Source of the DNA: Brevundimonas huaxiensis
GTDB taxonomy: Bacteria > Pseudomonadota > Alphaproteobacteria > Caulobacterales > Caulobacteraceae
Length of the DNA stretch: 64,000 nt
NCBI RefSeq assembly: GCF_014218725.1
Contig: NZ_JABBJE010000007.1
Location: 62,001 to 126,000, forward strand
Direction: 5' to 3'
The position numbers were made by a program, and so were the translations under genes. Positions 1-64,000 of this stretch are shown piece by piece (the stretch's first letter is position 1; each line of letters opens with the position of its first letter). Below the pieces are notes generated by a model, which did not search any database, was not told the origin of the DNA, and saw only the letters and a program-made list of their open reading frames with translations.

Positions 1-1
1 C

Positions 2-607
2 TGGCTGGCCTCGCCCGATGATCGACAGCCGGTCATCGCCTTCGCCGGGCGCGCCATGCCGGAGAAGGGCGTCGATGTGCTGTGCGCCGCCCTGCCCCGC
101 GTTTTGGACGCCCACCCCGACTGGCGCGCCGTGCTGATGCTGAACGACTGGAACGACCACGCGCGCTGGGCGGCCCGGCACGTCGCGCCGTTGGCGAGGT
201 ATGGAGACCGGGTGGAGGTGCTGAAGTCCGCGCCCTTGGGCGAGGTGCGGCGACGGATGCAGACGGCCGCCATCGCCCTGACGCCCTCGGTCTGGGACGA
301 GCCGTTCGGACTGACGGCGATCGAGGCCCATGCGGCCGGCGCAGCCCTGATCTCGTCCGGGCGCGGCGGCCTGCGCGAAGCCAGCGGGGCGCACGCCCTC
401 TATGTCGATGCGGTGACCCCGAAAACATTGGCGGCGGCGATGGACCGGCTGATCTCGTCACCTGAGGAACGATTGGCGCTGGCGCGATCCGCACAGGCCT
501 ATGTGCTGACAACCCATACGCCCGAGCGTCGTGCGGCCGAGCTGAAGGCCGTGCGCCAGACCGCGATCGACCGTCGCCGGGCGCGTCAGACGACTGGGAT
601 CGCCTGA
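2..607 (+). CDS. Glycosyltransferase family 4 protein (C-terminal part)
   Basis: The gene enters from the left edge, so only the last 201 residues are visible. They form the second Rossmann domain of a GT-B glycosyltransferase. The stretch EPFGLTAIEAHAAG followed by a glycine-rich turn is the nucleotide-sugar binding E-x7-E type signature of family GT4. Such enzymes move a sugar from an activated donor onto a polysaccharide, lipid or other acceptor; donor and acceptor cannot be named from this fragment. The 3' end overlaps the convergent phosphoesterase gene by 22 bases. Family assignment is firm, substrate unknown. Confidence 0.85.
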   Translation, partial: WLASPDDRQPVIAFAGRAMPEKGVDVLCAALPRVLDAHPDWRAVLMLNDWNDHARWAARHVAPLARYGDRVEVLKSAPLGEVRRRMQTAAIALTPSVWDEPFGLTAIEAHAAGAALISSGRGGLREASGAHALYVDAVTPKTLAAAMDRLISSPEERLALARSAQAYVLTTHTPERRAAELKAVRQTAIDRRRARQTTGIA

Positions 608-1407
608 GACAACCGCCCGCCGACGCGGATCGGCTCGACCCGCACGGCCAGCCCAGTCCGGTCGTCCGTCTCGACGAAGACCCCGCATACCGTCGCCGGG
701 CCGGACGCGGGCATGTAGCGGCCGCCGGAAATCCGGGTGGTGAAGCGGCGCAGCGGCTCTTCCTTCTCGTTGCCGATCACGCTGTCGTAGTCGCAGCAGC
801 CGCCGGCGTCGGTCTGATAGGCCGTGCCGCCGGGCAGGATTTGGCAGTCGGCGGTGGGCACATGGGTGTGTGTGCCGACCACCAGTGACGCGCGCCCGTC
901 GCAGAAATGGCCCATCGCCATCTTCTCGGACGTGACCTCGGCATGCATGTCCACGATCACGGCGTCCGCCACCGCGCCGAGCGGCGCCGCGGCCAGCTCG
1001 CGCTCCACCGCCCCGAACGGGTCGTCCATCGGGTCCATGTGCACCCGGCCCAGCACGTTCATGACCAGGACCGTTCGGCCCGAATGGGTCTCGAACAGAT
1101 TGGCCCCGGCGCCCGGCGCATCCATGAGACGCGGATAGTTGGCCGGCCGGATCAGGCGCGGCTCACGCACAATATAGGTCAGGGCCTCGCGCTGGTCCCA
1201 GCTGTGGTTGCCCAGCGTCAGGCAGTCGGCGCCGGCCATGAACAGCTCGCGCGCCGTGTTCTCGGTGATGCCGAAGCCGCCCGCGGCGTTCTCCGCATTC
1301 ACGACCACGAAGTCGAGTTTCAGGTCCCGCTTCAGGCCCGGAAGATGATCGCTGATGCCGTCACGGCCGGATTTGCCGATGACGTCGCCGAAAAATGCCA
1401 GTCTCAT
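586..1407 (-). CDS. YmdB-like metallophosphoesterase (TIGR00282 family)
   Basis: A 273-aa protein of the YmdB/TIGR00282 calcineurin-like phosphoesterase family, which in other bacteria hydrolyses 2',3'-cyclic nucleotides and affects RNA turnover. Metal ligands are visible: Asp8 in FFGD, Asn37-Glu39 in VNAEN, the GNHSWD motif at 66-71, His155 in VDMHAE, and the final GTHTH pair at His180/His182. The length is normal for the family. It begins 10 bases after the 5-formyl-THF cyclo-ligase stop, so the two are probably co-transcribed. The cellular role in alphaproteobacteria is not established. Confidence 0.9.
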   Translation of the reverse strand: MRLAFFGDVIGKSGRDGISDHLPGLKRDLKLDFVVVNAENAAGGFGITENTARELFMAGADCLTLGNHSWDQREALTYIVREPRLIRPANYPRLMDAPGAGANLFETHSGRTVLVMNVLGRVHMDPMDDPFGAVERELAAAPLGAVADAVIVDMHAEVTSEKMAMGHFCDGRASLVVGTHTHVPTADCQILPGGTAYQTDAGGCCDYDSVIGNEKEEPLRRFTTRISGGRYMPASGPATVCGVFVETDDRTGLAVRVEPIRVGGRLSQAIPVV

Positions 1408-1417
1408 GCGAAAAGTC

Positions 1418-1966
1418 TCATTCGAAAGCCGTATAGCCGGTCTCGGTCAGAACGCCATGCAGTCGAATGTCGTGCGGCTCCAGCGCTAGCCGCTCGACCC
1501 TTTGGCCGGCGTAGGCGAAACCGATGCGGATGGCGTCGGGTCGCGCGGCGAAGGTCCGGTCATAATAGCCGCCGCCCTGCCCCAGGCGCCCGCCCTGATA
1601 GTCAAAGGCCAGCAGCGGCGTCAGGATCAGGTCCGGCAGGACGACCTCCGCCAGCGGCAGCGGCGCGGGGCATCCGGCGGCGTCCATCTCCAGCGGTTCG
1701 CCGGGCGACCAGGCGCGGAACGCCATCGGCGCGTCGCGCTGGACCACGACCGGCAGGCACAGCCGGCGGCCCGCCGCCTCCAGCGCGGCGGCCAGGGCGT
1801 CGGTGTCCAGCTCCGACCCCATGGCGCGATAGAGCGCGACGATCCGAACGGCGGGAAGCGCTTCGGCATGGTCCGCCGCCCGGCGGGCGGCCAGCGGATC
1901 GACCTGGGCTAGACGCTTGCGCAAGGCGCGGGCGGCCGATCGAAGTTCATGTTTGTCCTGGATCAT
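1418..1966 (-). CDS. 5-formyltetrahydrofolate cyclo-ligase
   Basis: A 182-aa 5-FCL (YgfA/MTHFS family), which converts 5-formyl-THF to 5,10-methenyl-THF with ATP. The C-terminal signature GRLGQGGGYYDR at about 127-138 is the family's phosphate-binding motif. The chosen ATG at 1966 gives an N-terminus (MIQDKHELRSAARALRKRL) typical of the family; an upstream in-frame ATG at 1990 would add eight residues and run into the RNA candidate just upstream. A 6S RNA gene directly before 5-FCL is a conserved arrangement in proteobacteria. Confidence 0.9.
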   Translation of the reverse strand: MIQDKHELRSAARALRKRLAQVDPLAARRAADHAEALPAVRIVALYRAMGSELDTDALAAALEAAGRRLCLPVVVQRDAPMAFRAWSPGEPLEMDAAGCPAPLPLAEVVLPDLILTPLLAFDYQGGRLGQGGGYYDRTFAARPDAIRIGFAYAGQRVERLALEPHDIRLHGVLTETGYTAFE

Positions 1967-1989
1967 CGAACCGCCCCTACGCGTGCTCA

Positions 1990-2165
1990 TGCAGGGAGCC
2001 GCCGCGCGGCGAGCGATAGCACACCACAGAGAGAGGGTGGCGGCGCCGCGCGAACCGTGAAGAACGTTTAAATCCTCTCGACCTGGGTAGCCAGGTGGGC
2101 TCCGTATGCCCAAGCCCTCGAGCCCGGACAGGGACAGATCCCGTAGAGTGAATTAAGGTCAGAAG
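1990..2165 (-). ncRNA. ssrS: Putative 6S RNA (SsrS)
   Basis: The roughly 296-base gap between zapA and the 5-FCL gene has no convincing protein gene, yet on the minus strand it holds strong local hairpins: GGGCU/AGCCC around 2106-2126, ACCTGG/CCAGGT around 2088-2103, and GC-rich complementary arms near both ends. zapA - 6S RNA - ygfA is the known order in many proteobacteria, and 6S RNA binds sigma-70 RNA polymerase holoenzyme in stationary phase. The identity rests on position plus structure; I could not run a covariance model. The ends are approximate. Confidence 0.6.
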
Positions 2166-2262
2166 GATATGTTGTCTTCGACGTGAGCCGCAGCATGACC
2201 CGCCGTCGATCAAGATAGGCCTTCACCGGCCCCGACGCCAGCATCCGCAGCGGAATAATCGC

Positions 2263-2586
2263 CTAGAGGTTCTGGGCGATCTTTTCGATTCGCGCGGCGA
2301 CCGCGTTCAGCGCCTCGGCGACCCCGTCCGTCGAAGCCGCCGCCGGCGCTGTCGCTGACGAAGGCCCCGCCCTGCCGGCGTTCAGCCGCGCCTCGTGCAG
2401 TTCGTCGGCCAGGATCAGCGCGGACATCAGAAACAGCCGCAGATCGCCGACATGGCCCACGTCGCCTGCGACCTGACGCACCTGATTGTCGAACTGTTTG
2501 GCCAGGATGCGGACCCGCTCTTCCTGCCCGTCGGCGCAGCCCACCGCATAGGGGCGACCGTTGACCTCGACCGTCACCGTCGCCAT
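2263..2586 (-). CDS. zapA: Cell division protein ZapA
   Basis: A 107-aa ZapA, the small protein that binds and bundles FtsZ filaments at the division site. The N-terminal domain (MATVTVEVNGRPYAVGC... at 1-20, then the helix with ILAKQFDNQVRQVAG) and the following long helix (LRLFLMSALILADEL, 49-63) match the family. An Ala/Ser/Pro linker precedes a C-terminal helix. The ATG overlaps the TGA of the upstream DUF4164-like gene (TGATG), indicating translational coupling. The frame stays open far upstream, antisense to tkt, but that extension is coincidental. Confidence 0.92.
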   Translation of the reverse strand: MATVTVEVNGRPYAVGCADGQEERVRILAKQFDNQVRQVAGDVGHVGDLRLFLMSALILADELHEARLNAGRAGPSSATAPAAASTDGVAEALNAVAARIEKIAQNL

Positions 2587-2834
2587 CAGCCGGCCTCGCT
2601 TTCGGCCAGGACTTCGCGCACGGCCTGGGCGGCGCGGCCCAGCGCCTCGGACGCCTCGCGCCCGGCGGCCTCCAGTTCGGCCACGCGCTGATCTGTGGCG
2701 CGCGGGGCGAACAGATCGTCGTCCGCGATCGCGGGCGCCGAGGCGGGCCGCGCCTTCAGCTCCAGAATCTTGCGTTCCAGTTCGGCCAGGGCGCGGTCGA
2801 TACGCGCCCGTGCGGCCGTGGTGGCGTCTGCCAT
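2586..2834 (-). CDS. Small coiled-coil protein, DUF4164-like
   Basis: An 82-aa mostly helical protein (ARIDRALAELERKILELKAR, then QRVAELEAAGREASEALGRAAQ) likely to form a coiled coil. Genes of this kind annotated DUF4164 commonly sit directly before zapA in Caulobacteraceae; a role with ZapA in division is inferred from coupling only. The ATG at 2834 is preceded by GGAGCG. The stop overlaps the zapA start. The domain name is from memory of the neighbourhood and is less certain than the gene itself. Confidence 0.75.
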   Translation of the reverse strand: MADATTAARARIDRALAELERKILELKARPASAPAIADDDLFAPRATDQRVAELEAAGREASEALGRAAQAVREVLAESEAG

Positions 2835-2928
2835 CGGTCGCTCCTTTAGATTCCGTATAGAAGCCGAGGACGCGCCGGGGTAAAGGGGCGCGCCCCCTTT
2901 TTCCGCCTTCCCAACAGAGGTCTCCACA

Positions 2929-4920
2929 GTGACCGACGCCAAAACCGCACCAAAGGCCACGCCCGAGCAGATGGCGAACGCCATCCGCGTCCTCGCCATG
3001 GACGGCGTTGAAAAGGCCAAGTCCGGCCACCCCGGCATGCCGATGGGCATGGCCGACGTCGCCACGGTGCTGTTTTCCCGCTTCCTGAAGTTTGACGCCT
3101 CGCGCCCCGACTGGGCTGACCGCGACCGCTTCATCCTGTCGGCCGGCCACGGCTCGATGCTGATCTACGCCCTGCTGCACCTGACGGGCTATAAGGGCGC
3201 GACGAAGGAAGAACTGTCGAACTTCCGTCAGTGGGGCTCCAAGACCGCCGGTCACCCGGAATACGGCCATATGCCGGGCGTCGAGGTCACGACCGGCCCG
3301 CTGGGCCAGGGCCTGGCCACTTCGGTCGGTTTCGCCATGGCCGAGCGCCATCTGGCGGCGAAGTATGGCGACGATCTGGTCGATCACCGCACCTGGGTCA
3401 TCGCCGGCGACGGCTGCCTGATGGAAGGCGTGTCGCAGGAAGCCATCGCGCTCGCCGGCCGCTACAAGCTGAACAAGCTGCACGTCCTGTGGGACGACAA
3501 CGAGATCACCATCGACGGCAAGGTCTCCCTGTCGGATGCGACCGACCAGAAGGCCCGCTTCAAGGCGGCCGGTTGGGCGGTCAAGGCGATCGACGGCCAC
3601 GACATGAACGCCATCAAGGGCGCGATGAAGTGGGCCATGCGTCAGGACAAGCCCACCCTGATCGCCTGCAAGACCAAGATCGGCAAGGGCGCCGCCACGA
3701 TGGAAGGCAGCCACAAGACGCACGGTGCGGCCCTGGGCGCCGCCGAGATCGCCGCCACGCGCCTGGGCCTGGCTTGGGATCACGATCCGTTCGAAATGCC
3801 CCAGACCATCGCCGACGCTTGGAAGAAGGTCGGCCGTCGCGGCGCCAAGGACCGCAAGAAGTGGGAGGCCCGCCTCGACGCCTCGTCCCAGGCCGCCGAT
3901 TTCACCCGCGCCATGAAGGGCGACTTGCCCGAGGCCGCCTTCGACGCCCTGAACGCCAAGATCGCCGAACTGGTCGAGACCCAGCCGGCCCAGGCGACGC
4001 GCCAGTCGTCGGGCGCGGCGCTGGACGAACTGTTCGCCGCCATTCCCGAACTGGTCGGCGGCTCGGCCGACCTGACCGGCTCGAACAACACCTTCGTCAA
4101 GGGTACGCCGATCCTGGATGCGCCGACCTATGAAGGTCGCTACGTCAACTGGGGCATCCGCGAGTTCGGCATGGCCGCAGCCATGAACGGACTGGCCCTG
4201 CACGGCGGGGTCATTCCCTACGGCGGCACCTTCATGGTGTTTTCGGACTATAGCCGCCCGGCCATCCGCCTGGGCGCCCTGATGGGCGTGCGCGCCATCC
4301 ATGTCCTGACCCACGACTCGATCGGCCTGGGCGAAGACGGCCCGACGCACCAACCGGTCGAACATCTGGCGGCCCTGCGCGCCATCCCCAACCTGATGGT
4401 CTTCCGCCCCGCCGACACCATCGAGGCCATGGAATGCTGGCAGGTCGCCCTGCAGACCAAGACCGCGCCGTCGGCCCTGGCCCTGTCGCGCCAGAAGACC
4501 CCGGCCGTCCGCACCGTCGCCACGACCGAAAACCTGTCCGCCAAGGGCGCCTATGAGATCAAGGCCGCCAATGGCGAGGCCCAGGCCACACTGTTCGGCG
4601 CAGGCACCGAACTGGCCCTGGCGCTGAAGGCCGCCGAGACGCTGGAAGCCGAAGGCGTGGCCACCCGCGTCGTCTCGGCGCCCTCGTTCGAACTGTTCGA
4701 ACAGCAGGACGCCGCCTACCAGGCCTCGGTCATCGGTCGCGGCACGGTCCGCGTCGCCGTGGAAGCCGCGATCAAGCAAGGCTGGGAACGCTTCATCGGC
4801 GAAGACGGCGCCTTCATCGGCATGACCGGCTTTGGCGCCTCCGCCCCGGCCGAGGTTCTGTACGAGAAGTTCGGCATCACCTCGGACGCCATCGTCGCGG
4901 CGGTCAAGGCGCGGCTGTAA
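2929..4920 (+). CDS. tkt: Transketolase
   Basis: A full-length 663-aa transketolase that moves two-carbon ketol units between sugar phosphates in the non-oxidative pentose phosphate pathway, using thiamine diphosphate and a divalent metal. Visible motifs are SAGHGSMLIYALLHL near 70-85, the ThDP-binding GDGCLMEGVSQEA near 161-173, SADLTGSNNT in the middle domain, and the catalytic-Glu segment VNWGIREFGMA near residue 412. A GTG at 2929 starts the protein after CAACAGAGG, diverging from the zapA cluster. A strong terminator follows the stop. Confidence 0.97.
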   Translation: MTDAKTAPKATPEQMANAIRVLAMDGVEKAKSGHPGMPMGMADVATVLFSRFLKFDASRPDWADRDRFILSAGHGSMLIYALLHLTGYKGATKEELSNFRQWGSKTAGHPEYGHMPGVEVTTGPLGQGLATSVGFAMAERHLAAKYGDDLVDHRTWVIAGDGCLMEGVSQEAIALAGRYKLNKLHVLWDDNEITIDGKVSLSDATDQKARFKAAGWAVKAIDGHDMNAIKGAMKWAMRQDKPTLIACKTKIGKGAATMEGSHKTHGAALGAAEIAATRLGLAWDHDPFEMPQTIADAWKKVGRRGAKDRKKWEARLDASSQAADFTRAMKGDLPEAAFDALNAKIAELVETQPAQATRQSSGAALDELFAAIPELVGGSADLTGSNNTFVKGTPILDAPTYEGRYVNWGIREFGMAAAMNGLALHGGVIPYGGTFMVFSDYSRPAIRLGALMGVRAIHVLTHDSIGLGEDGPTHQPVEHLAALRAIPNLMVFRPADTIEAMECWQVALQTKTAPSALALSRQKTPAVRTVATTENLSAKGAYEIKAANGEAQATLFGAGTELALALKAAETLEAEGVATRVVSAPSFELFEQQDAAYQASVIGRGTVRVAVEAAIKQGWERFIGEDGAFIGMTGFGASAPAEVLYEKFGITSDAIVAAVKARL

Positions 4921-4931
4921 AACCCGAATCA

Positions 4932-4968
4932 CTCCCCCGTGCGCGACGCTTCACGGGGGAGATTTTTT
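4932..4968 (+). terminator. Rho-independent terminator after tkt
   Basis: A perfect 10-bp stem, CTCCCCCGTG at 4932-4941 with CACGGGGGAG at 4952-4961, is followed by a run of six T. It ends the tkt transcript only 12 bases after the stop codon and 14 bases before the next start codon, so any transcript of the downstream genes is either read-through or starts very close to the gene. Confidence 0.85.
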
Positions 4969-4981
4969 GAAAGCAGAAGCC

Positions 4982-5374
4982 ATGAGCCGCATCGGCGCGA
5001 TCAGCCTGCTTGTTCACGACTATGACGCGGCCATCGCCTTCTATGTCGGAAAGCTGGGTTTCGATCTTAGCGAAGACACCGACATGGGCGGGGGCAAACG
5101 CTGGGTGCGCGTCACCCCCAAAGGCGGCGAGACCAGCCTGCTGCTGGCGCGCGCCACGACCGACGCCCAGAAGGCTCAGGTCGGGAACCAGGCTGGCGGC
5201 CGCGTCTGGCTGTTCCTCGAAACCGATGACCTGATGCGCGACCACGACGCCTGGCTTGCCGCCGGCGTCCGCTTCCGCGAAACCCCGCGACATGAGACCT
5301 ATGGCAAGGTGGTGGTCTTTGAAGACCTCTATGGCAACGCCTGGGACCTGATCGAACCCGCTACCGGAGCCTGA
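4982..5374 (+). CDS. VOC family (glyoxalase/bleomycin-resistance fold) protein
   Basis: A 130-aa single-module vicinal-oxygen-chelate protein. The start ([27 protein letters not shown]) and the end ([18 protein letters not shown]) are typical of the two beta-alpha-beta-beta-beta repeats, and the C-terminal Glu is where VOC proteins hold a metal ligand. The substrate cannot be inferred. The gene starts just beyond the tkt terminator and ends 5 bases before purT, so it may be co-expressed with purT. Confidence 0.88.
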
Positions 5375-5379
5375 CGCCC

Positions 5380-6576
5380 ATGAAACTCGGCACCCCGCTT
5401 TCCGACACCGCCGTGCGCGTGATGCTGCTGGGCTCGGGCGAACTGGGCAAGGAAGTCGCCATCGAGCTTCAGCGGCTCGGCGTCGAAGTCATCGCCGTCG
5501 ATCGCTATCCCAACGCCCCGGCCATGCAGGTGGCGCACCGCAGCCACGTGATCCCCATGACCGACGCCCAGGTGCTGAACGGCGTCATCCTTGCCGAGGC
5601 CCCGCACTTCATCGTGCCCGAGATCGAGGCCATCGCCACCGAGGTCCTGGCCGATATCGAGGCCGCCGGCATGGCGACGGTGATCCCGACGGCTCGCGCG
5701 GTGCAACTGACGATGAACCGGGAGGGTATTCGTAAACTGGCCGCCGAAGAACTGGGCCTGCCCACCAGCCCCTACGCCTTCGCCGGCTCGGCCGAGGAAC
5801 TGGCCGCCGGCGCCGAGGCCGTCGGCTATCCCAACTTCGTCAAGCCGGTCATGTCCTCGTCGGGCAAAGGGCAATCCTTTGTCGAAAGCGCCGATGAAAT
5901 CGCCGACGCCTGGACCTACGCCCAGGACAGCGGCCGCGTCGCCGGCGCCCGCGTCATCGTCGAGGGCCGGATCGACTTCGACTTCGAGATCACGCTTTTG
6001 ACCGTCCGTTCGCGCGACGCCGACGGCTCGACCCGCACGGACTTCTGCGCGCCCATCGGCCACCGCCAGGTCAAGGGCGACTATGTCGAAAGCTGGCAGC
6101 CGCAGGCCATGACGCCCGCTGCGCTGGCCGCCTCTCAGGACATCGCCGCCAAGGTCACAGAGGCCCTGGGCGGTTACGGCGTCTTCGGCGTCGAACTGTT
6201 CGTCAAGGGCGATCAGGTCTGGTTCTCCGAGGTCTCACCCCGCCCACACGACACCGGTCTGGTCACCCTGGCCAGCCAGACCATGAGCGAGTTCGCGCTG
6301 CACGCCCGCGCCATCCTGGGCCTGCCCGTCGACGTGACCCAGCGCGAGCCCGCCGCCAGCGCGGTCATCTATGGCGGCATGGACGCGCAAGGAATCGCCT
6401 TTGAGGGCGTCGCGGAGGCCCTGTCGGTCCCGACCGCCGACCTGCGTCTGTTCGGAAAGCCCGAAGCTTTCGAGCGCCGCCGCATGGGCGTGGCGACCGC
6501 GCGCGGCGCCGACGTCGACCAGGCCCGCGACCGCGCGCGTGAAGCCGCAGGCTGTGTGAAGGTGGTTCGGGGCTGA
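5380..6576 (+). CDS. purT: Formate-dependent phosphoribosylglycinamide formyltransferase 2
   Basis: A 398-aa PurT, an ATP-grasp enzyme that makes formyl-GAR from GAR, formate and ATP in purine synthesis. The N-terminal part ([30 protein letters not shown]) is the GAR-binding preATP-grasp fold; [16 protein letters not shown] near 161-176 is the ATP-binding loop, and [29 protein letters not shown] carries the metal-binding acidic residues. It is complete and of normal length. It follows the VOC gene closely and is followed by a composite inverted repeat. Confidence 0.96.
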
Positions 6577-6586
6577 ACACCACCGT

Positions 6587-6723
6587 CTCCTCCCCACCTG
6601 TGGGGAGGGGGACCGCGAAGCGGTGGAGGGGTTCTGGAATCCCCACGGGCGCCCGCGATGCGGTGAAGACCCCCTCCGTCTCTCCGCTGCGCTTCGAGCC
6701 ACCTCCCCATGAATGGGGAGGAG
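6587..6723. repeat. Composite intergenic inverted repeat, copy A
   Basis: A noncoding palindromic element between purT and cstA. The outer arms CTCCTCCCCA (6587-6596) and TGGGGAGGAG (6714-6723) are exact inverse complements. Inside lies the core GGACCGCGAAGCGGTGGAGG and an imperfect inverse of it on the right side. The same core occurs at 57718-57859. It resembles the dispersed extragenic palindromes common in alphaproteobacterial genomes; it could fold into a long hairpin in the purT 3' region. Confidence 0.8.
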
Positions 6724-6828
6724 ACTTCTGATCCCTCATTTCTACGACTTTAGTCGATTGGCCTTGTCCCGCGTTGTGGTGCAAACCAAGGGCGAGGGTC
6801 GCAGTCAGCCGGCCGGGAGGGATCTGTC

Positions 6829-8916
6829 GTGGGCAAACTCAGCACACCCATAATCTTCGGCGCCATCGCCATCCTGGGGGCGGTGTCCCTCGGCGTCATC
6901 GCCCTGCATCAGGGCGAGAGCATCAGCGCGGTCTGGATGGTGGTCGCCGCCGTCTGCACCTACGCCATCGCCTATCGGTTCTACAGCCGCTACCTGGCCA
7001 ACAAGGTCATGCAGCTGAACCCCGCACGCCTGACGCCGGCGATGCGGCGCAACGACGGGCTGGACTATGTGCCGACCCCCAAGAACGTGCTGTTCGGCCA
7101 CCACTTCGCCGCCATCGCCGGCGCAGGCCCGCTGGTCGGGCCGGTGCTGGCCGCCCAGATGGGCTATCTGCCGGGCGTCCTGTGGATCCTGGTCGGCGCC
7201 GTGCTGGCCGGGGCGGTGCAGGACATGATGGTCCTGTTCATGTCCACGCGTCGCGACGGCAAGTCGCTGGGCGACATGATCCGCACCGAAATGGGCAACA
7301 TCCCCGGCATCATCGCCCAGGTCGGCGTCCTGATGATCATGGTCATCATCCTGGCGGTTCTGGCCCTGGTCGTGGTCAAGGCTCTGGCCGAAAGCCCGTG
7401 GGGCACGTTCACCGTCGCCGCCACCATTCCCATCGCCATCTTCATGGGCCTTTACACCCGCTTCCTGCGGCCGGGCCGCGTGGGCGAGGTGTCGGTGATC
7501 GGCGTCGTCCTGCTGATCCTGGCCATCATCGGCGGCGGCCATATCGCGGCGGATCCGTTCTGGGGCCCGGCCTTCACCCTGACCGGCCCGACCCTGGCGA
7601 TCCTGATGATGGTCTATGGCTTCATCGCCTCGGTCATTCCGGTGTGGCTGCTGCTGGCGCCGCGCGACTATCTGTCGACCTTCCTGAAGATCGGCGCGAT
7701 CGTGGCCCTGGCCGTCGGCATCCTGATCGTGCGTCCGCATCTGCAGATGCCGGCCATCACCCCCTTCATCGACGGCACCGGCCCGGTTTTCGCCGGCGCC
7801 CTTTTCCCCTTCCTGTTCATCACCATCGCCTGCGGCGCCGTGTCAGGCTTCCACGCCCTGATCTCGTCGGGCACCACGCCCAAACTGCTGGAGAACGAAG
7901 CCCAGATCCCGATGATCGGCTACGGCGCCATGCTGTGCGAAAGCTTCGTCGCCGTCATGGCCCTGATCGCCGCCACGGTTCTGGACCCGGCCGTCTATTT
8001 CGCCATGAACAGCCCGGTCGCCGTCATCGGCAAGGATGCGGCCTCCGCCGCCGCCGCCGTGGCCCAGTGGGGCTTCCACATCACGCCTGGAGAGCTTGAA
8101 CAGTTGGCGCGCGATGTGGGCGAACATTCCATCCTGTCGCGCGCAGGCGGCGCCCCGACCCTGGCGGTCGGCATGGCGCACATCCTGTCCGGCGTGATCG
8201 GCGGCAAGGCCATGATGGCCTTCTGGTATCACTTCGCCATCCTGTTCGAGGCCTTGTTCATCCTGACCACCGTGGACGCCGGCACGCGCGTCTGCCGCTT
8301 CATGATCCAGGACCTGCTGGGCGTCGCCGTGCCCAAGATGCGCGAGACCAAGTCCTGGGGCGCCAATGTCGTCGCCACGGCGCTGACGGTCGGGCTGTGG
8401 GGCTATTTCCTCTATACCGGCGTGGTCGATCCGCTGGGCGGGATCAACAGCCTGTGGCCCCTGTTCGGCATCGCCAACCAGATGCTGGCCGCCGTCGCCC
8501 TGATCCTGGGGACCGTCGTCCTGTTCAAGATGAAGCGCGAGAAATTCGCCTGGGTCATGATCGTTCCCGCGACCTGGCTGCTGATCTGCACCCTGACGGC
8601 GGGCTTCCAGAAGCTGTTCCACCCGGACGTCCGGATCGGCTTCCTGTCCCACGCCCGGAAGTATCAGGAGGCGCTGGGCGCCGGCGAGCTGATCGCTCCG
8701 GCCAAGAGCATCGGCGACATGCACCGCATCGTGGTCAACGACTACGTCAACTCGACGCTGACGGCGGGCTTCCTGTTCGTGGTCGTCACCATGGTCGTCT
8801 ATGGCGTCCTGGCGTGCCGCAAGGCCTATGCGAACAACCGCCCGACGGTGCGCGAATATCCGGAAAGCCACCAACTGACGGCGGCCGACGAGGCGGCGGA
8901 TGCGGCCCGTGCCTAA
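6829..8916 (+). CDS. cstA: Carbon starvation protein CstA (pyruvate/peptide transporter)
   Basis: A 695-aa polytopic inner membrane protein of the CstA family, whose members import pyruvate and have been linked to peptide uptake. About 16 or more hydrophobic segments run through the sequence; family motifs include FGHHFAAIAGAGPLVGPVLAAQ (near 86-107) and FHALISSGTTPK in the middle, with FWYHFAILFEALFILTTVDAGTR later. The start is GTG at 6829 with GGGAGGGA upstream. The 3' end overlaps the ybdD-like gene by 17 bases; CstA works with this small partner in enteric bacteria. Confidence 0.95.
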   Translation: MGKLSTPIIFGAIAILGAVSLGVIALHQGESISAVWMVVAAVCTYAIAYRFYSRYLANKVMQLNPARLTPAMRRNDGLDYVPTPKNVLFGHHFAAIAGAGPLVGPVLAAQMGYLPGVLWILVGAVLAGAVQDMMVLFMSTRRDGKSLGDMIRTEMGNIPGIIAQVGVLMIMVIILAVLALVVVKALAESPWGTFTVAATIPIAIFMGLYTRFLRPGRVGEVSVIGVVLLILAIIGGGHIAADPFWGPAFTLTGPTLAILMMVYGFIASVIPVWLLLAPRDYLSTFLKIGAIVALAVGILIVRPHLQMPAITPFIDGTGPVFAGALFPFLFITIACGAVSGFHALISSGTTPKLLENEAQIPMIGYGAMLCESFVAVMALIAATVLDPAVYFAMNSPVAVIGKDAASAAAAVAQWGFHITPGELEQLARDVGEHSILSRAGGAPTLAVGMAHILSGVIGGKAMMAFWYHFAILFEALFILTTVDAGTRVCRFMIQDLLGVAVPKMRETKSWGANVVATALTVGLWGYFLYTGVVDPLGGINSLWPLFGIANQMLAAVALILGTVVLFKMKREKFAWVMIVPATWLLICTLTAGFQKLFHPDVRIGFLSHARKYQEALGAGELIAPAKSIGDMHRIVVNDYVNSTLTAGFLFVVVTMVVYGVLACRKAYANNRPTVREYPESHQLTAADEAADAARA

Positions 8917-9142
8917 CCCGTCGCAAGACGACCTGTTGTGCCTGTGTCGCGACACCGCCCTGCGGTGGGGTCGCGGCGTCCGGCGCACGGCCGGCGCCAT
9001 GATCGGTCAGCCGGACTATCAGGCCTATGTCGAGCACGCGGCGGCGACCCATCCCGACCAGCCGCCGCTGGACAAGACCGCCTTCTTCCGCCTGCACGAG
9101 CAGCGCCGCTTCGGCGGCGCCGGCGGGTTCAAATGCTGCTGA
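8900..9142 (+). CDS. YbdD/YjiX family protein, CstA partner
   Basis: An 80-aa cytoplasmic protein of the YbdD/YjiX (DUF466) family. The conserved parts are GQPDYQAYVEH and the C-terminal FFRLHEQRRFGGAGGFKCC, with the family's RFGG and terminal cysteines. In Escherichia coli the CstA-YbdD and BtsT-YjiX pairs are needed together for pyruvate transport. The start ATG lies inside the cstA 3' end, a coupled overlap that supports an obligate pair. It ends one base before the convergent S41 protease gene. Confidence 0.9.
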   Translation: MRPVPNPSQDDLLCLCRDTALRWGRGVRRTAGAMIGQPDYQAYVEHAAATHPDQPPLDKTAFFRLHEQRRFGGAGGFKCC

Positions 9143-9143
9143 T

Positions 9144-10415
9144 CTAGAGGCCGCTGGCGGGGGTCGAAGCCCTCGCCCGCTCCTCCGCTCGAAGCGCGGC
9201 GATCGCCGCCTCCAGCGTCGGGTCGTCGCCCGCGCGGCGCTGGGCCACGGTGCGCGGCGCGGCGATGTCCGGCGTGACCCCCCGCTTCTCCAGCCGAACC
9301 CCGCCCGAGGTCACGAAGTCCGCCCGGCTTAGCGTCAGCCGCCCGCCGTCCGGCAGATTGGTCTCCTGCGCGATCAGCACCGATCCGCCGGTCTTCTCGC
9401 CCACCACGATGCCGCGCCGCGCCTCCTGCAAGGCGGCCGGCGTCAGTTCGGCGGCGCTGCGGCTGCCCTGATCCACCAGAACCGCCACATCATTGGCCAG
9501 GGGATCGCGCCGATCGCCGCAGTCGCCCGCCGCCCTCAGCACCACCGGCCGGCCGCTGCGTCCCGTCCGCGTCGCCCAGACATGATCGCGCGGCAGGAAA
9601 CAGGTCAGGACCGATTCCGCCTCCATCAGCCGCCCGCCGGGATTGCCGCGCAGGTCCAGCACCACGTCGACATCCGGCGGCAGACCTTCCAGTTCGCTGC
9701 CCATCCAGGCGCCCAGGCCCTTGTCGAACTGCTCGACACGCAGCACCAGCACCCCCGGCCGCGATTTGTCAGCGGTGAACGGCTCGATGGCTTCCATCAC
9801 CCGCGGCGTCAGGGCGATCTCGCGCCGCTGTCCCGCATCGTCGGTCAGGACCAGTTGCACCGGAACCCCGTCATAGGTCTCGACGTCCGGTCCCCAGGGC
9901 TTGCCATCGACCGAGTTCAGGGCCCAGCCCATCTGCACCCCCGCCGCCTCGGCCGGCGAGCCCGGCCGGACACGTTCGACGGTCCAGTCGTCCGGCGTCT
10001 CGCCCCGCATCAGGGTCAGGCCCATCACGGCGCGCCGGGCGAACTGCGCCTCCTGACGCCGCACCGCCGCCGGCGGACTGGCCGCCGCATGACCGTCGTC
10101 CAGCAGGTCCAGCATCGCATTGATGACGCGGTACAGACCCCGCTCGTCGCTCGCCGCCAGGGCCTGGGGCCGGAACGTCGCCCGCGCGGCGTTCCAGTCC
10201 ACACCGTGCAGGGTCGGATCATAATAGCCGCGCCGCACCTCGCTCCACACCCGATCGAACACCCGCTGGTTCAGCCGCGCGCGGTCACGCGAGGGCGCTG
10301 CCGCGACGACCGTATCGACAGCGGGCGAATTAACCGGTTGGGCCACGGCCGGAACGCTCAACGGCAGGCCGAGCAACAAGAGGCTGAAAAGCCGGGCGGA
10401 AACGCTCTGACGCAT
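9144..10415 (-). CDS. S41 family (tail-specific type) serine protease, secreted
   Basis: A 423-aa exported protease. A signal peptide is clear (MRQSVSARLFSLLLLGLPLSVPAVAQ), then a helical N-terminal domain, a PDZ-like segment (VERVRPGSPAEAAGVQMGWALNSVDGKPW), and the S41 catalytic domain with the serine in DQGSRSAAEL and the probable general-base lysine in GEKTGG. Starts at 10424 (ATG) and 10451 (TTG) are also in frame; 10415 is preferred because it puts the signal peptide at the N-terminus behind GGTGGGC. The substrate is unknown. Ends tail-to-tail with the ybdD-like gene. Confidence 0.88.
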   Translation of the reverse strand: MRQSVSARLFSLLLLGLPLSVPAVAQPVNSPAVDTVVAAAPSRDRARLNQRVFDRVWSEVRRGYYDPTLHGVDWNAARATFRPQALAASDERGLYRVINAMLDLLDDGHAAASPPAAVRRQEAQFARRAVMGLTLMRGETPDDWTVERVRPGSPAEAAGVQMGWALNSVDGKPWGPDVETYDGVPVQLVLTDDAGQRREIALTPRVMEAIEPFTADKSRPGVLVLRVEQFDKGLGAWMGSELEGLPPDVDVVLDLRGNPGGRLMEAESVLTCFLPRDHVWATRTGRSGRPVVLRAAGDCGDRRDPLANDVAVLVDQGSRSAAELTPAALQEARRGIVVGEKTGGSVLIAQETNLPDGGRLTLSRADFVTSGGVRLEKRGVTPDIAAPRTVAQRRAGDDPTLEAAIAALRAEERARASTPASGL

Positions 10416-10467
10416 GCCCACCATCTGACGCCAGTCGCCCGTCTCGCTCAAGTCACGACTGCGCGCG

Positions 10468-11178
10468 CTATTCCGGCACCCGCGCCCCGTCCCAGGCGAA
10501 GACGCCGCCGCTGTCGGCCGGGGTCAGGTTCGACAGCACAGACAGCAGCCGCTCGGCGGAATAGTCGGCTGGGAACAACTTGCCCTCCGCCATCCCCTTC
10601 TGGAACGGCGCGCTCAGGTCCGTCGCCACCGTGCCCGGATGCAGACCGGCGATCACCGCCTGCGGATGGCTGCGCGCCATCTCGATCGACAGATTGCGCA
10701 GGATCATGTTCAGCGCCGCCTTGGACGCGCGATAGGCGTGCCAGCCGCCCAGCCGGTTGTCGGCGATCGACCCCACCCGCGCCGACAGTGCCGCGAACAC
10801 CGCCCGCCGATCGCGCGGCATCAGCGGCAGCAGATGTTTCGCCGCCAGCGCCGGCCCCACCGCATTGACGCGGTAGTCCCTCAACAGGTGTTCCGCATCC
10901 AACTGGCGAAGCGACCGCTCCGGCTGAAGTCCGTCATGCAGCACTCCGGTCGCCACGACGATCAACGTCGGCGCCGGCCCCTGGCTGAGCCGTTCGGCGG
11001 CGGACGCCAGGCTGGCCTCATCCTCCAGATCGGCGCTCAGCCCTTGCGAACCCGCCACATCTGCGCCGGACCGCGACACGGCCCACACCGTATCGAACGC
11101 GCCGTCCGTCACGATCCGCTCGACCATCGCCCGGCCGATGCCGCCCGTCGCCCCGATCACCACCGCCGATCCGTTCAT
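10468..11178 (-). CDS. Short-chain dehydrogenase/reductase
   Basis: A 236-aa SDR-fold oxidoreductase. The NAD(P)-binding motif is VIGATGGIGRAMVERI (7-22), and the catalytic Tyr-x3-Lys is YRASK with an upstream serine in ALSARVGSI. The pattern resembles the CsgA/C-factor-like SDR group. No substrate can be read off. It lies upstream of the S41 protease on the same strand with a 52-base gap and diverges from the HAD hydrolase gene, sharing a 41-base promoter gap. Confidence 0.9.
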   Translation of the reverse strand: MNGSAVVIGATGGIGRAMVERIVTDGAFDTVWAVSRSGADVAGSQGLSADLEDEASLASAAERLSQGPAPTLIVVATGVLHDGLQPERSLRQLDAEHLLRDYRVNAVGPALAAKHLLPLMPRDRRAVFAALSARVGSIADNRLGGWHAYRASKAALNMILRNLSIEMARSHPQAVIAGLHPGTVATDLSAPFQKGMAEGKLFPADYSAERLLSVLSNLTPADSGGVFAWDGARVPE

Positions 11179-11219
11179 CGCGTCTCCCTTCCGCGTTCAT
11201 CCCATGATAGGGGCGCGGC

Positions 11220-11921
11220 ATGAGTATCACCACGGTCGGCCTCGATGCCGACGACACCCTCTGGCACAATGAGACGATCTTCCGCCTGACCCACGCGCGG
11301 TTCGTCGATCTTCTGGCCGACCACGGCGACGAGGCGACCATCGAGGCGCACCTGGCCGAAACCGAGCAACGCAACCTGCGCATCTACGGCTACGGCATCA
11401 AGGGCTTCACCCTGTCGATGATCGAGACGGCGATGGAGCTGACGAACGGCGCCGCCCCGCCCCATGTCGTGCGCGAGATTTTGGCCGCCGGTCGCGAGAT
11501 GCTGGCCCACCCGGTCGAAACCCTGCCCGGCGTGGATGCGGTCGTCGCCGAACTGTCCGAGGAATACCGCCTTGTCCTGATCACCAAGGGCGACCTGCTG
11601 GACCAGGAGCGCAAGCTGGCGGCCTCAGGCCTGGGCGACCTGTTCAGCGCCGTCGAGATCATCTCAGAAAAGGATCGCGCCACCTACGAGCGGGTCTTCA
11701 CCCGCCACGGCACGGGCCCGGCCGAAGCCGTCATGGCCGGCAACTCCATGAAGTCCGACGTCCTGCCCGCCATCGCCGCCGGCGCCTTCGGCGTCCACAT
11801 CCCCTATCACGTCACTTGGGCCCACGAACTGGCCGACGCCCCGGTGGACGAGCCGCGCTATACTTCCCTCTCCAGCATTTCGGAGCTAAAGGGCGCAATC
11901 GATAGTTGGTATACTGAATAG
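11220..11921 (+). CDS. HAD family hydrolase
   Basis: A 233-aa haloacid dehalogenase-type phosphatase. Motif I is GLDADDTLW (7-15), with the nucleophile Asp9 and general acid Asp11; motif II is the Thr in LVLITKGD; motif III/IV is the Lys/acid region with AGNSMKSDVLPAIAAGAFGVHIPY. A helical cap lies between motifs I and II, as in subfamily I. The substrate is not predictable. The gene starts with ATG at 11220 in a short divergent gap and is followed by a 274-base AT-richer stretch before the TonB-dependent receptor. Confidence 0.9.
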   Translation: MSITTVGLDADDTLWHNETIFRLTHARFVDLLADHGDEATIEAHLAETEQRNLRIYGYGIKGFTLSMIETAMELTNGAAPPHVVREILAAGREMLAHPVETLPGVDAVVAELSEEYRLVLITKGDLLDQERKLAASGLGDLFSAVEIISEKDRATYERVFTRHGTGPAEAVMAGNSMKSDVLPAIAAGAFGVHIPYHVTWAHELADAPVDEPRYTSLSSISELKGAIDSWYTE

Positions 11922-12195
11922 ATTCCATCCAACATCAGATCAATATTAGCTCAATAAACGAACGCCTTTACAGCTCATTCTTGGACCCGAAAACGAGATC
12001 TGACTGAAAATCAATGCGGCAAATAGGGCGTTGCATTGAGACCACATTATAGCAATACCGACGTTATATTGACACGAAAGTCCAAAGCGACGCTTGAACC
12101 CTATGGATGTGTCCGGTCTGTGGCACGCCTGCGGCAGTTCAGCGACGGCTCTACTAGCACTCCTGATCCCCCCTGCTGCGATCATTGGAGAGTAA

Positions 12196-15100
12196 ATGCG
12201 CAACTTCCTTCTGACTTCGACGGTCCTTGCGGGCGCCTTGGCGGCCTCTAGCGCCTTCGCCCAGACTGCAGACCAGCCCATCAGCACCGCCCCCGTTGCT
12301 GAAAGCCAACAAGCCGCCGAGCTTGGTGAAATCGTGGTGACCGGGTCGCGTATCCGTCGCGACGCCACCAACGCCCCCACCCCCCCTAATCCAAGTATCG
12401 CGCGACGAGCTGCTGTCGACCGGTCAAACTACGGTCATCGACTATCTGGCGACCATTCCCGCCCTGTCGAACTCGGTCGTGCCGTCGGATACGACGGGCT
12501 CCAACCTGGGCGACGGCGGCCTGTCGCTGCCGAACCTGCGTTCGCTGGGCTCCAACCGCACGCTGACCTTGGTCGACGGTCGCCGCCATGTCGGTTCGTC
12601 GGGCGGTTCGCTTTCGGTGGATATCGACACCATTCCGCGCCTGCTGATCCAGAACATCGAAATCGTCACGGGCGGCGCGTCGTCGGTGTACGGCGCGGAT
12701 GCCGTCTCCGGCGTTTTGAACTTCATCCTGCGCAAGGACTTCGAAGGTCTGGAGATCGACGCCAACTACGGCCAGATCAACCAGGACGGCGAAGCCAATC
12801 AGCGTGTCTCGGCGCTGATCGGCAAGAATTTCTTCGACAATCGACTGAACGTCTACGCTCATGCCGAATATGAGAAGGTCGACGAAGTCACCTCGATGGA
12901 CATCGACTGGATCCGTCGCGCGCCGGTCCGCATCGGCGTCGACGCCGATCCGACCTCGGCGCCCTTCGACGGCCGTCAGGACGCCTTCCTGTTCACGGGC
13001 GTTCGTCGCCTCGACATCCCGCGCTGGGGTCAGACCACGCTCGCCAATGTGCAGCAGCCGAGCGACCTGACGAACCCGAACGTCCCGTACGAAAACTGCT
13101 TCCCGGGCGGCAATGCCGCCGGAAACTTCAGCTACAGCGCCAACTGCTTCGGCGTGACGCCGGGCAAGACGTACTGGTATGACGGCACGACCGCGCGCCT
13201 GGCCGACTTCGGCCAACGGGTCGGCAACACCGGCATCAACCGTCCGTACAACATCGGCGGCGACGGCGAAAACCCGGCCGACTTCTCGACCGGCTCGCGC
13301 GTTCCGCGCTCGGAATCGCAACGCTATCAGGTCGGAAGCACCTTCAAGGTCACCGACTCGATCGAGGCGTACGCCGAAGCGAAGTACGTCACCGAAGACA
13401 CCTTCGACGTGGGTCAACCGACCTTCTTCGACATCGATCTGGTGAACTCTTACGGCGCGAACGCCGTCAACCCGATCTATGCCGTCAACAACTTCGACCT
13501 GCGCTGGTCGGACAACGCCTTCCTGCCGCAGAACATCAAGGATGCGATCCGCACGAACGTCGTCACGCCTTACGCGCCGCCGACCGCGACCAACCCGGGC
13601 GCCGCGCAAACGGGCGTCCTGCTTCAGAATGCGCGCCACACCCTGTTCGGCCCGGATCGTACGCAAGACAACACGCGTGAACTGCAGCGTTACGTCCTGG
13701 GCCTCCGCGGCAACCATGACCAGATTTCGTTCGTCAAGGACGTCAGCTGGGACATCGGCTATACCTACGGCAAGGTCGAAATCGAAAACCGTGAACGCGC
13801 GGTGGATGGTCAACGCTTCGCGCTCGCAGCGGACGCGGTTGTCGACACCCTGGGTGTTGTGAATGGCCGAGCCGGCGAGATCGTCTGCCGTTCGCAACTG
13901 CTGCTGAAGCAGGGCGCCGCCCTAGACGACTATCAGCGCGGCGGCGATCTGCGTGACACGCAGTATGGTCGTGACTCGGTGGCGCAATGCGCCCCGCTGA
14001 ACGTGTTTGGCAAGGGCAATCAGAGCGCCGCAGCGCTTGACTATGTCGGCGCCGAAATCGGCATCACCGAGCGTAATGAGCAGCAGCAGGCGATCGCGTC
14101 GGTCTCCGGCAGCCTCTGGGACTTCTGGGGCGCTGGCCCGATCGGCGTCGCTCTGGGTGGTGAGTATCGCAAGGAAACGACGGAAGCCACGGGTCGCGAC
14201 CGCGACACCGATGGGCGCCTGCTGTTCCTGAACTCGGGGCCCGATTTCCCCGAAGCCAGCTACGAGTCCAAGGAAGTCTTCACGGAAGTCTCGCTTCCGC
14301 TCTTCCGCGACAGCGTGCTCGGCGAATATGCCGAACTCAGCGGTTCGTATCGCTACGCCGACTATACGACGGTCGGCAATGTCGACGTCTACGGCGTGAA
14401 CCTGGTCTACCGTCCGATCCAGGACATCACCTTCAAGACCAGCTACAACACGTCGGTTCGTGTTCCCGACTTGGCCGAAAACTTCGCTCCGAACAGCGAG
14501 ACCTTCCTCAACTCGTTCACCGATCCCTGCACCACGGCTGCGATCGCTGCGGTCAACGACAATGAAACGAAGGCGAACCGCATCCGGAACTGCACGGCCT
14601 TGGCCGCGCAGCAAGGTCTGACATTCGATTTCGCCGGCGCTACCCCGCAAAACACCGACGACTTCAACCCGACCTACACCTCGGGCATCTCGGGCGTCTC
14701 CGGCGGCAACCCGAACCTTCAGCCTGAAGAGTCGAACAGCTTCACCTTCTCGACGGTGCTGCGTCCCCGCTTCATGCCCAACTTCAGCCTTGCGCTCGAC
14801 TATTACGAGATCAAGATTGACCGCGTCATCGCGGCTGTCACCGCCGACACGGCTGCGGCGAACTGCGTTAATGGTGCGGAACTGAACGTCGACGCCTGCT
14901 CGACAATCTTCCGCAACAATCCGAACATTCCGTTCGGCATTGGCGCGCCGGCTAGCGATCCGATCGGCGGCTTCATCGAGCGTTCGTTCAACTATGCGTC
15001 GTTGGAAACCCGCGGTCTGGACTTCACGGGTCGTTATCGCCTCGACACCAGCGACAGCTTCGGCCGTAACTGGGGTGTGTTCGATTACTCACTCGCCGGC

Positions 15101-15517
15101 TCGTGGCTGATCGAACAGAAGCAGTTCCTGAATGAAGCCGATCCCGGCGATTTCGATGAACTGGCCAGCACGCTGCAATACCCGCGCGTTCGCTTCACCT
15201 CCTCGTTGACCTGGACCCCCAACGAAACTTGGAGCGTGAACTGGACGGCGGACTGGCAATCGGCTCAGAATATCGTCTTCCGCCGCGACTTCGTGAACAA
15301 CGCGGATGCCCGTTCGGCCGATCAGCTGGACACGGGTAACTTCGTGCGCAACGACTTCACCGTCCGCTACAACGTCAACCAAGATCTGACGCTGCGCGCC
15401 GGCGTCGTGAACGCCTTCGATTCGGAACAAGCCCCGTACCTCGGCACGACGCTGTATTCGAACTTCGATCCTTATGGCCGCCGCTTCTTCATCGGCCTGA
15501 ACTACAAGGTGTTCTAA
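12196..15517 (+). pseudogene. TonB-dependent receptor, split by a one-base frameshift
   Basis: This locus reads as one outer membrane TonB-dependent receptor of about 1106 aa. The first frame gives a signal peptide (MRNFLLTSTVLAGALAASSAFAQ) and the plug start GEIVVTGSRIRRDATNAPTP, then loses the frame at the seven-C run 12380-12386. Dropping one C gives LIQVSRDELLSTGQTTVIDYL and joins the 3' frame, which carries the plug (RTLTLVDGRRHV) and the barrel to the final GRRFFIGLNYKVF. GGAGAG precedes the ATG. Substrate unknown. The indel may be a sequencing error, in which case the gene is intact. Confidence 0.85.
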
Positions 15518-15545
15518 GACTCACAGATCCTGTGATCTTGAAACG

Positions 15546-15579
15546 AGGGGCGACCGGCGACGGTCGCCCCTTTCCTTTT
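15546..15579 (+). terminator. Rho-independent terminator after the TonB-dependent receptor
   Basis: A perfect 10-bp stem, AGGGGCGACC (15546-15555) and GGTCGCCCCT (15562-15571), with a 6-base loop and a T-rich tail (TTTCCTTTT). It lies 28 bases after the receptor stop codon. Confidence 0.88.
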
Positions 15580-15757
15580 GCCCAATCCGGACCGAGACCG
15601 AACACGCGGAATTCCGCTTTCCTTCTTGCCCCCTCGCCCCACCCTCTTTAAACGGGCCGCTTAACCGACAAGCAGACGTGAGCGTCGCAGGGCCTGGCTC
15701 TGCGGGGGCTTCTCGCGCGCGTAGAGAACGACAGAGAACGAAGGACCACGCACTCCC

Positions 15758-16072
15758 TTGGACGCCTCGGACATCCGTCATGACGAACGCGACGCCATGG
15801 TGCGCGCGGCGCTGGCCGAACAGGGCGACAGCGGCGTGACGCCGCGCCATACGTTGTTCTACTTCTATGGCGAGGGCGACCACGGCGACTTGAACGAGGT
15901 CGCACGGCGCGCCGGCTTCCTGACGCGCGGCGCCGACGACATGACGGTGCTCGAAACGACCATGGCGGTGGACGAGGCGTCGTTTGCGGCGACCTCGGCC
16001 ATGATGCAGACCTGGGCTGCGGCCTTCCAGCTGGAGTATGACGGCTGGGAATGCGCGGTCGTGACCCACTAG
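15758..16072 (+). CDS. RraB-like protein (ribonuclease E inhibitor family)
   Basis: A 104-aa acidic protein with the RraB domain: HTLFYFYGEGDHGDLNEVARRAGFLTRG in the first half and EASFAATSAMMQTWAAAFQLEYDGWECAVV at the end. Escherichia coli RraB binds RNase E and tunes degradosome activity; the same role here is inferred. The reading frame offers TTG at 15758 behind GAAGGA or an internal ATG at 15797 that would cut 13 residues. It ends 25 bases before carB and is probably in its transcript. Confidence 0.8.
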   Translation: MDASDIRHDERDAMVRAALAEQGDSGVTPRHTLFYFYGEGDHGDLNEVARRAGFLTRGADDMTVLETTMAVDEASFAATSAMMQTWAAAFQLEYDGWECAVVTH

Positions 16073-16097
16073 CGTTCAATAAGAAGAAGAGCTGGCG

Positions 16098-19397
<3,300 letters not shown>

Positions 19398-19408
19398 CGT
19401 TGACGAAA

Positions 19409-19460
19409 TCTCCGGTTTTCGGCCGCACGCTGCGAGGCTGTAGCGGCCGAACACCGGAGA
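19409..19460 (+). promoter_or_regulatory. Long hairpin between carB and the DUF1294 gene covering its ribosome binding site
   Basis: The arm at 19409-19426 (TCTCCGGTTTTCGGCCGC) pairs with 19443-19460 (GCGGCCGAACACCGGAGA) with one mismatch in 18 positions, closing a 16-base loop. No T run follows, so it is not a standard terminator. The 3' arm contains the GGAG that would serve as the Shine-Dalgarno of the gene starting at 19469, so folding would hide it. It may also protect the carB mRNA 3' end. Confidence 0.6.
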
Positions 19461-19468
19461 CACGCCGA

Positions 19469-19745
19469 TGTCCAATCTCGACCTCGCCCTGATCGCCATC
19501 CTGGGGGCGAAGTGCTGGGGTTTCTCGCCTTCGCCAGGGACAAGCGGCGCGCCAAGGCCGGCCTGTGGCGCACGCCGGAATCGACGCTCTTGCTGTTCGG
19601 CCTGATCGGCGGGCTGGGCGCCTGGATGGGTCAGCACATCCTGCGCCACAAGACGCGCAAGGAGCCGTTTAGGACCCAGTTCGGCCTGATCGTCCTGCTT
19701 CACCTGATCCTGCTGGCGGGCGCCGCCGCCTGGGTCATTCTATAA
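19469..19745 (+). pseudogene. DUF1294 small membrane protein, one-base frameshift
   Basis: The start at 19469 (GGAG, 8-base spacing) gives MSNLDLALIAILGAK, the beginning of a first membrane helix. The rest of the DUF1294 family sequence (LGFLAFARDKRRAKAGLWRTPESTLLLFGLIGGLGAWMGQHILRHKTRK and a final helix) is in another frame reachable by adding one base near 19502-19512, next to a five-G run. Without repair, only a GTG-started 77-aa piece lacking most of helix 1 could be made. Function of the family is unknown. It overlaps the convergent symporter gene by 11 bases. Confidence 0.75.
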
Positions 19746-21033
19746 CGCGATCGCCCTCGCCCGCCCCATCCTCACCCGCCACGATCCGCGTCGCGGCCAG
19801 GTCGGCGGTGACGTTGCCGACGGTGCGGAAGATGTCGGGGATGACCTCGACCGCCAGCAGCAGCGGCAGCACGCCCAGCGGCAGGCCCATGGCCAGGCAG
19901 ATGGGGCCGATGGCGGCGAAGAAGCTGACCTGGCCCGGTAGGCCCACCGAGGCGATGGACACGGCGATGGCCGTCAGACCGCCGGCGATCAGCACGCCGA
20001 GTCCCAACTCCACCCCGTGCAACTGCGCCACATAGAGGCAGACCGCCAGATTGGCGACCGGGCTGGTGATGCGGAACACCGCGACCGCCAGCGGCAGAAC
20101 GAGGCCGGCGGAGGTCTGTGGCACGCCCAGCCAGTCGCGCGCGCGCTCGATCATGACCGGCAGGCTGGCCAGCGACGACTGGGTCGAGACGGCGACGACC
20201 TGGGCCGGGGCCACGGCGCGCGCGAACCGGCCCAGCGAAATCTGCCCCCACACGACCGCCACGACATAGATGATCAGGATCAGGCCGATCTGGCTGAGGC
20301 AGACGATGGCGACATAATGGGCCAGCGTCCCCGCCACCCCCAGGCCCGCGCGCAAACCCACGCCCAGCGCCAGGGCGAACACCCCGAACGGCGCCGCCAG
20401 CAGCACCCAGTGGACGATGACCACCATGGTCTCGGCCACCGCCTCGAAGAAGCCGGCCAGGGGCCGCCGCAGCTCGGCCTTGATCCGCGTCGCGGCGAAG
20501 CCGAAGGCGACGGCGAAGACCACCACCGCCAGCACCCCGTCGTCGGACGCCGCCTTGATGACATTGGCCGGCGCCAGACTGGCCAGGAAGGCGCGCAGGC
20601 CGTCGGTGCGCGCCGCCTCGCCCACGGTCGCCAGCGATTCGGCGCTGACGCCGGCCAGCAGCCCACGCCCCGCCTCCGGATCGATCGGCCAGACCGCCAG
20701 CAGGCCCAGACCCGCCAGGATCGCATAGAGCGTCGCCCCGACCAGCAGCACGCCGAACACCACCAGCGACCGCACCGCGATCCGGCCCGTCGCCGCCGCA
20801 TCGGCGATGGAGACGATGCCGGTCACCAGCAGGCTGAACACCAGGGGAATGACCGTCATGCGCAGGGCGTTCAGCCACACCTGGCCCAGGCTCTCGACCA
20901 CGCCCAAAGCGCCGGTCAGCCAAGCGGCCTGCGACCCTTGCGCCAGGGCGCCGACGACGACGCCGGCGACCAGGGCCGCGATGACGAAAAAGCTCAGGGA
21001 GGTGAAGAAGGCGGCGATGCGGGATTGGCTCAT
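19735..21033 (-). CDS. Dicarboxylate/amino acid:cation symporter (SDF family)
   Basis: A 432-aa inner membrane secondary transporter of the sodium:dicarboxylate (GltP/DctA) family. Eight membrane helices and two re-entrant loops fit the hydrophobic pattern. The serine-rich re-entrant hairpin is recognisable as VAVSTQSSLASLPVMIE, and the helix 7/8 substrate region as LPLAVAVFRITSPVANLAVCLYVAQ. The usual NMDGT motif of helix 7 is altered here to FRITSP, which hints at a substrate different from aspartate/glutamate. It stands alone, read leftwards. Confidence 0.9.
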   Translation of the reverse strand: MSQSRIAAFFTSLSFFVIAALVAGVVVGALAQGSQAAWLTGALGVVESLGQVWLNALRMTVIPLVFSLLVTGIVSIADAAATGRIAVRSLVVFGVLLVGATLYAILAGLGLLAVWPIDPEAGRGLLAGVSAESLATVGEAARTDGLRAFLASLAPANVIKAASDDGVLAVVVFAVAFGFAATRIKAELRRPLAGFFEAVAETMVVIVHWVLLAAPFGVFALALGVGLRAGLGVAGTLAHYVAIVCLSQIGLILIIYVVAVVWGQISLGRFARAVAPAQVVAVSTQSSLASLPVMIERARDWLGVPQTSAGLVLPLAVAVFRITSPVANLAVCLYVAQLHGVELGLGVLIAGGLTAIAVSIASVGLPGQVSFFAAIGPICLAMGLPLGVLPLLLAVEVIPDIFRTVGNVTADLAATRIVAGEDGAGEGDRVIE

Positions 21034-21161
21034 ACCCTAGCGCTAGCACCGCTTGACGCATCGCGCGCGTCAAACCTTCTGTCGGTCGCTGACAGTTCAT
21101 GTCGTCGCAGGGCGAACCCCGGTCGCATAAAGCGCGTTGATGCGACGAAAGGAACTCCATC

Positions 21162-21362
21162 ATGTCCCGTCTGCACAAACTCGTCCCATTGATCGGCAGC
21201 CTACTGCTCTCTAAGGGCGGCCGTCGCGTCGCCGGACGCCACGCCGGCAAACTGGCCCTGGCGACCCTGGCTTATGAGGTGTGGCGCAGCCGGCGCGAGG
21301 GCGCCAAGCCCAAGGTCACTCCGCAACCGCGCGGACGCTGGAGCGGTCGCCGTCCGCGCTGA
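21162..21362 (+). CDS. Small basic hypothetical protein
   Basis: A 66-aa protein with a strongly basic composition: a short hydrophobic N-terminal part (LHKLVPLIGSLLLSKGGRR), a central ALATLAYEVWRSRREG and an Arg/Pro-rich tail. AAGGA stands 8 bases upstream of the ATG, which supports translation. Upstream at about 21113-21138 lies a CGAAC-N17-CGTT sequence, one base off the sigma-EcfG consensus, so stress control is possible. No function recognised. Confidence 0.65.
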   Translation: MSRLHKLVPLIGSLLLSKGGRRVAGRHAGKLALATLAYEVWRSRREGAKPKVTPQPRGRWSGRRPR

Positions 21363-21436
21363 GGCCGCAATCGCCGCTCGACTTCTGGGGCGGCGTTGCG
21401 AATAGTCACGCCTCGCCCCCACCCCGGAGCCGACCC

Positions 21437-22102
21437 ATGATCAAAGTCCACCATCTGAACGACAGCCGCTCGCAACGCGTCCTGTGGCTGCTCGAAGAGC
21501 TGGGCCTCGACTATGAGGTCGTGCGCTACGAACGAAACCCCGGCAACCGACTGGCCCCGCCCGAACTGCTGGCGATACAGCCGCTGGGCAAGTCGCCGGT
21601 CATCGAGGACGGCGCGGTCAAGGTCGCAGAGACCGGGGCCATCGTCGAATATCTGCTCGATACCTACGGCCAAGGCCGCCTGCGTCCGGCGATGGGAACC
21701 GAGGACGGCCGTCGGTTCACCTATTGGCTGCACTATGCCGAGGGGTCGGCCATGCCGCCCCTGCTGCTGAAGCTGGTCTTCAGCATGTTGCCGCGCCGCG
21801 CCCCCGCTCTGCTGAAACCCATCGTCAATGGCGTCGCCAACAAGGCGATCGCCAGTTTCGTCGACCCGCAACTGCGCACCCATGTCGGCTTTTGGGAAGA
21901 CGAACTGGGCCGCTCGGAATGGTTCGCGGGCGATCAGTTCACCGCCGCCGACATCATGATGAGCTTTCCGGTCGAGGCGGGCGCCGACCGCGCCTTCGAT
22001 GCCGAGACCAAGCCCCGCCTGAAGGCCTTCCTGAACCGCATCCATGCACGGCCCGCCTATCAGCGCGCGCTCGAACGCGGCGGTCCCTACAGCTACGCGT
22101 GA
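21437..22102 (+). CDS. Glutathione S-transferase family protein
   Basis: A 221-aa GST: thioredoxin-like N-terminal domain (MIKVHHLNDSRSQRVLWLLEELGLDYEVVRYER, with the ESGAI-type motif seen as ETGAIVEYLLDTY) and an all-helical C-terminal domain with the conserved FTAADIMMSFPVE. The active residue is probably Ser12 or Arg13 region, as in beta-like bacterial GSTs. The ATG at 21437 follows CCGGAGC; the frame is open upstream but lacks homology there. Substrate unknown. Confidence 0.92.
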   Translation: MIKVHHLNDSRSQRVLWLLEELGLDYEVVRYERNPGNRLAPPELLAIQPLGKSPVIEDGAVKVAETGAIVEYLLDTYGQGRLRPAMGTEDGRRFTYWLHYAEGSAMPPLLLKLVFSMLPRRAPALLKPIVNGVANKAIASFVDPQLRTHVGFWEDELGRSEWFAGDQFTAADIMMSFPVEAGADRAFDAETKPRLKAFLNRIHARPAYQRALERGGPYSYA

Positions 22103-22156
22103 TCGGATCGTGATCGCGACGGCGCAACCCGCCGTGGTCGAGGGCGTTAAGGTCTC

Positions 22157-22357
22157 ATGCGCCTTCAAACCATTCAGATCGTGGCCGGACTGGCTGCGGC
22201 CGTCGCCTTCGTCCTCGCCTTCATGGCGGCGGGAGCCGCCTTGATTTCCGGCGTCTTCATGCTCGCCGGCCTCGCCGCCGTGGGTTGGCTGGCCTACAGC
22301 CTCATCAAGGGTGTCCTGCGGCGCGACCACAAGCCCGAACCGCCGGCCCGCGCCTGA
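22157..22357 (+). CDS. Small membrane protein of unknown function
   Basis: A 66-aa protein with two predicted transmembrane helices (about 8-30 and 33-52, rich in Ala/Val/Leu/Gly) and a basic, proline-rich cytoplasmic tail (RRDHKPEPPARA). ATG at 22157 follows TTAAGGTCTC. No family recognised. It lies between GST and greA on the same strand. Confidence 0.65.
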   Translation: MRLQTIQIVAGLAAAVAFVLAFMAAGAALISGVFMLAGLAAVGWLAYSLIKGVLRRDHKPEPPARA

Positions 22358-22503
22358 GGGGTCAACCGGGGCGGGCGTTACGCTCTTGAATTGCTGAGCG
22401 AGAAACCCTAGTCTTGATGCCCGGCCGCGCCCGCCCCGCGGCCTTTTGTGTGCTTATCTCGCGTCTTTCCAGTCTCCGGGCGAACCAGAAAAATCACGAC
22501 ACA

Positions 22504-22977
22504 ATGGAAAAAGTGCCGATGACGGCCGAGGGCTACCGCGTCCTCGACGATCAACTGAAGCAATTGAAGTCGGTCGAAAGGCCGAGCGTGATCGCCGCCA
22601 TTTCCGAGGCGCGTGAGCACGGCGACCTGTCCGAAAACGCCGAATACCATGCCGCCAAGGAGCGTCAGGGCTGGATCGAAGGCCAGATCGCCGAGATCGA
22701 GGACAAGATCAGCCGCGCCCAGGTCATCGACGTGTCCAAACTGTCGGGCAGCCAGGTCAAGTTCGGCGCCACAGTCACCGTGGTGGACGAGGACACCGAG
22801 GAAGAGGCCACCTATCAGATCGTCGGCGAACACGAGGCCGATGTGAAGAAGGGCAAGATCTCGATCGCCTCGCCGATCGCGCGCGCCATGATTTCCAAGG
22901 AGGTCGGCGACGTCGTGGAGGTCAACACCCCCGGCGGCGTGAAGGCCTACGAGATCCTTAAGGTCGAGTGGAAGTAA
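22504..22977 (+). CDS. greA: Transcription elongation factor GreA
   Basis: A 157-aa GreA that rescues backtracked RNA polymerase by stimulating transcript cleavage. The coiled-coil domain at 1-75 has the acidic tip in [23 protein letters not shown] (Asp and Glu needed for cleavage), followed by the FKBP-like C-terminal domain ending [13 protein letters not shown]. Chosen start [22 protein letters not shown] fits the family. The ELM1-like gene begins 5 bases after the stop. Confidence 0.96.
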
Positions 22978-22982
22978 AAGTG

Positions 22983-23978
22983 ATGGCGGGGGCAGCGTCC
23001 GCGCGCCCCCTCTCTCCCGATCCTTTGGCCATCTGGGTCGTCTCCGACGGCCGCGCCGGCATCGAGAATCAGGCGCTGGGTCTCGCCGAGGCCGTTCAGC
23101 GCCTGACCCCGGCCGAAATCACGATTAAACCTATCCGCTGGCGGCCGATCTTCGACCGCCTGCCGTCGGCGTTGAAAACCCCGGCCATGCTGGCGTCCGC
23201 GCCGCTGACCGGCCCCTGGCCCGATCTGTGGATCGCCACGGGTCGCGCGACCCTGCCGCTGTCGACCCGCATCAAGGCCTGGAGCGGCGGCAAGACCTTC
23301 GTCGTTCAGACCCAGGACCCCCGCTGGGCCAACGACCGCTACGACCTGATCGTCGCCCCCGCCCATGACGGTCTGTCGGGCGACAATGTCTTTGAAATCA
23401 CCGGCTCGCCGCACCGCATCACGCCCCAGCGCATCGCCCAGGCCGCACCCGCCTTCGCCGACCGGATCGCCCCCCTGCCCCATCCGCGCATCGCGGTGCT
23501 GATCGGCGGCAAGTCCAAGGCCTTCGACCTGCCCCCCGCCCATGCGGCCGACCTGGCCGACCAGATCGCGGAGGCCGTGCGAGCATCTGGCGGCGCACTG
23601 ATGCTGACCTTCTCACGCCGCACGCCCGATGCGGCCAGGGCCGTCATGACCGCGCGCCTTTCGGACCTGCCGGGCTGGATCTGGGATGGGACAGGCGAAA
23701 ATCCCCTGTTCGGCTTCCTGCATTTCGCCGACCACATCTTGGTCACCGAGGACAGCGCCAACATGGCGGCCGAGGCCGCCTCCACCGGCAAGCCGGTCCA
23801 TGTCCTGCCGATGATCCCGCTGAAGGCGGGCGACAAGTTCGCTCGCCTGCACGACGACCTGCAATCGCGCGGCGCCACCCGTCCGTTCGACGGCGCGCTG
23901 GACGGGTGGACCTACGAGCCGCTGAACGAAACCGACCGCGCCGCGCGCTCCGTTCTGGAAGCGATGCGGACCCGATAG
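22983..23978 (+). CDS. Mitochondrial fission ELM1-like family protein
   Basis: A 331-aa protein of the ELM1/DUF1022 family, found in alphaproteobacteria and plants, with a GT-B-like glycosyltransferase appearance. Recognisable are WVVSDGRAGIENQALGLAEA near the start, VVQTQDPRW, VIGGKSKAF and the late TEDSANMAAEAASTGKPVHVLP segment, which resembles a nucleotide-sugar binding site. The bacterial role is not known. An in-frame GTG at 22968 overlaps greA; the ATG at 22983 is preferred. Confidence 0.85.
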   Translation: MAGAASARPLSPDPLAIWVVSDGRAGIENQALGLAEAVQRLTPAEITIKPIRWRPIFDRLPSALKTPAMLASAPLTGPWPDLWIATGRATLPLSTRIKAWSGGKTFVVQTQDPRWANDRYDLIVAPAHDGLSGDNVFEITGSPHRITPQRIAQAAPAFADRIAPLPHPRIAVLIGGKSKAFDLPPAHAADLADQIAEAVRASGGALMLTFSRRTPDAARAVMTARLSDLPGWIWDGTGENPLFGFLHFADHILVTEDSANMAAEAASTGKPVHVLPMIPLKAGDKFARLHDDLQSRGATRPFDGALDGWTYEPLNETDRAARSVLEAMRTR

Positions 23979-24102
23979 CGAAACCCACGTCCGTTCCTGA
24001 CGCAGCCAGGCCCCATGGTGGCGGCCGCCATCGGGAGAATTCCTAAGAACGGCTCGCAAAAATCTGCACGAAAGTGCACTAAAAAAATCTGGAGTGGCCT
24101 TT

Positions 24103-24393
24103 TCAGTCGCCGCCACCCCCGCCGCCGCCGTCACAGCCGCTGTCCGCGCTGCAGTCTGGGGCGCTGTGCTGCGACGTATCCGACGGCGGCGTGACCGCGC
24201 CCCCGTCCGACCCGCCGCCCTTTTTGGACTTGATGTTCGCCGCCCCCATCAGAGCCACGCCGAACCCTGACCCCATCGCCGTGCCCAGGGCGAGACCCAG
24301 GCCGACACTGTCCAATGCGACGCCCAGCGCCACGCCGATCGACAGGCCCAGACCGATCCCGATCGGCAGGAAGGCCACGCTCTTGTTCGTCAT
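24103..24393 (-). CDS. Glycine-rich small membrane-associated protein
   Basis: A 96-aa protein with a hydrophobic Gly/Ala/Leu-repeat half (FLPIGIGLGLSIGVALGVALDS... to GSGFGVALMGAANI), which looks like two glycine-zipper helices, then a soluble tail with two Cys and a C-terminal run of eight Gly. Similar Gly-rich tails occur in other alphaproteobacterial proteins. The ATG at 24393 is preceded by GAGGGAG with good spacing; an ATG at 24399 is also possible. Function unknown. Confidence 0.7.
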   Translation of the reverse strand: MTNKSVAFLPIGIGLGLSIGVALGVALDSVGLGLALGTAMGSGFGVALMGAANIKSKKGGGSDGGAVTPPSDTSQHSAPDCSADSGCDGGGGGGGD

Positions 24394-24461
24394 CCCCATC
24401 TCCCTCGTGGTCCGATGAGACTAGCATCGCGCAAACGGGAATCACCGCCTAAATAGGAGCC

Positions 24462-25469
24462 ATGACCCAAGCTCGTACCGTTCGCGTCGCCATCATCGGC
24501 TCCGGCCCCGCCGGCTGGACCGCCGCCATCTACGCCGCCCGCGCCTCGCTGAACCCCGTCGTCATCGCCGGCATCCAGCCCGGCGGTCAGCTGACCATAA
24601 CCACCGATGTCGAGAACTATCCCGGCTTCGCCGACACCATCCAGGGCCCGTGGCTGATGGAGCAGATGCAGGCCCAGGCCCTGCATGTCGGGACCGAGGT
24701 CATCCACGACATCGTGGTTTCCGCCGACCTGTCGCAACGCCCGTTCCGGCTGACGCTGGACAGCGGCGAGGAAATGCTGGCCGAGACGGTGATCATCTCC
24801 ACCGGCGCCCAGGCCAAATGGCTGGGGCTTGAGAGCGAGGCCGCCTATCAGGGCTTCGGCGTCTCGGCCTGCGCGACCTGCGACGGCTTCTTCTATCGCG
24901 GCAAGGAAGTCGTGGTCGTCGGCGGCGGCAACACCGCCGTCGAAGAGGCGCTGTTCCTGACCAACTTCGCCTCCAAGGTCACGGTCGTTCACCGCCGCGA
25001 CGAGTTCCGCGCCGAGAAGATCCTGCAGGACCGGCTGTTCGCCCACCCGAAGGTCGAGGTGATCTGGAACTCGGCGATCGAGGAGATCGTCGGCGTGGTG
25101 GACGGCATGGCCAAGAACGTCACCGGCGTTCGGCTCAAGAACGTGCAGGACGGCTCGACCCGGGAAATCCCCGCCGACGGCGTCTTTATCGCCATCGGCC
25201 ACGCCCCGTCGTCGGAACTGTTCAAGGGCCAGCTGGAGACGAACGCCGGCGGCTATCTGCGGGTGAAGCCCGGCACGGCCTCGACCGAGATCGAAGGCGT
25301 CTGGGCCGCCGGCGACGTGACGGACGACGTCTATCGCCAGGCGGTGACCGCCGCCGGCATGGGCTGCATGGCCGCACTGGAAGTCAGCCGCTTCCTCGCC
25401 GAAGAGGACCACGCCAAGGCGCACCACCCCATCAGCCACGCCGAGGCGGAGAAGATCGGGGTCTGGTGA
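24462..25469 (+). CDS. trxB: Thioredoxin-disulfide reductase
   Basis: A 335-aa FAD flavoenzyme that reduces thioredoxin with NADPH. The FAD-binding loop is IIGSGPAGWTAAIYAAR (11-27), the redox-active pair is Cys137/Cys140 in SACATCDG, the NADPH loop is VVGGGNTAVEEALFL, and the second FAD motif is EGVWAAGDVTDDVYRQAVTAAGMGCMAAL. Length and motif order are normal. ATG at 24462 behind TAGGAGCC. It ends tail-to-tail with the aldo/keto reductase. Confidence 0.96.
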   Translation: MTQARTVRVAIIGSGPAGWTAAIYAARASLNPVVIAGIQPGGQLTITTDVENYPGFADTIQGPWLMEQMQAQALHVGTEVIHDIVVSADLSQRPFRLTLDSGEEMLAETVIISTGAQAKWLGLESEAAYQGFGVSACATCDGFFYRGKEVVVVGGGNTAVEEALFLTNFASKVTVVHRRDEFRAEKILQDRLFAHPKVEVIWNSAIEEIVGVVDGMAKNVTGVRLKNVQDGSTREIPADGVFIAIGHAPSSELFKGQLETNAGGYLRVKPGTASTEIEGVWAAGDVTDDVYRQAVTAAGMGCMAALEVSRFLAEEDHAKAHHPISHAEAEKIGVW

Positions 25470-25485
25470 CCCCGATCTTGCGCGA

Positions 25486-26445
25486 TCAGTAGGCCGAGGC
25501 CTCCGTCAGTTCCGCCAGATTCTCATCTGACAGCTTAAGCGTCGCCGCCTTCAGCGTGTCGGCCAGTTGTTCGGTCGAGGTGGCGCTGACGATCGGGGCC
25601 GTCACGCCCGGCTGGGCCAGCAGCCAGGCCAAGGCGACCTGGGCGGACGTGGCCTCGTTCTTCTGCGCCACGGCGTCCAGGACAGCCAGAATACGTACGC
25701 CGCGCTCGTCGAACTTGTCCTTCAGCATTCCCTCGCGCTTGGTCCCGGCGATCTGATCGACGGTCGTGTATTTGCCGGTCAGGAAGCCGCTCTCCAGGCT
25801 GAAATAGGTGATGACGCCCAGGCCCTTCTGGACGGCCAAGTCCTGCAATCCGCCCTCGAAGGTGTCGCGGCTGTAGAGGTTGTAGTGCGGCTGGATCGTC
25901 GCATAGGCGGCCAGCCCCTCGCGCTGCGAGATGTCCAAAGCCTCGGACACCTGCTCGACCGAATGGTTGGACGTGCCGATGGCGCGCACCTTGCCGGCCT
26001 GCACCAGCTTGTCCAGCGCGCGCAGCGTCTCCTCCTGCGGCGTCTTCGGATCGGGCCAGTGGGTTTGATACAGGTCGATATAGTCGGTCTGGAGCCGACG
26101 CAGCGACGCCTCGACCGCCGTCTCGATCCAGGCCGGCGACAGGTCGTTGTGGCCCTGCCCCATGTCCGATCCGACCTTGGTCAGGATTTTGACGTCGTCG
26201 CGCCGACCGCGCGCCTTCAGCCACTTGCCGATGATCGTCTCGCTTTCGCCGCCGGAATGGCCCGGTACCCAGCGCGAATAGGCGTCGGCGGTATCGATGG
26301 CGTCAAAGCCGGCCTCGACGAAGGCGTCCAGCAGGGCGAATGACGTCGCCTCATCCGCCGTCCAGCCAAAGACGTTGCCGCCGAACACCAGTGGGGCGAT
26401 ATCCAGGCCGCTCGAGCCGAGCTTGCGTTTGGAAAGGGTCGTCAT
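25486..26445 (-). CDS. Aldo/keto reductase
   Basis: A 319-aa (alpha/beta)8 NADPH-dependent oxidoreductase. The catalytic tetrad is complete: Asp in FDAIDTADAY, Tyr in ADAYSRW, Lys in KILTKVG, and His in DLYQTHWPD. The C-terminal GVTAPIVSATSTEQLADTL forms the cofactor phosphate site. The ATG at 26445 has AAGGAG 9 bases upstream, which decides the start against a long upstream extension. Substrate unknown; the sequence type (YajO/IolS-like) suggests a general aldehyde reductase. Confidence 0.92.
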   Translation of the reverse strand: MTTLSKRKLGSSGLDIAPLVFGGNVFGWTADEATSFALLDAFVEAGFDAIDTADAYSRWVPGHSGGESETIIGKWLKARGRRDDVKILTKVGSDMGQGHNDLSPAWIETAVEASLRRLQTDYIDLYQTHWPDPKTPQEETLRALDKLVQAGKVRAIGTSNHSVEQVSEALDISQREGLAAYATIQPHYNLYSRDTFEGGLQDLAVQKGLGVITYFSLESGFLTGKYTTVDQIAGTKREGMLKDKFDERGVRILAVLDAVAQKNEATSAQVALAWLLAQPGVTAPIVSATSTEQLADTLKAATLKLSDENLAELTEASAY

Positions 26446-26515
26446 GGGGAGGTCTCCTTGCAGGGAGCCCTCGACATATGCCGCATCACTGCGACCGCAA
26501 CCGCCTCGGCGGCGG

Positions 26516-26923
26516 TTAGCCGAAGAGTTGAAGACCCGGAGGCGCGTAATCGACCGGTTGGCCCTGACGCCGACGCAGCGCGTAGTCCACAGCCGTCTGC
26601 ACCGCATGTTCGTCTGTCGGTTTGGACAGGACGCCGATGGTGCCGGCCACACCCTCGCGCACCATGCCGGGATTGGCCGTCATGAACAGGACGGAGACGC
26701 CCATATCCTGGCCCAGTTCCCGACCCAGGTTGATCCCGGTAGGACCATCGGAGAGGTGGATATCAACCAACGCCAGATCGACGTCGTTCTCGCGCACCAG
26801 ATCGCGCGCGGCCTGTGCGGTCGCGGCGACGCCCAGAACCTCGTGACCGAGATCTTCCAGGACGAACCTGAGCTCCATCGCAACGAGAGCTTCGTCTTCG
26901 ATGATGAGGATACGCGCAGTCAT
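26516..26923 (-). CDS. Single-domain response regulator
   Basis: A 135-aa receiver-only protein. The acidic pocket is IIEDE (7-11), the phospho-acceptor Asp about residue 54 is in LALVDIHLSDGPTG, the switch Thr in LFMTANPG and the conserved Lys in VLSKPTDE. There is no output domain; the tail is short (RRRQGQPVDYAPPGLQLFG). It lies 63 bases downstream of an HWE histidine kinase on the same strand, its likely phospho-donor. It may act by protein contact, as many alphaproteobacterial single-domain regulators do. Confidence 0.9.
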   Translation of the reverse strand: MTARILIIEDEALVAMELRFVLEDLGHEVLGVAATAQAARDLVRENDVDLALVDIHLSDGPTGINLGRELGQDMGVSVLFMTANPGMVREGVAGTIGVLSKPTDEHAVQTAVDYALRRRQGQPVDYAPPGLQLFG

Positions 26924-26986
26924 GGCTCGGTCGGGGGTTCGGGAACGTACGTAACGTCAGTGTGAGGGATAGGTTTCAATAGAGGA

Positions 26987-28966
26987 CTAATTTGAATATC
27001 CGCCCGCCGCGCGCCGCCTGGACAAGGCCGTCGCCGGCAGATCCACGATGACCTGAAGGCCCTCGGGTCGCCATTCGCGCGACAACCGACCGCCCAGCTG
27101 TCCCTCGACCGACAGACTGGCCAGGGACGATCCGAAGCCGGTGCGCTGCGGCGTGCCCTGGATAACCGGACCGCCCGTTTCCGACCAGGTCAGGACGAAG
27201 CGATCCTCCTGTCGCTCTGTGTCGAGCGTCACGACGCCTCCGCGCTCGGACAGGGCGCCGTATTTGGCGGCGTTGGTCGCCAGCTCATGAAACAGCAGAG
27301 CCACTGAAGTCGCCGCCTGGTCGTCGAAAACGGCGTCCTCGCCCCGGATGACGACGCGCGCGCCGCCCGTCTCGTCCGCATAGGCCTTGAACAGGTCGGA
27401 CAGGAAGGAATGCAGCGTCGTCGCACCGATCGTGGTCTTGGACGTCTCGGTATGCGGCCGCACGAACTCATGCGCCCGGGCCAGGGCGGCGATGCGTGTG
27501 CGCAGCGAGGCCGCAAACGCCTTGGCCTCCGGATACTGGCGCGCCGACAAGGCGACCAGAGCGGTGACCACGGCGAAGATGTTCTTGATCCGGTGGCTCA
27601 GCTCCTGGCTGACCAGCTCGCGCCCCTGCTCCAGCCGCTTCAACTCGTCGATATCGGTGCAGGTGCCGAACCACCGCGTGATCTGCCCGTCTTCGTCACG
27701 GATCGCCACCGCACGTCCCAGCGTCCAGCGATAGACGCCGCTATTATGCTTCAGGCGGTATTCGATTTCGTAGGGCTCGCCCGTCTCAAGCGAGTGACGC
27801 CAGGCTGTCCAAGCCCGCTCCTGATCGTCCTTGTGGAACATATCGTTCCAACCTTCGCCGTCCGTGGAGCCGACCGGTACGCCGGTGAACTCATACCAAC
27901 GCGCGTTGTAGTAATCGTGGAAACCGTCGGGCTGGGTGGACCATACCATCTGCGGCATGGCGTCGGCCAAAACCCGAAACCGGGTCTCGCTTTCACTGAG
28001 AGCACGAGCGGTTTCGGCCAAATCCGTCTCGATGGTCTTGCGTTCGGTGATGTCCACCGCGACGCCGGGGAAGCGGATCGGCTTGCCCTCCGTGTCGAAA
28101 TAGACCTGACCGCGCGCCAGGACCCAACGCACGTCATCGCCCTGGCCCAGACGATATTCGCTGACGAAGGCGCCGTCGCCCGTCATGGCCCGGTCGATCT
28201 CGTCGGCGACGCGCTGGGCGTCGTCGGGATGGACGTTGCTGGTGAAAACCTCGATGGCCGCGCCCTCGCGCGCCGCTTCGGGATCCACGCCATACATGCG
28301 AGCAAAGCGTTCGTCGGCGATCACGCGGTTCTGGGGAATGTCCCAGTCCCAGGCCCCGACATAGGCCGAGGCCTCTATCGCCAGCCGCGCGGTGCGGTCG
28401 CTGAGGTCCCGGTCCAACAGGGCGCGACGCAGCTCCAGTTGCGTCATCACCTGATGCGCCAGGGTCTTGAGCGCCATCAGCTGAAGCTCGGTCAGACCTT
28501 GCGGGCGCGACTTGTCATCCAGAACGCATAGGGCGCCCAGCGGCACGCCGTCGGGCGTCCTCAGCGGATAGCCGGCATAGAAGCGGATGTGCGGCGGGCC
28601 CGCCACCAGATCATTGTCGATGAAGCGGTCATCCTGCATCGCGTCGGGGATGACCATGACGTCGTCGCCCAGCATGGCGTGGGCGCAGAACGACAGCGGG
28701 CGCGGCGTTTCGCGCACGCCCAGACCGACCTCGGACTTGAACCACTGACGCTGGGAATCGACCAGACTGACGGCGGCCATCGGCGCTTCGCAGATGCGCG
28801 CAGCGAGAGACGCCAGATCATCGAACGACCCTTCAGGCGTCGTGTCCAGCACGCCGTAGCTCGTGAGGGCTTTCAGACGGTCGGCTTCGTCCCACCTCGG
28901 ACAATCGACTTCGGGGTGGGTCAAGCAGGCGTCCTCGCGGAGCCGGTCAGGCCCGGCCATCGACAT
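26987..28966 (-). CDS. HWE-family sensor histidine kinase with GAF and PAS domains
   Basis: A 659-aa cytosolic kinase without membrane helices. Order: GAF domain (about 30-170, LASLAARICEAPMAAVSLVD ... PLGALCVLDDKSRP), two PAS/PAC units (about 190-430, ending FGTCTDIDELKRLEQ), then the HWE catalytic core with the phospho-accepting His near residue 456 in ELSHRIKNIFAVV, the HELATNAAKYGALS N-box and the W-x-E motif in LTWSETGG. The start is uncertain: ATG 29035 would overlap the hydrolase gene; 28966 is used here. Partner is the receiver protein downstream. Confidence 0.9.
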   Translation of the reverse strand: MSMAGPDRLREDACLTHPEVDCPRWDEADRLKALTSYGVLDTTPEGSFDDLASLAARICEAPMAAVSLVDSQRQWFKSEVGLGVRETPRPLSFCAHAMLGDDVMVIPDAMQDDRFIDNDLVAGPPHIRFYAGYPLRTPDGVPLGALCVLDDKSRPQGLTELQLMALKTLAHQVMTQLELRRALLDRDLSDRTARLAIEASAYVGAWDWDIPQNRVIADERFARMYGVDPEAAREGAAIEVFTSNVHPDDAQRVADEIDRAMTGDGAFVSEYRLGQGDDVRWVLARGQVYFDTEGKPIRFPGVAVDITERKTIETDLAETARALSESETRFRVLADAMPQMVWSTQPDGFHDYYNARWYEFTGVPVGSTDGEGWNDMFHKDDQERAWTAWRHSLETGEPYEIEYRLKHNSGVYRWTLGRAVAIRDEDGQITRWFGTCTDIDELKRLEQGRELVSQELSHRIKNIFAVVTALVALSARQYPEAKAFAASLRTRIAALARAHEFVRPHTETSKTTIGATTLHSFLSDLFKAYADETGGARVVIRGEDAVFDDQAATSVALLFHELATNAAKYGALSERGGVVTLDTERQEDRFVLTWSETGGPVIQGTPQRTGFGSSLASLSVEGQLGGRLSREWRPEGLQVIVDLPATALSRRRAAGGYSN

Positions 28967-29003
28967 CAATGCTCGGAGTGACGAAGCGTTGCAATGCTGG
29001 ATG

Positions 29004-30185
29004 TCAGTTCGCGGGGCGACCGACTTCCTCCACATCCATTGTCGTGACGCCTGCGGGCGCCGGGGCGGCCGGCTTTGTGGCGGCTGCGGGCCGCTCCAGG
29101 GCGTTCAAGCGCGCGTTGATGGCGGCGACTTCGTCACGCGTCGGAAGGCGACGACCGCCCAGGCTGACCACGCCGACGACCCGCTGCTGGCCATCGATCT
29201 CGACCGTCTTCAACGGCGCGTCCTTGACCGGCGCATCGGGATCGGCGCCGCCGGTTGCCGAGCCTGCCGCGATCGTCATCCGCGGACGCGAGAAGCGCGC
29301 CTCGTCGATGGCCGGCTCGCGCCCATTGTAGGTTTTGCGGAAGGCGGCCGTTTCGCCATAGACGCCTTTCCAACGATAGAAGATGTGCGCGCCGATCTGC
29401 GTCACCTTGGCCACCGTCGGCGCCCACCAGGGATGCACATAGTCCGCGTGATAGTGGGTGGCCGTACCGACGTCCTGAGCCACGGCGCCGTTCAGCGCGC
29501 GCTCCGCCACCTTGCGCGCCCGGTCCCACGCCCAGCCGACGGGCGCTTGGCCCAGCGAGCCGTCGCAGGTGAAGCTGAACTGACAGCCAGTGACGCGTTC
29601 GGCGCCTTCGAACACCACGCCGCAGACGGTGTTGGCGTAGTTCGGATCGCGCACGCGGTTCAGGACCACCTGCGCCACGCCCGCCTGGCCGTTGTCCGGC
29701 TCCAGCGCCGCTTCGTAATAAACCGCCTGGGTCAGGCAGCGCAAAGCCCGCCTGCGATCCTCGGCGCTGCCCTTGAACACGAACGGCAAGGCGGGACGCA
29801 GCGCGCCGGACGCCGGCGCCATGGCGGCATTCAGCCGCTGGGCCTCAAGGCCGCTCTTGCCCGGTTCCAGTCCCGGCTTGCCAGCCAAGGTCAGGCTTTC
29901 CCAGCCCGGCGTCAGCCCATAGAGGGCCGGTTGCAGCTGGTTCGGATCGTGCCGCATCGCCAAGGCCAGTTGCGACGGCGTCAGACGCCCCTTGATCGCC
30001 GCCAGACCGCCCGCGCCCAGGTCGCCCCCGGTGATGCGCGAGACCGCCTCAGCGGTTCGATCCATATCGGGCCGCACGCTGGACCCCGCCGCCATGGCGA
30101 CGCCCAGCACCGCGCCGGCTGCGGGCAAGGCCGCCGCCGAACGCCGCAGCGCCTTCCACATCGTCTTCCAGGGCAACCGGGTCAT
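29004..30185 (-). CDS. SleB-type cell wall hydrolase
   Basis: A 393-aa envelope protein with an N-terminal membrane anchor or uncleaved signal (residues about 15-36) and a Hydrolase_2 (SleB) domain near 150-260: CLTQAVYYEAALEPDNGQAGVAQVVLNRVRDPNYANTVCGVVFEG, GCQFSFTCDG and ATHYHADYVHPWWAP. The family's catalytic Glu is in VYYEA. These enzymes cleave peptidoglycan glycan strands. The tail is rich in Ala/Pro. A paralogue lies at 34893-36086. It may share an operon with the HWE kinase, whose start it reaches. Confidence 0.9.
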   Translation of the reverse strand: MTRLPWKTMWKALRRSAAALPAAGAVLGVAMAAGSSVRPDMDRTAEAVSRITGGDLGAGGLAAIKGRLTPSQLALAMRHDPNQLQPALYGLTPGWESLTLAGKPGLEPGKSGLEAQRLNAAMAPASGALRPALPFVFKGSAEDRRRALRCLTQAVYYEAALEPDNGQAGVAQVVLNRVRDPNYANTVCGVVFEGAERVTGCQFSFTCDGSLGQAPVGWAWDRARKVAERALNGAVAQDVGTATHYHADYVHPWWAPTVAKVTQIGAHIFYRWKGVYGETAAFRKTYNGREPAIDEARFSRPRMTIAAGSATGGADPDAPVKDAPLKTVEIDGQQRVVGVVSLGGRRLPTRDEVAAINARLNALERPAAATKPAAPAPAGVTTMDVEEVGRPAN

Positions 30186-30384
30186 TCAGGGTCCAATAGC
30201 CGCGATCGGCGCACCGGCCTTTCGCTGAGATCGCGCGTCTAGTCCGACTTATAGGCCATTTTCCGGCGTCACGACGACCGCCGTTATCAAACCCCCTGCG
30301 CGTCAGGGGTGGTCGCCCCAAGCGCAAGGTGTAAAACTATGTTCCAGCGAGGCAAACGCGTCGCTGGTGGGGCGAACCGACGAT

Positions 30385-33300
30385 ATGAGCGCAGGCGGAT
30401 CGAAACGGCGGATCGCGGTCATGGATCGCTGGCTGATCGGCCTGGCGCGCTTATCGACGGCCTCGCCGACGCATCGCCTTTTGATCGGGATCGGCATCGC
30501 TCTCGCGGGTCTGGCGATTCGGGCGGCAGCGTCGCCGCTGTATGGCGAGGTGACCGGCTTCACCATCCTGTTGCCGGCGGTGACCTTGGCGGCGCTGGCG
30601 GCCGGCTGGACCGGCGCCCTGGCGGCGCTTGCGGTCTGCACCAGCGGCGGCTGGGCGATCGTCGCGCTGACGGCCACCGGTCGCGATGGCGTGCTTGACG
30701 CCATCGGCGGTGCGGCGACCTGGAACTTCGTTCTCGTCGGCCTGTTCATCGCGGCGGTGGGGGCATCGCTGCGCAAGGCCCTGTCGCGGCTGAGCGAAAG
30801 CGAGACCCGATTCCGCGAACTGGCCGATACCGCCCCCTCGCCGATCTGGCTGCTGGACGCCAAGGGCGAGTTCGAGTTCGTCAACGCCGCCGTCTTCACC
30901 CTGCACGGGCTGGACATCGAGGCGTTGCGCGAAGGCGGCTGGAAGACAGCCGTGCACCCCGACGATCTGGAAACCGTAAAGGCGGCCGAGAAGGCCGGCG
31001 CGGCTGATCGCAAACCGTTCCAGATGGAGGCGCGCGTTCAGGGACAGGATGGCGTCTGGCGCTGGATGCGGGCCGTCGTCCGTCCACGCTTCGATGGCCA
31101 AGGCGCCTTCGTCGGCTATGCCGGCATTTCGTTCGACGTGACCGAAACCCGTGAGGCGCTGGATGCGGCGGCGCGCGCCGCCCGACGTCAGGCCTTCCTG
31201 CTGGATCTCAGCGACCGACTGCGCGACCTGACCGATCCCGAAGACATCATGGCCGATGTGGAGAGCACGCTCGGCGCCCTGCTGGATGTCGACCGGGTGG
31301 GCTACGGCGAGGTGGATCAGGCGGCGGGCGTCGTGTCTATGAGCCGCGACTGGACCGCCGGCGTCGAAAGCGCTCAGGGTCAGTTCAGCCTGAACGCCTT
31401 TGGCGAAGATCTGATCGCGGACCTGAACGCAGGCCGCACCATCCAGATTTCAGATGTGCGCGAGGACCCTCGCACGGCTGCGGTCGCCGACGCCTTCGAC
31501 GCCATCCAGACCCGCGCCCTGGTGCGCGCACCGCTGATCCGCACCGGACGCCTGCGCGCTTTCCTCTATGTCCATTCGGCGACGCCGCGCGACTGGACCG
31601 AGGCCGAGGTCAGCCTTGTCGAGGAAGTCGCCGCGCGCACCTGGGCCGAGGTCGAACGCGCCCGCGCGGAAAACGAGACCCGTGAGAGCGAACAGCGGTT
31701 CCGCGCCATCGCCGACACCGCGCCGGTGCTGATCTGGGTCACCAAACAGGATCGCACGCGCGCCTTCGTGAACCGCGCCTATGTCGATTTCCATGGCTCG
31801 GACTATCAGACCGTCCTTAACCTGGATTGGCGCAGCGCGCTGCATCCCGAGGATCAGGCGCGGATCCTGGCGGAATCGCTGAGCGGCGAGGCGACGCGCG
31901 AGCCCTTTTCGATGGAGGCGCGCTATCGCCGCCACGATGGCGAATGGCGCTGGCTGAAGTCCTTCTCCCGACCCCGGCTGGCGGGTCAGGAGGTCGTCGG
32001 CTTCGTGGGCGTGGCGTTCGACGTGACGGACATGCGCACGGCCCAGGCGCGACTGGAGGAATCCGAGAACCGCTTCCGCACCGTCGCCGACAGCGCGCCC
32101 GCCCTGATCTGGATGAGCGACGATGCCGCCCAGATGGTGTTCGCCAACAGGCGCTACCGCACCTTCTTCGGCGTCGAGGCGGACGCGCATCTGCCCGACA
32201 GCTGGCGACGCCTGATCCACCCGGATGACGAAGGCGTGTTCGCCGCCGCCTTCATGCGCGCCTTCGAGGCCCGGGATCGGTTCGAGGCGCTGACGCGGAT
32301 CAACCACCCGACGCTCGGCCCGCGCTGGCTGCGAACCGAAGGCGTGCCGCGTTTCGACGCCTCGGGCCTATTCCAGGGTTATGTGGGCGCCTGTCTGGAT
32401 GTGACCGACGCGAAGCGGGCCGAAGACGATCTGAAACGCATCAATGAACTGCTGGAAGAACGGGTCGACGAGGCCCTGGTCGAAAAGGCCCAGGCCGAGG
32501 CGCAACTGGTCCACGCCCAGCGGATGGAGGCGGTGGGGCGGCTGACCGGCGGGGTCGCGCACGACTTCAACAATCTGCTGACCGTCGTGATCGGGGCGTT
32601 GGACATCATCCTGCGCAGCGAGGATGCGGCCAAGCGCAAGAAGCTGGGCGAAGCGGCGCTGGCGGCGGCGCGACGAGGTGAGAGCCTGACGCATCAGTTG
32701 CTGGCCTTCTCGCGTCGTCAGGCGCTGCGGCCCGAGCCGATCGATCTCAACGCCCTTATCCGCGAGAGCGAACCGCTGCTGCGTCGGGCCGTCGGCGAGG
32801 CCGTGGACTTCAAGGTCAAGCTGAAGCGCGGCGGCGCGCCCGCCAATGTCGATCCGGCCCAGTTCGAAGCCGCGTTGCTGAACCTGATCGTCAATGCGCG
32901 TGACGCCTTGGGCGATGTGACCGGGGCCAAGGGCCGCCAGGCCCGCATCACCGTGCAGACGCGGGCCTGCACCGTCGAAGCCGGACAGATCGCCGAACTG
33001 TCGGCCGGCGACTATGTCTGCGTCAGCGTCGCCGACAACGGCGAAGGCATGTCGCCGGACATCCGCGACCGGGTGTTCGAACCCTTCTTCACCACCAAGG
33101 GCGTCGGCAAGGGGACGGGCCTGGGCTTGAGCCAGGTCTATGGGTTCGCGCGGCAGTCGGGCGGTGGGGTCCAGATCATCTCCGAGCCGGGGCGCGGGGC
33201 CGAAATCTGCATCTTCCTGGCCCCGCTGTCGGCGGAAGACGCCGCAGTGACGTCGAGCCTGGTCGCCGCGGATGGCGCCGGCTTGGTCGAGGGCGGGCGG

Positions 33301-33660
33301 ATGTTGCTGGTCGAGGACGACGCGGGCGTGGCCGCCATCGCGCTGGAAATCCTGGAAGGCTTCGGGCTGGAGGTCGACTGGGCCGAGACGGGCGACGATG
33401 CGTTGAAGTTCCTTCAGGCCGACGACTTCGATCTGATGCTGACCGACGTGGTGATGCCCGGCGGCATGAGCGGGATCGAACTGGCGCGCGAGGCGGCGGC
33501 GCGCTGGCCGGATCTGCGGATCGCCCTGACCTCGGGCTACGTCGGCGAAGACGTGGATGCGGTGCTGGCCGACACGGTCTGGCCGCTGCTGAGAAAACCC
33601 TATTCGTCGGACCAGTTGCGCGCCCTGCTGGAACGCCTAAGCGCTGCTCCGGCGATCTGA
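30385..33660 (+). CDS. Multi-PAS hybrid sensor histidine kinase with receiver domain
   Basis: A 1091-aa membrane hybrid kinase. The N-terminal 130 residues hold about four short hydrophobic helices; then PAS (about 145-265), GAF (about 280-430), two further PAS/PAC units (about 440-680), a HisKA domain with His near 725 in [10 protein letters not shown], the ATPase domain ([34 protein letters not shown]), and a C-terminal receiver from about 972 with Asp in [14 protein letters not shown] 30385 is chosen; GTG 30367 and ATG 30421 are alternatives. Signal and output are unknown. Confidence 0.9.
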
Positions 33661-33664
33661 CAGC

Positions 33665-33697
33665 CAAAGAAAAACGCGCCGCAGCGATGCGACGCGT
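33665..33697 (-). terminator. Rho-independent terminator after the DUF6481 gene
   Basis: On the minus strand ACGCGTCGCA (33697-33688) pairs with TGCGGCGCGT (33683-33674) with one G-U pair and a 4-base loop, followed by TTTTTCTTT. It ends the leftward DUF6481 transcript and sits in the 63-base gap before the convergent hybrid kinase gene. Confidence 0.75.
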
Positions 33698-33723
33698 CGA
33701 TCTGTCTGGAGCTGCAGCTGGAT

Positions 33724-34080
33724 TTAGCGGCGGGCCTTGCGGGCGGCGTAGCGTGCGTCGCGCTTGGCCTTCTGCTCTTCCTTGGTCAGTTGCTTGCGCG
33801 CCTTGCGGTCGGCGCGCTTCTCGGCGTCGATCTCTTCCTGGGCGGCGAGTTCGGCGGCCAGACGCGCGGCTTCCTTTTCAGCCTTCTCGCGACGCAGCTC
33901 GGCCTTGGCCAGTTCGTGCTGTTGACGCAGGGCTTCCTTTTCGGCGGCGCGCTTTTCGGCCAGCAGCTCGAACTCGGGATCGGGCGCGGCGGCCTTGGGC
34001 TTGAATTTGGCGAGCAGGGCCTTCTTGGCCTCTTGCTGGGCGGTAATGCGGTCGGAGAATCCGGTCTTCAGATCTTTCAT
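33724..34080 (-). CDS. DUF6481-like highly charged helical protein
   Basis: A 118-aa protein almost entirely of Lys, Arg, Glu and Ala, predicted as one long helix or coiled coil (AEKRAAEKEALRQQHELAKAE ... RKARKQLTKEEQKAKRDARY). It begins MKDLKTGFSDRITAQQEAKKALLAKFKPK, the conserved part of the alphaproteobacterial DUF6481 group. Function is unknown; a nucleic-acid or ribosome contact is conceivable from charge alone. A terminator follows. Confidence 0.78.
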   Translation of the reverse strand: MKDLKTGFSDRITAQQEAKKALLAKFKPKAAAPDPEFELLAEKRAAEKEALRQQHELAKAELRREKAEKEAARLAAELAAQEEIDAEKRADRKARKQLTKEEQKAKRDARYAARKARR

Positions 34081-34326
34081 GCGAAAGCGTCAGGGTTCCT
34101 TGTGAGCGACCAGGGCGGTCGTCGGGGGTCAGGCTGCGCCACGCACGGCCCGAAGCGGGGCGCACAAAGCCGATAAGCGCGCGAAAATCAAGGTTCGCAG
34201 CCCGCAAATCGGCCTGATGCGTCATTTGAAGCGTCGCGGCGGCGCGGCCGCAACACCTCAATCAGATAAGCGACGCGGCCCGTATCGCAAGCGCGGCGAT
34301 AAGAGCGTGCGTCGATCAAGGCGGTC

Positions 34327-34512
34327 TTAGTTCGGCTTTTGCGCCTGACCGACAGCCGTTCCGGCCGCGCCGCCAACGGCGGCCCCGACCGGCCCGCCGA
34401 CGACCGCGCCGGCGATGGCGCCGCTGGCGGCCTTCTGCTCGATGGTGGTGCCGCAGGCGGACAGGGCGAGCGCCGCCGCAGCGGCTGCGGTCAGGGTTAT
34501 GATTTTTGTCAT
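34327..34512 (-). CDS. Small glycine-zipper lipoprotein
   Basis: A 61-aa envelope lipoprotein: Lys-containing signal MTKIITLTAAAAAALALSAC with the lipobox LSAC (Cys20), then a glycine-zipper segment (SGAIAGAVVGGPVGAAVGGAAGTAVGQ) and a short polar end. Such zippers pack against membranes, as in osmotically inducible small lipoproteins. The ATG at 34512 has GGAGAG upstream. A sequence matching the sigma-EcfG consensus lies 27 bases before the start, so general stress induction is likely. Confidence 0.82.
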   Translation of the reverse strand: MTKIITLTAAAAAALALSACGTTIEQKAASGAIAGAVVGGPVGAAVGGAAGTAVGQAQKPN

Positions 34513-34892
34513 GGGCTTCTCTCCAAAGGCCACGCTTCAACGCAAACGCCGCACAGCGGTTCCTGGCTTGGGTTCTAGTTGCGTGGACACTCCAGGCCAC
34601 ATTTCTAAACAGATTTGATATGTACGTTTTAGTCTGTCGCGCTGCAACATATCTACAGATAACAAGTCTCACTGTAGTCGGATACAGTATTCAAGCGATA
34701 GATTTATCCGACCTTGCCGGTTTGCAGCCACACAGGGCGCCGAGACTAAAAAATGCCCACCGAAATCGACGCGTTAACCATAGGATTGCGAATCGAACAC
34801 ATTGAGGCCATAAAAGGCTGGCTAAAGGCCCGTCCTCGACGCCCGGGCCAGTGAGCCGAGCGCCGGAATTTGCAGGCTGGACCGCGACCGCA
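34513..34892. other. AT-rich divergent intergenic region
   Basis: This 380-base gap lies between the stress-type lipoprotein (leftward) and a cell wall hydrolase (rightward). The left 50 bases hold the sigma-EcfG-type promoter. The part at about 34600-34810 is clearly AT-richer than its surroundings, as expected for promoter DNA, but I see no RNA gene, repeat or credible reading frame there, and no clear promoter for the hydrolase. Confidence 0.6.
34539..34563 (-). promoter_or_regulatory. Sigma-EcfG-type general stress promoter
   Basis: On the minus strand GGAAC (34563-34559) is followed after exactly 16 bases by CGTT (34542-34539). GGAAC-N16/17-CGTT is the known -35/-10 pattern for the alphaproteobacterial general stress sigma factor (SigT in Caulobacter). 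Transcription would start about 20 bases before the lipoprotein ATG, leaving a short leader with its GGAG. Confidence 0.75.
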
Positions 34893-36086
34893 ATGGGTCG
34901 CCTTGCCGGCAAGACTACCCCGGGGGCCGCGTTTCTCGCCCTGCTGAACAGGACTACCTCGTTGTCGCATTCCTCGCAGACGCGCGCCATTTTGCGCGCC
35001 GATCGTGTGGCCAAGATCAAGCCCATGACGGCGGCTGCAGCCTTTGGCGGTCTGTTGGGACTGGCGATCGGATGCGCCTATCTGGGCGGCACGACGGCGC
35101 GCGCGACGACGCTGCGCGCCCAGGCCGAACGGATTCAGGGCGCCACCGCCGCCGGTTTCACGGAAGAAGCCCTTGCCGCCGCCGCCGGCGGCCTCGACGC
35201 CAGCGCCCTGACCATCGCGCGCCGTCATGATCCCTACACCAGCGCGGGCTCGGCCCAGCGCGATCGACAGGCCGAACTGCTGGCCGCTCGTCTCGAACAA
35301 CTCCGCGCGCCGGGCGATCCCAATCTTCGCCGCGCCAGCCTGACCGCACCGACCGCCGCGCCCGCCTTCCGCGTGGCCAACGCCCTGGACGCCAGCCGCG
35401 ATCTCGATTGCCTGACCCAGGCCGTCTATTACGAAGCCCGTGGCGAAGGCGCCGACGGCATGAAGGCCGTGGCTCAGGTGGTCCTGAACCGCGTGCGCCA
35501 CCCCGCCTTCCCCAAGACCGTCTGCGGCGTCGTCTTCCAGGGCGCGGCGCGCAGCACCGGTTGCCAGTTCTCCTTCACCTGCTCCGGCGCGATGCGCGGC
35601 CGGGTCAATCAGGCCGCCTGGAACCGCGCCAGGACCGTGGCCTCGAACGCCATGTCGGGGTCGGTCTTCTCGCGCGTCGGCAATGCGACCCATTTCCACA
35701 CCACCGCCGTGACGCCGGGCTGGCGTTCGTCGCTGGTGCAGGTCAGCCAGGTCGGCAGCCATCTGTTCTATCGCTTCGGCGGCCGTTCGAGCAGCGGCGG
35801 CACCTTCACCTATGCCGCCCGTCGCGCGGCGCCGGCGGACCAGCCGCGCCTGATCCAGGCCGGCCTGAACCCGGTCGAGACCGCGCGTCAGGCCGGACAG
35901 GCGGTCGCCTATTCGATGGTGCTCGCGCAGGAAGGTCGCGCCCTGCCCGCGCCGGCGGCCCAGTCGACGACGTCTTCGCCTGCCGCCACACGCGCCGCCG
36001 CGTCCCAGCCGGCTTCCCGCCCCGCACGGGCGAACGACACGCCGGCCAAGACCGACGTCGCCGAGACGGCCTCCAGCCCCGCTTGA
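34893..36086 (+). CDS. SleB-type cell wall hydrolase, second copy
   Basis: A 397-aa protein with a hydrophobic segment at about 45-66 (MTAAAAFGGLLGLAIGCAYLGG) acting as signal or anchor, and a Hydrolase_2 domain: CLTQAVYYEARGEGADGMKAVAQVVLNRVRHPAFPKTVCGVVFQG, GCQFSFTCSG, ATHFHTTAVTPGW. The catalytic Glu is in VYYEARGE. The domain is clearly related to the protein at 29004-30185. The tail is Ala/Pro/Ser-rich. GTG 34851 and ATG 35025 are other possible starts; the last would place the signal peptide at the very N-terminus. Confidence 0.88.
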   Translation: MGRLAGKTTPGAAFLALLNRTTSLSHSSQTRAILRADRVAKIKPMTAAAAFGGLLGLAIGCAYLGGTTARATTLRAQAERIQGATAAGFTEEALAAAAGGLDASALTIARRHDPYTSAGSAQRDRQAELLAARLEQLRAPGDPNLRRASLTAPTAAPAFRVANALDASRDLDCLTQAVYYEARGEGADGMKAVAQVVLNRVRHPAFPKTVCGVVFQGAARSTGCQFSFTCSGAMRGRVNQAAWNRARTVASNAMSGSVFSRVGNATHFHTTAVTPGWRSSLVQVSQVGSHLFYRFGGRSSSGGTFTYAARRAAPADQPRLIQAGLNPVETARQAGQAVAYSMVLAQEGRALPAPAAQSTTSSPAATRAAASQPASRPARANDTPAKTDVAETASSPA

Positions 36087-36107
36087 TCGGCGGAGGCCTG
36101 CAAGCGG

Positions 36108-36965
36108 TCAGAGCGCGTCCAGGCCAATATCGAGAACCGGCGCCGAATGGGTCAGGGCGCCCACCGAGATGACGTCCACGCCCGTTTCGGCGATGCCGCG
36201 CACCGCTGTCAGATCGACCCCGCCCGAAGCCTCCAGCACGATCCGCCCTGCGACGCGCGCAACGGCGGCGCGCAGGTCGTCGAGGCTGAAGTTGTCCAGC
36301 ATGATGACATCGGGCGCCGCGCCCTCTTCGATCAGGGCCAATACGGCGTCCAGCTGATCCAGCCCATCGACCTCGACCTCCACCTTCATCAGATGCGGCG
36401 CAAAGGCCCTGGCCCGGCGCACCGCCTCGGCGACCCCGCCGCAGACGGCGACGTGATTGTCCTTGATCAGGATGGCGTCATCCAGACCGAAGCGATGATT
36501 AATCCCGCCGCCGCAGGCCACGGCGTGCTTCTCCAGCGCGCGCAGCCCCGGCGTGGTCTTCCTCGTGTCCGCGATCCGCGCATTCGTCCCGGCGACGGCC
36601 TCGACATAGGTGCGCGTCAAGGTCGCCACGCCGCTGAGCCGTCCGACCAGATTGAGCGCCGTTCGCTCGGCCGAGAGGAAGGCGCGCGCGTCGGCCTCGA
36701 CAACAGCCAGCACGGCGCCCGCGTCAAAGGCGTCGCCGTCTCTCAATCTCAAATCGACCGATGCCCTGGGGTCCATGGCCAGAACGGCCAGACGCACGCA
36801 GTCGATGCCCGCCAGAACACCGGGCTTCCTGGCTGCAAAGGCCGCCTTCATCCACGCACCCTCTGGGATGCAGGCCATGGCGGTCACATCGCCGGCTCGA
36901 CCCAGATCCTCGGTCAGCGCCAGCCGCACGACAGGCTCGATCAGAACTTCTGGAAGTCGTCTCAT
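36108..36965 (-). CDS. nadC: Nicotinate-nucleotide pyrophosphorylase (carboxylating)
   Basis: A 285-aa quinolinate phosphoribosyltransferase, which turns quinolinate and PRPP into nicotinate mononucleotide in de novo NAD synthesis. Recognised by TALNLVGRLSGVATLT, TRKTTPGLRALEKHAVACGGGINHR (PRPP and quinolinate binding), ILIKDNH, VEVEVD and the C-terminal LEASGGV and ISVGALTHSAPVLDIGLD. The ATG overlaps the nadB stop (ATGA), and it is the last gene of the nadA-M50-nadB-nadC cluster. Confidence 0.96.
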   Translation of the reverse strand: MRRLPEVLIEPVVRLALTEDLGRAGDVTAMACIPEGAWMKAAFAARKPGVLAGIDCVRLAVLAMDPRASVDLRLRDGDAFDAGAVLAVVEADARAFLSAERTALNLVGRLSGVATLTRTYVEAVAGTNARIADTRKTTPGLRALEKHAVACGGGINHRFGLDDAILIKDNHVAVCGGVAEAVRRARAFAPHLMKVEVEVDGLDQLDAVLALIEEGAAPDVIMLDNFSLDDLRAAVARVAGRIVLEASGGVDLTAVRGIAETGVDVISVGALTHSAPVLDIGLDAL

Positions 36966-38476
36966 TCCGCCGCCTCCAGCGCCGCCGGGTGGGGAATCCG
37001 CACTCGCGTATGCACCGCCGCCCCATCCGTCTGCGGATAGTCCGACCGGTAGTGCCCGCCCCGGCTCTCGCGCCGGTCCAAAGCCGCCTTGGCGATCAGC
37101 CTCGCCGCCAACAGGACGGCCGCCGGCCCGTGCCGGCTCTCCAGCCGGTCGATAAGGGCGATCAGGGTCTGCAGTCCCTGCGCATCACGCACGACACCCG
37201 CATGAGCCGTCATGGCGGTCCGCAGTTCGGCCATCGCCGCATCCGGCAGGTCGGGCGAGATGTCAGCCGCCAAGGGGCGGCCGCCGCCGACTTCCTGGGC
37301 CGCCGACCGGCCCGCGCGTCGACCGAAGGCTGCCGCTTCCAGCAGGGAGTTGGACGCAAGCCGGTTGGCGCCGTGGACGCCGGTCACCGCGCACTCTCCG
37401 ACCGCATAAAGGCCCGCGACCGTCGTGCGGCCGTCGGCATCGGCGGCGATCCCGCCCATGTGATAGTGGCATGCCGCCATCACCGGGATCGGGCTGACGC
37501 GCGGGTCCAGACCGGCGCGCATACAGGCACCGAAGACGGCGGGAAACGCATGAGGAAACTCGTCCCCGATCGCCGTGCGTGCATCCAGAAAGGCTCCTCG
37601 CCCGTCGGCGCACGCCGCATGAACTGCGCGCGCCACCACGTCGCGCGGTTTCAGATCGGCGTCGTCCGCCTCGCCCAATAGAAAGCGCCCCTGACCATCG
37701 ATCAGTCGCGCGCCCTCACCCCGCAAAGCCTCGGTCGCCAGCGGCGCGGGGTCCAGTCCAACGTCGATAGCCGTGGGGTGAAACTGCACGAACTCGGGAT
37801 CGAGGATTTCCGCGCCGGCGCGCGCGGCCAGGGCCATCCCCTCGCCCTTCAACGCCGCCGGGGTCGTGGTCGCTGCGAACAGACCGCCCGCCCCGCCCGT
37901 GGCCAGCACCACCGCCGTCGCCGTGATCTCGACCAGGCGGTCGCCGCGCACGACCACCGCCCCGACCACTCGGCCGTGGGCGTCCTGCGACAGGGCCTTC
38001 AGCCGCGCGTCGTCCCAGACCTCGATCAACTTTTCGGCCCGCACCGCCGCAACGACGGCCGACAGGATGGCCCGGCCCGCCCCGTCGCCGCCGACCCGGG
38101 CCACGCGGGGAACGGAATGGGCCGCCTCCAGGCTGACGACGAAGCCGCCGTCCGCATTCCGGTCGAACGGCGCGCCCAGGGCCGCCAGCCACTCGACCGT
38201 CTCGCGCCCGGCGTCGGTCAGGGCGCGCGCCGCGACCGGCTCGACCAGACCTGCGCCCGCCGCCTCGGTATCCCTGGCGTGCAATGCGGCCGAGTCCTGT
38301 CCTGTTAGCGCCGCCGCCATCCCGCCCTGCGCCCAGGCGGACGAACAGGCGTTCAGCAAAGGCTCGGGCGTCACGACCAGAACCTTGGCCCCAGCCTTCG
38401 CCGACTCCAGCGCGGCCGACAGCCCCGCCAGGCCCGCCCCGACGATCAGAGGTCCGTCATGCCGCGTTCGGTTCAT
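36962..38476 (-). CDS. nadB: L-aspartate oxidase
   Basis: A 504-aa FAD enzyme that oxidises aspartate to iminoaspartate, the first step of NAD synthesis. Motifs are LIVGAGLAGLSAALESAKAG (FAD loop, about 10-29), SSAWAQGGMAAAL, RVARVGGDGAGRAIL, FVQFHPTAI, and the C-terminal YAVGECAVTGVHGANRLASNSLLEAAAFGRRAG. ATG at 38476 overlaps the M50 protease stop by 4 bases and its own stop overlaps the nadC start by 4 bases, so the three are translationally coupled. Confidence 0.95.
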   Translation of the reverse strand: MNRTRHDGPLIVGAGLAGLSAALESAKAGAKVLVVTPEPLLNACSSAWAQGGMAAALTGQDSAALHARDTEAAGAGLVEPVAARALTDAGRETVEWLAALGAPFDRNADGGFVVSLEAAHSVPRVARVGGDGAGRAILSAVVAAVRAEKLIEVWDDARLKALSQDAHGRVVGAVVVRGDRLVEITATAVVLATGGAGGLFAATTTPAALKGEGMALAARAGAEILDPEFVQFHPTAIDVGLDPAPLATEALRGEGARLIDGQGRFLLGEADDADLKPRDVVARAVHAACADGRGAFLDARTAIGDEFPHAFPAVFGACMRAGLDPRVSPIPVMAACHYHMGGIAADADGRTTVAGLYAVGECAVTGVHGANRLASNSLLEAAAFGRRAGRSAAQEVGGGRPLAADISPDLPDAAMAELRTAMTAHAGVVRDAQGLQTLIALIDRLESRHGPAAVLLAARLIAKAALDRRESRGGHYRSDYPQTDGAAVHTRVRIPHPAALEAAE

Positions 38477-39345
38477 CGTCCAAAGCCCAGGTAGTTGAGG
38501 CCCAACTGCACTGCGCCGGACGGATCGCCCGCGGTCATCGGCATTAGGGCGCCGACGGCCGCCGCCGCGCACACCGCCAGGGTCAGCAGATAGAGGGCCA
38601 GGCTCTTGCCCGCCTCGGACCAGCTCAGCGTGCCCCAGGCCGCACGCCAGACGCCGCGCTTCAGATGACTAAACACCGACAGGGCCAGGAAGGCGGCCAG
38701 GATGAACCGCCCGGTCGTCAGCCCCCACCAGACCACCGCGACACCGATGACCAGCAGCACGATCTGCTCCAGACGCGGATGCACACGCGTTAGGATCGGC
38801 CCTAGAGCCTTGGATCCATCCAGAGGCGGCGCCGGCACGAGGTTCACCAGATTGAGCATGGCGATGAAGAAGGCGCCCATCAGCCATTCGCCCTGCCCCA
38901 GAACCATCCAGACCCCGACGAAGGGAATCATCGCCAGCAGGCCGAACGCCGGTCCGGCCAACGACACCAGAACCCCGTCCCACTCGCTCTTCGGCTCACG
39001 CCGCGCCTTGGCCAGGCCGCCGAGGAACGGGATGATGTAGATGCGGGCCGGCCCCATGCCGAGCTTGTTCATCGCCAGGGCGTGGCCCGCCTCATGGACG
39101 AACAGGCCGATCAGCACCGCGCCCGCCACGATGGCGCTGCCCGTGATCCACCACAGGAAGCCGCCCATCAGCGCCGTGGACAGTATCGCCCAGACCAGGC
39201 TCTGGTCCTTATCGATCGGCGCTTCGGCTGCGGGCGCCGGCGCAGTCTCACGCGCCCGTGTCGTTTCAGGCCTGGCGTCCCACGGTCCCGGCGTGCGGCC
39301 AAGAGTACGGTCAGGCGTCTGATCTGTCGTGTCTGTGTTGCTCAT
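38473..39345 (-). CDS. Site-2 protease family (M50) membrane metalloprotease
   Basis: A 290-aa intramembrane zinc protease candidate. The zinc motif HEAGH lies in LFVHEAGHALAMNKLGMG (near 84-101), and the second ligand motif is NLVNLVPAPPLDGSKAL in a later helix. About six hydrophobic segments are seen. A 60-residue polar N-terminus precedes the first helix. The protease sits inside the NAD operon between nadA and nadB; its substrate is unknown. S2P enzymes of this group lack a PDZ domain, as here. Confidence 0.9.
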   Translation of the reverse strand: MSNTDTTDQTPDRTLGRTPGPWDARPETTRARETAPAPAAEAPIDKDQSLVWAILSTALMGGFLWWITGSAIVAGAVLIGLFVHEAGHALAMNKLGMGPARIYIIPFLGGLAKARREPKSEWDGVLVSLAGPAFGLLAMIPFVGVWMVLGQGEWLMGAFFIAMLNLVNLVPAPPLDGSKALGPILTRVHPRLEQIVLLVIGVAVVWWGLTTGRFILAAFLALSVFSHLKRGVWRAAWGTLSWSEAGKSLALYLLTLAVCAAAAVGALMPMTAGDPSGAVQLGLNYLGFGR

Positions 39346-39403
39346 GGCGTCCAGATGGGCGCAAGGATCCGCCCCGTCGCCGGGACCGATCGCCGCGTCA
39401 CGC

Positions 39404-40483
39404 TCAGATCAGCTCCACATCGACGTGGTGGCGCGCCTTGACCAGGTCGTAGCGCGCGGGAATGGCGGGCGGCGGCAGGTCGATCATTCGCTGCACCGCC
39501 AGGCGTCCACGCTCGATCATGTCGGCCGGCACCGTGACCTCGAACTGCATGTTCAGCAGGCAGTCGTGGATGTTCTGCAGCGTGATCCGCTTCATGTGCG
39601 GGCACAGGTTGCACGGGCCGATGAACTGCACGCCCGGCACGTCGCCGGCCACGTTCGAGGCCATCGAACATTCGGTGATCATCACCACCTGTCTGGTCCG
39701 GCGCGCCTCGACATAGTCGGTCATCGCCGCCGTCGATCCGGCGAAGTCCGCCGCCGCCAGCACATCTTCCGGGCATTCGGGGTGCGCCAGGATTTCCGCG
39801 CCCGGATAGGCGGCGCGCATCTCGGCGATATCGTCCACCGTGAACCGCTCATGCACCTCGCAACGGCCTTTCCAGGCGATGATGCCGACTGTCGTCTGGG
39901 CCGCGACGTTGCGCGCCAGGAACTCGTCGGGGATCAGGATGACGCGGTCCACGCCCCATTCCTTCGCCGCCCATTCCACCACCTGAACGGCGTTGGCGCT
40001 GGTGCAGCAGATGTCGGTCTCGGCCTTCACATCGGCGGTGGTGTTTACGTAAGTCACGACCGGCAGACCCGGATAGCGCTGCTTGATCAGCCGCACATCC
40101 GCTCCGGTGATGGAGGACGCCAGCGAGCACCCGGCGCGCAGGTCGGGGATCAGCACGGTCTTTTCCGGCGACAGAATCTTGGACGTCTCGGCCATGAAGT
40201 GAACGCCCGCTTGGACGATCACCCTCGCATCCGACCGCGCGGCCTCCTTGGCCAGCCCCAGGCTGTCGCCGACATAGTCGCCGACCCCGTGGAAGATCTC
40301 GGGCGTCATATAGTTATGGGCCAGGATCACGGCGTCGCGCTCGCGCTTCAGCCGGTTGATCTCGCTGATCAGCCGCGCCTGCGCAGGCCATTCCAGCGGC
40401 GTGACGTGGTCCTTGACCTTGGCCCACACCCCGGCGGTTTCCCGCTCCAACTCTTTCGTCAGACCAAAGGCGCCGTCAGCCAT
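39404..40483 (-). CDS. nadA: Quinolinate synthase
   Basis: A 359-aa [4Fe-4S] enzyme condensing iminoaspartate with dihydroxyacetone phosphate to quinolinate. The family segments are [56 protein letters not shown] (first cluster Cys), [12 protein letters not shown] and [19 protein letters not shown] (last cluster Cys). Of three nearby ATGs, 40483 is chosen because GGAG stands 6 bases before it. It heads the NAD operon and is preceded by a palindromic operator candidate. Confidence 0.95.
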
Positions 40484-40499
40484 GATCATCTCCATACCC

Positions 40500-40520
40500 T
40501 TATGCTCACATTTAGCATAA
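40500..40520 (-). promoter_or_regulatory. Palindromic operator candidate upstream of nadA
   Basis: A perfect inverted repeat TTATGCT-N7-AGCATAA lies 16 bases before the nadA start codon, where a repressor could block transcription or initiation. NAD operons in alphaproteobacteria are known to be controlled by NadQ- or NrtR-type repressors; which protein would bind here cannot be told from the window. Confidence 0.55.
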
Positions 40521-40685
40521 GCAGGCGCAATGTAGGCCGATGCGGGCGCTGTGCAAGAGGAAATGCATTCCTATTTCCGCAACTCACCGACGACTGCGAT
40601 GTGCAAAAACCGTTCCCAACAGTGCGGATATCGCCTAGACGGCAGCCTACTTCTTTGCCTTTAAGCGCCTATTCACGACATTTCC

Positions 40686-42200
40686 ATGCAGGACACCATC
40701 CGCCGCATCCTCACCGCCCGCGTCTATGATGTGGCGGAGGAAACGCCTCTCGACCCGCTGCGCCGCCTGTCGGCCCGGCTCGAGCGGCCCGTTCTGCTAA
40801 AGCGGGAAGACTTGCAGCCGGTCTTCTCGTTCAAGATCCGCGGCGCCTATAACAAGATCGCCGGCCTGTCGGAGGATCAGTTGTCCAAGGGCGTCATCTG
40901 CGCCTCGGCCGGCAATCATGCGCAAGGCGTGGCCCTGGCGGCCGCACGTCGCGACATTCCCGCCACCATCGTCATGCCCACCACCACGCCCGGCATCAAG
41001 GTCGCGGCTGTCCGGGCCCTGGGCGGCGACGTGGTTCTGCAAGGCGACAGCTTCGACGAGGCCTACGCCCACGCCCGTGAACTGGAGAGCCGGACCGGCG
41101 CGGCCTTCATCCACCCCTTCGACGACCCCGACGTCATCGCAGGCCAGGGCACGGTGGGGCTCGAGATCGCCCGTCAGCACGCCGACCCGATCGAAGCCAT
41201 CTTCGTGCCCATTGGCGGCGGGGGTCTGGCCGCAGGCGTCGCCGCCATCGTCAAATTTCTGCGTCCGGAGACCCGGATCATTGGCGTCGAGCCGGTGGAT
41301 GCGCCAACGATGAAGTCCGCCATCGACGCGGGTCAGGTCGTGACCCTGAACGAGGTCGGTCTGTTCGCCGACGGCGTCGCCGTGCGTCGAGCCGGGACCG
41401 AAACCTTCCGCCTGTGCAAGGATCTGTTGGACGAGATCGTGCTGGTGGACACCGATGCGATCTGCGCCGCGATCAAGGACATCTTCGACGACAGCCGCGC
41501 CATCGCCGAACCCTCGGGCGCTGTCGCACTGGCGGGGCTGAAGGCCTGGGCCGCCGCCCATCCAGGTAGCGGCAGCCTGATCGCCATCAACTCGGGCGCC
41601 AATCTGAACTTCGACCGCTTGCGCCATGTCGCCGAACGGGCCGAGATCGGAGAGGGCGCTGAGGCCCTGCTGGCCGTGGCGATGAAGGACGACCGCGACG
41701 ACTACCGCCGCTTCCTGGATAGTCTGGACGGTCGTTCGGTCACCGAGTTCAACTATCGCTGGTCCGGCGACGGGCAGGCGCAAATCTTCGTCGGCGTGGC
41801 TCTGCGCAACGGCCCTCACGAGCGCGACGATCTGATCGCCCGCCTCCGCACCGGCGGCTACGCCGTCGAGGACATGAGCGACAATGAGACCGCCAAGCTG
41901 CATGTCCGCTACATGGTGGGCGGCCGCACTGTCGGCCTGCCCCACGAACGCATCCTGCGCTTCCAGTTCCCCGAACGCCCCGGCGCCTTCCTGCGATTCC
42001 TGAACAGCCTCCAGCCCGCCTGGGCCCTGACGCTGTTTCACTATCGCAACCACGGCGACGACGTCGGTCGTGTGCTGGCGGGCATCAGCGTTCCGCCCCA
42101 GGAGCAGGCCCAGCTGACCGCCGCCCTGGCCGATCTGGGCTACCCCTACGTCGACGAGACCGCCAATCCGGCGTGCCGCCTGTTTCTGGACGGCGCGTAA
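40686..42200 (+). CDS. ilvA: Threonine ammonia-lyase, biosynthetic
   Basis: A 504-aa PLP enzyme that deaminates threonine to 2-oxobutanoate, the committed step to isoleucine. The PLP lysine is Lys50 in FSFKIRGAYNK; SAGNHAQGVALAA and the glycine loop PIGGGGLAAGVAA hold the cofactor phosphate. Two ACT-like regulatory repeats fill the C-terminal 170 residues (FNYRWSGDGQAQIFVGV; FQFPERPGAFLRFLNSL), which mark the allosteric biosynthetic form rather than the catabolic TdcB. It diverges from nadA. Confidence 0.95.
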   Translation: MQDTIRRILTARVYDVAEETPLDPLRRLSARLERPVLLKREDLQPVFSFKIRGAYNKIAGLSEDQLSKGVICASAGNHAQGVALAAARRDIPATIVMPTTTPGIKVAAVRALGGDVVLQGDSFDEAYAHARELESRTGAAFIHPFDDPDVIAGQGTVGLEIARQHADPIEAIFVPIGGGGLAAGVAAIVKFLRPETRIIGVEPVDAPTMKSAIDAGQVVTLNEVGLFADGVAVRRAGTETFRLCKDLLDEIVLVDTDAICAAIKDIFDDSRAIAEPSGAVALAGLKAWAAAHPGSGSLIAINSGANLNFDRLRHVAERAEIGEGAEALLAVAMKDDRDDYRRFLDSLDGRSVTEFNYRWSGDGQAQIFVGVALRNGPHERDDLIARLRTGGYAVEDMSDNETAKLHVRYMVGGRTVGLPHERILRFQFPERPGAFLRFLNSLQPAWALTLFHYRNHGDDVGRVLAGISVPPQEQAQLTAALADLGYPYVDETANPACRLFLDGA

Positions 42201-42269
42201 CTACGTAGTACGCCCTTAACCGAGCGTTTGCGGGCGGCGGCGCATGAGTACAGGCCTACGGAGCCCGTC

Positions 42270-44477
42270 ATGTTCTCGTTCAATCGCCTGTCCATCGCCC
42301 TGAAGCTCGCCGTCGTGGCGGGGCTCGCCATCGGCGCCTTGATGATCGTCGCCGCTATCGGCGTGACGGCCTATTCCGGCGCGATCGTCCGCGACATGGC
42401 CGGCCGATACGCCGAAAGCGCTGCGCTAGAAGCCTCGCAAGAGATCCGCAACGAGATCGTCTCGGCCGGCACGGGCGCCAAAACCCTGGCCGCGACCTTG
42501 GGCGCCGCCCGACAGACGGGGCTGACCGACCGCGCCGCCTATATGGCGCTGGTCAAGCCGAACGCCGAAGCCACCGATCAGGTGATGGGCGCCTGGTTCA
42601 TGGCCGCCCCGGACGCTGTCGGCGCCGACGCCGCCCACATCGGTGATGCGGCGAGCAGTTCGAACGTCAACGGACGACTTTCAATCTACTGGGTGCGCCG
42701 TGACGGTCAGAGTTCCCTGGAGCCTGAGGCTGACGGCTCCGACTTCGAACAGGCCTATTACACCGAGCCCATGGCCAGCGGCGCGCCGGTCGTAGTCGAG
42801 CCGTACGAAGAGAACATTGGCGGCGGCAAGGTCGCGATGACCTCGGTCGCCTATCCGGTGCGCGCCAACGGCCGCATCATCGGCGTCGCGGGCCTGGATA
42901 TCACCTTGGCCAACCTGTCGCAGCGCTTGGCGGCGATGAAGCCGCTGGGCACGGGCCGCGTCACCCTGGTGTCGAACAAGGGCGTCTGGGTCGCCCATCC
43001 GGACGCCGCCGTGCGAGGCCAAGCCTATGCGGACGCTGGCGCGGACATCGTGCGCAACGTGATCGCCAAACGTCAGGCCCGGGCGGTCGAGGGCGTCAGC
43101 GTGAACGGCGAGCCGGTTCGACGTCTGGTCCAGCCTGTGATCCTGCCCGGCCAAAAGGCGACCTGGGCCGTCGTACTGGACATTCCTGTCGCGACGATCG
43201 AGGCCCCGGCGCGGCAGTTGGCCTTGATGCTTCTGGTCGGCGGCGTTCTGATCATCGCCGCCATCATCGTCGCCCTTCTGATCACCAGCGACCGTCTGAT
43301 CCGGCGCCCGCTTGCGCGTCTGACCGCCCATGTTCGGACCATGAGCGACGGACGCTATGACATCCCCGTCGCCGGTGCGGACAAGGCCGACGAACTGGGC
43401 CAGATCGCGCGGGCGCTCGAAGGGTTCCGGCTCGAGCTTGCGGACGGTCTGGCGCGGCGCGACCAGCAGCAGCGAGAACGTGCGGCCGCCGAAACCGATC
43501 GTCGCCGGCACGCCGAGGAGACGGAGCTTTTCGCCGCCTCGCAAACGCGCGCCGTCGAGACGTTGGGCGAAGGTCTGTCGCGCCTCGCCGCCGGCGACCT
43601 GGCCTGGCGGATGCCGGAGGCGGGCTTCACCGCCGACACGCGTCGCATCCCGGAAGATTACAACGCCGCTTTGCATCAGTTGCACACGACGATGACCGGC
43701 ATCTGGACCACGGCCCAGTCGATGCGCGGCGGATGTCAGGACATCGCCGCCGCCGCCGACAGCCTGTCGCGCCGCACCGAGCAGCAGGCCGCCGGTCTGG
43801 AACAGACCGCCGCCGCGCTGGACGAGCTGACGCAGACGGTACGCAGCAGCGCCGAAAACGCCGAGCGCGCCCGAGACATCACTCAGGCCGCTCAGGCGGC
43901 GGCGGACAGGGGCGAGGCCGTCGTGCAGGACGCAATCGGCGCCATGTCGGAGATCGAGCAGTCCTCGACCCAGATCAATCAGATCGTCGGCGTCATCGAC
44001 GAGATCGCCTTCCAGACCAGCCTTCTGGCCCTGAACGCCGGCGTCGAGGCCGCCCGGGCCGGGGAAGCCGGACGCGGCTTCGCCGTCGTCGCCTCCGAGG
44101 TGAGGGGCCTGGCCGAACGGTCGGCCAGCGCCGCCAAGGAGATCAAGGCGCTGATCGCCCTGTCGCAAAGCAATGTGCAGCGCGGATCCGATCAGGTGTC
44201 GCTGACGCGCGACAGCCTCAGCGCCATCGCTGTCCAGGTGGCGGAGGCCAACGCCCTGGTTCGCACCATCGCCGCCGCGACGCGCGAACAGTCGGTCGGC
44301 ATCGGCGAGATCAATGTGGCGATCAATCAGATGGACCAGTTCACCCAGCAGAACGCCGCCATGGTCGAGGAATCCACCGCCGCCAGCCACGCCCTGACGA
44401 GCGAGGCCGGCGAACTGGAGGGTCTGATCAGTCGCTTTGATCTGGGTCAGACGACGCAGTCGAGACGCGCCGCCTGA
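42270..44477 (+). CDS. Methyl-accepting chemotaxis protein
   Basis: A 735-aa transmembrane chemoreceptor. Helix 1 is at about 8-35; a periplasmic Cache-type sensor domain follows (with [19 protein letters not shown] and [21 protein letters not shown]); helix 2 is at about 316-340; then HAMP and a second linker, and the signalling hairpin with tip [25 protein letters not shown] near 576-600. No CheB/CheR pentapeptide ends the protein. ATG 42270 has CGGAGC upstream. The ligand is unknown; no other chemotaxis genes are adjacent. Confidence 0.93.
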
Positions 44478-44483
44478 TCCGGG

Positions 44484-44507
44484 AACGGGCGCCACGCACA
44501 GCGCCCG
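44484..44507 (+). terminator. Possible terminator hairpin between convergent genes
   Basis: An exact 8-bp stem, ACGGGCGC and GCGCCCGT, with an 8-base loop stands 6 bases after the chemoreceptor stop and before the convergent host-attachment gene. The tail CTGTCTTC is only weakly T-rich, so termination strength is doubtful. Confidence 0.45.
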
Positions 44508-44514
44508 TCTGTCT

Positions 44515-44913
44515 TCACGCCTTGTCGATGGCGGCGGCGATCTGATCGCTGGAATGGCCCGTCAGGTCCTTGGCGATCTCGCCCACCAGCTTGGCTTGAA
44601 GGTCCTTGCGCCAATGCTTGCGCAGCTCGCCCAGCGTCTTGGGCGCTGCGATCACCAGCAGTTCGTCGATCTTGTTGGTGACCGACCATTTGTTCAGCAC
44701 CTCGGCGACGCCCATGGCGAAACCGTCCTCGGCCTGGGTGTCATTGTCGGGGTTCGCCTCATTGGATCGGCGGCCGGCCGAACCCGACACCCGATCCGCT
44801 ATGGCCGGGGTTTCCAGCGGCGTCAGCTTGATGTCCGAAGCGTTCGTATTCTTGAATAGGGCCAGCTTCTCGCCATCGACCACCGCCACCAGCGCGCCAT
44901 TGGAAAGTTTCAT
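44515..44913 (-). CDS. Host attachment family protein
   Basis: A 132-aa protein matching the family named for a plant attachment function in Agrobacterium, related in fold to archaeal release factor eRF1-type domains. Seen are the start LSNGALVAVVDGEKLALFKN, the middle FAMGVAEVLNKW and the end IDELLVIAAPKTLGELRKHWRKDLQAKLVGEIAKDLTGHS. The molecular activity is unknown. The ATG at 44913 has GGAG upstream. A GCAAC-N16-CGTT sequence at about 44951-44975 is one base from the sigma-EcfG consensus. Confidence 0.82.
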   Translation of the reverse strand: MKLSNGALVAVVDGEKLALFKNTNASDIKLTPLETPAIADRVSGSAGRRSNEANPDNDTQAEDGFAMGVAEVLNKWSVTNKIDELLVIAAPKTLGELRKHWRKDLQAKLVGEIAKDLTGHSSDQIAAAIDKA

Positions 44914-45022
44914 CGTCGATACTCCAGTGTGTAGGGACCTGGACAACGAACCGGGACGCAGGCCGTTGCCTCACGCCGCCGATCCCATAGTGTCGCGCGA
45001 CAAAACCACCGGGAGATGAACC

Positions 45023-45733
45023 ATGCCTGACGTCCTGCCGCTGGACCGCCGCCGCATGATGGCCCTGGGCGCATCAGGCGCCGCGGCTGCGATTCTGCCG
45101 GGATGCGCGACCATGACGGCTGCGTCGCCGCGCCAAACGGTATGGACCTTCGATCGCCTGACCGACATCGGGGGGATCCAAACCCACGTCGAGGGCGCTC
45201 CGGGCCTGATCGACAGTCCCTTTGGCCGAGCGGTTCAGTTCGACGGCGTGGACGACGCCCTGTTCATCGACCAGCATCCGTTGGCCGGGGCCGAGACCTT
45301 CACTTTCGAGGCCCTGTTCCGACCCGACGGCGGCGCCTTCGAGCAACGCTGGTTTCATCTCGCCGAAGAGGCGCCGGCCGGTCAGCCGCCGTCGCAGACG
45401 CGATTCCTGTTCGAGATCCGCGTGGTTCGGGACCGCTGGTATCTGGATGCCTTCACGCGCGGCCCCGGCTACAACCACACCCTGATCTTCCCCGAGCGGC
45501 TCCATCCGTGCGGACAGTGGTTCCACGTCGCGCAGACTTTCGACGGCGTCCTGTACCGGGCCTATGTCGACGGGGTCCTGCAGGGCGAGCAGCCGGTGCC
45601 GTTCAAGCCGCAAGGGCCAGGCCGCGCCTCGGTCGGTTGCCGCATCAACCGCGTGAACTACTTCAAGGGGGCGGTGCGTCAGGCCCGCTTCACCCACACC
45701 GCCCTGCCGCCTGAGCGCTTCACTCGAAGCTAA
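45023..45733 (+). CDS. LamG-like exported protein with Tat-type signal
   Basis: A 236-aa protein with a twin-arginine style signal (DRRRMMALGASGAAAAILPGC) that ends in a possible lipobox Cys28. The rest is one concanavalin/LamG jelly-roll domain: GRAVQFDGVDDALFI, FTFEALFRPDGGAFEQRWFHL, WFHVAQTFDGVLYRAYVDGVLQGEQPV and the closing VNYFKGAVRQARF. Such domains bind sugars or other surface ligands; the target is unknown. It ends on the convergent ogt gene with a 4-base overlap. Confidence 0.82.
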   Translation: MPDVLPLDRRRMMALGASGAAAAILPGCATMTAASPRQTVWTFDRLTDIGGIQTHVEGAPGLIDSPFGRAVQFDGVDDALFIDQHPLAGAETFTFEALFRPDGGAFEQRWFHLAEEAPAGQPPSQTRFLFEIRVVRDRWYLDAFTRGPGYNHTLIFPERLHPCGQWFHVAQTFDGVLYRAYVDGVLQGEQPVPFKPQGPGRASVGCRINRVNYFKGAVRQARFTHTALPPERFTRS

Positions 45734-46257
45734 AGCAGCCGGCCGCCCGCTTCATGCGCCAGCAGCCAGCGTTTGCGCTCCAGTCCGCCCGCATAGCCGG
45801 TCAGCGTCCCGTTCGCGCCGATCACGCGATGGCAGGGCACAATGACGCCGACTGGATTGGCGCCGTTGGCCAGACCCACGGCGCGGACGGCCTTGGGCGC
45901 GCCGATGGCCGCAGCGAGCTGACCATAGGTGCGCGTCTCGCCGGTCGGGATGTCGCGCAACGCCTTCCACACCGCGCGTTGGAAATCCGTACCGCCGGTG
46001 CGGACCGTGATGGCGTCGAAGGCGGTCAGGTCGCCGCCGAACCACGCCTCGACCGCCCGACGCACCGGCTCCGGCGCGCGGCCTTCGGTCAGCACAACCT
46101 CACCGTAGTGTCGGCGCAGCAGCAGGCGCAGACGGGCTTCGTAGTCGTTGAAGTCCAAGGCCCGCACCGCGCCGTCGGCGTCGGTGACGACCAGCACCTC
46201 CCCTACCGGGGACGGGATGCGATCCAGGCTCAGATGCATGTCAGGCTGCTTGGTCAT
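45730..46257 (-). CDS. ogt: Methylated-DNA-protein-cysteine S-methyltransferase
   Basis: A 175-aa O6-alkylguanine-DNA alkyltransferase that repairs O6-methylguanine by moving the methyl group to its own cysteine. The acceptor lies in VIVPCHRVIG, the DNA-binding helix in TYGQLAAAIGAPKAVRAVGLANGANP, and the C-terminal loop in LTGYAGGLERKRWLLAHE. A helical N-terminal domain fits the Ogt/AdaB type. It overlaps the end of the upstream Ada-AlkA-like gene by 17 bases, making a two-gene alkylation repair operon. Confidence 0.93.
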   Translation of the reverse strand: MTKQPDMHLSLDRIPSPVGEVLVVTDADGAVRALDFNDYEARLRLLLRRHYGEVVLTEGRAPEPVRRAVEAWFGGDLTAFDAITVRTGGTDFQRAVWKALRDIPTGETRTYGQLAAAIGAPKAVRAVGLANGANPVGVIVPCHRVIGANGTLTGYAGGLERKRWLLAHEAGGRLL

Positions 46258-47332
46258 TTCGCCGTTCCTCGCTCAGACCCCAATAAAGTGCGCCATAGGC
46301 CCGCCACGGCCGCCACCGCTCGGCGCGCGCCAGCAGCGCGGCGTCCGGCGTCGTCAGCCGGTCGCTGGGCGCATCCTCGCCGGCGTCGATCCAGCCGCCT
46401 GCAAGTCTCAACCCCGGCCTGGCCATGAGTGCGGCGTGCAGAACGGGATCGGCCGACAGGTCGCGCGTGATCGCCTCGGGATCGGCGGCGAGGTCGAACA
46501 CGCGCCGCACCCGCGCCAGCACGCCCGGCAAGGCTTTCAGATTGTCGATCCGCGCCTCAACCGCCGCTTCGCCCGGTTGAGCGGGGCGCACCGTCACCGC
46601 ACCCTCTGTGCCATCCACGTCGGAGCGCAGCCGCCGAGTCCAGACGCCATCGACAACCGCCTCGCCCGCGACGCCGCGCGTCGCCAAGGTCGTCATCATG
46701 ACGGGCCAGTCATAGGGCGGGCGGTAGGACAGACCGATCTTGATCACCCCGCCCGCTTCGGCCTCGACCTTGCGACGCCGCAAGTCCGACGGCGCGCGAC
46801 CATACAGGGCCTGAAACGTCTCGTTGAAGCGCCGGACGCTGCCGAAACCCGACGCCATCGCCACCTCGGCCATCGACAGGTCGGTCTCGTGGATCAACTG
46901 TTTGGCCAGAAGGACGCGCCGTGTCTGGGCCACGCTGACCGGGGCCGCGCCCAGATGCTGACGGAACAGGCGGCGCAGTTGTCGCTCGCCCAAGCCCAGC
47001 CGTGTCGCCAAGGCGTCCGTGTCGCCAGTATCCAACGCGCCCGCCTCGATCAGGGCCAAGGCGCGGCTGACGGTGTTGGACGTGCCGCGCCAGGCGCCCA
47101 TTTCCGGCGCTGTTTCGGGTCGGCACCGCAGACAGGCCCGCAAGCCCGCCGCCTCGGCCGTTGCGGCGCTGGGGTGAAAGACCACATTCTCGCGCTTTGG
47201 CGTCCGCGCCGGGCAGATGGGCCGACAATAGATGCCGGTCGAGGTCACGCCGGTGAAGAAACGCCCGTCGAAACGGGCGTCCCGCGCCACGACGGCGCGC
47301 CAGCAAGCCTCCTGATCCAACAGCTGATCCAT
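46241..47332 (-). CDS. Ada-AlkA fusion regulator with the glycosylase core missing
   Basis: A 363-aa protein. Residues 1-75 are the Ada zinc domain with Cys36, Cys40, Cys67 and Cys70 in the standard spacing; Cys36 would be the methyl acceptor. An AraC-type helix-turn-helix follows (about 82-185), then the AlkA N-terminal domain (IGLSYRPPYDWPVMMTTLATRGVAGEA to about 315). After RPGLRLAGGW the sequence jumps to the last AlkA helix (LLARAERWRPWRAYGALYWGL): the helix-hairpin-helix and catalytic Asp, some 130 residues, are absent. It can sense and regulate but should not excise bases. Confidence 0.87.
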   Translation of the reverse strand: MDQLLDQEACWRAVVARDARFDGRFFTGVTSTGIYCRPICPARTPKRENVVFHPSAATAEAAGLRACLRCRPETAPEMGAWRGTSNTVSRALALIEAGALDTGDTDALATRLGLGERQLRRLFRQHLGAAPVSVAQTRRVLLAKQLIHETDLSMAEVAMASGFGSVRRFNETFQALYGRAPSDLRRRKVEAEAGGVIKIGLSYRPPYDWPVMMTTLATRGVAGEAVVDGVWTRRLRSDVDGTEGAVTVRPAQPGEAAVEARIDNLKALPGVLARVRRVFDLAADPEAITRDLSADPVLHAALMARPGLRLAGGWIDAGEDAPSDRLTTPDAALLARAERWRPWRAYGALYWGLSEERRNDQAA

Positions 47333-47390
47333 GTCCGAAGGATGCGCCGCCCGCCCGACGATGTCTCGCGGTTTTCGGACATGGATCGGA

Positions 47391-47600
47391 TCAGTCTCTC
47401 AGGAAGAACAAGGCCTCGACCGTCGTATCTAAGGCCCGGGCGAGTTCCAGCGCCAGAACTGTCGAGGGCACGAAGACGCCGTTCTCGACCGTGTTGATGG
47501 TCTTGCGCGAGACGCTGGCCTTGTCGGCCAGCCCCTGCTGAGTCAGGCCCGCGGCGGTGCGCGCCTCCTTCAGCCGCGAGCCGAGCCTGGGATCACCCAT
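47391..47600 (-). CDS. Xre-family helix-turn-helix regulator
   Basis: A 69-aa single-domain DNA-binding protein (GSRLKEARTAAGLTQQGLADKASVSRKTINTVENGVFVPST VLALELARALDTTVEALFFL), resembling the YozG/Cro group. Its start overlaps the 3' end of the upstream membrane-protein gene by 8 bases, so both are made from one message. The 34-bp palindrome before that operon is the likely binding site, implying autoregulation. The ATG at 47600 is preferred to a long upstream extension. Confidence 0.88.
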   Translation of the reverse strand: MGDPRLGSRLKEARTAAGLTQQGLADKASVSRKTINTVENGVFVPSTVLALELARALDTTVEALFFLRD

Positions 47601-48294
47601 CGCGACCGGCCTCGCGATCCAGCCAGGCGAACCGCAGGCCCGCCGACGCCCCGCCCAGCGCCAGCACATAAGGCAGGGCCAGCACGCCATAGTCCGCGCG
47701 CCACAGGCCCAGACCCAGCGCCACGGTAACCCCGCCCATCAGCACGACGAAGGCCAGGATCATCGACCGCGCCCGTAGAACCTGGGTCAGCTCATCTTCC
47801 ATCAGACGGCGGTTCTTCTGCGCGTTCCAATCCCAGCCCATGACGAGCACAGGGATCAGCCAGCCGTACAGAACCGGCAGCAGGATCTGCACATAGGCGC
47901 CCAGGTTGTGGTCGCCGCCCAGAACCCGCTGCATGGCCAGATGCGCCTGAGCCATGAACAGCAGCAGCACAAGAGGAAAGAGCACCAGCTGTCGGGTGCG
48001 CTCCCGCTGCAGCTTTTCGCGGCGGGCGCCGTCCCGGCTCTCCGCAACATCGATGGGCTGACCGGGGCGGCCGCACCACGCCATCATGGCCCCGATGATC
48101 ATCAGCCCGAAGCCGAAGCCCGCCGCCACGCCCGCCGTCGTCGCCTGGTCGCCCTCGGTTCCATGCATGAGCGCGAAGCCCGCGCCGCCCGTTAGGGCGG
48201 CGGCGCCGATGACGAGCATGGCGACGCCGCCCCACCAGTATCGACGCCGGCTCGACTGCACCCGCAGAACCGCGGCGTTTTCATCCTTGTTCAC
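47593..48294 (-). CDS. Six-helix membrane protein linked to an Xre regulator
   Basis: A 233-aa inner membrane protein of unknown function with six predicted helices in three pairs (about 20-42, 50-75, 100-120, 133-158, 176-196, 200-220). Between helices 2 and 3 lies a charged cytosolic loop (ESRDGARREKLQRERTRQ). No transporter or enzyme motif is visible. It precedes and overlaps the Xre gene. This pairing, a small Cro-like protein with a membrane protein of unknown role, recurs in bacteria. Confidence 0.82.
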   Translation of the reverse strand: MNKDENAAVLRVQSSRRRYWWGGVAMLVIGAAALTGGAGFALMHGTEGDQATTAGVAAGFGFGLMIIGAMMAWCGRPGQPIDVAESRDGARREKLQRERTRQLVLFPLVLLLFMAQAHLAMQRVLGGDHNLGAYVQILLPVLYGWLIPVLVMGWDWNAQKNRRLMEDELTQVLRARSMILAFVVLMGGVTVALGLGLWRADYGVLALPYVLALGGASAGLRFAWLDREAGRDG

Positions 48295-48308
48295 GACGTC
48301 CTCCCGAA

Positions 48309-48342
48309 GTAACCTTGAGGTGACATATCACCTATAGGTTAC
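48309..48342. promoter_or_regulatory. 34-bp palindromic operator for the Xre/membrane-protein operon
   Basis: The left arm GTAACCTTGAGGTGA and the right arm TCACCTATAGGTTAC are inverse complements at 13 of 15 positions around CATA. Each arm is itself a smaller palindrome (AACCT/AGGT and ACCT/AGGT), as expected for two regulator dimers side by side. It ends 15 bases upstream of the membrane-protein start codon, where binding would repress transcription. Confidence 0.75.
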
Positions 48343-48367
48343 ACGTCGTCAAGAGAGGACGTCGCCT

Positions 48368-49480
48368 TTATCGACCGACGACCAGACGCGCCGCCGCGCG
48401 GATGACCCGCACCACCTCGGCAGAGAAGGCCCAAACCACCACGACCATCAGGATCGTCGCCACCCCGCCAACATCGTCGCCGGAGCGGCCGATCAGAACC
48501 CGAGTACGATCCACGAACTCGGTGATGCTGCCGACCCAGATCAGCGGCGACAGCGCCGACCAGAACCAGACCCACAGCAGGCCCCAGGCGGCGGCGATAC
48601 CGAACGACAGGTCGCCCAGCGCCGTGACCCGCGCGTTGCCGCCCGACGCCGCCCGCATCAGGTCGAAGCCGATGCGGCAGGCGGCGAACAGGGCGACCGG
48701 CCAATAGGCGACCCGCACCATGTCGGCCAGAATGCGCCCGTAATCGACGCCGTCGACGACTCCAGCCAGCTCTTCCGGCCGGATCGGCGCCACCTGCAAA
48801 AGACCCGTCCACCACAGCAGCACCACGGTCCAGCCGATGGCGCTCGCCACCGCACGCGCCACGGGCGACATCTCGGCGCTCTTGCGCACGGCGCGGCCCG
48901 ACTTGGCCTGCCCCATGCTCCGGCCGGACCAATCTCCGTTCGCCAGCTTCTGTCCCCACTGCTCGGCGTCGAAGTCGCCGCCCAGCTCGAACAGGCCCAG
49001 GTCCTTGACGCGCCATTTGGCGATGAAGTCCGGCTTCTTCGACTGACGCTCCAGCACGAAGCCGACGGTGGTGAGCAAGCCGACGACCGTGATCGCGCCG
49101 CTGATCAGGCTGGAAATGCCCTGCCCGATCGCCTGGCCCACATAGACGTCGCCGACCAGGACCCGCACGGCCAAGCCGATCAGGGTGACGGCGGCCATCA
49201 CCGTCAGCCCGACCTTCAACCCGAACATCCACCACGGATAAAGCTCAGGCCCGATCAGCGCCTGCGGTCCTGCGCGATAGCGCGCCGCCACGCTCAGCGG
49301 ATGACCGACCTCGCGCAGCAGGATTTCGGCCTCGTCGTCGGTCGGCGCCCGGCCCAGACGCGCCTCCAGCGCCTCCAGACGGCCCATGATCTCGTCACGC
49401 AGCTCGGCGACGATGTCGTCGCGGCTCTCCTTCGGCAGCTGGGCCGCCACGGCCTTCAGATAACGTTCGACCAGGTCCAT
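48368..49480 (-). CDS. HAAS-domain membrane protein under PadR control
   Basis: A 370-aa protein. The N-terminal 80 residues are a HAAS-type helical domain (LVERYLKAVAAQLPKESRDDIVAELRDEIMGRLEALEARLGR ... EVGHPLSVAARYR), common in proteins encoded beside PadR regulators. Then come about six membrane helices with a cytosolic loop near 145-200. The HAAS domain is thought to link signalling to membrane output. ATG 49480; the PadR gene ends 26 bases upstream, so both form one operon. Output unknown. Confidence 0.85.
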   Translation of the reverse strand: MDLVERYLKAVAAQLPKESRDDIVAELRDEIMGRLEALEARLGRAPTDDEAEILLREVGHPLSVAARYRAGPQALIGPELYPWWMFGLKVGLTVMAAVTLIGLAVRVLVGDVYVGQAIGQGISSLISGAITVVGLLTTVGFVLERQSKKPDFIAKWRVKDLGLFELGGDFDAEQWGQKLANGDWSGRSMGQAKSGRAVRKSAEMSPVARAVASAIGWTVVLLWWTGLLQVAPIRPEELAGVVDGVDYGRILADMVRVAYWPVALFAACRIGFDLMRAASGGNARVTALGDLSFGIAAAWGLLWVWFWSALSPLIWVGSITEFVDRTRVLIGRSGDDVGGVATILMVVVVWAFSAEVVRVIRAAARLVVGR

Positions 49481-49506
49481 GCCGGTCTCTCCCTCTTTCC
49501 CGGTGT

Positions 49507-49842
49507 TCACAGCATCTTCTCCAGCGAGGCCGACAGGCCGCGCCATTCCACGGCGAGCCGTTCCAGCATCGCCTCCCCGCGCGACGACAGGCGGTAGAAC
49601 CGCTTCTTGCGCCGCTCCTCCTCGCGCCATTCGCTGTCCAGCAGCCCCTGGCTCTCCAGCCGACGCAGCAGCGGATAGAGGGTGCTCTCCTCCATCTCGA
49701 CCCCGACCTCGCCCAAGGCGACCCGCAGCGAATAGCCGTATTGCTCGCGCCGCAAGCTCGCCAGCACGGCCAGGATCAACGACCCCCGCCGCAGCTCCAG
49801 CCGCAGACTCTCGAACAGCAACGCCTCGTCGTTCTCGCTCAC
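49507..49842 (-). CDS. PadR-family transcriptional regulator
   Basis: A 111-aa PadR-s2-type repressor: a winged helix (LILAVLASLRREQYGYSLRVALGEVGVEMEESTLYPLLRRLESQGLLDSEWREEERRKKRFYRLSSRGEAML) and a short C-terminal dimerisation helix. The GTG at 49842 follows GGAGG with six bases spacing and is preferred over a GTG at 49878 that lies inside the operator. It precedes the HAAS gene. PadR proteins bind short palindromes in their own promoter; one is present upstream. Confidence 0.88.
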   Translation of the reverse strand: MSENDEALLFESLRLELRRGSLILAVLASLRREQYGYSLRVALGEVGVEMEESTLYPLLRRLESQGLLDSEWREEERRKKRFYRLSSRGEAMLERLAVEWRGLSASLEKML

Positions 49843-49861
49843 CCGCCACCTCCGTGCGCCG

Positions 49862-49902
49862 CATAGTGTGTGATACACAGTGTATGGGGCATACTGTGTG
49901 AG
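49862..49902. promoter_or_regulatory. Operator candidate for PadR
   Basis: Centre: ATACAC-A-GTGTAT (49873-49885), a perfect 13-bp palindrome. It is flanked by related half-sites CATAGTGTGTG on the left and CATACTGTGTG on the right. The set lies 20-60 bases upstream of the PadR start codon, a position that fits self-repression of the padR-HAAS operon. Its distance to uvrB (about 80 bases) leaves possible cross-influence. Confidence 0.6.
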
Positions 49903-49979
49903 GATGTCAAGCTAGGCCGACCGCAACTAGGCGGAGGTCAGCGCGCTATGGCGGGAGACATCCTCACGCACTAAGTTCT

Positions 49980-49994
49980 GTTCATGAACCGTTC
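49980..49994 (+). promoter_or_regulatory. LexA (SOS) box overlapping the uvrB start codon
   Basis: GTTC-N7-GTTC at 49980-49994 matches the alphaproteobacterial LexA operator exactly, and the uvrB ATG is the first three bases of the spacer. uvrB is an SOS gene in many bacteria. No Shine-Dalgarno stands before the ATG, so the mRNA may be leaderless with the box covering the transcription start. Confidence 0.72.
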
Positions 49995-52323
49995 TTCGAC
50001 GCCGAAGCCCGCCGCCGCCAAGCCGGCCAAGCCCGTTCACGTGCCAAATCCGGGGGTGCAGGAGGCGTCGGCCGCCTTCCTGCGCGACACCGGAAAAATG
50101 CCGATGTTCGCTCCGGTCGCCGGGCCGCGCCTGACGCCGGAGGAGCCGGTCGCCGCGCCCGCCGACTGGGTGCCGCACCGCCCCTCGCACGAGGGCAAGA
50201 AGAAGGGCGGCCGCTTCCGCTTGGAAACCAAATACACGCCCGCCGGCGACCAGCCCGCCGCCATCGCCGAACTAGTGGCCCAGGCACAGGCTGGGGATCG
50301 CGACCAGGTGCTGCTGGGCGTCACCGGCTCGGGCAAGACCTTCACCATGGCCAAGGTGATCGAGGAAACCCAGCGCCCTGCCCTGATCCTGGCGCCGAAC
50401 AAGACGCTGGCGGCCCAGCTCTATTCCGAGTTCAAATCGTTCTTTCCCGACAACGCGGTCGAATACTTCGTCAGCTACTACGACTACTACCAGCCAGAAG
50501 CTTATGTTCCGCGTACGGATACGTACATTGAGAAAGATTCAAGCATCAATGAGCAGATTGACCGGATGCGGCACTCTGCGACGCGAGCTATACTAGAACG
50601 GGAAGACGTCATTGTTGTGGCGTCAGTGTCCTGTATTTACGGGATCGGGTCGGTTGAGACCTATACGGCGATGACGTTCACGCTGAAGGTGGGGGACCAG
50701 ATCGACGAGGCGAAGCTGCGGGCGGATCTGATCGCGCTGCAGTACAAGCGCAACGACCTGAACTTCGACCGGGGGATGTTCAGGAAGCGTGGCGATGTGA
50801 TCGAAATCTTCCCGGTCCACCTGGAGGATCGGGCCTGGCGGATCAGCCTGTTTGGGGACGAGCTGGAGGCGATCCAGGAGTTCGATCCGCTGACGGGCAA
50901 GAAGACGGCCGATCTGAACGAGATCACCGTCTATGCGGCCAGCCACTATGTGACCCCGCGCCCGACGCTGAACCAGGCCGCCGCTGGCATCAAGGCGGAG
51001 CTGAAGGAGACGCTGGACTGGATGGTCGAGAACGGCAAGCTGCTGGAGGCGCAACGCCTGGAGCAACGCACCCGCTTCGACCTGGAGATGATGGAGGCCA
51101 CCGGCAGCTGCGCCGGCATCGAGAACTACAGCCGCTGGCTGACCGGCCGCGCGCCGGGCGAGCCGCCGCCGACCTTCTTCGAATACATCCCCGACAACGC
51201 CCTGCTGTTCGTGGACGAGAGCCACGTCACCATCGGCCAGATCAACGGCATGTTCCGGGGCGACTACCGCCGCAAATCGACGCTGGCGGAATACGGCTTC
51301 CGCCTGCCCTCCTGCATCGACAACCGCCCGCTGAAGTTCGAGGAGTGGGAGGCCATGCGCCCCCAGACGGTACACGTCAGCGCCACCCCCGGCCCGTGGG
51401 AGATGGAACAGGCGGGCGGCGTCTTCGTCGAGCAGGTGATCCGCCCCACCGGGCTGATCGACCCGCCGGTCGAGATCCGCCCCGTCTCGGGCAAGACCCG
51501 CAACCAGGTCGACGACGTCATCGACGAGGTCAAGGCGACGACGGCCAAGGGCTATCGCAGCCTGGTCACCACCCTGACCAAGAAGATGGCCGAGGACCTG
51601 ACCGAATATATGCACGAGCAGGGCATCCGGGTTCGCTACATGCACTCCGACGTCGACACGCTGGAGCGGATCGAGATCCTGCGCGACCTGCGGCTGGGGA
51701 CGTTTGACTGCCTGATCGGGATCAACCTGCTGCGCGAGGGCCTGGACATCCCCGAGTGCGGCCTGGTCGCCATCCTGGATGCGGACAAGGAGGGCTTCCT
51801 GCGCTCGGAAACCTCATTGATCCAGACCATCGGCCGCGCCGCGCGCAACGTGGACGGCCGCGTCATCCTGTACGCCGACCGCATGACCGGCAGCATGGAG
51901 CGGTCCATCGCCGAGACGGACCGCCGTCGCGAACGGCAGATGGCCTACAACGCCGAACACGGCATCACGCCCGAAACGGTCAAGCGCGACATCAAGGAGA
52001 TCATGGACAGCCCCTATGAGTCGCGCGAGATGGATCGCCTGACCAAGCCGGGCGTGGCCGAAGCCTCCAAACCCTTCGTCGGCTCCAACTTCCAGGCCGC
52101 CCTGCGCGACCTGGAAGGCCGCATGCGCGAGGCCGCCTCCAACCTGGAGTTCGAGGAAGCCGGCCGCCTGCGCGACGAGATCAAGCGCATGAAGCTGATG
52201 GACCTGGAGTTCGCCAACGAAGCCCTGACCGGCGCGGGGGAAGCGGTGGACAAGTCGGCGCCCAAACGCTGGCGCGCCGAGGCGGCGGCGGAGGCGCAGG
52301 AGCGGTTCAGGAAGGGGCGATAA
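49984..52323 (+). CDS. uvrB: Excinuclease ABC subunit B
   Basis: A 779-aa UvrB, the damage-verifying helicase-like subunit of UvrABC repair. After an 80-residue Pro/Ala-rich N-terminal extension come Walker A ([10 protein letters not shown]), the beta-hairpin region ([21 protein letters not shown]), the DESH motif ([10 protein letters not shown]), motifs V and VI ([22 protein letters not shown]) and the C-terminal UvrC-binding UVR coiled coil ([29 protein letters not shown]). Codon use changes abruptly at about 50500-50650. A LexA box covers the start. Confidence 0.95.
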
Positions 52324-52339
52324 AGAGCATTTCGAAGCC

Positions 52340-54234
52340 TCATTCGACGCCAAATATAGATGCCATCTTCACAGTGTTCTGGGTTGCGATAGCTAGCTCC
52401 TTATTAGCATACGACGCGGCATTTTTCATTATTCCGCCAACATAACCGTACAAAAAGCTATCAGTCATAGCGTCGATAAGATTTTCCTTCATCAAATCCG
52501 AGAAATTTACAACTTTACCACCCTTTGCCCTCATTAGATCAACCCGTAATGTTGACTCTTTAGCACTAAAGACAATTCTATCTGCGTTTGCCAGTCGCAT
52601 GCCGCTGTAAACGTCCGATACTACGGACTCCAGATTATCTCTCGTCCCCCTTGGACTTACAGAGCGACCTTTGGCGTCCTTACCAGAAAGGCGCTCAAAC
52701 GCTTTTGCGACATATTCCAGCTCACCGCCCTCGTGCAGCAAGATGTGAAGAGTCCGGTCTTTCTTTCCAGCAATACTCACATACGCAATCTCAAACCTAA
52801 TGTCGGCGACTTCCATAAACGCCGCGATATTCTTTTTATTGGCTACATTTTTTAACACTGATTGGTATTTCACTGCCATTGGAACTACGAACTCATCACG
52901 CAGAAGCTCTGGATTCATATCCCTTAGCATTATGACCGCCTGTTCATGCGGCCTCTTCACCAATTCCGTTACAATATTTTTAAAGTTCTTTTTTGTAACG
53001 AACGCGAGACAATACGCCGCAAAATATTCTTGAAAAGAGCGGTGGGGAAATACGTAATCATTTCCCTCTTTGATCATTATGCAAACCGCACTACATAGAT
53101 CATCTATATATGGCGAAGTTCCGAACTTTGATTGATTCAGTTCTATAGCAGAGCGAATGTACTTTTCCGCCGTAGAAGATGAGAATGCAAATTTTTGCTC
53201 ATAAAATGTTAGTAGTCAAAAATATGAGAACACTCTTTTAAATTCGTCTTCGTCTTTAGTAGACTGGAATTGTCTCTTAAATCCTCCTGGCTTATATCTA
53301 TCGTGTCGCTTATAAAGGGCATCGTAAGCTAACTCATAAAACTGATGCATTTTGTCTGGTATTTCGTAGTTTTGACTAAATGCCAATAACATCATTGATG
53401 CCAGTAGTGGATTAGATAAAAAACTACTGTTAGAACTATAGAACGCATCTTCTTTTATTTTATCTATAAATTTGGACTTGATTGTGTCGTCAAAGTCTAC
53501 TTTTTGTATCAACTCTACTGTATCAAGTCTCGTAAGAGGCGCAACTTCAGCAACATCAAAATTCTGCCAAGACGCGAACTGCTGATCTGGACGGCTTGAG
53601 ACTATGACGCTGGTTAACGGGTAATCTTCTGTCAGCTCTAGTACTGCTTGTTGTACCTTGTCCTTTATGGACTCTGTTAACTCGTCATATCCATCAAGAA
53701 TGACGACGAACTCGCCCTTCTCCAGACCACGTCGAAACGACTGTATGGATAGCTTGGACTTTCCACGGGTGAGAGTATGAAATAGGTAAGGCGATATATC
53801 CGCCTGTGTTATTTTATTTAGGTTTCTTAGCTCTATGAAGATAGGTATGCGTCCTCCGCTGTCCACAAAAAGTGACAACCAGAGGTAACGCATGAACATA
53901 CTTTCCCAGCGCCTCCCGTCCCGGTAATTATGATGCGCTGGACAGAGTTTTTAATTAGTTCAACCGCCTCGTACTGATCGAACTTATTCTGCCTAAATGA
54001 GAATCTTTGAGTAGAATATATTGAAAGAAAGTCAGATTGAGTTGCTGGATTTATTAGCGTCTTTATCTTTATACACTTATTAAATGTTGCTTCCAGATGT
54101 GGCGAAAGGTCAGTTTTCACCCGTTCTTGCTTACCAAAATCAAACGCCCTGCTAACGTGGTCGGCAAACAGTTTTGTTAGTGCCGCTTGAAAAGCGGGTT
54201 TCGCCAGCGCGCCTGCTGTCGCAATATCCAGCAT
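52340..54234 (-). pseudogene. NACHT-domain NTPase (putative anti-phage STAND protein), broken
   Basis: An AT-rich gene encoding about 630 aa if repaired. The ATG at 54234 has GGAGG upstream. Residues 1-105 are an N-terminal helical region; Walker A is GTGGAGK; then LRNLNKI, Walker B VVILDGYDEL and the sensor VIVSSRPDQQFASW are typical of NACHT; the C-terminal part (FPHRSFQEYFAAYCLAF and beyond) follows the usual NACHT winged-helix region. Two lesions: one missing A after the Walker A lysine codon (about 53898-53902; restoring it gives GKSMFMRYL), and an in-frame TGA at 53216-53218. Base composition differs from all neighbours. Confidence 0.85.
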
Positions 54235-54462
54235 ACTTAGACCCTCCAAAATCAATCCAAGATTGCGGGGATTTCGCAATATGCGCAAGGGCTTGTAGGG
54301 AATCCAGCGGGGCTAGCACCTCATGGATGCGCGCAATGTATCTGGTGGCCGAGCACCCATGAGGCGCGAGCACATTTACGTGGGAATCGTCAGTTTGACG
54401 GCGGCGGTCTATATACGAGACGTATCGCTCGCTACGCGCACGGCTTCCGACGACACCTGCCC

Positions 54463-55215
54463 TCACAACTCGTCCAGCGTCTTCTCCCATTCTTCCATCG
54501 TCACTCTCCCACGCAGGGGGCCGAGGAAGAGGTCGAGGCCTTGGGAGATACGGCGGTCCTGTTCGCGTTCGATGACGGGGTCGAGGCCGGCGGCGCGGAG
54601 CTGGTCCTCAAGGGCGGCGATGCGGCGCTCCAGCTGGACGCGGCGGGCCAGTTGGGCGTGGCCCCATTCGGTGTTGGCGCGCTCCAGCTTCTGCTTCGCC
54701 TGCCAGTACTGGCCGCGCAGTTCCCAGTCGCTCCTGTCGCTGGTGTTCATGGCAAAGCGGCGCTCGGCCTCGGCCTCGTTGGTCAGGATGTCGAAGACCA
54801 GTTGCAGGGGGGCGTTCTTCACCGTCAGGCGGGCGGCGCGGCCGGGGCCGTCGCGGTCGGCCAGTTTGCGATAGGTCTCGGCCAGAGCCGCCAGGGCGCG
54901 GGCCTGGGCGAAGTCCTGGGCGTGCAGGGCGCGGCCCGAGGCCTGGGCGGCGGCGCGGGCCAGGGCGGCCGGGTCATTGGGGTCGTCAGGCGACAGGTCG
55001 GCGGCCTCCTGAGGCGAAAGGGGCTGGGGCGCAGGCGTCGCGGCCTCGCTGCGCGGATGGCGGGACCAGCCCTCCTTCGTCGCGCGGGCGCGGATGGAGG
55101 CCTCGGTCACGTCGTGGCGGGCGGCGACGGTCTTGGCGTCGAGGCCGGACAGATAGTCCTTTCGGACCTGGGTCCAGACCTCGGGCGGTTTGATCTTGTA
55201 GCGGCGTTTTTCCAT
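54463..55215 (-). CDS. Helix-turn-helix protein of unknown function, long form
   Basis: A 250-aa protein. Residues 8-52 hold a helix-turn-helix (KPPEVWTQVRKDYLSGLDAKTVAARHDVTEASIRARATKEGW) that looks like a GcrA or terminase small-subunit type domain. The middle is Ala/Pro-rich and helical; the end is a long charged coiled coil (QAKQKLERANTEWGHAQLARRVQLERRIAALEDQLRAAG). The helix-turn-helix is shared with the divergent gene at 55380. No function recognised. Normal GC content shows that it is outside the AT-rich NACHT segment. Confidence 0.75.
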   Translation of the reverse strand: MEKRRYKIKPPEVWTQVRKDYLSGLDAKTVAARHDVTEASIRARATKEGWSRHPRSEAATPAPQPLSPQEAADLSPDDPNDPAALARAAAQASGRALHAQDFAQARALAALAETYRKLADRDGPGRAARLTVKNAPLQLVFDILTNEAEAERRFAMNTSDRSDWELRGQYWQAKQKLERANTEWGHAQLARRVQLERRIAALEDQLRAAGLDPVIEREQDRRISQGLDLFLGPLRGRVTMEEWEKTLDEL

Positions 55216-55379
55216 GCGGGCATTATGGGGCGGTCTCTACCCCAGGCCGGGAGAAGGCCGATTTTCGAGGCTAGAGACTTGATTTTCCACATCGCGAGAT
55301 GTCAGGGGTCACGCGCCAGCTGTGCATGAGGCGCGGGTGCGACCGATGATGACGCAGGGGCGTGCGACACCCCCGTCCC

Positions 55380-55943
55380 ATGAGCCAGGGCATACATCGC
55401 AAGATCCGGCCGGACGCCGTCTGGGCCGAGGTTCGCAAGGCGTGGGAGGACGGCGAGACCGCGCGGTCCGTGGCCGCACGCTATGACGTCGGGGTGCCCG
55501 CCCTGTGGAAGCGGCGCGAGGCGGAGGGCTGGAAACGGCCCGAACCGACGCTGGCGCCGATCGAGCCGGCCGAGGGCTGGGACCGGCATATCCAGGCGCG
55601 GCGCGACGCCTTCAACGCCCAGCTGGAGGACGCGCGGGCGCTGGCGGAATGTCTGGCGGCGGCGATGACGGACGAGCGGCTGACGCAGGCGCCGCACTGG
55701 CATATTCCGTGGCTGTATCACTGGCGCGCGACGCATCTGGGGCCCGAGGCGACGGCGCGGGACCGGGAGCGGGCGATCGAGACGGGCCAGCCGTGGGCCG
55801 AGCGGTTCTGGGACGACGACGGGGCGTTGAAGCCGCTGGCGTGGCTGGATCTGGAGATGGCGCGGCTGCATCCCGAGGACTGGCGCGCGGCCATCGGCCT
55901 GCCCGACGGATTGCCCGAGGCGGCGACGCGATACGCGCCCTGA
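55380..55943 (+). CDS. Helix-turn-helix protein of unknown function, short form
   Basis: A 187-aa protein with the N-terminal helix-turn-helix KIRPDAVWAEVRKAWEDGETARSVAARYDVGVPALWKRREAEGW, clearly related to that of the divergent upstream gene. The remainder (HIQARRDAFNAQLEDARALAECLAAAM ... PHWHIPWLYHWRATHLGPEA ... LDLEMARLHPEDWRAAIGLPDGL) is helical with conserved Trp/His patches and matches nothing I know. ATG 55380 is chosen over 55362 because homology begins there. Confidence 0.72.
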   Translation: MSQGIHRKIRPDAVWAEVRKAWEDGETARSVAARYDVGVPALWKRREAEGWKRPEPTLAPIEPAEGWDRHIQARRDAFNAQLEDARALAECLAAAMTDERLTQAPHWHIPWLYHWRATHLGPEATARDRERAIETGQPWAERFWDDDGALKPLAWLDLEMARLHPEDWRAAIGLPDGLPEAATRYAP

Positions 55944-56219
55944 GGGGCGCCGCAGTTGACTTATCGGCGATAAGCGCCCATTTGCGCGGCGTCGCACACT
56001 CGCGATCTCCGGCGTCTCCAGCGCGTGTGGGTCCCCTTCGGACCTGTCTGTAGAAGCCGCCGGCCCCTCATATCCATTCGCTGCCCGGACACGCGGGGCG
56101 GCGCCCGATCCACCCCGCAGGCCTCCTCCCCGAGGCCCCGTCGGGACTGGCGGTGCGCGGCCCGACGGCGTCATGCCATGGCTGATCGCGCCCTGCCGCT
56201 ACGCGAAAGATACATTGCT
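55944..56219 (+). promoter_or_regulatory. Long leader region of the DEAD-box helicase gene
   Basis: This 276-base gap starts with a TTGACT (55956-55961) that overlaps a perfect palindrome CTTATC-ggc-GATAAG (55960-55974), then about 200 bases of GC-rich sequence without a credible gene. RNA helicase genes of this type often have long leaders acting as cold-sensitive control regions; here that is an inference from gap length only. No -10 element is clear. Confidence 0.4.
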
Positions 56220-57710
56220 GTGAGCACCACATTCGAATCCATGGGCCTGAACAAGGCCCTGCTGCAGGCCCTGGCCTCGACCGGCTATACCAAGCCGACC
56301 CCGATCCAGGAAAAGGCCATCCCCGACGTCATGGCCGGCAAGGACCTGCTGGGCATCGCCCAGACCGGCACCGGCAAGACCGCCGCCTTCGCCCTGCCGA
56401 TCCTGCATCGCTTGGCCGAAAACCGCATTCCGCCCAAGCCGCGCACCACGCGCGTGCTGGTCCTGAGCCCCACGCGCGAGCTGGCCACCCAGATCGGCGA
56501 CAGCTTCAAGGCCTACGGCGCACACCTGGGCTTTAGGGTCGCGGTGATCTTCGGCGGCGTGAAATACGGCGCCCAGGAGCGGGCCCTGCAACAGGGTCTG
56601 GACATCCTGATCGCCGCGCCCGGCCGCCTGCTGGACCACATCCAGCAGAAGAACCTGGACCTGTCCTCGACCGAGATCTTCGTGCTGGACGAAGCCGACC
56701 AGATGCTGGACCTGGGCTTCATCAAGCCGATCCGCCAGATCGTGTCCAAGATCCCGGCCAAGCGCCAGAACCTGTTCTTCTCGGCGACCATGCCGTCCGA
56801 GATCGGCAAGCTGGCCGGCGAACTGCTGAAGGATCCGGTCAAGGTCCAGGTCACGCCGCAGTCGACCACCGTTCAGCGCATCAGCCAGTCGGTCGTCTAT
56901 ATCGAACAGGGCAGGAAGCGCGCCCTGCTGACCGAGATGTTCTCGGATCCCGAATACACGCGCTGCCTGGTCTTCACCAAGACCAAGCACGGCGCCGACA
57001 AGGTCGCGGCCTATCTGGAAGCCGGCGGCGTCGAGGCCGGCGCCATCCACGGCAACAAGAGCCAACCCCAGCGTGAACGCACCCTGGAAGTCTTCAAGAA
57101 GGGCAAGCTGCGCGTCCTGGTCGCCACCGACATCGCCGCGCGCGGCATCGACGTGGACGGCGTCTCGCACGTCGTGAACTTCGAACTGCCGCACGTGCCG
57201 GAAAGCTATGTCCACCGCATCGGCCGCACCGCGCGGGCGGGCAAGGACGGCACCGCCGTCAGCTTCGTCGCCGGCGACGAGATGAAGCTGCTGCGCGACA
57301 TCGAAAAGGTCACGCGCCAGAAGATCCCCGCCATCGACCGCCGCAACGACAAGTCCCTGGGCCAGCTGGACGCCACCATCATGGCCACCGGCGTCGGCAA
57401 GAAGGCGACCCTGCCCGAGCGCGAAGGCGGCGAGCGCAACGAAGGCGGACGGGGTGGTCGCGGCCGTCGCAATCCCCACCGCGACGGCGTGCGTCCGGAA
57501 GGCGGCGGCCAGCCGCACCGCCAGCGTCGCAACCGTCCGGGCGAAACCCCGGCGGCCCCGCGTCCCGAGCGCGTCTACAACCCCCTGGCCGGCGAGCGCG
57601 TGCCCTCCATCAATGACAACGCCAAGCCGGCGGAAGGTCAGATGAAGCGCCGCCCCCGTCGCCGTCCCTCGAACGGCGGCAAGGGCTACGGCGGCGCCGC
57701 CAAGGGCTGA
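56220..57710 (+). CDS. DEAD-box ATP-dependent RNA helicase (RhlE-like)
   Basis: A 496-aa RNA helicase. Motifs in order: Q motif (FESMGLNKALLQALASTGYTKPTPIQ), motif I AQTGTGKTAAF, Ia PTRELATQI, II VLDEADQMLDLGF, III FSATMP, IV LVFTKTKHGADKVA, V ATDIAARGIDV, VI HRIGRTARAG. The tail from about 395 is Arg/Gly/Pro-rich and unstructured, as in RhlE proteins that bind the degradosome or ribosome precursors. The start is GTG 56220 by homology; an in-frame ATG at 56178 would add 14 residues. Confidence 0.92.
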   Translation: MSTTFESMGLNKALLQALASTGYTKPTPIQEKAIPDVMAGKDLLGIAQTGTGKTAAFALPILHRLAENRIPPKPRTTRVLVLSPTRELATQIGDSFKAYGAHLGFRVAVIFGGVKYGAQERALQQGLDILIAAPGRLLDHIQQKNLDLSSTEIFVLDEADQMLDLGFIKPIRQIVSKIPAKRQNLFFSATMPSEIGKLAGELLKDPVKVQVTPQSTTVQRISQSVVYIEQGRKRALLTEMFSDPEYTRCLVFTKTKHGADKVAAYLEAGGVEAGAIHGNKSQPQRERTLEVFKKGKLRVLVATDIAARGIDVDGVSHVVNFELPHVPESYVHRIGRTARAGKDGTAVSFVAGDEMKLLRDIEKVTRQKIPAIDRRNDKSLGQLDATIMATGVGKKATLPEREGGERNEGGRGGRGRRNPHRDGVRPEGGGQPHRQRRNRPGETPAAPRPERVYNPLAGERVPSINDNAKPAEGQMKRRPRRRPSNGGKGYGGAAKG

Positions 57711-57717
57711 CCTAGAT

Positions 57718-57859
57718 CCTCCCCCGTTTGCGGGGGAGGGGGACCGCGAAGCGGTGGAGGGGGCGAACGTCGCACGGCACCAAATGTCGGAGATCGAGCC
57801 CGTTTCCGCCCCCTCCACCCCGCTTCGCGCGGTCCCCCTCCCCCGCTGCGCGGTGGAGG
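57718..57859. repeat. Composite intergenic inverted repeat, copy B
   Basis: The same type of element as at 6587-6723. The left half carries CCTCCCCC, then the core GGACCGCGAAGCGGTGGAGG; the right half is its imperfect inverse complement (GGTCCCCCTCCCCCGC and GGTGGAGG). The core of 27 bases is identical between the copies. It lies between the convergent helicase and FadL-type genes, 51 kb from copy A. Confidence 0.8.
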
Positions 57860-57862
57860 AAT

Positions 57863-57897
57863 AAAAAAACGGCGGCTCCTGCGAAGGAGCCGCCGTT
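57863..57897 (-). terminator. Rho-independent terminator after the FadL-type gene
   Basis: A perfect 12-bp stem, AACGGCGGCTCC and GGAGCCGCCGTT with a 6-base loop, is followed on the minus strand by seven T. It stops the leftward porin transcript 28 bases after its stop codon. Confidence 0.88.
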
Positions 57898-57924
57898 CTC
57901 ATGTCAGCCGGGGCTGAGCGGACC

Positions 57925-59274
57925 TCAGAAGTTCCAGGTCGCGCCCAGGGAGAAGCCGACGCCCGAGCCTTGGGCTTCGCCGCGCAGGTTCGAGATGACC
58001 AGGCCGTTGCCATAGACGTCGCGGGTGTCGTTGATCGTCGCGGTGTCGATGTCGATGTAGGTCACGGCGCCGTCGAAGGTCATGTTGCCGATCGTCTTGG
58101 ATAGACCGGCGGCGTAGAGCCAGCGATCGCCGTCCGGGATACGGGCGGTGCGGTGATCGTCCGGCGTCGGGGTCGGGTCGTAGCCTAGGCCGGCGCGGAA
58201 GGTCATGGACGGATCGATCTTGTAGTCGAAGCCGATCGCGCCGGTGGTGACATCGTCATAGTCCTGAACGATGGTGGAGCCGCCGCCGGTGTAGGCGACG
58301 CGGATGGCGTCGAACTCGCTCCAGCCGATCTGATTGACCTGGGCGTTCAGGGTCAGGCGATCGTTGACGGCGTAGCGGGCCGAGACGGTGGCGTACCAAG
58401 GCGTGGTGAACGACGCGCCGCCATCGGTCGAGACGTTGGCGCCGGCCAGGACGCCAGTCAGGCCCGAGATGTTCACCGAACCTTCCAGCTCGTGCTCGAT
58501 CTTGGAGCGGTAGGACAGACCCAGGTCCAGCTTGCCGAAGTGCATCTGGGCGCCGGCGTTCCATCCGTAATCCCAGCCGTCGCCTTCCAACTGGTTGCGA
58601 CCGTCGGTCGACGGCGAAACGACATAGGCCGGCGACAGGACGGCCGGGATCGGCACGTTCGGCAGGGCGGACGACAGGGTCGCCTTGGCGTACTGGGCGT
58701 CGAAGCCGACGCCGAGGTCCAGCCAGTCGGTGACCGTCATGGCGGCGACCAGGCTGACGTTGGCCGAGCGCAGTTCCGACGTCAGCGCGTCGTAACGGGC
58801 GAAGTCGTCGGGCAGATATTTGGTGGTGAAGTTGTAGGGCGCCTGGACGGCCAGGCCGACATTGAAGCGGTCGCCGATCGGCATGGAGACGGCGAAGTTC
58901 GGCACAATGCCGCTTTCGACCACGTCATGCACGTGCGGGTCGCCGTTGACGGGGGCCGAACGGCTGACGACGCCGACGCCCGGAACCGGGACGTTGTAGG
59001 TCAGGGTCGAACCGGTGTTGTCGACGTCGGAGTCCAAGATCAGGCCGTGGGCGCCGAGGTAGACTTCACGCTGGGTTCCGGCGATGGCGGCGGGGTTCCA
59101 CCACAGCGACTGGACGCCCTTGTCGGCGCCGACGCCGGCGTTGGCGCGACCCTGGCCGCGGGTCGATTGTTCCTGGACATAGAAGGAGCCGGCCATGGCC
59201 GGGGCGGCGACGCCGGCCAGCAGGGCGGTCGTCATGGCGATCCCGCCCATGCGGGCGAAGTTCCTGGAGGTCAT
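57925..59274 (-). CDS. OmpP1/FadL-family outer membrane transport protein
   Basis: A 449-aa outer membrane beta-barrel for hydrophobic compounds such as long-chain fatty acids. A signal peptide (to about residue 29, ALLAGVAAPAMAG) precedes SFYVQEQSTRGQGRANAGVGADKGVQSLWWNPAA, the N-terminal hatch signature of the family. Alternating aromatic strands continue to the terminal GFSLGATWNF, the outer membrane insertion signal. ATG 59274 (AGGTG upstream) is chosen; GTG 59283 is also in frame. The ligand is not certain. A terminator follows. Confidence 0.93.
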   Translation of the reverse strand: MTSRNFARMGGIAMTTALLAGVAAPAMAGSFYVQEQSTRGQGRANAGVGADKGVQSLWWNPAAIAGTQREVYLGAHGLILDSDVDNTGSTLTYNVPVPGVGVVSRSAPVNGDPHVHDVVESGIVPNFAVSMPIGDRFNVGLAVQAPYNFTTKYLPDDFARYDALTSELRSANVSLVAAMTVTDWLDLGVGFDAQYAKATLSSALPNVPIPAVLSPAYVVSPSTDGRNQLEGDGWDYGWNAGAQMHFGKLDLGLSYRSKIEHELEGSVNISGLTGVLAGANVSTDGGASFTTPWYATVSARYAVNDRLTLNAQVNQIGWSEFDAIRVAYTGGGSTIVQDYDDVTTGAIGFDYKIDPSMTFRAGLGYDPTPTPDDHRTARIPDGDRWLYAAGLSKTIGNMTFDGAVTYIDIDTATINDTRDVYGNGLVISNLRGEAQGSGVGFSLGATWNF

Positions 59275-59436
59275 TTCATACACCTAAGTCAACGTCGGCC
59301 GCATTACGCGCGGTCGATCAGGGGAGGAGCCCTCTCAGCGTTCGCGGCGCGAAAGCGTTGCGGGCAAGGCCCCCATCGGACCGGAAACAGGCGAAACCGT
59401 GGCGCCTGAGCCGCACACGATCACGGCTTTGCGAGG

Positions 59437-60204
59437 TTACGCAGCGGCAACATCGATGCCCAGATTACGCAGTTCTGCGATCAAATCATGCGCCGCCGCA
59501 TCGACCTGATCGGCATCGCGGCCACGAATGACCAGCTGGGTTCCGATCTCGCCGATGCTGCCATGGCCAAACGGATAGCTGCCGAAGGACAGCTCCCGAC
59601 GCTGATTGGCCGCCGCCCGCAGCACATCGGCCACCGCCCCCTCGCCTACCCCGCTGACCTTCAGGGTCTGGACATGAACGATGGCGCCGGTGCGCAGGCG
59701 CGGGGCCACATCCTCCAGCATGGCCTGCATGATCTTGGGCACGCCGGCCATGACGAAGACATTGCCGATCTGGAAGCCGGGCGCGTCGGTGACCGGATTG
59801 GCGATCAGAACGCTGTCTTCCGGGATGCGCGCCATGCGACGGCGCGCGGCGTTGAACTCGTCGCCATAGCGGCGCGACAGAATGGCCAGCGCCTCGGGAT
59901 GTTCAGGCAGGGCCACGCCGAAGGCGGCCGCCACGGCGTCGGCGGTGATGTCGTCATGGGTCGGACCGATGCCGCCGGTGGTGAAGACATAGTCCCAGCG
60001 TGAGCGCAGCGCGTCCAACGCCTCGACGATCCGGCCGTGATCGTCGCTGACGACCCGCGCCTCCATCAGATCGATCCCCAACGCCGCCAGAAACCGGGCG
60101 ATAGTGTTGGTGTTCGCATCCTGGGTCCGGCCCGACAGGATTTCGTCGCCGATCACCAGGACGGCGGCGGTCGGCGCAGAGGCGATTGGTGCGGCGTCGG
60201 TCAT
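59437..60204 (-). CDS. CinA-like competence/damage-inducible protein A
   Basis: A 255-aa protein with the molybdopterin-binding (MoaB/Mog-like) domain of the CinA family: VLVIGDEILSGRTQDANTNTIARFLAALGIDL, VFTTGGIGPTHDDITADAVAAAFG and FVMAGVPKIMQAML. The C-terminal nicotinamide deamidase domain of full CinA is absent, so it belongs to the short COG1058 type, some members of which hydrolyse ADP-ribose. The substrate here is unknown. It diverges from map with a 98-base gap. Confidence 0.9.
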   Translation of the reverse strand: MTDAAPIASAPTAAVLVIGDEILSGRTQDANTNTIARFLAALGIDLMEARVVSDDHGRIVEALDALRSRWDYVFTTGGIGPTHDDITADAVAAAFGVALPEHPEALAILSRRYGDEFNAARRRMARIPEDSVLIANPVTDAPGFQIGNVFVMAGVPKIMQAMLEDVAPRLRTGAIVHVQTLKVSGVGEGAVADVLRAAANQRRELSFGSYPFGHGSIGEIGTQLVIRGRDADQVDAAAHDLIAELRNLGIDVAAA

Positions 60205-60302
60205 ACGGGAATCCGGGGGCAGGCTTGAGGTTTCATGCTATAACGCCCATCTGCGGCGAACGGATTGCGCCGTATCCCGCCTTTTGCAGACCGATCGCCC
60301 CC

Positions 60303-61121
60303 ATGTACGAAACGCCCGAACTCGAAACCGACGTCCTGGTCCGCTCCAGCGCCATCCGCATCCATGAGGCGGAAGACTTCGAGGGCATGCGCAAGGCCGG
60401 ACGTCTGGTCGCCGAGGCGCTGGACATGATCGCGGCGCATGTGAAGCCGGGCGTCCTGACCAGCACGATCGACGATCTGGTGCGCGAGTTCACCCTGGAC
60501 AACGGCGGCCTGCCCGCCTGCCTGGGCTACAAGGGTTACGAGAAGACCGTCTGCACCTCGATCAACCACGTCGTCTGCCACGGCATTCCCGGCGACCGGG
60601 TGCTGAAGGACGGCGACATCGTCAACATCGACCACACCGTGATCGTGGACGGCTGGCACGGCGATTCCAGCCGCATGTATGCGGTGGGCGAGATCAATGC
60701 GCGGGCCAGAAAGCTGATCGACGTGACCTATCAGTCGCTGGATCTGGGCCTGGAGCAGGTCAAGCCGGGCAATACGTTCGGCGACATCGGCTATGCGATC
60801 CAGAAGTTCGTCGAGGCCCAGCGCATGAGCGTGGTGCGCGACTTCTGCGGCCACGGCATCGGCCGCGTCTTCCACGACAGCCCCAATGTCCTGCACTATG
60901 GCCGTCGCGGCGAGGGCGCGGTGCTGAAACCCGGCATGTTCTTCACCGTCGAGCCGATGGTGAACCTGGGCAAGCCGCACGTGAAGGTGTTGTCCGACGG
61001 CTGGACCGCCGTGACGCGCGACAAGTCCCTGTCGGCCCAGTGCGAGCACACCATCGGGGTGACCGAAGACGGGCTGGAAATCTTTACGGCGTCTCCGGCG
61101 GGGCTGTTCCGACCGAACTGA
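60303..61121 (+). CDS. map: Methionine aminopeptidase, type I
   Basis: A 272-aa enzyme removing N-terminal Met from new proteins. Metal ligands are seen in order: Asp in VNIDHTVIVDGWHGDSSRMY (two Asp), His in CGHGIGRVFHD, Glu in FTVEPMVNLG and Glu in SAQCEHTIGVTEDGLEI. The substrate His is in SINHVVCHGIPG. A 25-residue N-terminal extension before the fold is common in alphaproteobacteria. ATG 60303 follows the -GACCGATCG leader; radC follows 52 bases on. Confidence 0.96.
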   Translation: MYETPELETDVLVRSSAIRIHEAEDFEGMRKAGRLVAEALDMIAAHVKPGVLTSTIDDLVREFTLDNGGLPACLGYKGYEKTVCTSINHVVCHGIPGDRVLKDGDIVNIDHTVIVDGWHGDSSRMYAVGEINARARKLIDVTYQSLDLGLEQVKPGNTFGDIGYAIQKFVEAQRMSVVRDFCGHGIGRVFHDSPNVLHYGRRGEGAVLKPGMFFTVEPMVNLGKPHVKVLSDGWTAVTRDKSLSAQCEHTIGVTEDGLEIFTASPAGLFRPN

Positions 61122-61173
61122 ACCCTTGATCCCCAATCGCAATACGCACAGGTTGCGTTGAGCGGGAGGGATC

Positions 61174-61911
61174 ATGCTCGACGACAAGGCGTCCGAAGTC
61201 GGGGACAAGCCCAAGCCGCGCCACAGCGGTCATCGAGACCGGCTGCGTGAGCGGGCGGCGAAAGGAGGCCTGGGCGCCCTGCCCGACTATGAGCTGCTGG
61301 AGTTGCTGCTGTTTCGCAGCGTGCCCTACAAGGACACCAAGCCGCTGGCCAAGGATCTGCTGGCGCGGTTCGGAGGGCTGGAGGGGATCGGCGCGGCAAG
61401 CCATGAGGCGATCGAGGATCAGGTGGCGCGGTCGATGGGATATGCTGTCGGCAAGGCGACGCGGGCGGTGGCGCTGGACCTTCAGTTGATCTTCGACGTG
61501 ACGCGGCGGATCGCGAAGGAGCCGACGGCCAAGCGGCCGGTGATCTCGTCCTGGACGGCGCTGCTGGCCTATGTCCGCGTCGCCTTGCAGCACGAGCCGC
61601 GCGAGCAATTCCGGGTGCTGTATCTGGACAAGAAGAACCAGCTGATCCTGGACGAGGTGCAGAACCGCGGCACGGTCGATCATGCGCCGGTCTATCCGCG
61701 CGAGGTCGTGCGGCGCGCGCTGGAGCTGTCGGCCAGCGCCCTGATCCTGGTGCACAACCATCCGTCGGGCGATCCCACCCCCAGCCGCCCCGACATCGAG
61801 ATCACGAAACAGGTTGTGCAGGCCGGCCGCGCCCTTAACGTCGAGGTTCACGACCATCTGGTCGTCGGCCGCGACGGGGTGGCCAGCTTCAAGCAACTGG
61901 GCCTGATGTGA
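61174..61911 (+). CDS. radC: RadC family JAB/MPN domain protein
   Basis: A 245-aa RadC. Helix-hairpin-helix-like N-terminal part (LPDYELLELLLFRSVPYKDTKPLAKDLLARFGGLEGI), then the JAB metalloprotease-like domain with LVHNHPSGDPTPSRPDIEIT holding the zinc ligands His-x-His and Asp. The repair role suggested historically for RadC has been disputed; the activity is unknown. It overlaps the following GNAT gene by 4 bases. Confidence 0.93.
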   Translation: MLDDKASEVGDKPKPRHSGHRDRLRERAAKGGLGALPDYELLELLLFRSVPYKDTKPLAKDLLARFGGLEGIGAASHEAIEDQVARSMGYAVGKATRAVALDLQLIFDVTRRIAKEPTAKRPVISSWTALLAYVRVALQHEPREQFRVLYLDKKNQLILDEVQNRGTVDHAPVYPREVVRRALELSASALILVHNHPSGDPTPSRPDIEITKQVVQAGRALNVEVHDHLVVGRDGVASFKQLGLM

Positions 61912-62432
61912 ACGACAGGATTCTGACGACCGAGCGGCTGGTGATGAGCCCCGTCTCGACACAGGATTTCGACGATCTGCTGACGCTGTGGTCCGATGAG
62001 GATTTCACGCGCCACATCATGGGCCGGGCGCTGGGCCGCGAGGAGGTGTGGTTCCGGCTGCTGCGCGATCTCGGCCATTGGGCGGCGACGGGCCATGGCA
62101 ACTGGACGATCCGGCTGCGGGACGACGGAACCTATCTGGGCAGCGTCGGGGTGTTCGACTATCGCCGCGAGCTGGAGCCGCCGTTCGACGCGCCGGAGCT
62201 GGGTTGGGGCGTGGCGCCGGGGTTTCAGGGGCGGGGCTATGCGGCCGAGGCGCTAACGGCGGCCCTGGACTGGACCGACCGGAGGCTGGAGGGGCGAACC
62301 GTCTGCATGATCGCGCCCGAGAACCTGGCCTCGCTGAAGCTGGCGGCGCGGGTCGGTTATCGCCCCTATGCGAGTGCGACCTACAAAGATCATCCGGTGC
62401 AGCTGTTCGAACGGCAGCGCTACGGAGCGTAG
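61908..62432 (+). CDS. GNAT family N-acetyltransferase
   Basis: A 174-aa acetyltransferase of the RimJ/RimL-like group. It begins ILTTERLVMSPVSTQDFDDLLTLW, has the acetyl-CoA loop in LGWGVAPGFQGRGYAAEALTAALDW, and ends with ENLASLKLAARVGYRPYASATYKDHPVQLFER, typical of the group. The acceptor substrate is unknown. The start GTG at 61908 overlaps the radC stop by 4 bases, so the genes are coupled. Confidence 0.9.
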   Translation: MNDRILTTERLVMSPVSTQDFDDLLTLWSDEDFTRHIMGRALGREEVWFRLLRDLGHWAATGHGNWTIRLRDDGTYLGSVGVFDYRRELEPPFDAPELGWGVAPGFQGRGYAAEALTAALDWTDRRLEGRTVCMIAPENLASLKLAARVGYRPYASATYKDHPVQLFERQRYGA

Positions 62433-62488
62433 GCCGCCATTAAGGATTACCGGGCAAACTGGCGTCCAACGAAGTGTGAGTGCCCGCC

Positions 62489-62731
62489 ATGCCCATGTCC
62501 GTGGAAACGCTGCGCCAGCATCTGGTCGACGCCTTCGCCGACGCCGAGATCGAGATCGAGGATCTGGCGGGCGACGGCGACCACTATCGCGCGCGGATCG
62601 TGTCCAGCGCCTTCGCCGGTCTGCCGCGCGTGCGTCAGCACCAGATGGTCTATGCCGCGCTGAAGGGTCAGATGGGCGGCGAACTGCACGCCCTGGCGCT
62701 GGAGACCTCCGCGCCGGCCAAGGAGGGCTGA
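62489..62731 (+). CDS. BolA family protein
   Basis: An 80-aa BolA/IbaG-type protein. The class II KH-like fold shows in VETLRQHLVDAFADAEIEIEDLAGDGDHYRARIVSSAFAGLPRVRQHQMVYAALKGQMGGELHALALET, with the conserved His in RVRQHQMVY that binds a [2Fe-2S] cluster shared with monothiol glutaredoxin. That partner is encoded 1 kb downstream (63731). The GDGDHY form marks it as the YrbA/IbaG subgroup. Start may be ATG 62489 or 62495. Confidence 0.92.
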   Translation: MPMSVETLRQHLVDAFADAEIEIEDLAGDGDHYRARIVSSAFAGLPRVRQHQMVYAALKGQMGGELHALALETSAPAKEG

Positions 62732-62736
62732 AGGCC

Positions 62737-63639
62737 ATGCGCTATCGCCCCTTCGGCGTCTCCGGCTCCGCCATCTCGAACCTGACGCTGAGTTTCGGCG
62801 CCGGCGTGCTGAAGCGCGGGCGCGAGGCCGGGCTGGACCTGCTGTATTCGGCGCTGGAAGCGGGGGTGAACAGCTATCGGCTGGAGACCGCCGACCCGGT
62901 GGCGGCCGAAGTGCTGGGCGAGGCCCTGTCGCATGTGGATCGCAAGCTGGTCTATGTCAGCCTGACGCTGGGCGCCGGCGACGGTCGCGACCAGCAGCGC
63001 GACTTCTCCGCACAAGGCATGACGGCGGCCATCGATCGGGTGCTGCACTTCTCGGGCCTGGGCTGGATCGACGTTGCGGTGCTGCACGAGCCGGGCGAGA
63101 CCGAACTGGCGCAATCGTCGCTCAGCGCGCTGAAGGCCATGCGCGCCACCGGACGGATCAAGCTTTTGGGCATCGCCGGCGGCGGCGACGTGATGGACGC
63201 CTATGTGTCGACAGGGGCGTTCGACGCCCTGCTGACGCCGTTCGACATCAACGCCGACTGGAAGATCCGAAACCGCATCCGCTCGGCGCGCGAGCAGGAC
63301 ATGGCGGTCTTCGCCTATGACTTCTACGCCGACCGGCGCGCGCGGGCGCCCGATGCGCCGATCTTCAAAAAGGGGCTGTTCGGCTTCGGCAAGGACAAGC
63401 GTCCCGTCGATACGCCCAAGAAGGACGCCTTCGGTTTCCTGTACCGCACCCAGAACTGGACGGCCGAGGCGATCTGCCTGTCCTACGTGCTGACAGACCC
63501 GTCGGTGTCCAGCGTGATCGTCACTCCGACCGACACCGATCGGCTGGCGACACTGGCCGCGGCGCCCGAGAGGGACATGCCGCCGGGCCTGGCCGCGCAG
63601 ATCGAGATGGCGCGCGTCTTGGCCAATCAGGCGGCCTGA
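62737..63639 (+). CDS. Aldo/keto reductase-like protein with altered active site
   Basis: A 300-aa protein with the AKR barrel outline: MRYRPFGVSGSAISNLTLSFGAGV at the start and the cofactor-type end FLYRTQNWTAEAICLSYVLTDPSVSSVIVTPTDTDRLATL. The catalytic tetrad is not conserved: the usual DTA-x-x-Y appears as ETADPVAAE, which lacks the Asp and Tyr, and the strand with the Lys reads RKLVYVSLTLG; only His in AVLHEPG remains. It may be inactive or have another role. It starts 5 bases after bolA, in the bolA-grx4 interval. Confidence 0.82.
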   Translation: MRYRPFGVSGSAISNLTLSFGAGVLKRGREAGLDLLYSALEAGVNSYRLETADPVAAEVLGEALSHVDRKLVYVSLTLGAGDGRDQQRDFSAQGMTAAIDRVLHFSGLGWIDVAVLHEPGETELAQSSLSALKAMRATGRIKLLGIAGGGDVMDAYVSTGAFDALLTPFDINADWKIRNRIRSAREQDMAVFAYDFYADRRARAPDAPIFKKGLFGFGKDKRPVDTPKKDAFGFLYRTQNWTAEAICLSYVLTDPSVSSVIVTPTDTDRLATLAAAPERDMPPGLAAQIEMARVLANQAA

Positions 63640-63730
63640 CCGTCCTTCCCGGCTGTGCAGAACGTCGAGGACGCCTTGACCGCGACCGTTCGGCTCCCTA
63701 GCTGACGGGCTTCACGAAAGGCCCGCATCC

Positions 63731-64000
63731 GTGACCGACACCGCCCAAGCCGCCGATCCCGTCCACGCCTTCATCGGCGAAACCGTCGCCCAGAACGACG
63801 TGGTTCTGTTCATGAAGGGCACGCCGGACCAGCCGCGCTGCGGCTTCTCCTCCCTGGCGGTGCAGATCCTGGATCATGTCGGCGCCGGCTTCGTGGGCGT
63901 GGACGTGCTGCAGGACGAAGCCCTGCGCGAAGGCATCAAGAGCTTCACCGACTGGCCCACCATTCCGCAGCTGTATGTGAAGGGCGAGTTCGTGGGCGGA
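63731..64000 (+). CDS. grxD: Monothiol glutaredoxin, Grx4 family (partial)
   Basis: The first 90 residues, cut by the right edge. The GTG start is at 63731. It reads HAFIGETVAQNDVVLFMKGTPDQPRCGFSSLAVQIL, with the CGFS active site that ligates a [2Fe-2S] cluster, and continues with the conserved TDWPTIPQLYVKGEFVGG. Grx4 proteins deliver iron-sulfur clusters and pair with BolA proteins; the bolA gene is 1 kb upstream on the same strand. Confidence 0.94.
   Translation, partial: MTDTAQAADPVHAFIGETVAQNDVVLFMKGTPDQPRCGFSSLAVQILDHVGAGFVGVDVLQDEALREGIKSFTDWPTIPQLYVKGEFVGG

Follow-up and report, generated by a model that had tools for sequence, protein, structure and literature searches.

A probably inactivated bNACHT-type gene as the current occupant of a putative defence-cassette slot beside uvrB in Brevundimonas

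Bacterial NACHT (bNACHT) proteins of clade 14, for example bNACHT02 and bNACHT12, end in a SNaCT C-terminus and have no discernible effector domain, as far as the consulted part of the describing paper goes; the same text states that DnaJ is needed by bNACHT25 and not by the two clade-14 proteins tested (PMC12169576). For defence hotspots, the consulted part of a Pseudomonas aeruginosa study describes two sites, cDHS1 and cDHS2, which are additive, flanked by tRNA or tmRNA genes and 26 and 6 kb in median size, with transposases as the commonest mobile gene and with no detectable mobile gene in 29% and 47% of sites, respectively (PMC10250203). Its discussion also names Vibrio and E. coli hotspots as examples of replacement islands that hold short, non-homologous defence cassettes (PMC10250203). 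According to the available text of a further study, the median occupancy of E. coli hotspots is 8%, and their cargo usually sits on mobile elements (PMC10121019). The locus described here, found in a 64-kb stretch of Brevundimonas huaxiensis DNA (the window), touches both subjects: with good confidence it is read as an inactivated bNACHT-type STAND NTPase gene that currently occupies a mostly filled, single-cassette defence slot beside uvrB, whose contents are probably exchanged by recombination in the flanks.

The AT-rich NACHT gene sits on the minus strand between two convergent genes, uvrB and the gene at 54463-55215, hereafter the right-hand gene (Table 1). Its GC content is 0.419 over 52340-54234, against 0.663 for the whole window, and the lowest value found by a window scan for any 1895-bp stretch outside 51900-54900 is 0.604. 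The NACHT motifs GTGGAGK, LDGYDEL and SSRPD occur in order, with Walker A in a separate frame: ORF1 and ORF2 differ in frame, the change falling directly after Walker A, and ORF2 and ORF3 share one frame and are split by a single TGA. An earlier note on this DNA had described NACHT motifs in low-GC DNA between uvrB and a conserved-looking gene, as well as these two separate lesions; both descriptions are borne out, the latter directly in the reading frames and the former by the GC values and by the conservation of the flank. The span that it proposed, 52330-54300, contains the gene and is slightly too long at the N-terminal end, where the probable start is the ATG at 54234 with GGAGGG upstream; this gives about 630 codons, matching the 595-642 aa of the intact relatives. 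Eight relatives could be aligned with the second and third pieces and two with the first. The gene is regarded as a broken copy that should not produce a full receptor.

Table 1. Features of the uvrB-adjacent slot in the window and of the NACHT gene that it holds
Feature	Coordinates	Strand	Basis
uvrB, left border of the slot at its own stop codon	49984..52323	+	ORF of 779 aa; homology with close relatives ends at the stop
NACHT gene, entire span, with frame change and in-frame TGA	52340..54234	-	ORFs, frames, alignment
NACHT gene ORF1, GTGGAGK close to its end	53833..54288	-	
N-terminal helical region and Walker A, first frame	53836..54234	-	alignment with intact relatives; ATG behind GGAGGG
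NACHT gene ORF2, carrying LDGYDEL and SSRP (SSRPD)	53216..53899	-	
Remaining NACHT domain (LDGYDEL, SSRP, beginning of helical domains), second frame	53219..53899	-	sub-cut-off Pfam NACHT match; 45% identity to Mycoplana protein
In-frame TGA of NACHT gene	53216..53218	-	reading frames
NACHT gene ORF3, frame open back to 53215	52340..53077	-	
Winged-helix/HD2-like and short C-terminal region, same frame as preceding piece	52343..53215	-	weak NLRC4_HD2 match; alignment
Convergent flanking (right-hand) gene, 250 aa, right border of the slot at its own stop codon	54463..55215	-	93-98% identical in 10 close genomes

Promoter and terminator scans gave counts near shuffle level (5 vs 3.4 and 2 vs 1.8), and the spacer at 54235-54462 has no homology in the other uvrB loci compared. 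The right-hand gene and its divergent neighbour at 55362-55943 are similar in their N-terminal sequence, a possible DNA-binding start, and NCBIfam gave no match for either.

Pfam NACHT matches the second piece alone at E 7.6e-4 (19.8 bits against a cut-off of 26.7) and the intact relative in genome G023 with 43.5 bits, and NLRC4_HD2 matches 52343-53077 weakly (E 0.036). A NACHT profile search of the organism's own genome gave no match at E<=0.001, as expected because Walker A lies in another frame. The earlier claim of horizontal acquisition is supported by the low GC, by the presence of relatives in only three of 131 genus genomes including its own (the others being G023, 37% identical, and G119, 24%), and by the finding of the nearest relatives in other orders. 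Three of 474 pattern matches in a collection of named genomes were confirmed, namely Mycoplana dimorpha (45%), a Rhodobacteraceae MAG (41%) and Rhizobium sp. 32-5/1 (43%), and class-wide five of 385 genomes, again including its own, match at E<=1e-30. Plasmid records with a relative number 150, all below 60% identity and 99 of them from Klebsiella; they include Bartonella (40%) and Agrobacterium, where the relatives adjoin genes annotated as RloB and TIR. The distant Klebsiella plasmid protein WP_015632533.1 (27% over about 209 residues) is one that we take to be bNACHT01. Two Vibrio phage records match the NACHT protein at 26%, and two viral-collection contigs carry relatives, one adjoining terminase-/portal-like ORFs and the other a recombinase-like ORF, as read from the ORFs. 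The relative beside the terminase-/portal-like ORFs, 38% identical and located at 1052-3091 of a 7-kb contig (L215), suggests carriage as phage cargo.

A 12-row tree, in which one branch is firm, groups the G023 protein with those of Agrobacterium and G494 (91/88, not counted as firm), and the window protein is closest by path to the Mycoplana, Rhizobium, Bartonella and Rhodobacteraceae proteins. The simpler reading of these sequence relationships is that NACHT genes reached the uvrB site in two separate arrivals, one in the window and one in G023. uvrB is present in three of the 11 loci with NACHT relatives (G023, Mycoplana and Rhizobium), and the NACHT genes of Mycoplana and Rhizobium do not abut it, lying about 0.9 kb and up to about 1.7 kb from its stop.

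AlphaFold2 was used to predict the fold of the intact relative from Mycoplana (second piece 45% identical, 7-row alignment), which served as input in place of the window's broken protein. The model has a mean pLDDT of 61, with residues 90-450 mostly at 65-91 (dips to 51-54) and most of both ends below 50; a preceding 5-sequence model, at pLDDT 48, was too poor for use. Foldseek places the Mycoplana model nearest to NOD2, NLRC4 and NLRP3 (best E 1.0e-13), and VIA-align 2 superposes it on NLRC4 with Z 25.7 and rmsd 3.9 over 379 aligned residues. A PDB search with the Mycoplana sequence gave no match. A viral structure library returned chiefly general ATPase matches, which ranked below one NLR-like phage protein. 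The model thus supports a predicted NACHT-HD1-WHD-HD2 core for the intact Mycoplana relative.

No known effector matches the short N-terminal region, and no effector domain was matched in the pieces, in the G023 relative or in seven further relatives (these seven by NCBIfam only), in agreement with what had been noted before. It does not follow that a killing mechanism would be new, as the earlier note had proposed, since bNACHT proteins of clade 14 that have no discernible effector domain are already described in the consulted part of the literature (PMC12169576). From the fold and the family, an intact copy would rest in an ADP-bound, closed state. Its C-terminal region might detect a cue of phage or of host damage, upon which the protein would exchange nucleotide and oligomerise; infection could then be stopped by the N-terminal helical region or by an unknown partner. 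The need for DnaJ differs among bNACHT proteins. Profile searches, which the earlier note had listed as a check, gave weak results: relatives match the antiphage NACHT-type models EruA (1.4e-8), DS8 (1.6e-7 to 8e-10) and PDC-S60 (3.7e-7), in each case far below cut-off, PADLOC models reach no better than E 0.03 on the three pieces of the window gene, and PADLOC gave no match for the Mycoplana relative. The anti-phage role claimed for the gene accordingly finds its support in the context of the slot, not in these models.

Occupancy of the uvrB-adjacent site was followed on the uvrB 3' side of 40 other genus genomes and the window (41 loci). Nineteen genomes were chosen by a match to the right-hand gene and the others by going down a list of uvrB-end similarity, skipping G070, G080, G051, G114, G091 and G092; the choice was made by flank similarity, by which time the gap lengths and the NACHT gene of G023 could be seen. 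At a fixed threshold, low-GC bins totalling at least 1 kb occur within 3 kb of the uvrB stop in 30 of 41 loci. In a two-sided count over 40 genomes, which leaves out G005 for want of 5' sequence, at least 1 kb of AT-rich DNA is found in 29 on the uvrB 3' side vs one on the 5' side, with a nominal Fisher p of 2e-11 that is only a guide because the genomes are related. This count supersedes a first one (18/21 on the 3' side vs 0/21 on the 5' side), which was biased because its genomes were picked after the cargo was known. The low-GC threshold is missed by 11 of the 41 loci, of which at least four hold cargo of higher GC (e.g., G062, G004, G066, G026) and others look ordinary throughout. Four loci (L091, L095, L099 and L100), from less closely related genomes whose right flanks differ, have no AT-rich DNA after uvrB and are possible empty forms of the slot. 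A tRNA-Arg gene directly follows uvrB in L091 (G113), one of five loci without an AT-rich insert.

uvrB forms one flank in all 41 loci, and the right-hand gene lies opposite in 20 of them, with 41-100% identity and a partial match in G023; other right flanks are found in the more distant genus genomes. From the uvrB stop to the right-hand gene, the 20 strongly matched loci measure 0.66-3.38 kb, mostly 1.7-3.4 kb and in one case 0.7 kb. Compared by eye, the 15 closest loci agree up to the uvrB stop, and 14 of them agree again from the stop of the right-hand gene. The exception is G023, whose right-hand gene matches over its first 97 residues only, so that the border is not at the stop codon. 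Inside the borders, over the 110 and about 207 bases compared by eye, common sequence was seen only between G127 and G018, which hold the same cassette. Between the window and G060, identity is 95.5% over 9 kb on the left and 96.7-97.3% on the right, and the two have zero match in between, and the comparison with G038 (91-97% identical) likewise shows zero match between the flanks. In L078, L079 and L068, short G+C-rich palindrome-like repeats lie just before the right-hand stop; these are possible recombination or terminator elements.

The cargo was called mechanically, as ORFs of at least 150 aa with GC below 0.615, and sorted into classes unlinked at E 1e-8; a few cargo ORFs may not be genes because the calls are mechanical. 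This gave 61 ORFs in 35 of the 41 loci, which fall into 27 unlinked classes, and 12 classes for the 15 closest loci. PADLOC, run on 29 proteins from 25 loci, reached E<=1e-15 in 14 loci and E<=1e-3 in 20, leaving six with weak matches and five without any. The strong matches comprise retrons (type II-A in G060 and G016, type VI in G083), PDC-M25 (G038), PDC-S39 (G116), PD-Lambda-2 (G069), PsyrTA/ShosTA (G125), type II restriction-modification (G112 and G109), DRT8 (G050), Ditto (G105), LmuB-like (G062), HEC-01 (G040) and DpdB-like (G005) proteins; it should be noted that several of these names denote candidate systems only and that general-ATPase or single-component matches do not prove a complete system. 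Pfam domains in the slots include SIR2 with nSTAND5 in G128, NACHT in G023, and, in G127, a DNA methylase accompanied by a DndB-like protein that scores below cut-off. The retron proteins of G060 and G016 are 53% and 32% identical, and the DNA outside the slot is 95-97% identical. The site is thus a hotspot with differing and often defence-related cargo, a feature that emerged from the occupancy check named in the earlier note, which had itself missed it. Two further observations concern individual cassettes. A two-gene cassette of a DndB/DpdB-like protein and an N6/N4 DNA methylase recurs in L072, L075 and L087 (G127, G018 and G030) with a weak PADLOC match, as a candidate system, and L076 (G128) encodes at 1451-3661 on the plus strand a 737-aa SIR2-like and nSTAND_NTPase5 protein to which no strong PADLOC model corresponds.

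Could the slot be nothing special? The border genes are convergent, so that an insertion harms neither, and the gap might be a harmless landing place that tolerates any foreign DNA without preference for defence, a reading with which the cargo lacking a PADLOC match (the partner gene in L088, and L090, L092, L096, L098, L161, L162 and L173) agrees. It is nevertheless unlikely, given the defence families matched at E<=1e-15 in more than half of the scanned loci and the state of a control convergent junction, rhlE/fadL-like, about 5.4 kb away. This junction, the sole one compared, was found in 14 of 21 genomes and lacking in seven; an AT-rich insert occurs in 0/14, the gaps being 103-226 bp in 10 genomes and 1.6-1.7 kb with ordinary GC in four (L137, L140, L141 and L143). 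The precision of both borders at the stop codons, together with the viral-collection carriers of NACHT relatives, one of them adjoining a recombinase-like ORF, could instead point to a dedicated mobile element, an integrase or transposon, that places cassettes at the uvrB end. We consider this improbable: no integrase, transposase or other recombinase family is found among 25 listed of the 28 Pfam families matched (1e-9, 68 proteins of the loci), the cassettes have no common ends by eye, and neither the 15 closest loci nor the window at 49500-58000 yielded a tRNA or tmRNA. Within 52200-54600 of the window no direct repeat of at least 14 nt spans the insert; the one direct repeat lies inside the right-hand gene, and the only inverted repeats are two chance-like 15-nt pairs.

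The lesions also admit other readings than decay. If the frame change or the TGA were programmed or recoded, by frameshifting or selenocysteine, the NACHT gene would be functional, and the retention of the other conserved motifs with only two lesions in about 630 codons would suit this; such recoding is, however, very hard to credit. The three best matches to the tRNA-Sec model, one of which alone exceeds the cut-off, are all tRNA-Ser (three of nine matches checked). A programmed stop common to the Bartonella plasmid copy was also rejected, that copy (L107 5653-7550) being broken by a frame change nearby and not at the same codon. The Rhizobium copy (L006 7557-9100) is likewise broken at another place, and the G494 relative (G494:C194:44976-46286) has an internal stop, all of which fits decay; this NACHT branch may be prone to inactivation. 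There is also a small chance that the organism carries an intact gene and that both lesions are sequencing or assembly errors, as the draft state of the genome (35 contigs) and the high conservation of the rest of the protein would allow, but this would require two independent and different changes in one gene, and both flanking genes are single ORFs.

Decay of a NACHT gene within an exchangeable defence slot remains the preferred reading, and a simple mechanism can be proposed for the exchange. A chromosomal fragment, which may travel by transduction, by natural transformation or in a gene transfer agent, would bring in a new cassette, and homologous recombination in the conserved flanks would put it in place of the old one. 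Recombination of this kind would need no integrase and would leave no scar. Since a full receptor is not expected from the window copy, the slot is probably between useful occupants in this genome. A gene-transfer-agent TIM-barrel marker was detected in 31 of the 41 genus genomes and is absent from the window's own genome; in G060 the match (G060:C1:1169303-1170177) is split over two frames. Caulobacter gene-transfer-agent particles hold about 8.3 kb, according to the consulted part of the source (PMC13236601), which would leave room for a 2-3 kb cassette and both flanks.

How far the slot extends beyond the genus was estimated from 20 genomes of the family and 40 of the class, taken mostly on longer contigs. 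Among other genera of the family, the AT-rich signal is present on the 3' side in 7/20 and on the 5' side in 0/20 (p 0.008). PADLOC on eight proteins of the seven family loci gave a dCTPase-family match (7.5e-151), a methyltransferase (1.7e-25) and weak SIR2-like and PDC-S33 matches, with no match for three of the loci. Class-wide enrichment is not significant (5/40 vs 1/40, p 0.20; of the 40, one lacks 3' sequence and another has a short stretch of it); the two class loci scanned hold an Old-type ATPase in one case and a type IIG restriction-modification gene in the other, and a class-wide uvrB hotspot is no more than suggested. It is tempting to speculate, as a tentative possibility that we hold to be rather less likely than its opposite, that the uvrB 3' end is an old, dedicated and mostly filled single-cassette immune slot of the family, perhaps of the alphaproteobacteria, in which cassettes are swapped from stop to stop by homologous recombination of core-gene fragments, a cassette with both flanks being small enough for a gene-transfer-agent particle. 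If true, defence genes would be traded through the slot without integrases, as in a shared market, and a broken occupant such as the window gene would be a cassette due to be replaced.

Specialists may find the slot of greater interest than the broken NACHT gene itself. It offers a simple hunting ground for new systems, 11 of the 25 scanned loci having weak or no PADLOC matches, and a clean test case for the movement of immune genes without integrases. The NACHT gene for its part adds a rare and repeatedly broken alphaproteobacterial branch to the bacterial NLR-like proteins. Among the papers listed in literature searches, with most subscription journals outside their scope, no description of the uvrB site was found.

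Set beside the described systems, the NACHT protein resembles clade-14 bNACHT proteins, as these are described in the consulted text, in its central NACHT domain, its short helical N-terminus without a known effector and its short C-terminus, the likeness being one of description; it differs from them in that the window copy is broken and its identity to the Klebsiella protein is low. As for the slot, it shares with cDHS1 and cDHS2, within the consulted account of those sites, the core-gene flanks, the mostly filled state, the varied defence content and the lack of a single mobilising element. Unlike them, it is short, usually holds one system, unstacked, and has no tRNA in its 15 closest loci. 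With the E. coli hotspots, as far as their available description reaches, it has in common a constant place on the chromosome and a varied defence cargo, whereas AT-rich DNA fills the site in 29 of 40 genomes and integrases are absent among the listed families. It also resembles the replacement islands, in which, as in the slot, non-homologous cassettes supplant one another; in contrast to the islands named in the consulted discussion, it lies on an alphaproteobacterial chromosome, beside uvrB. The defence hotspots of the compared papers, in the parts consulted, are associated with mobile elements or with landing sites of the tRNA type, and the uvrB slot is a short gap between convergent core genes.
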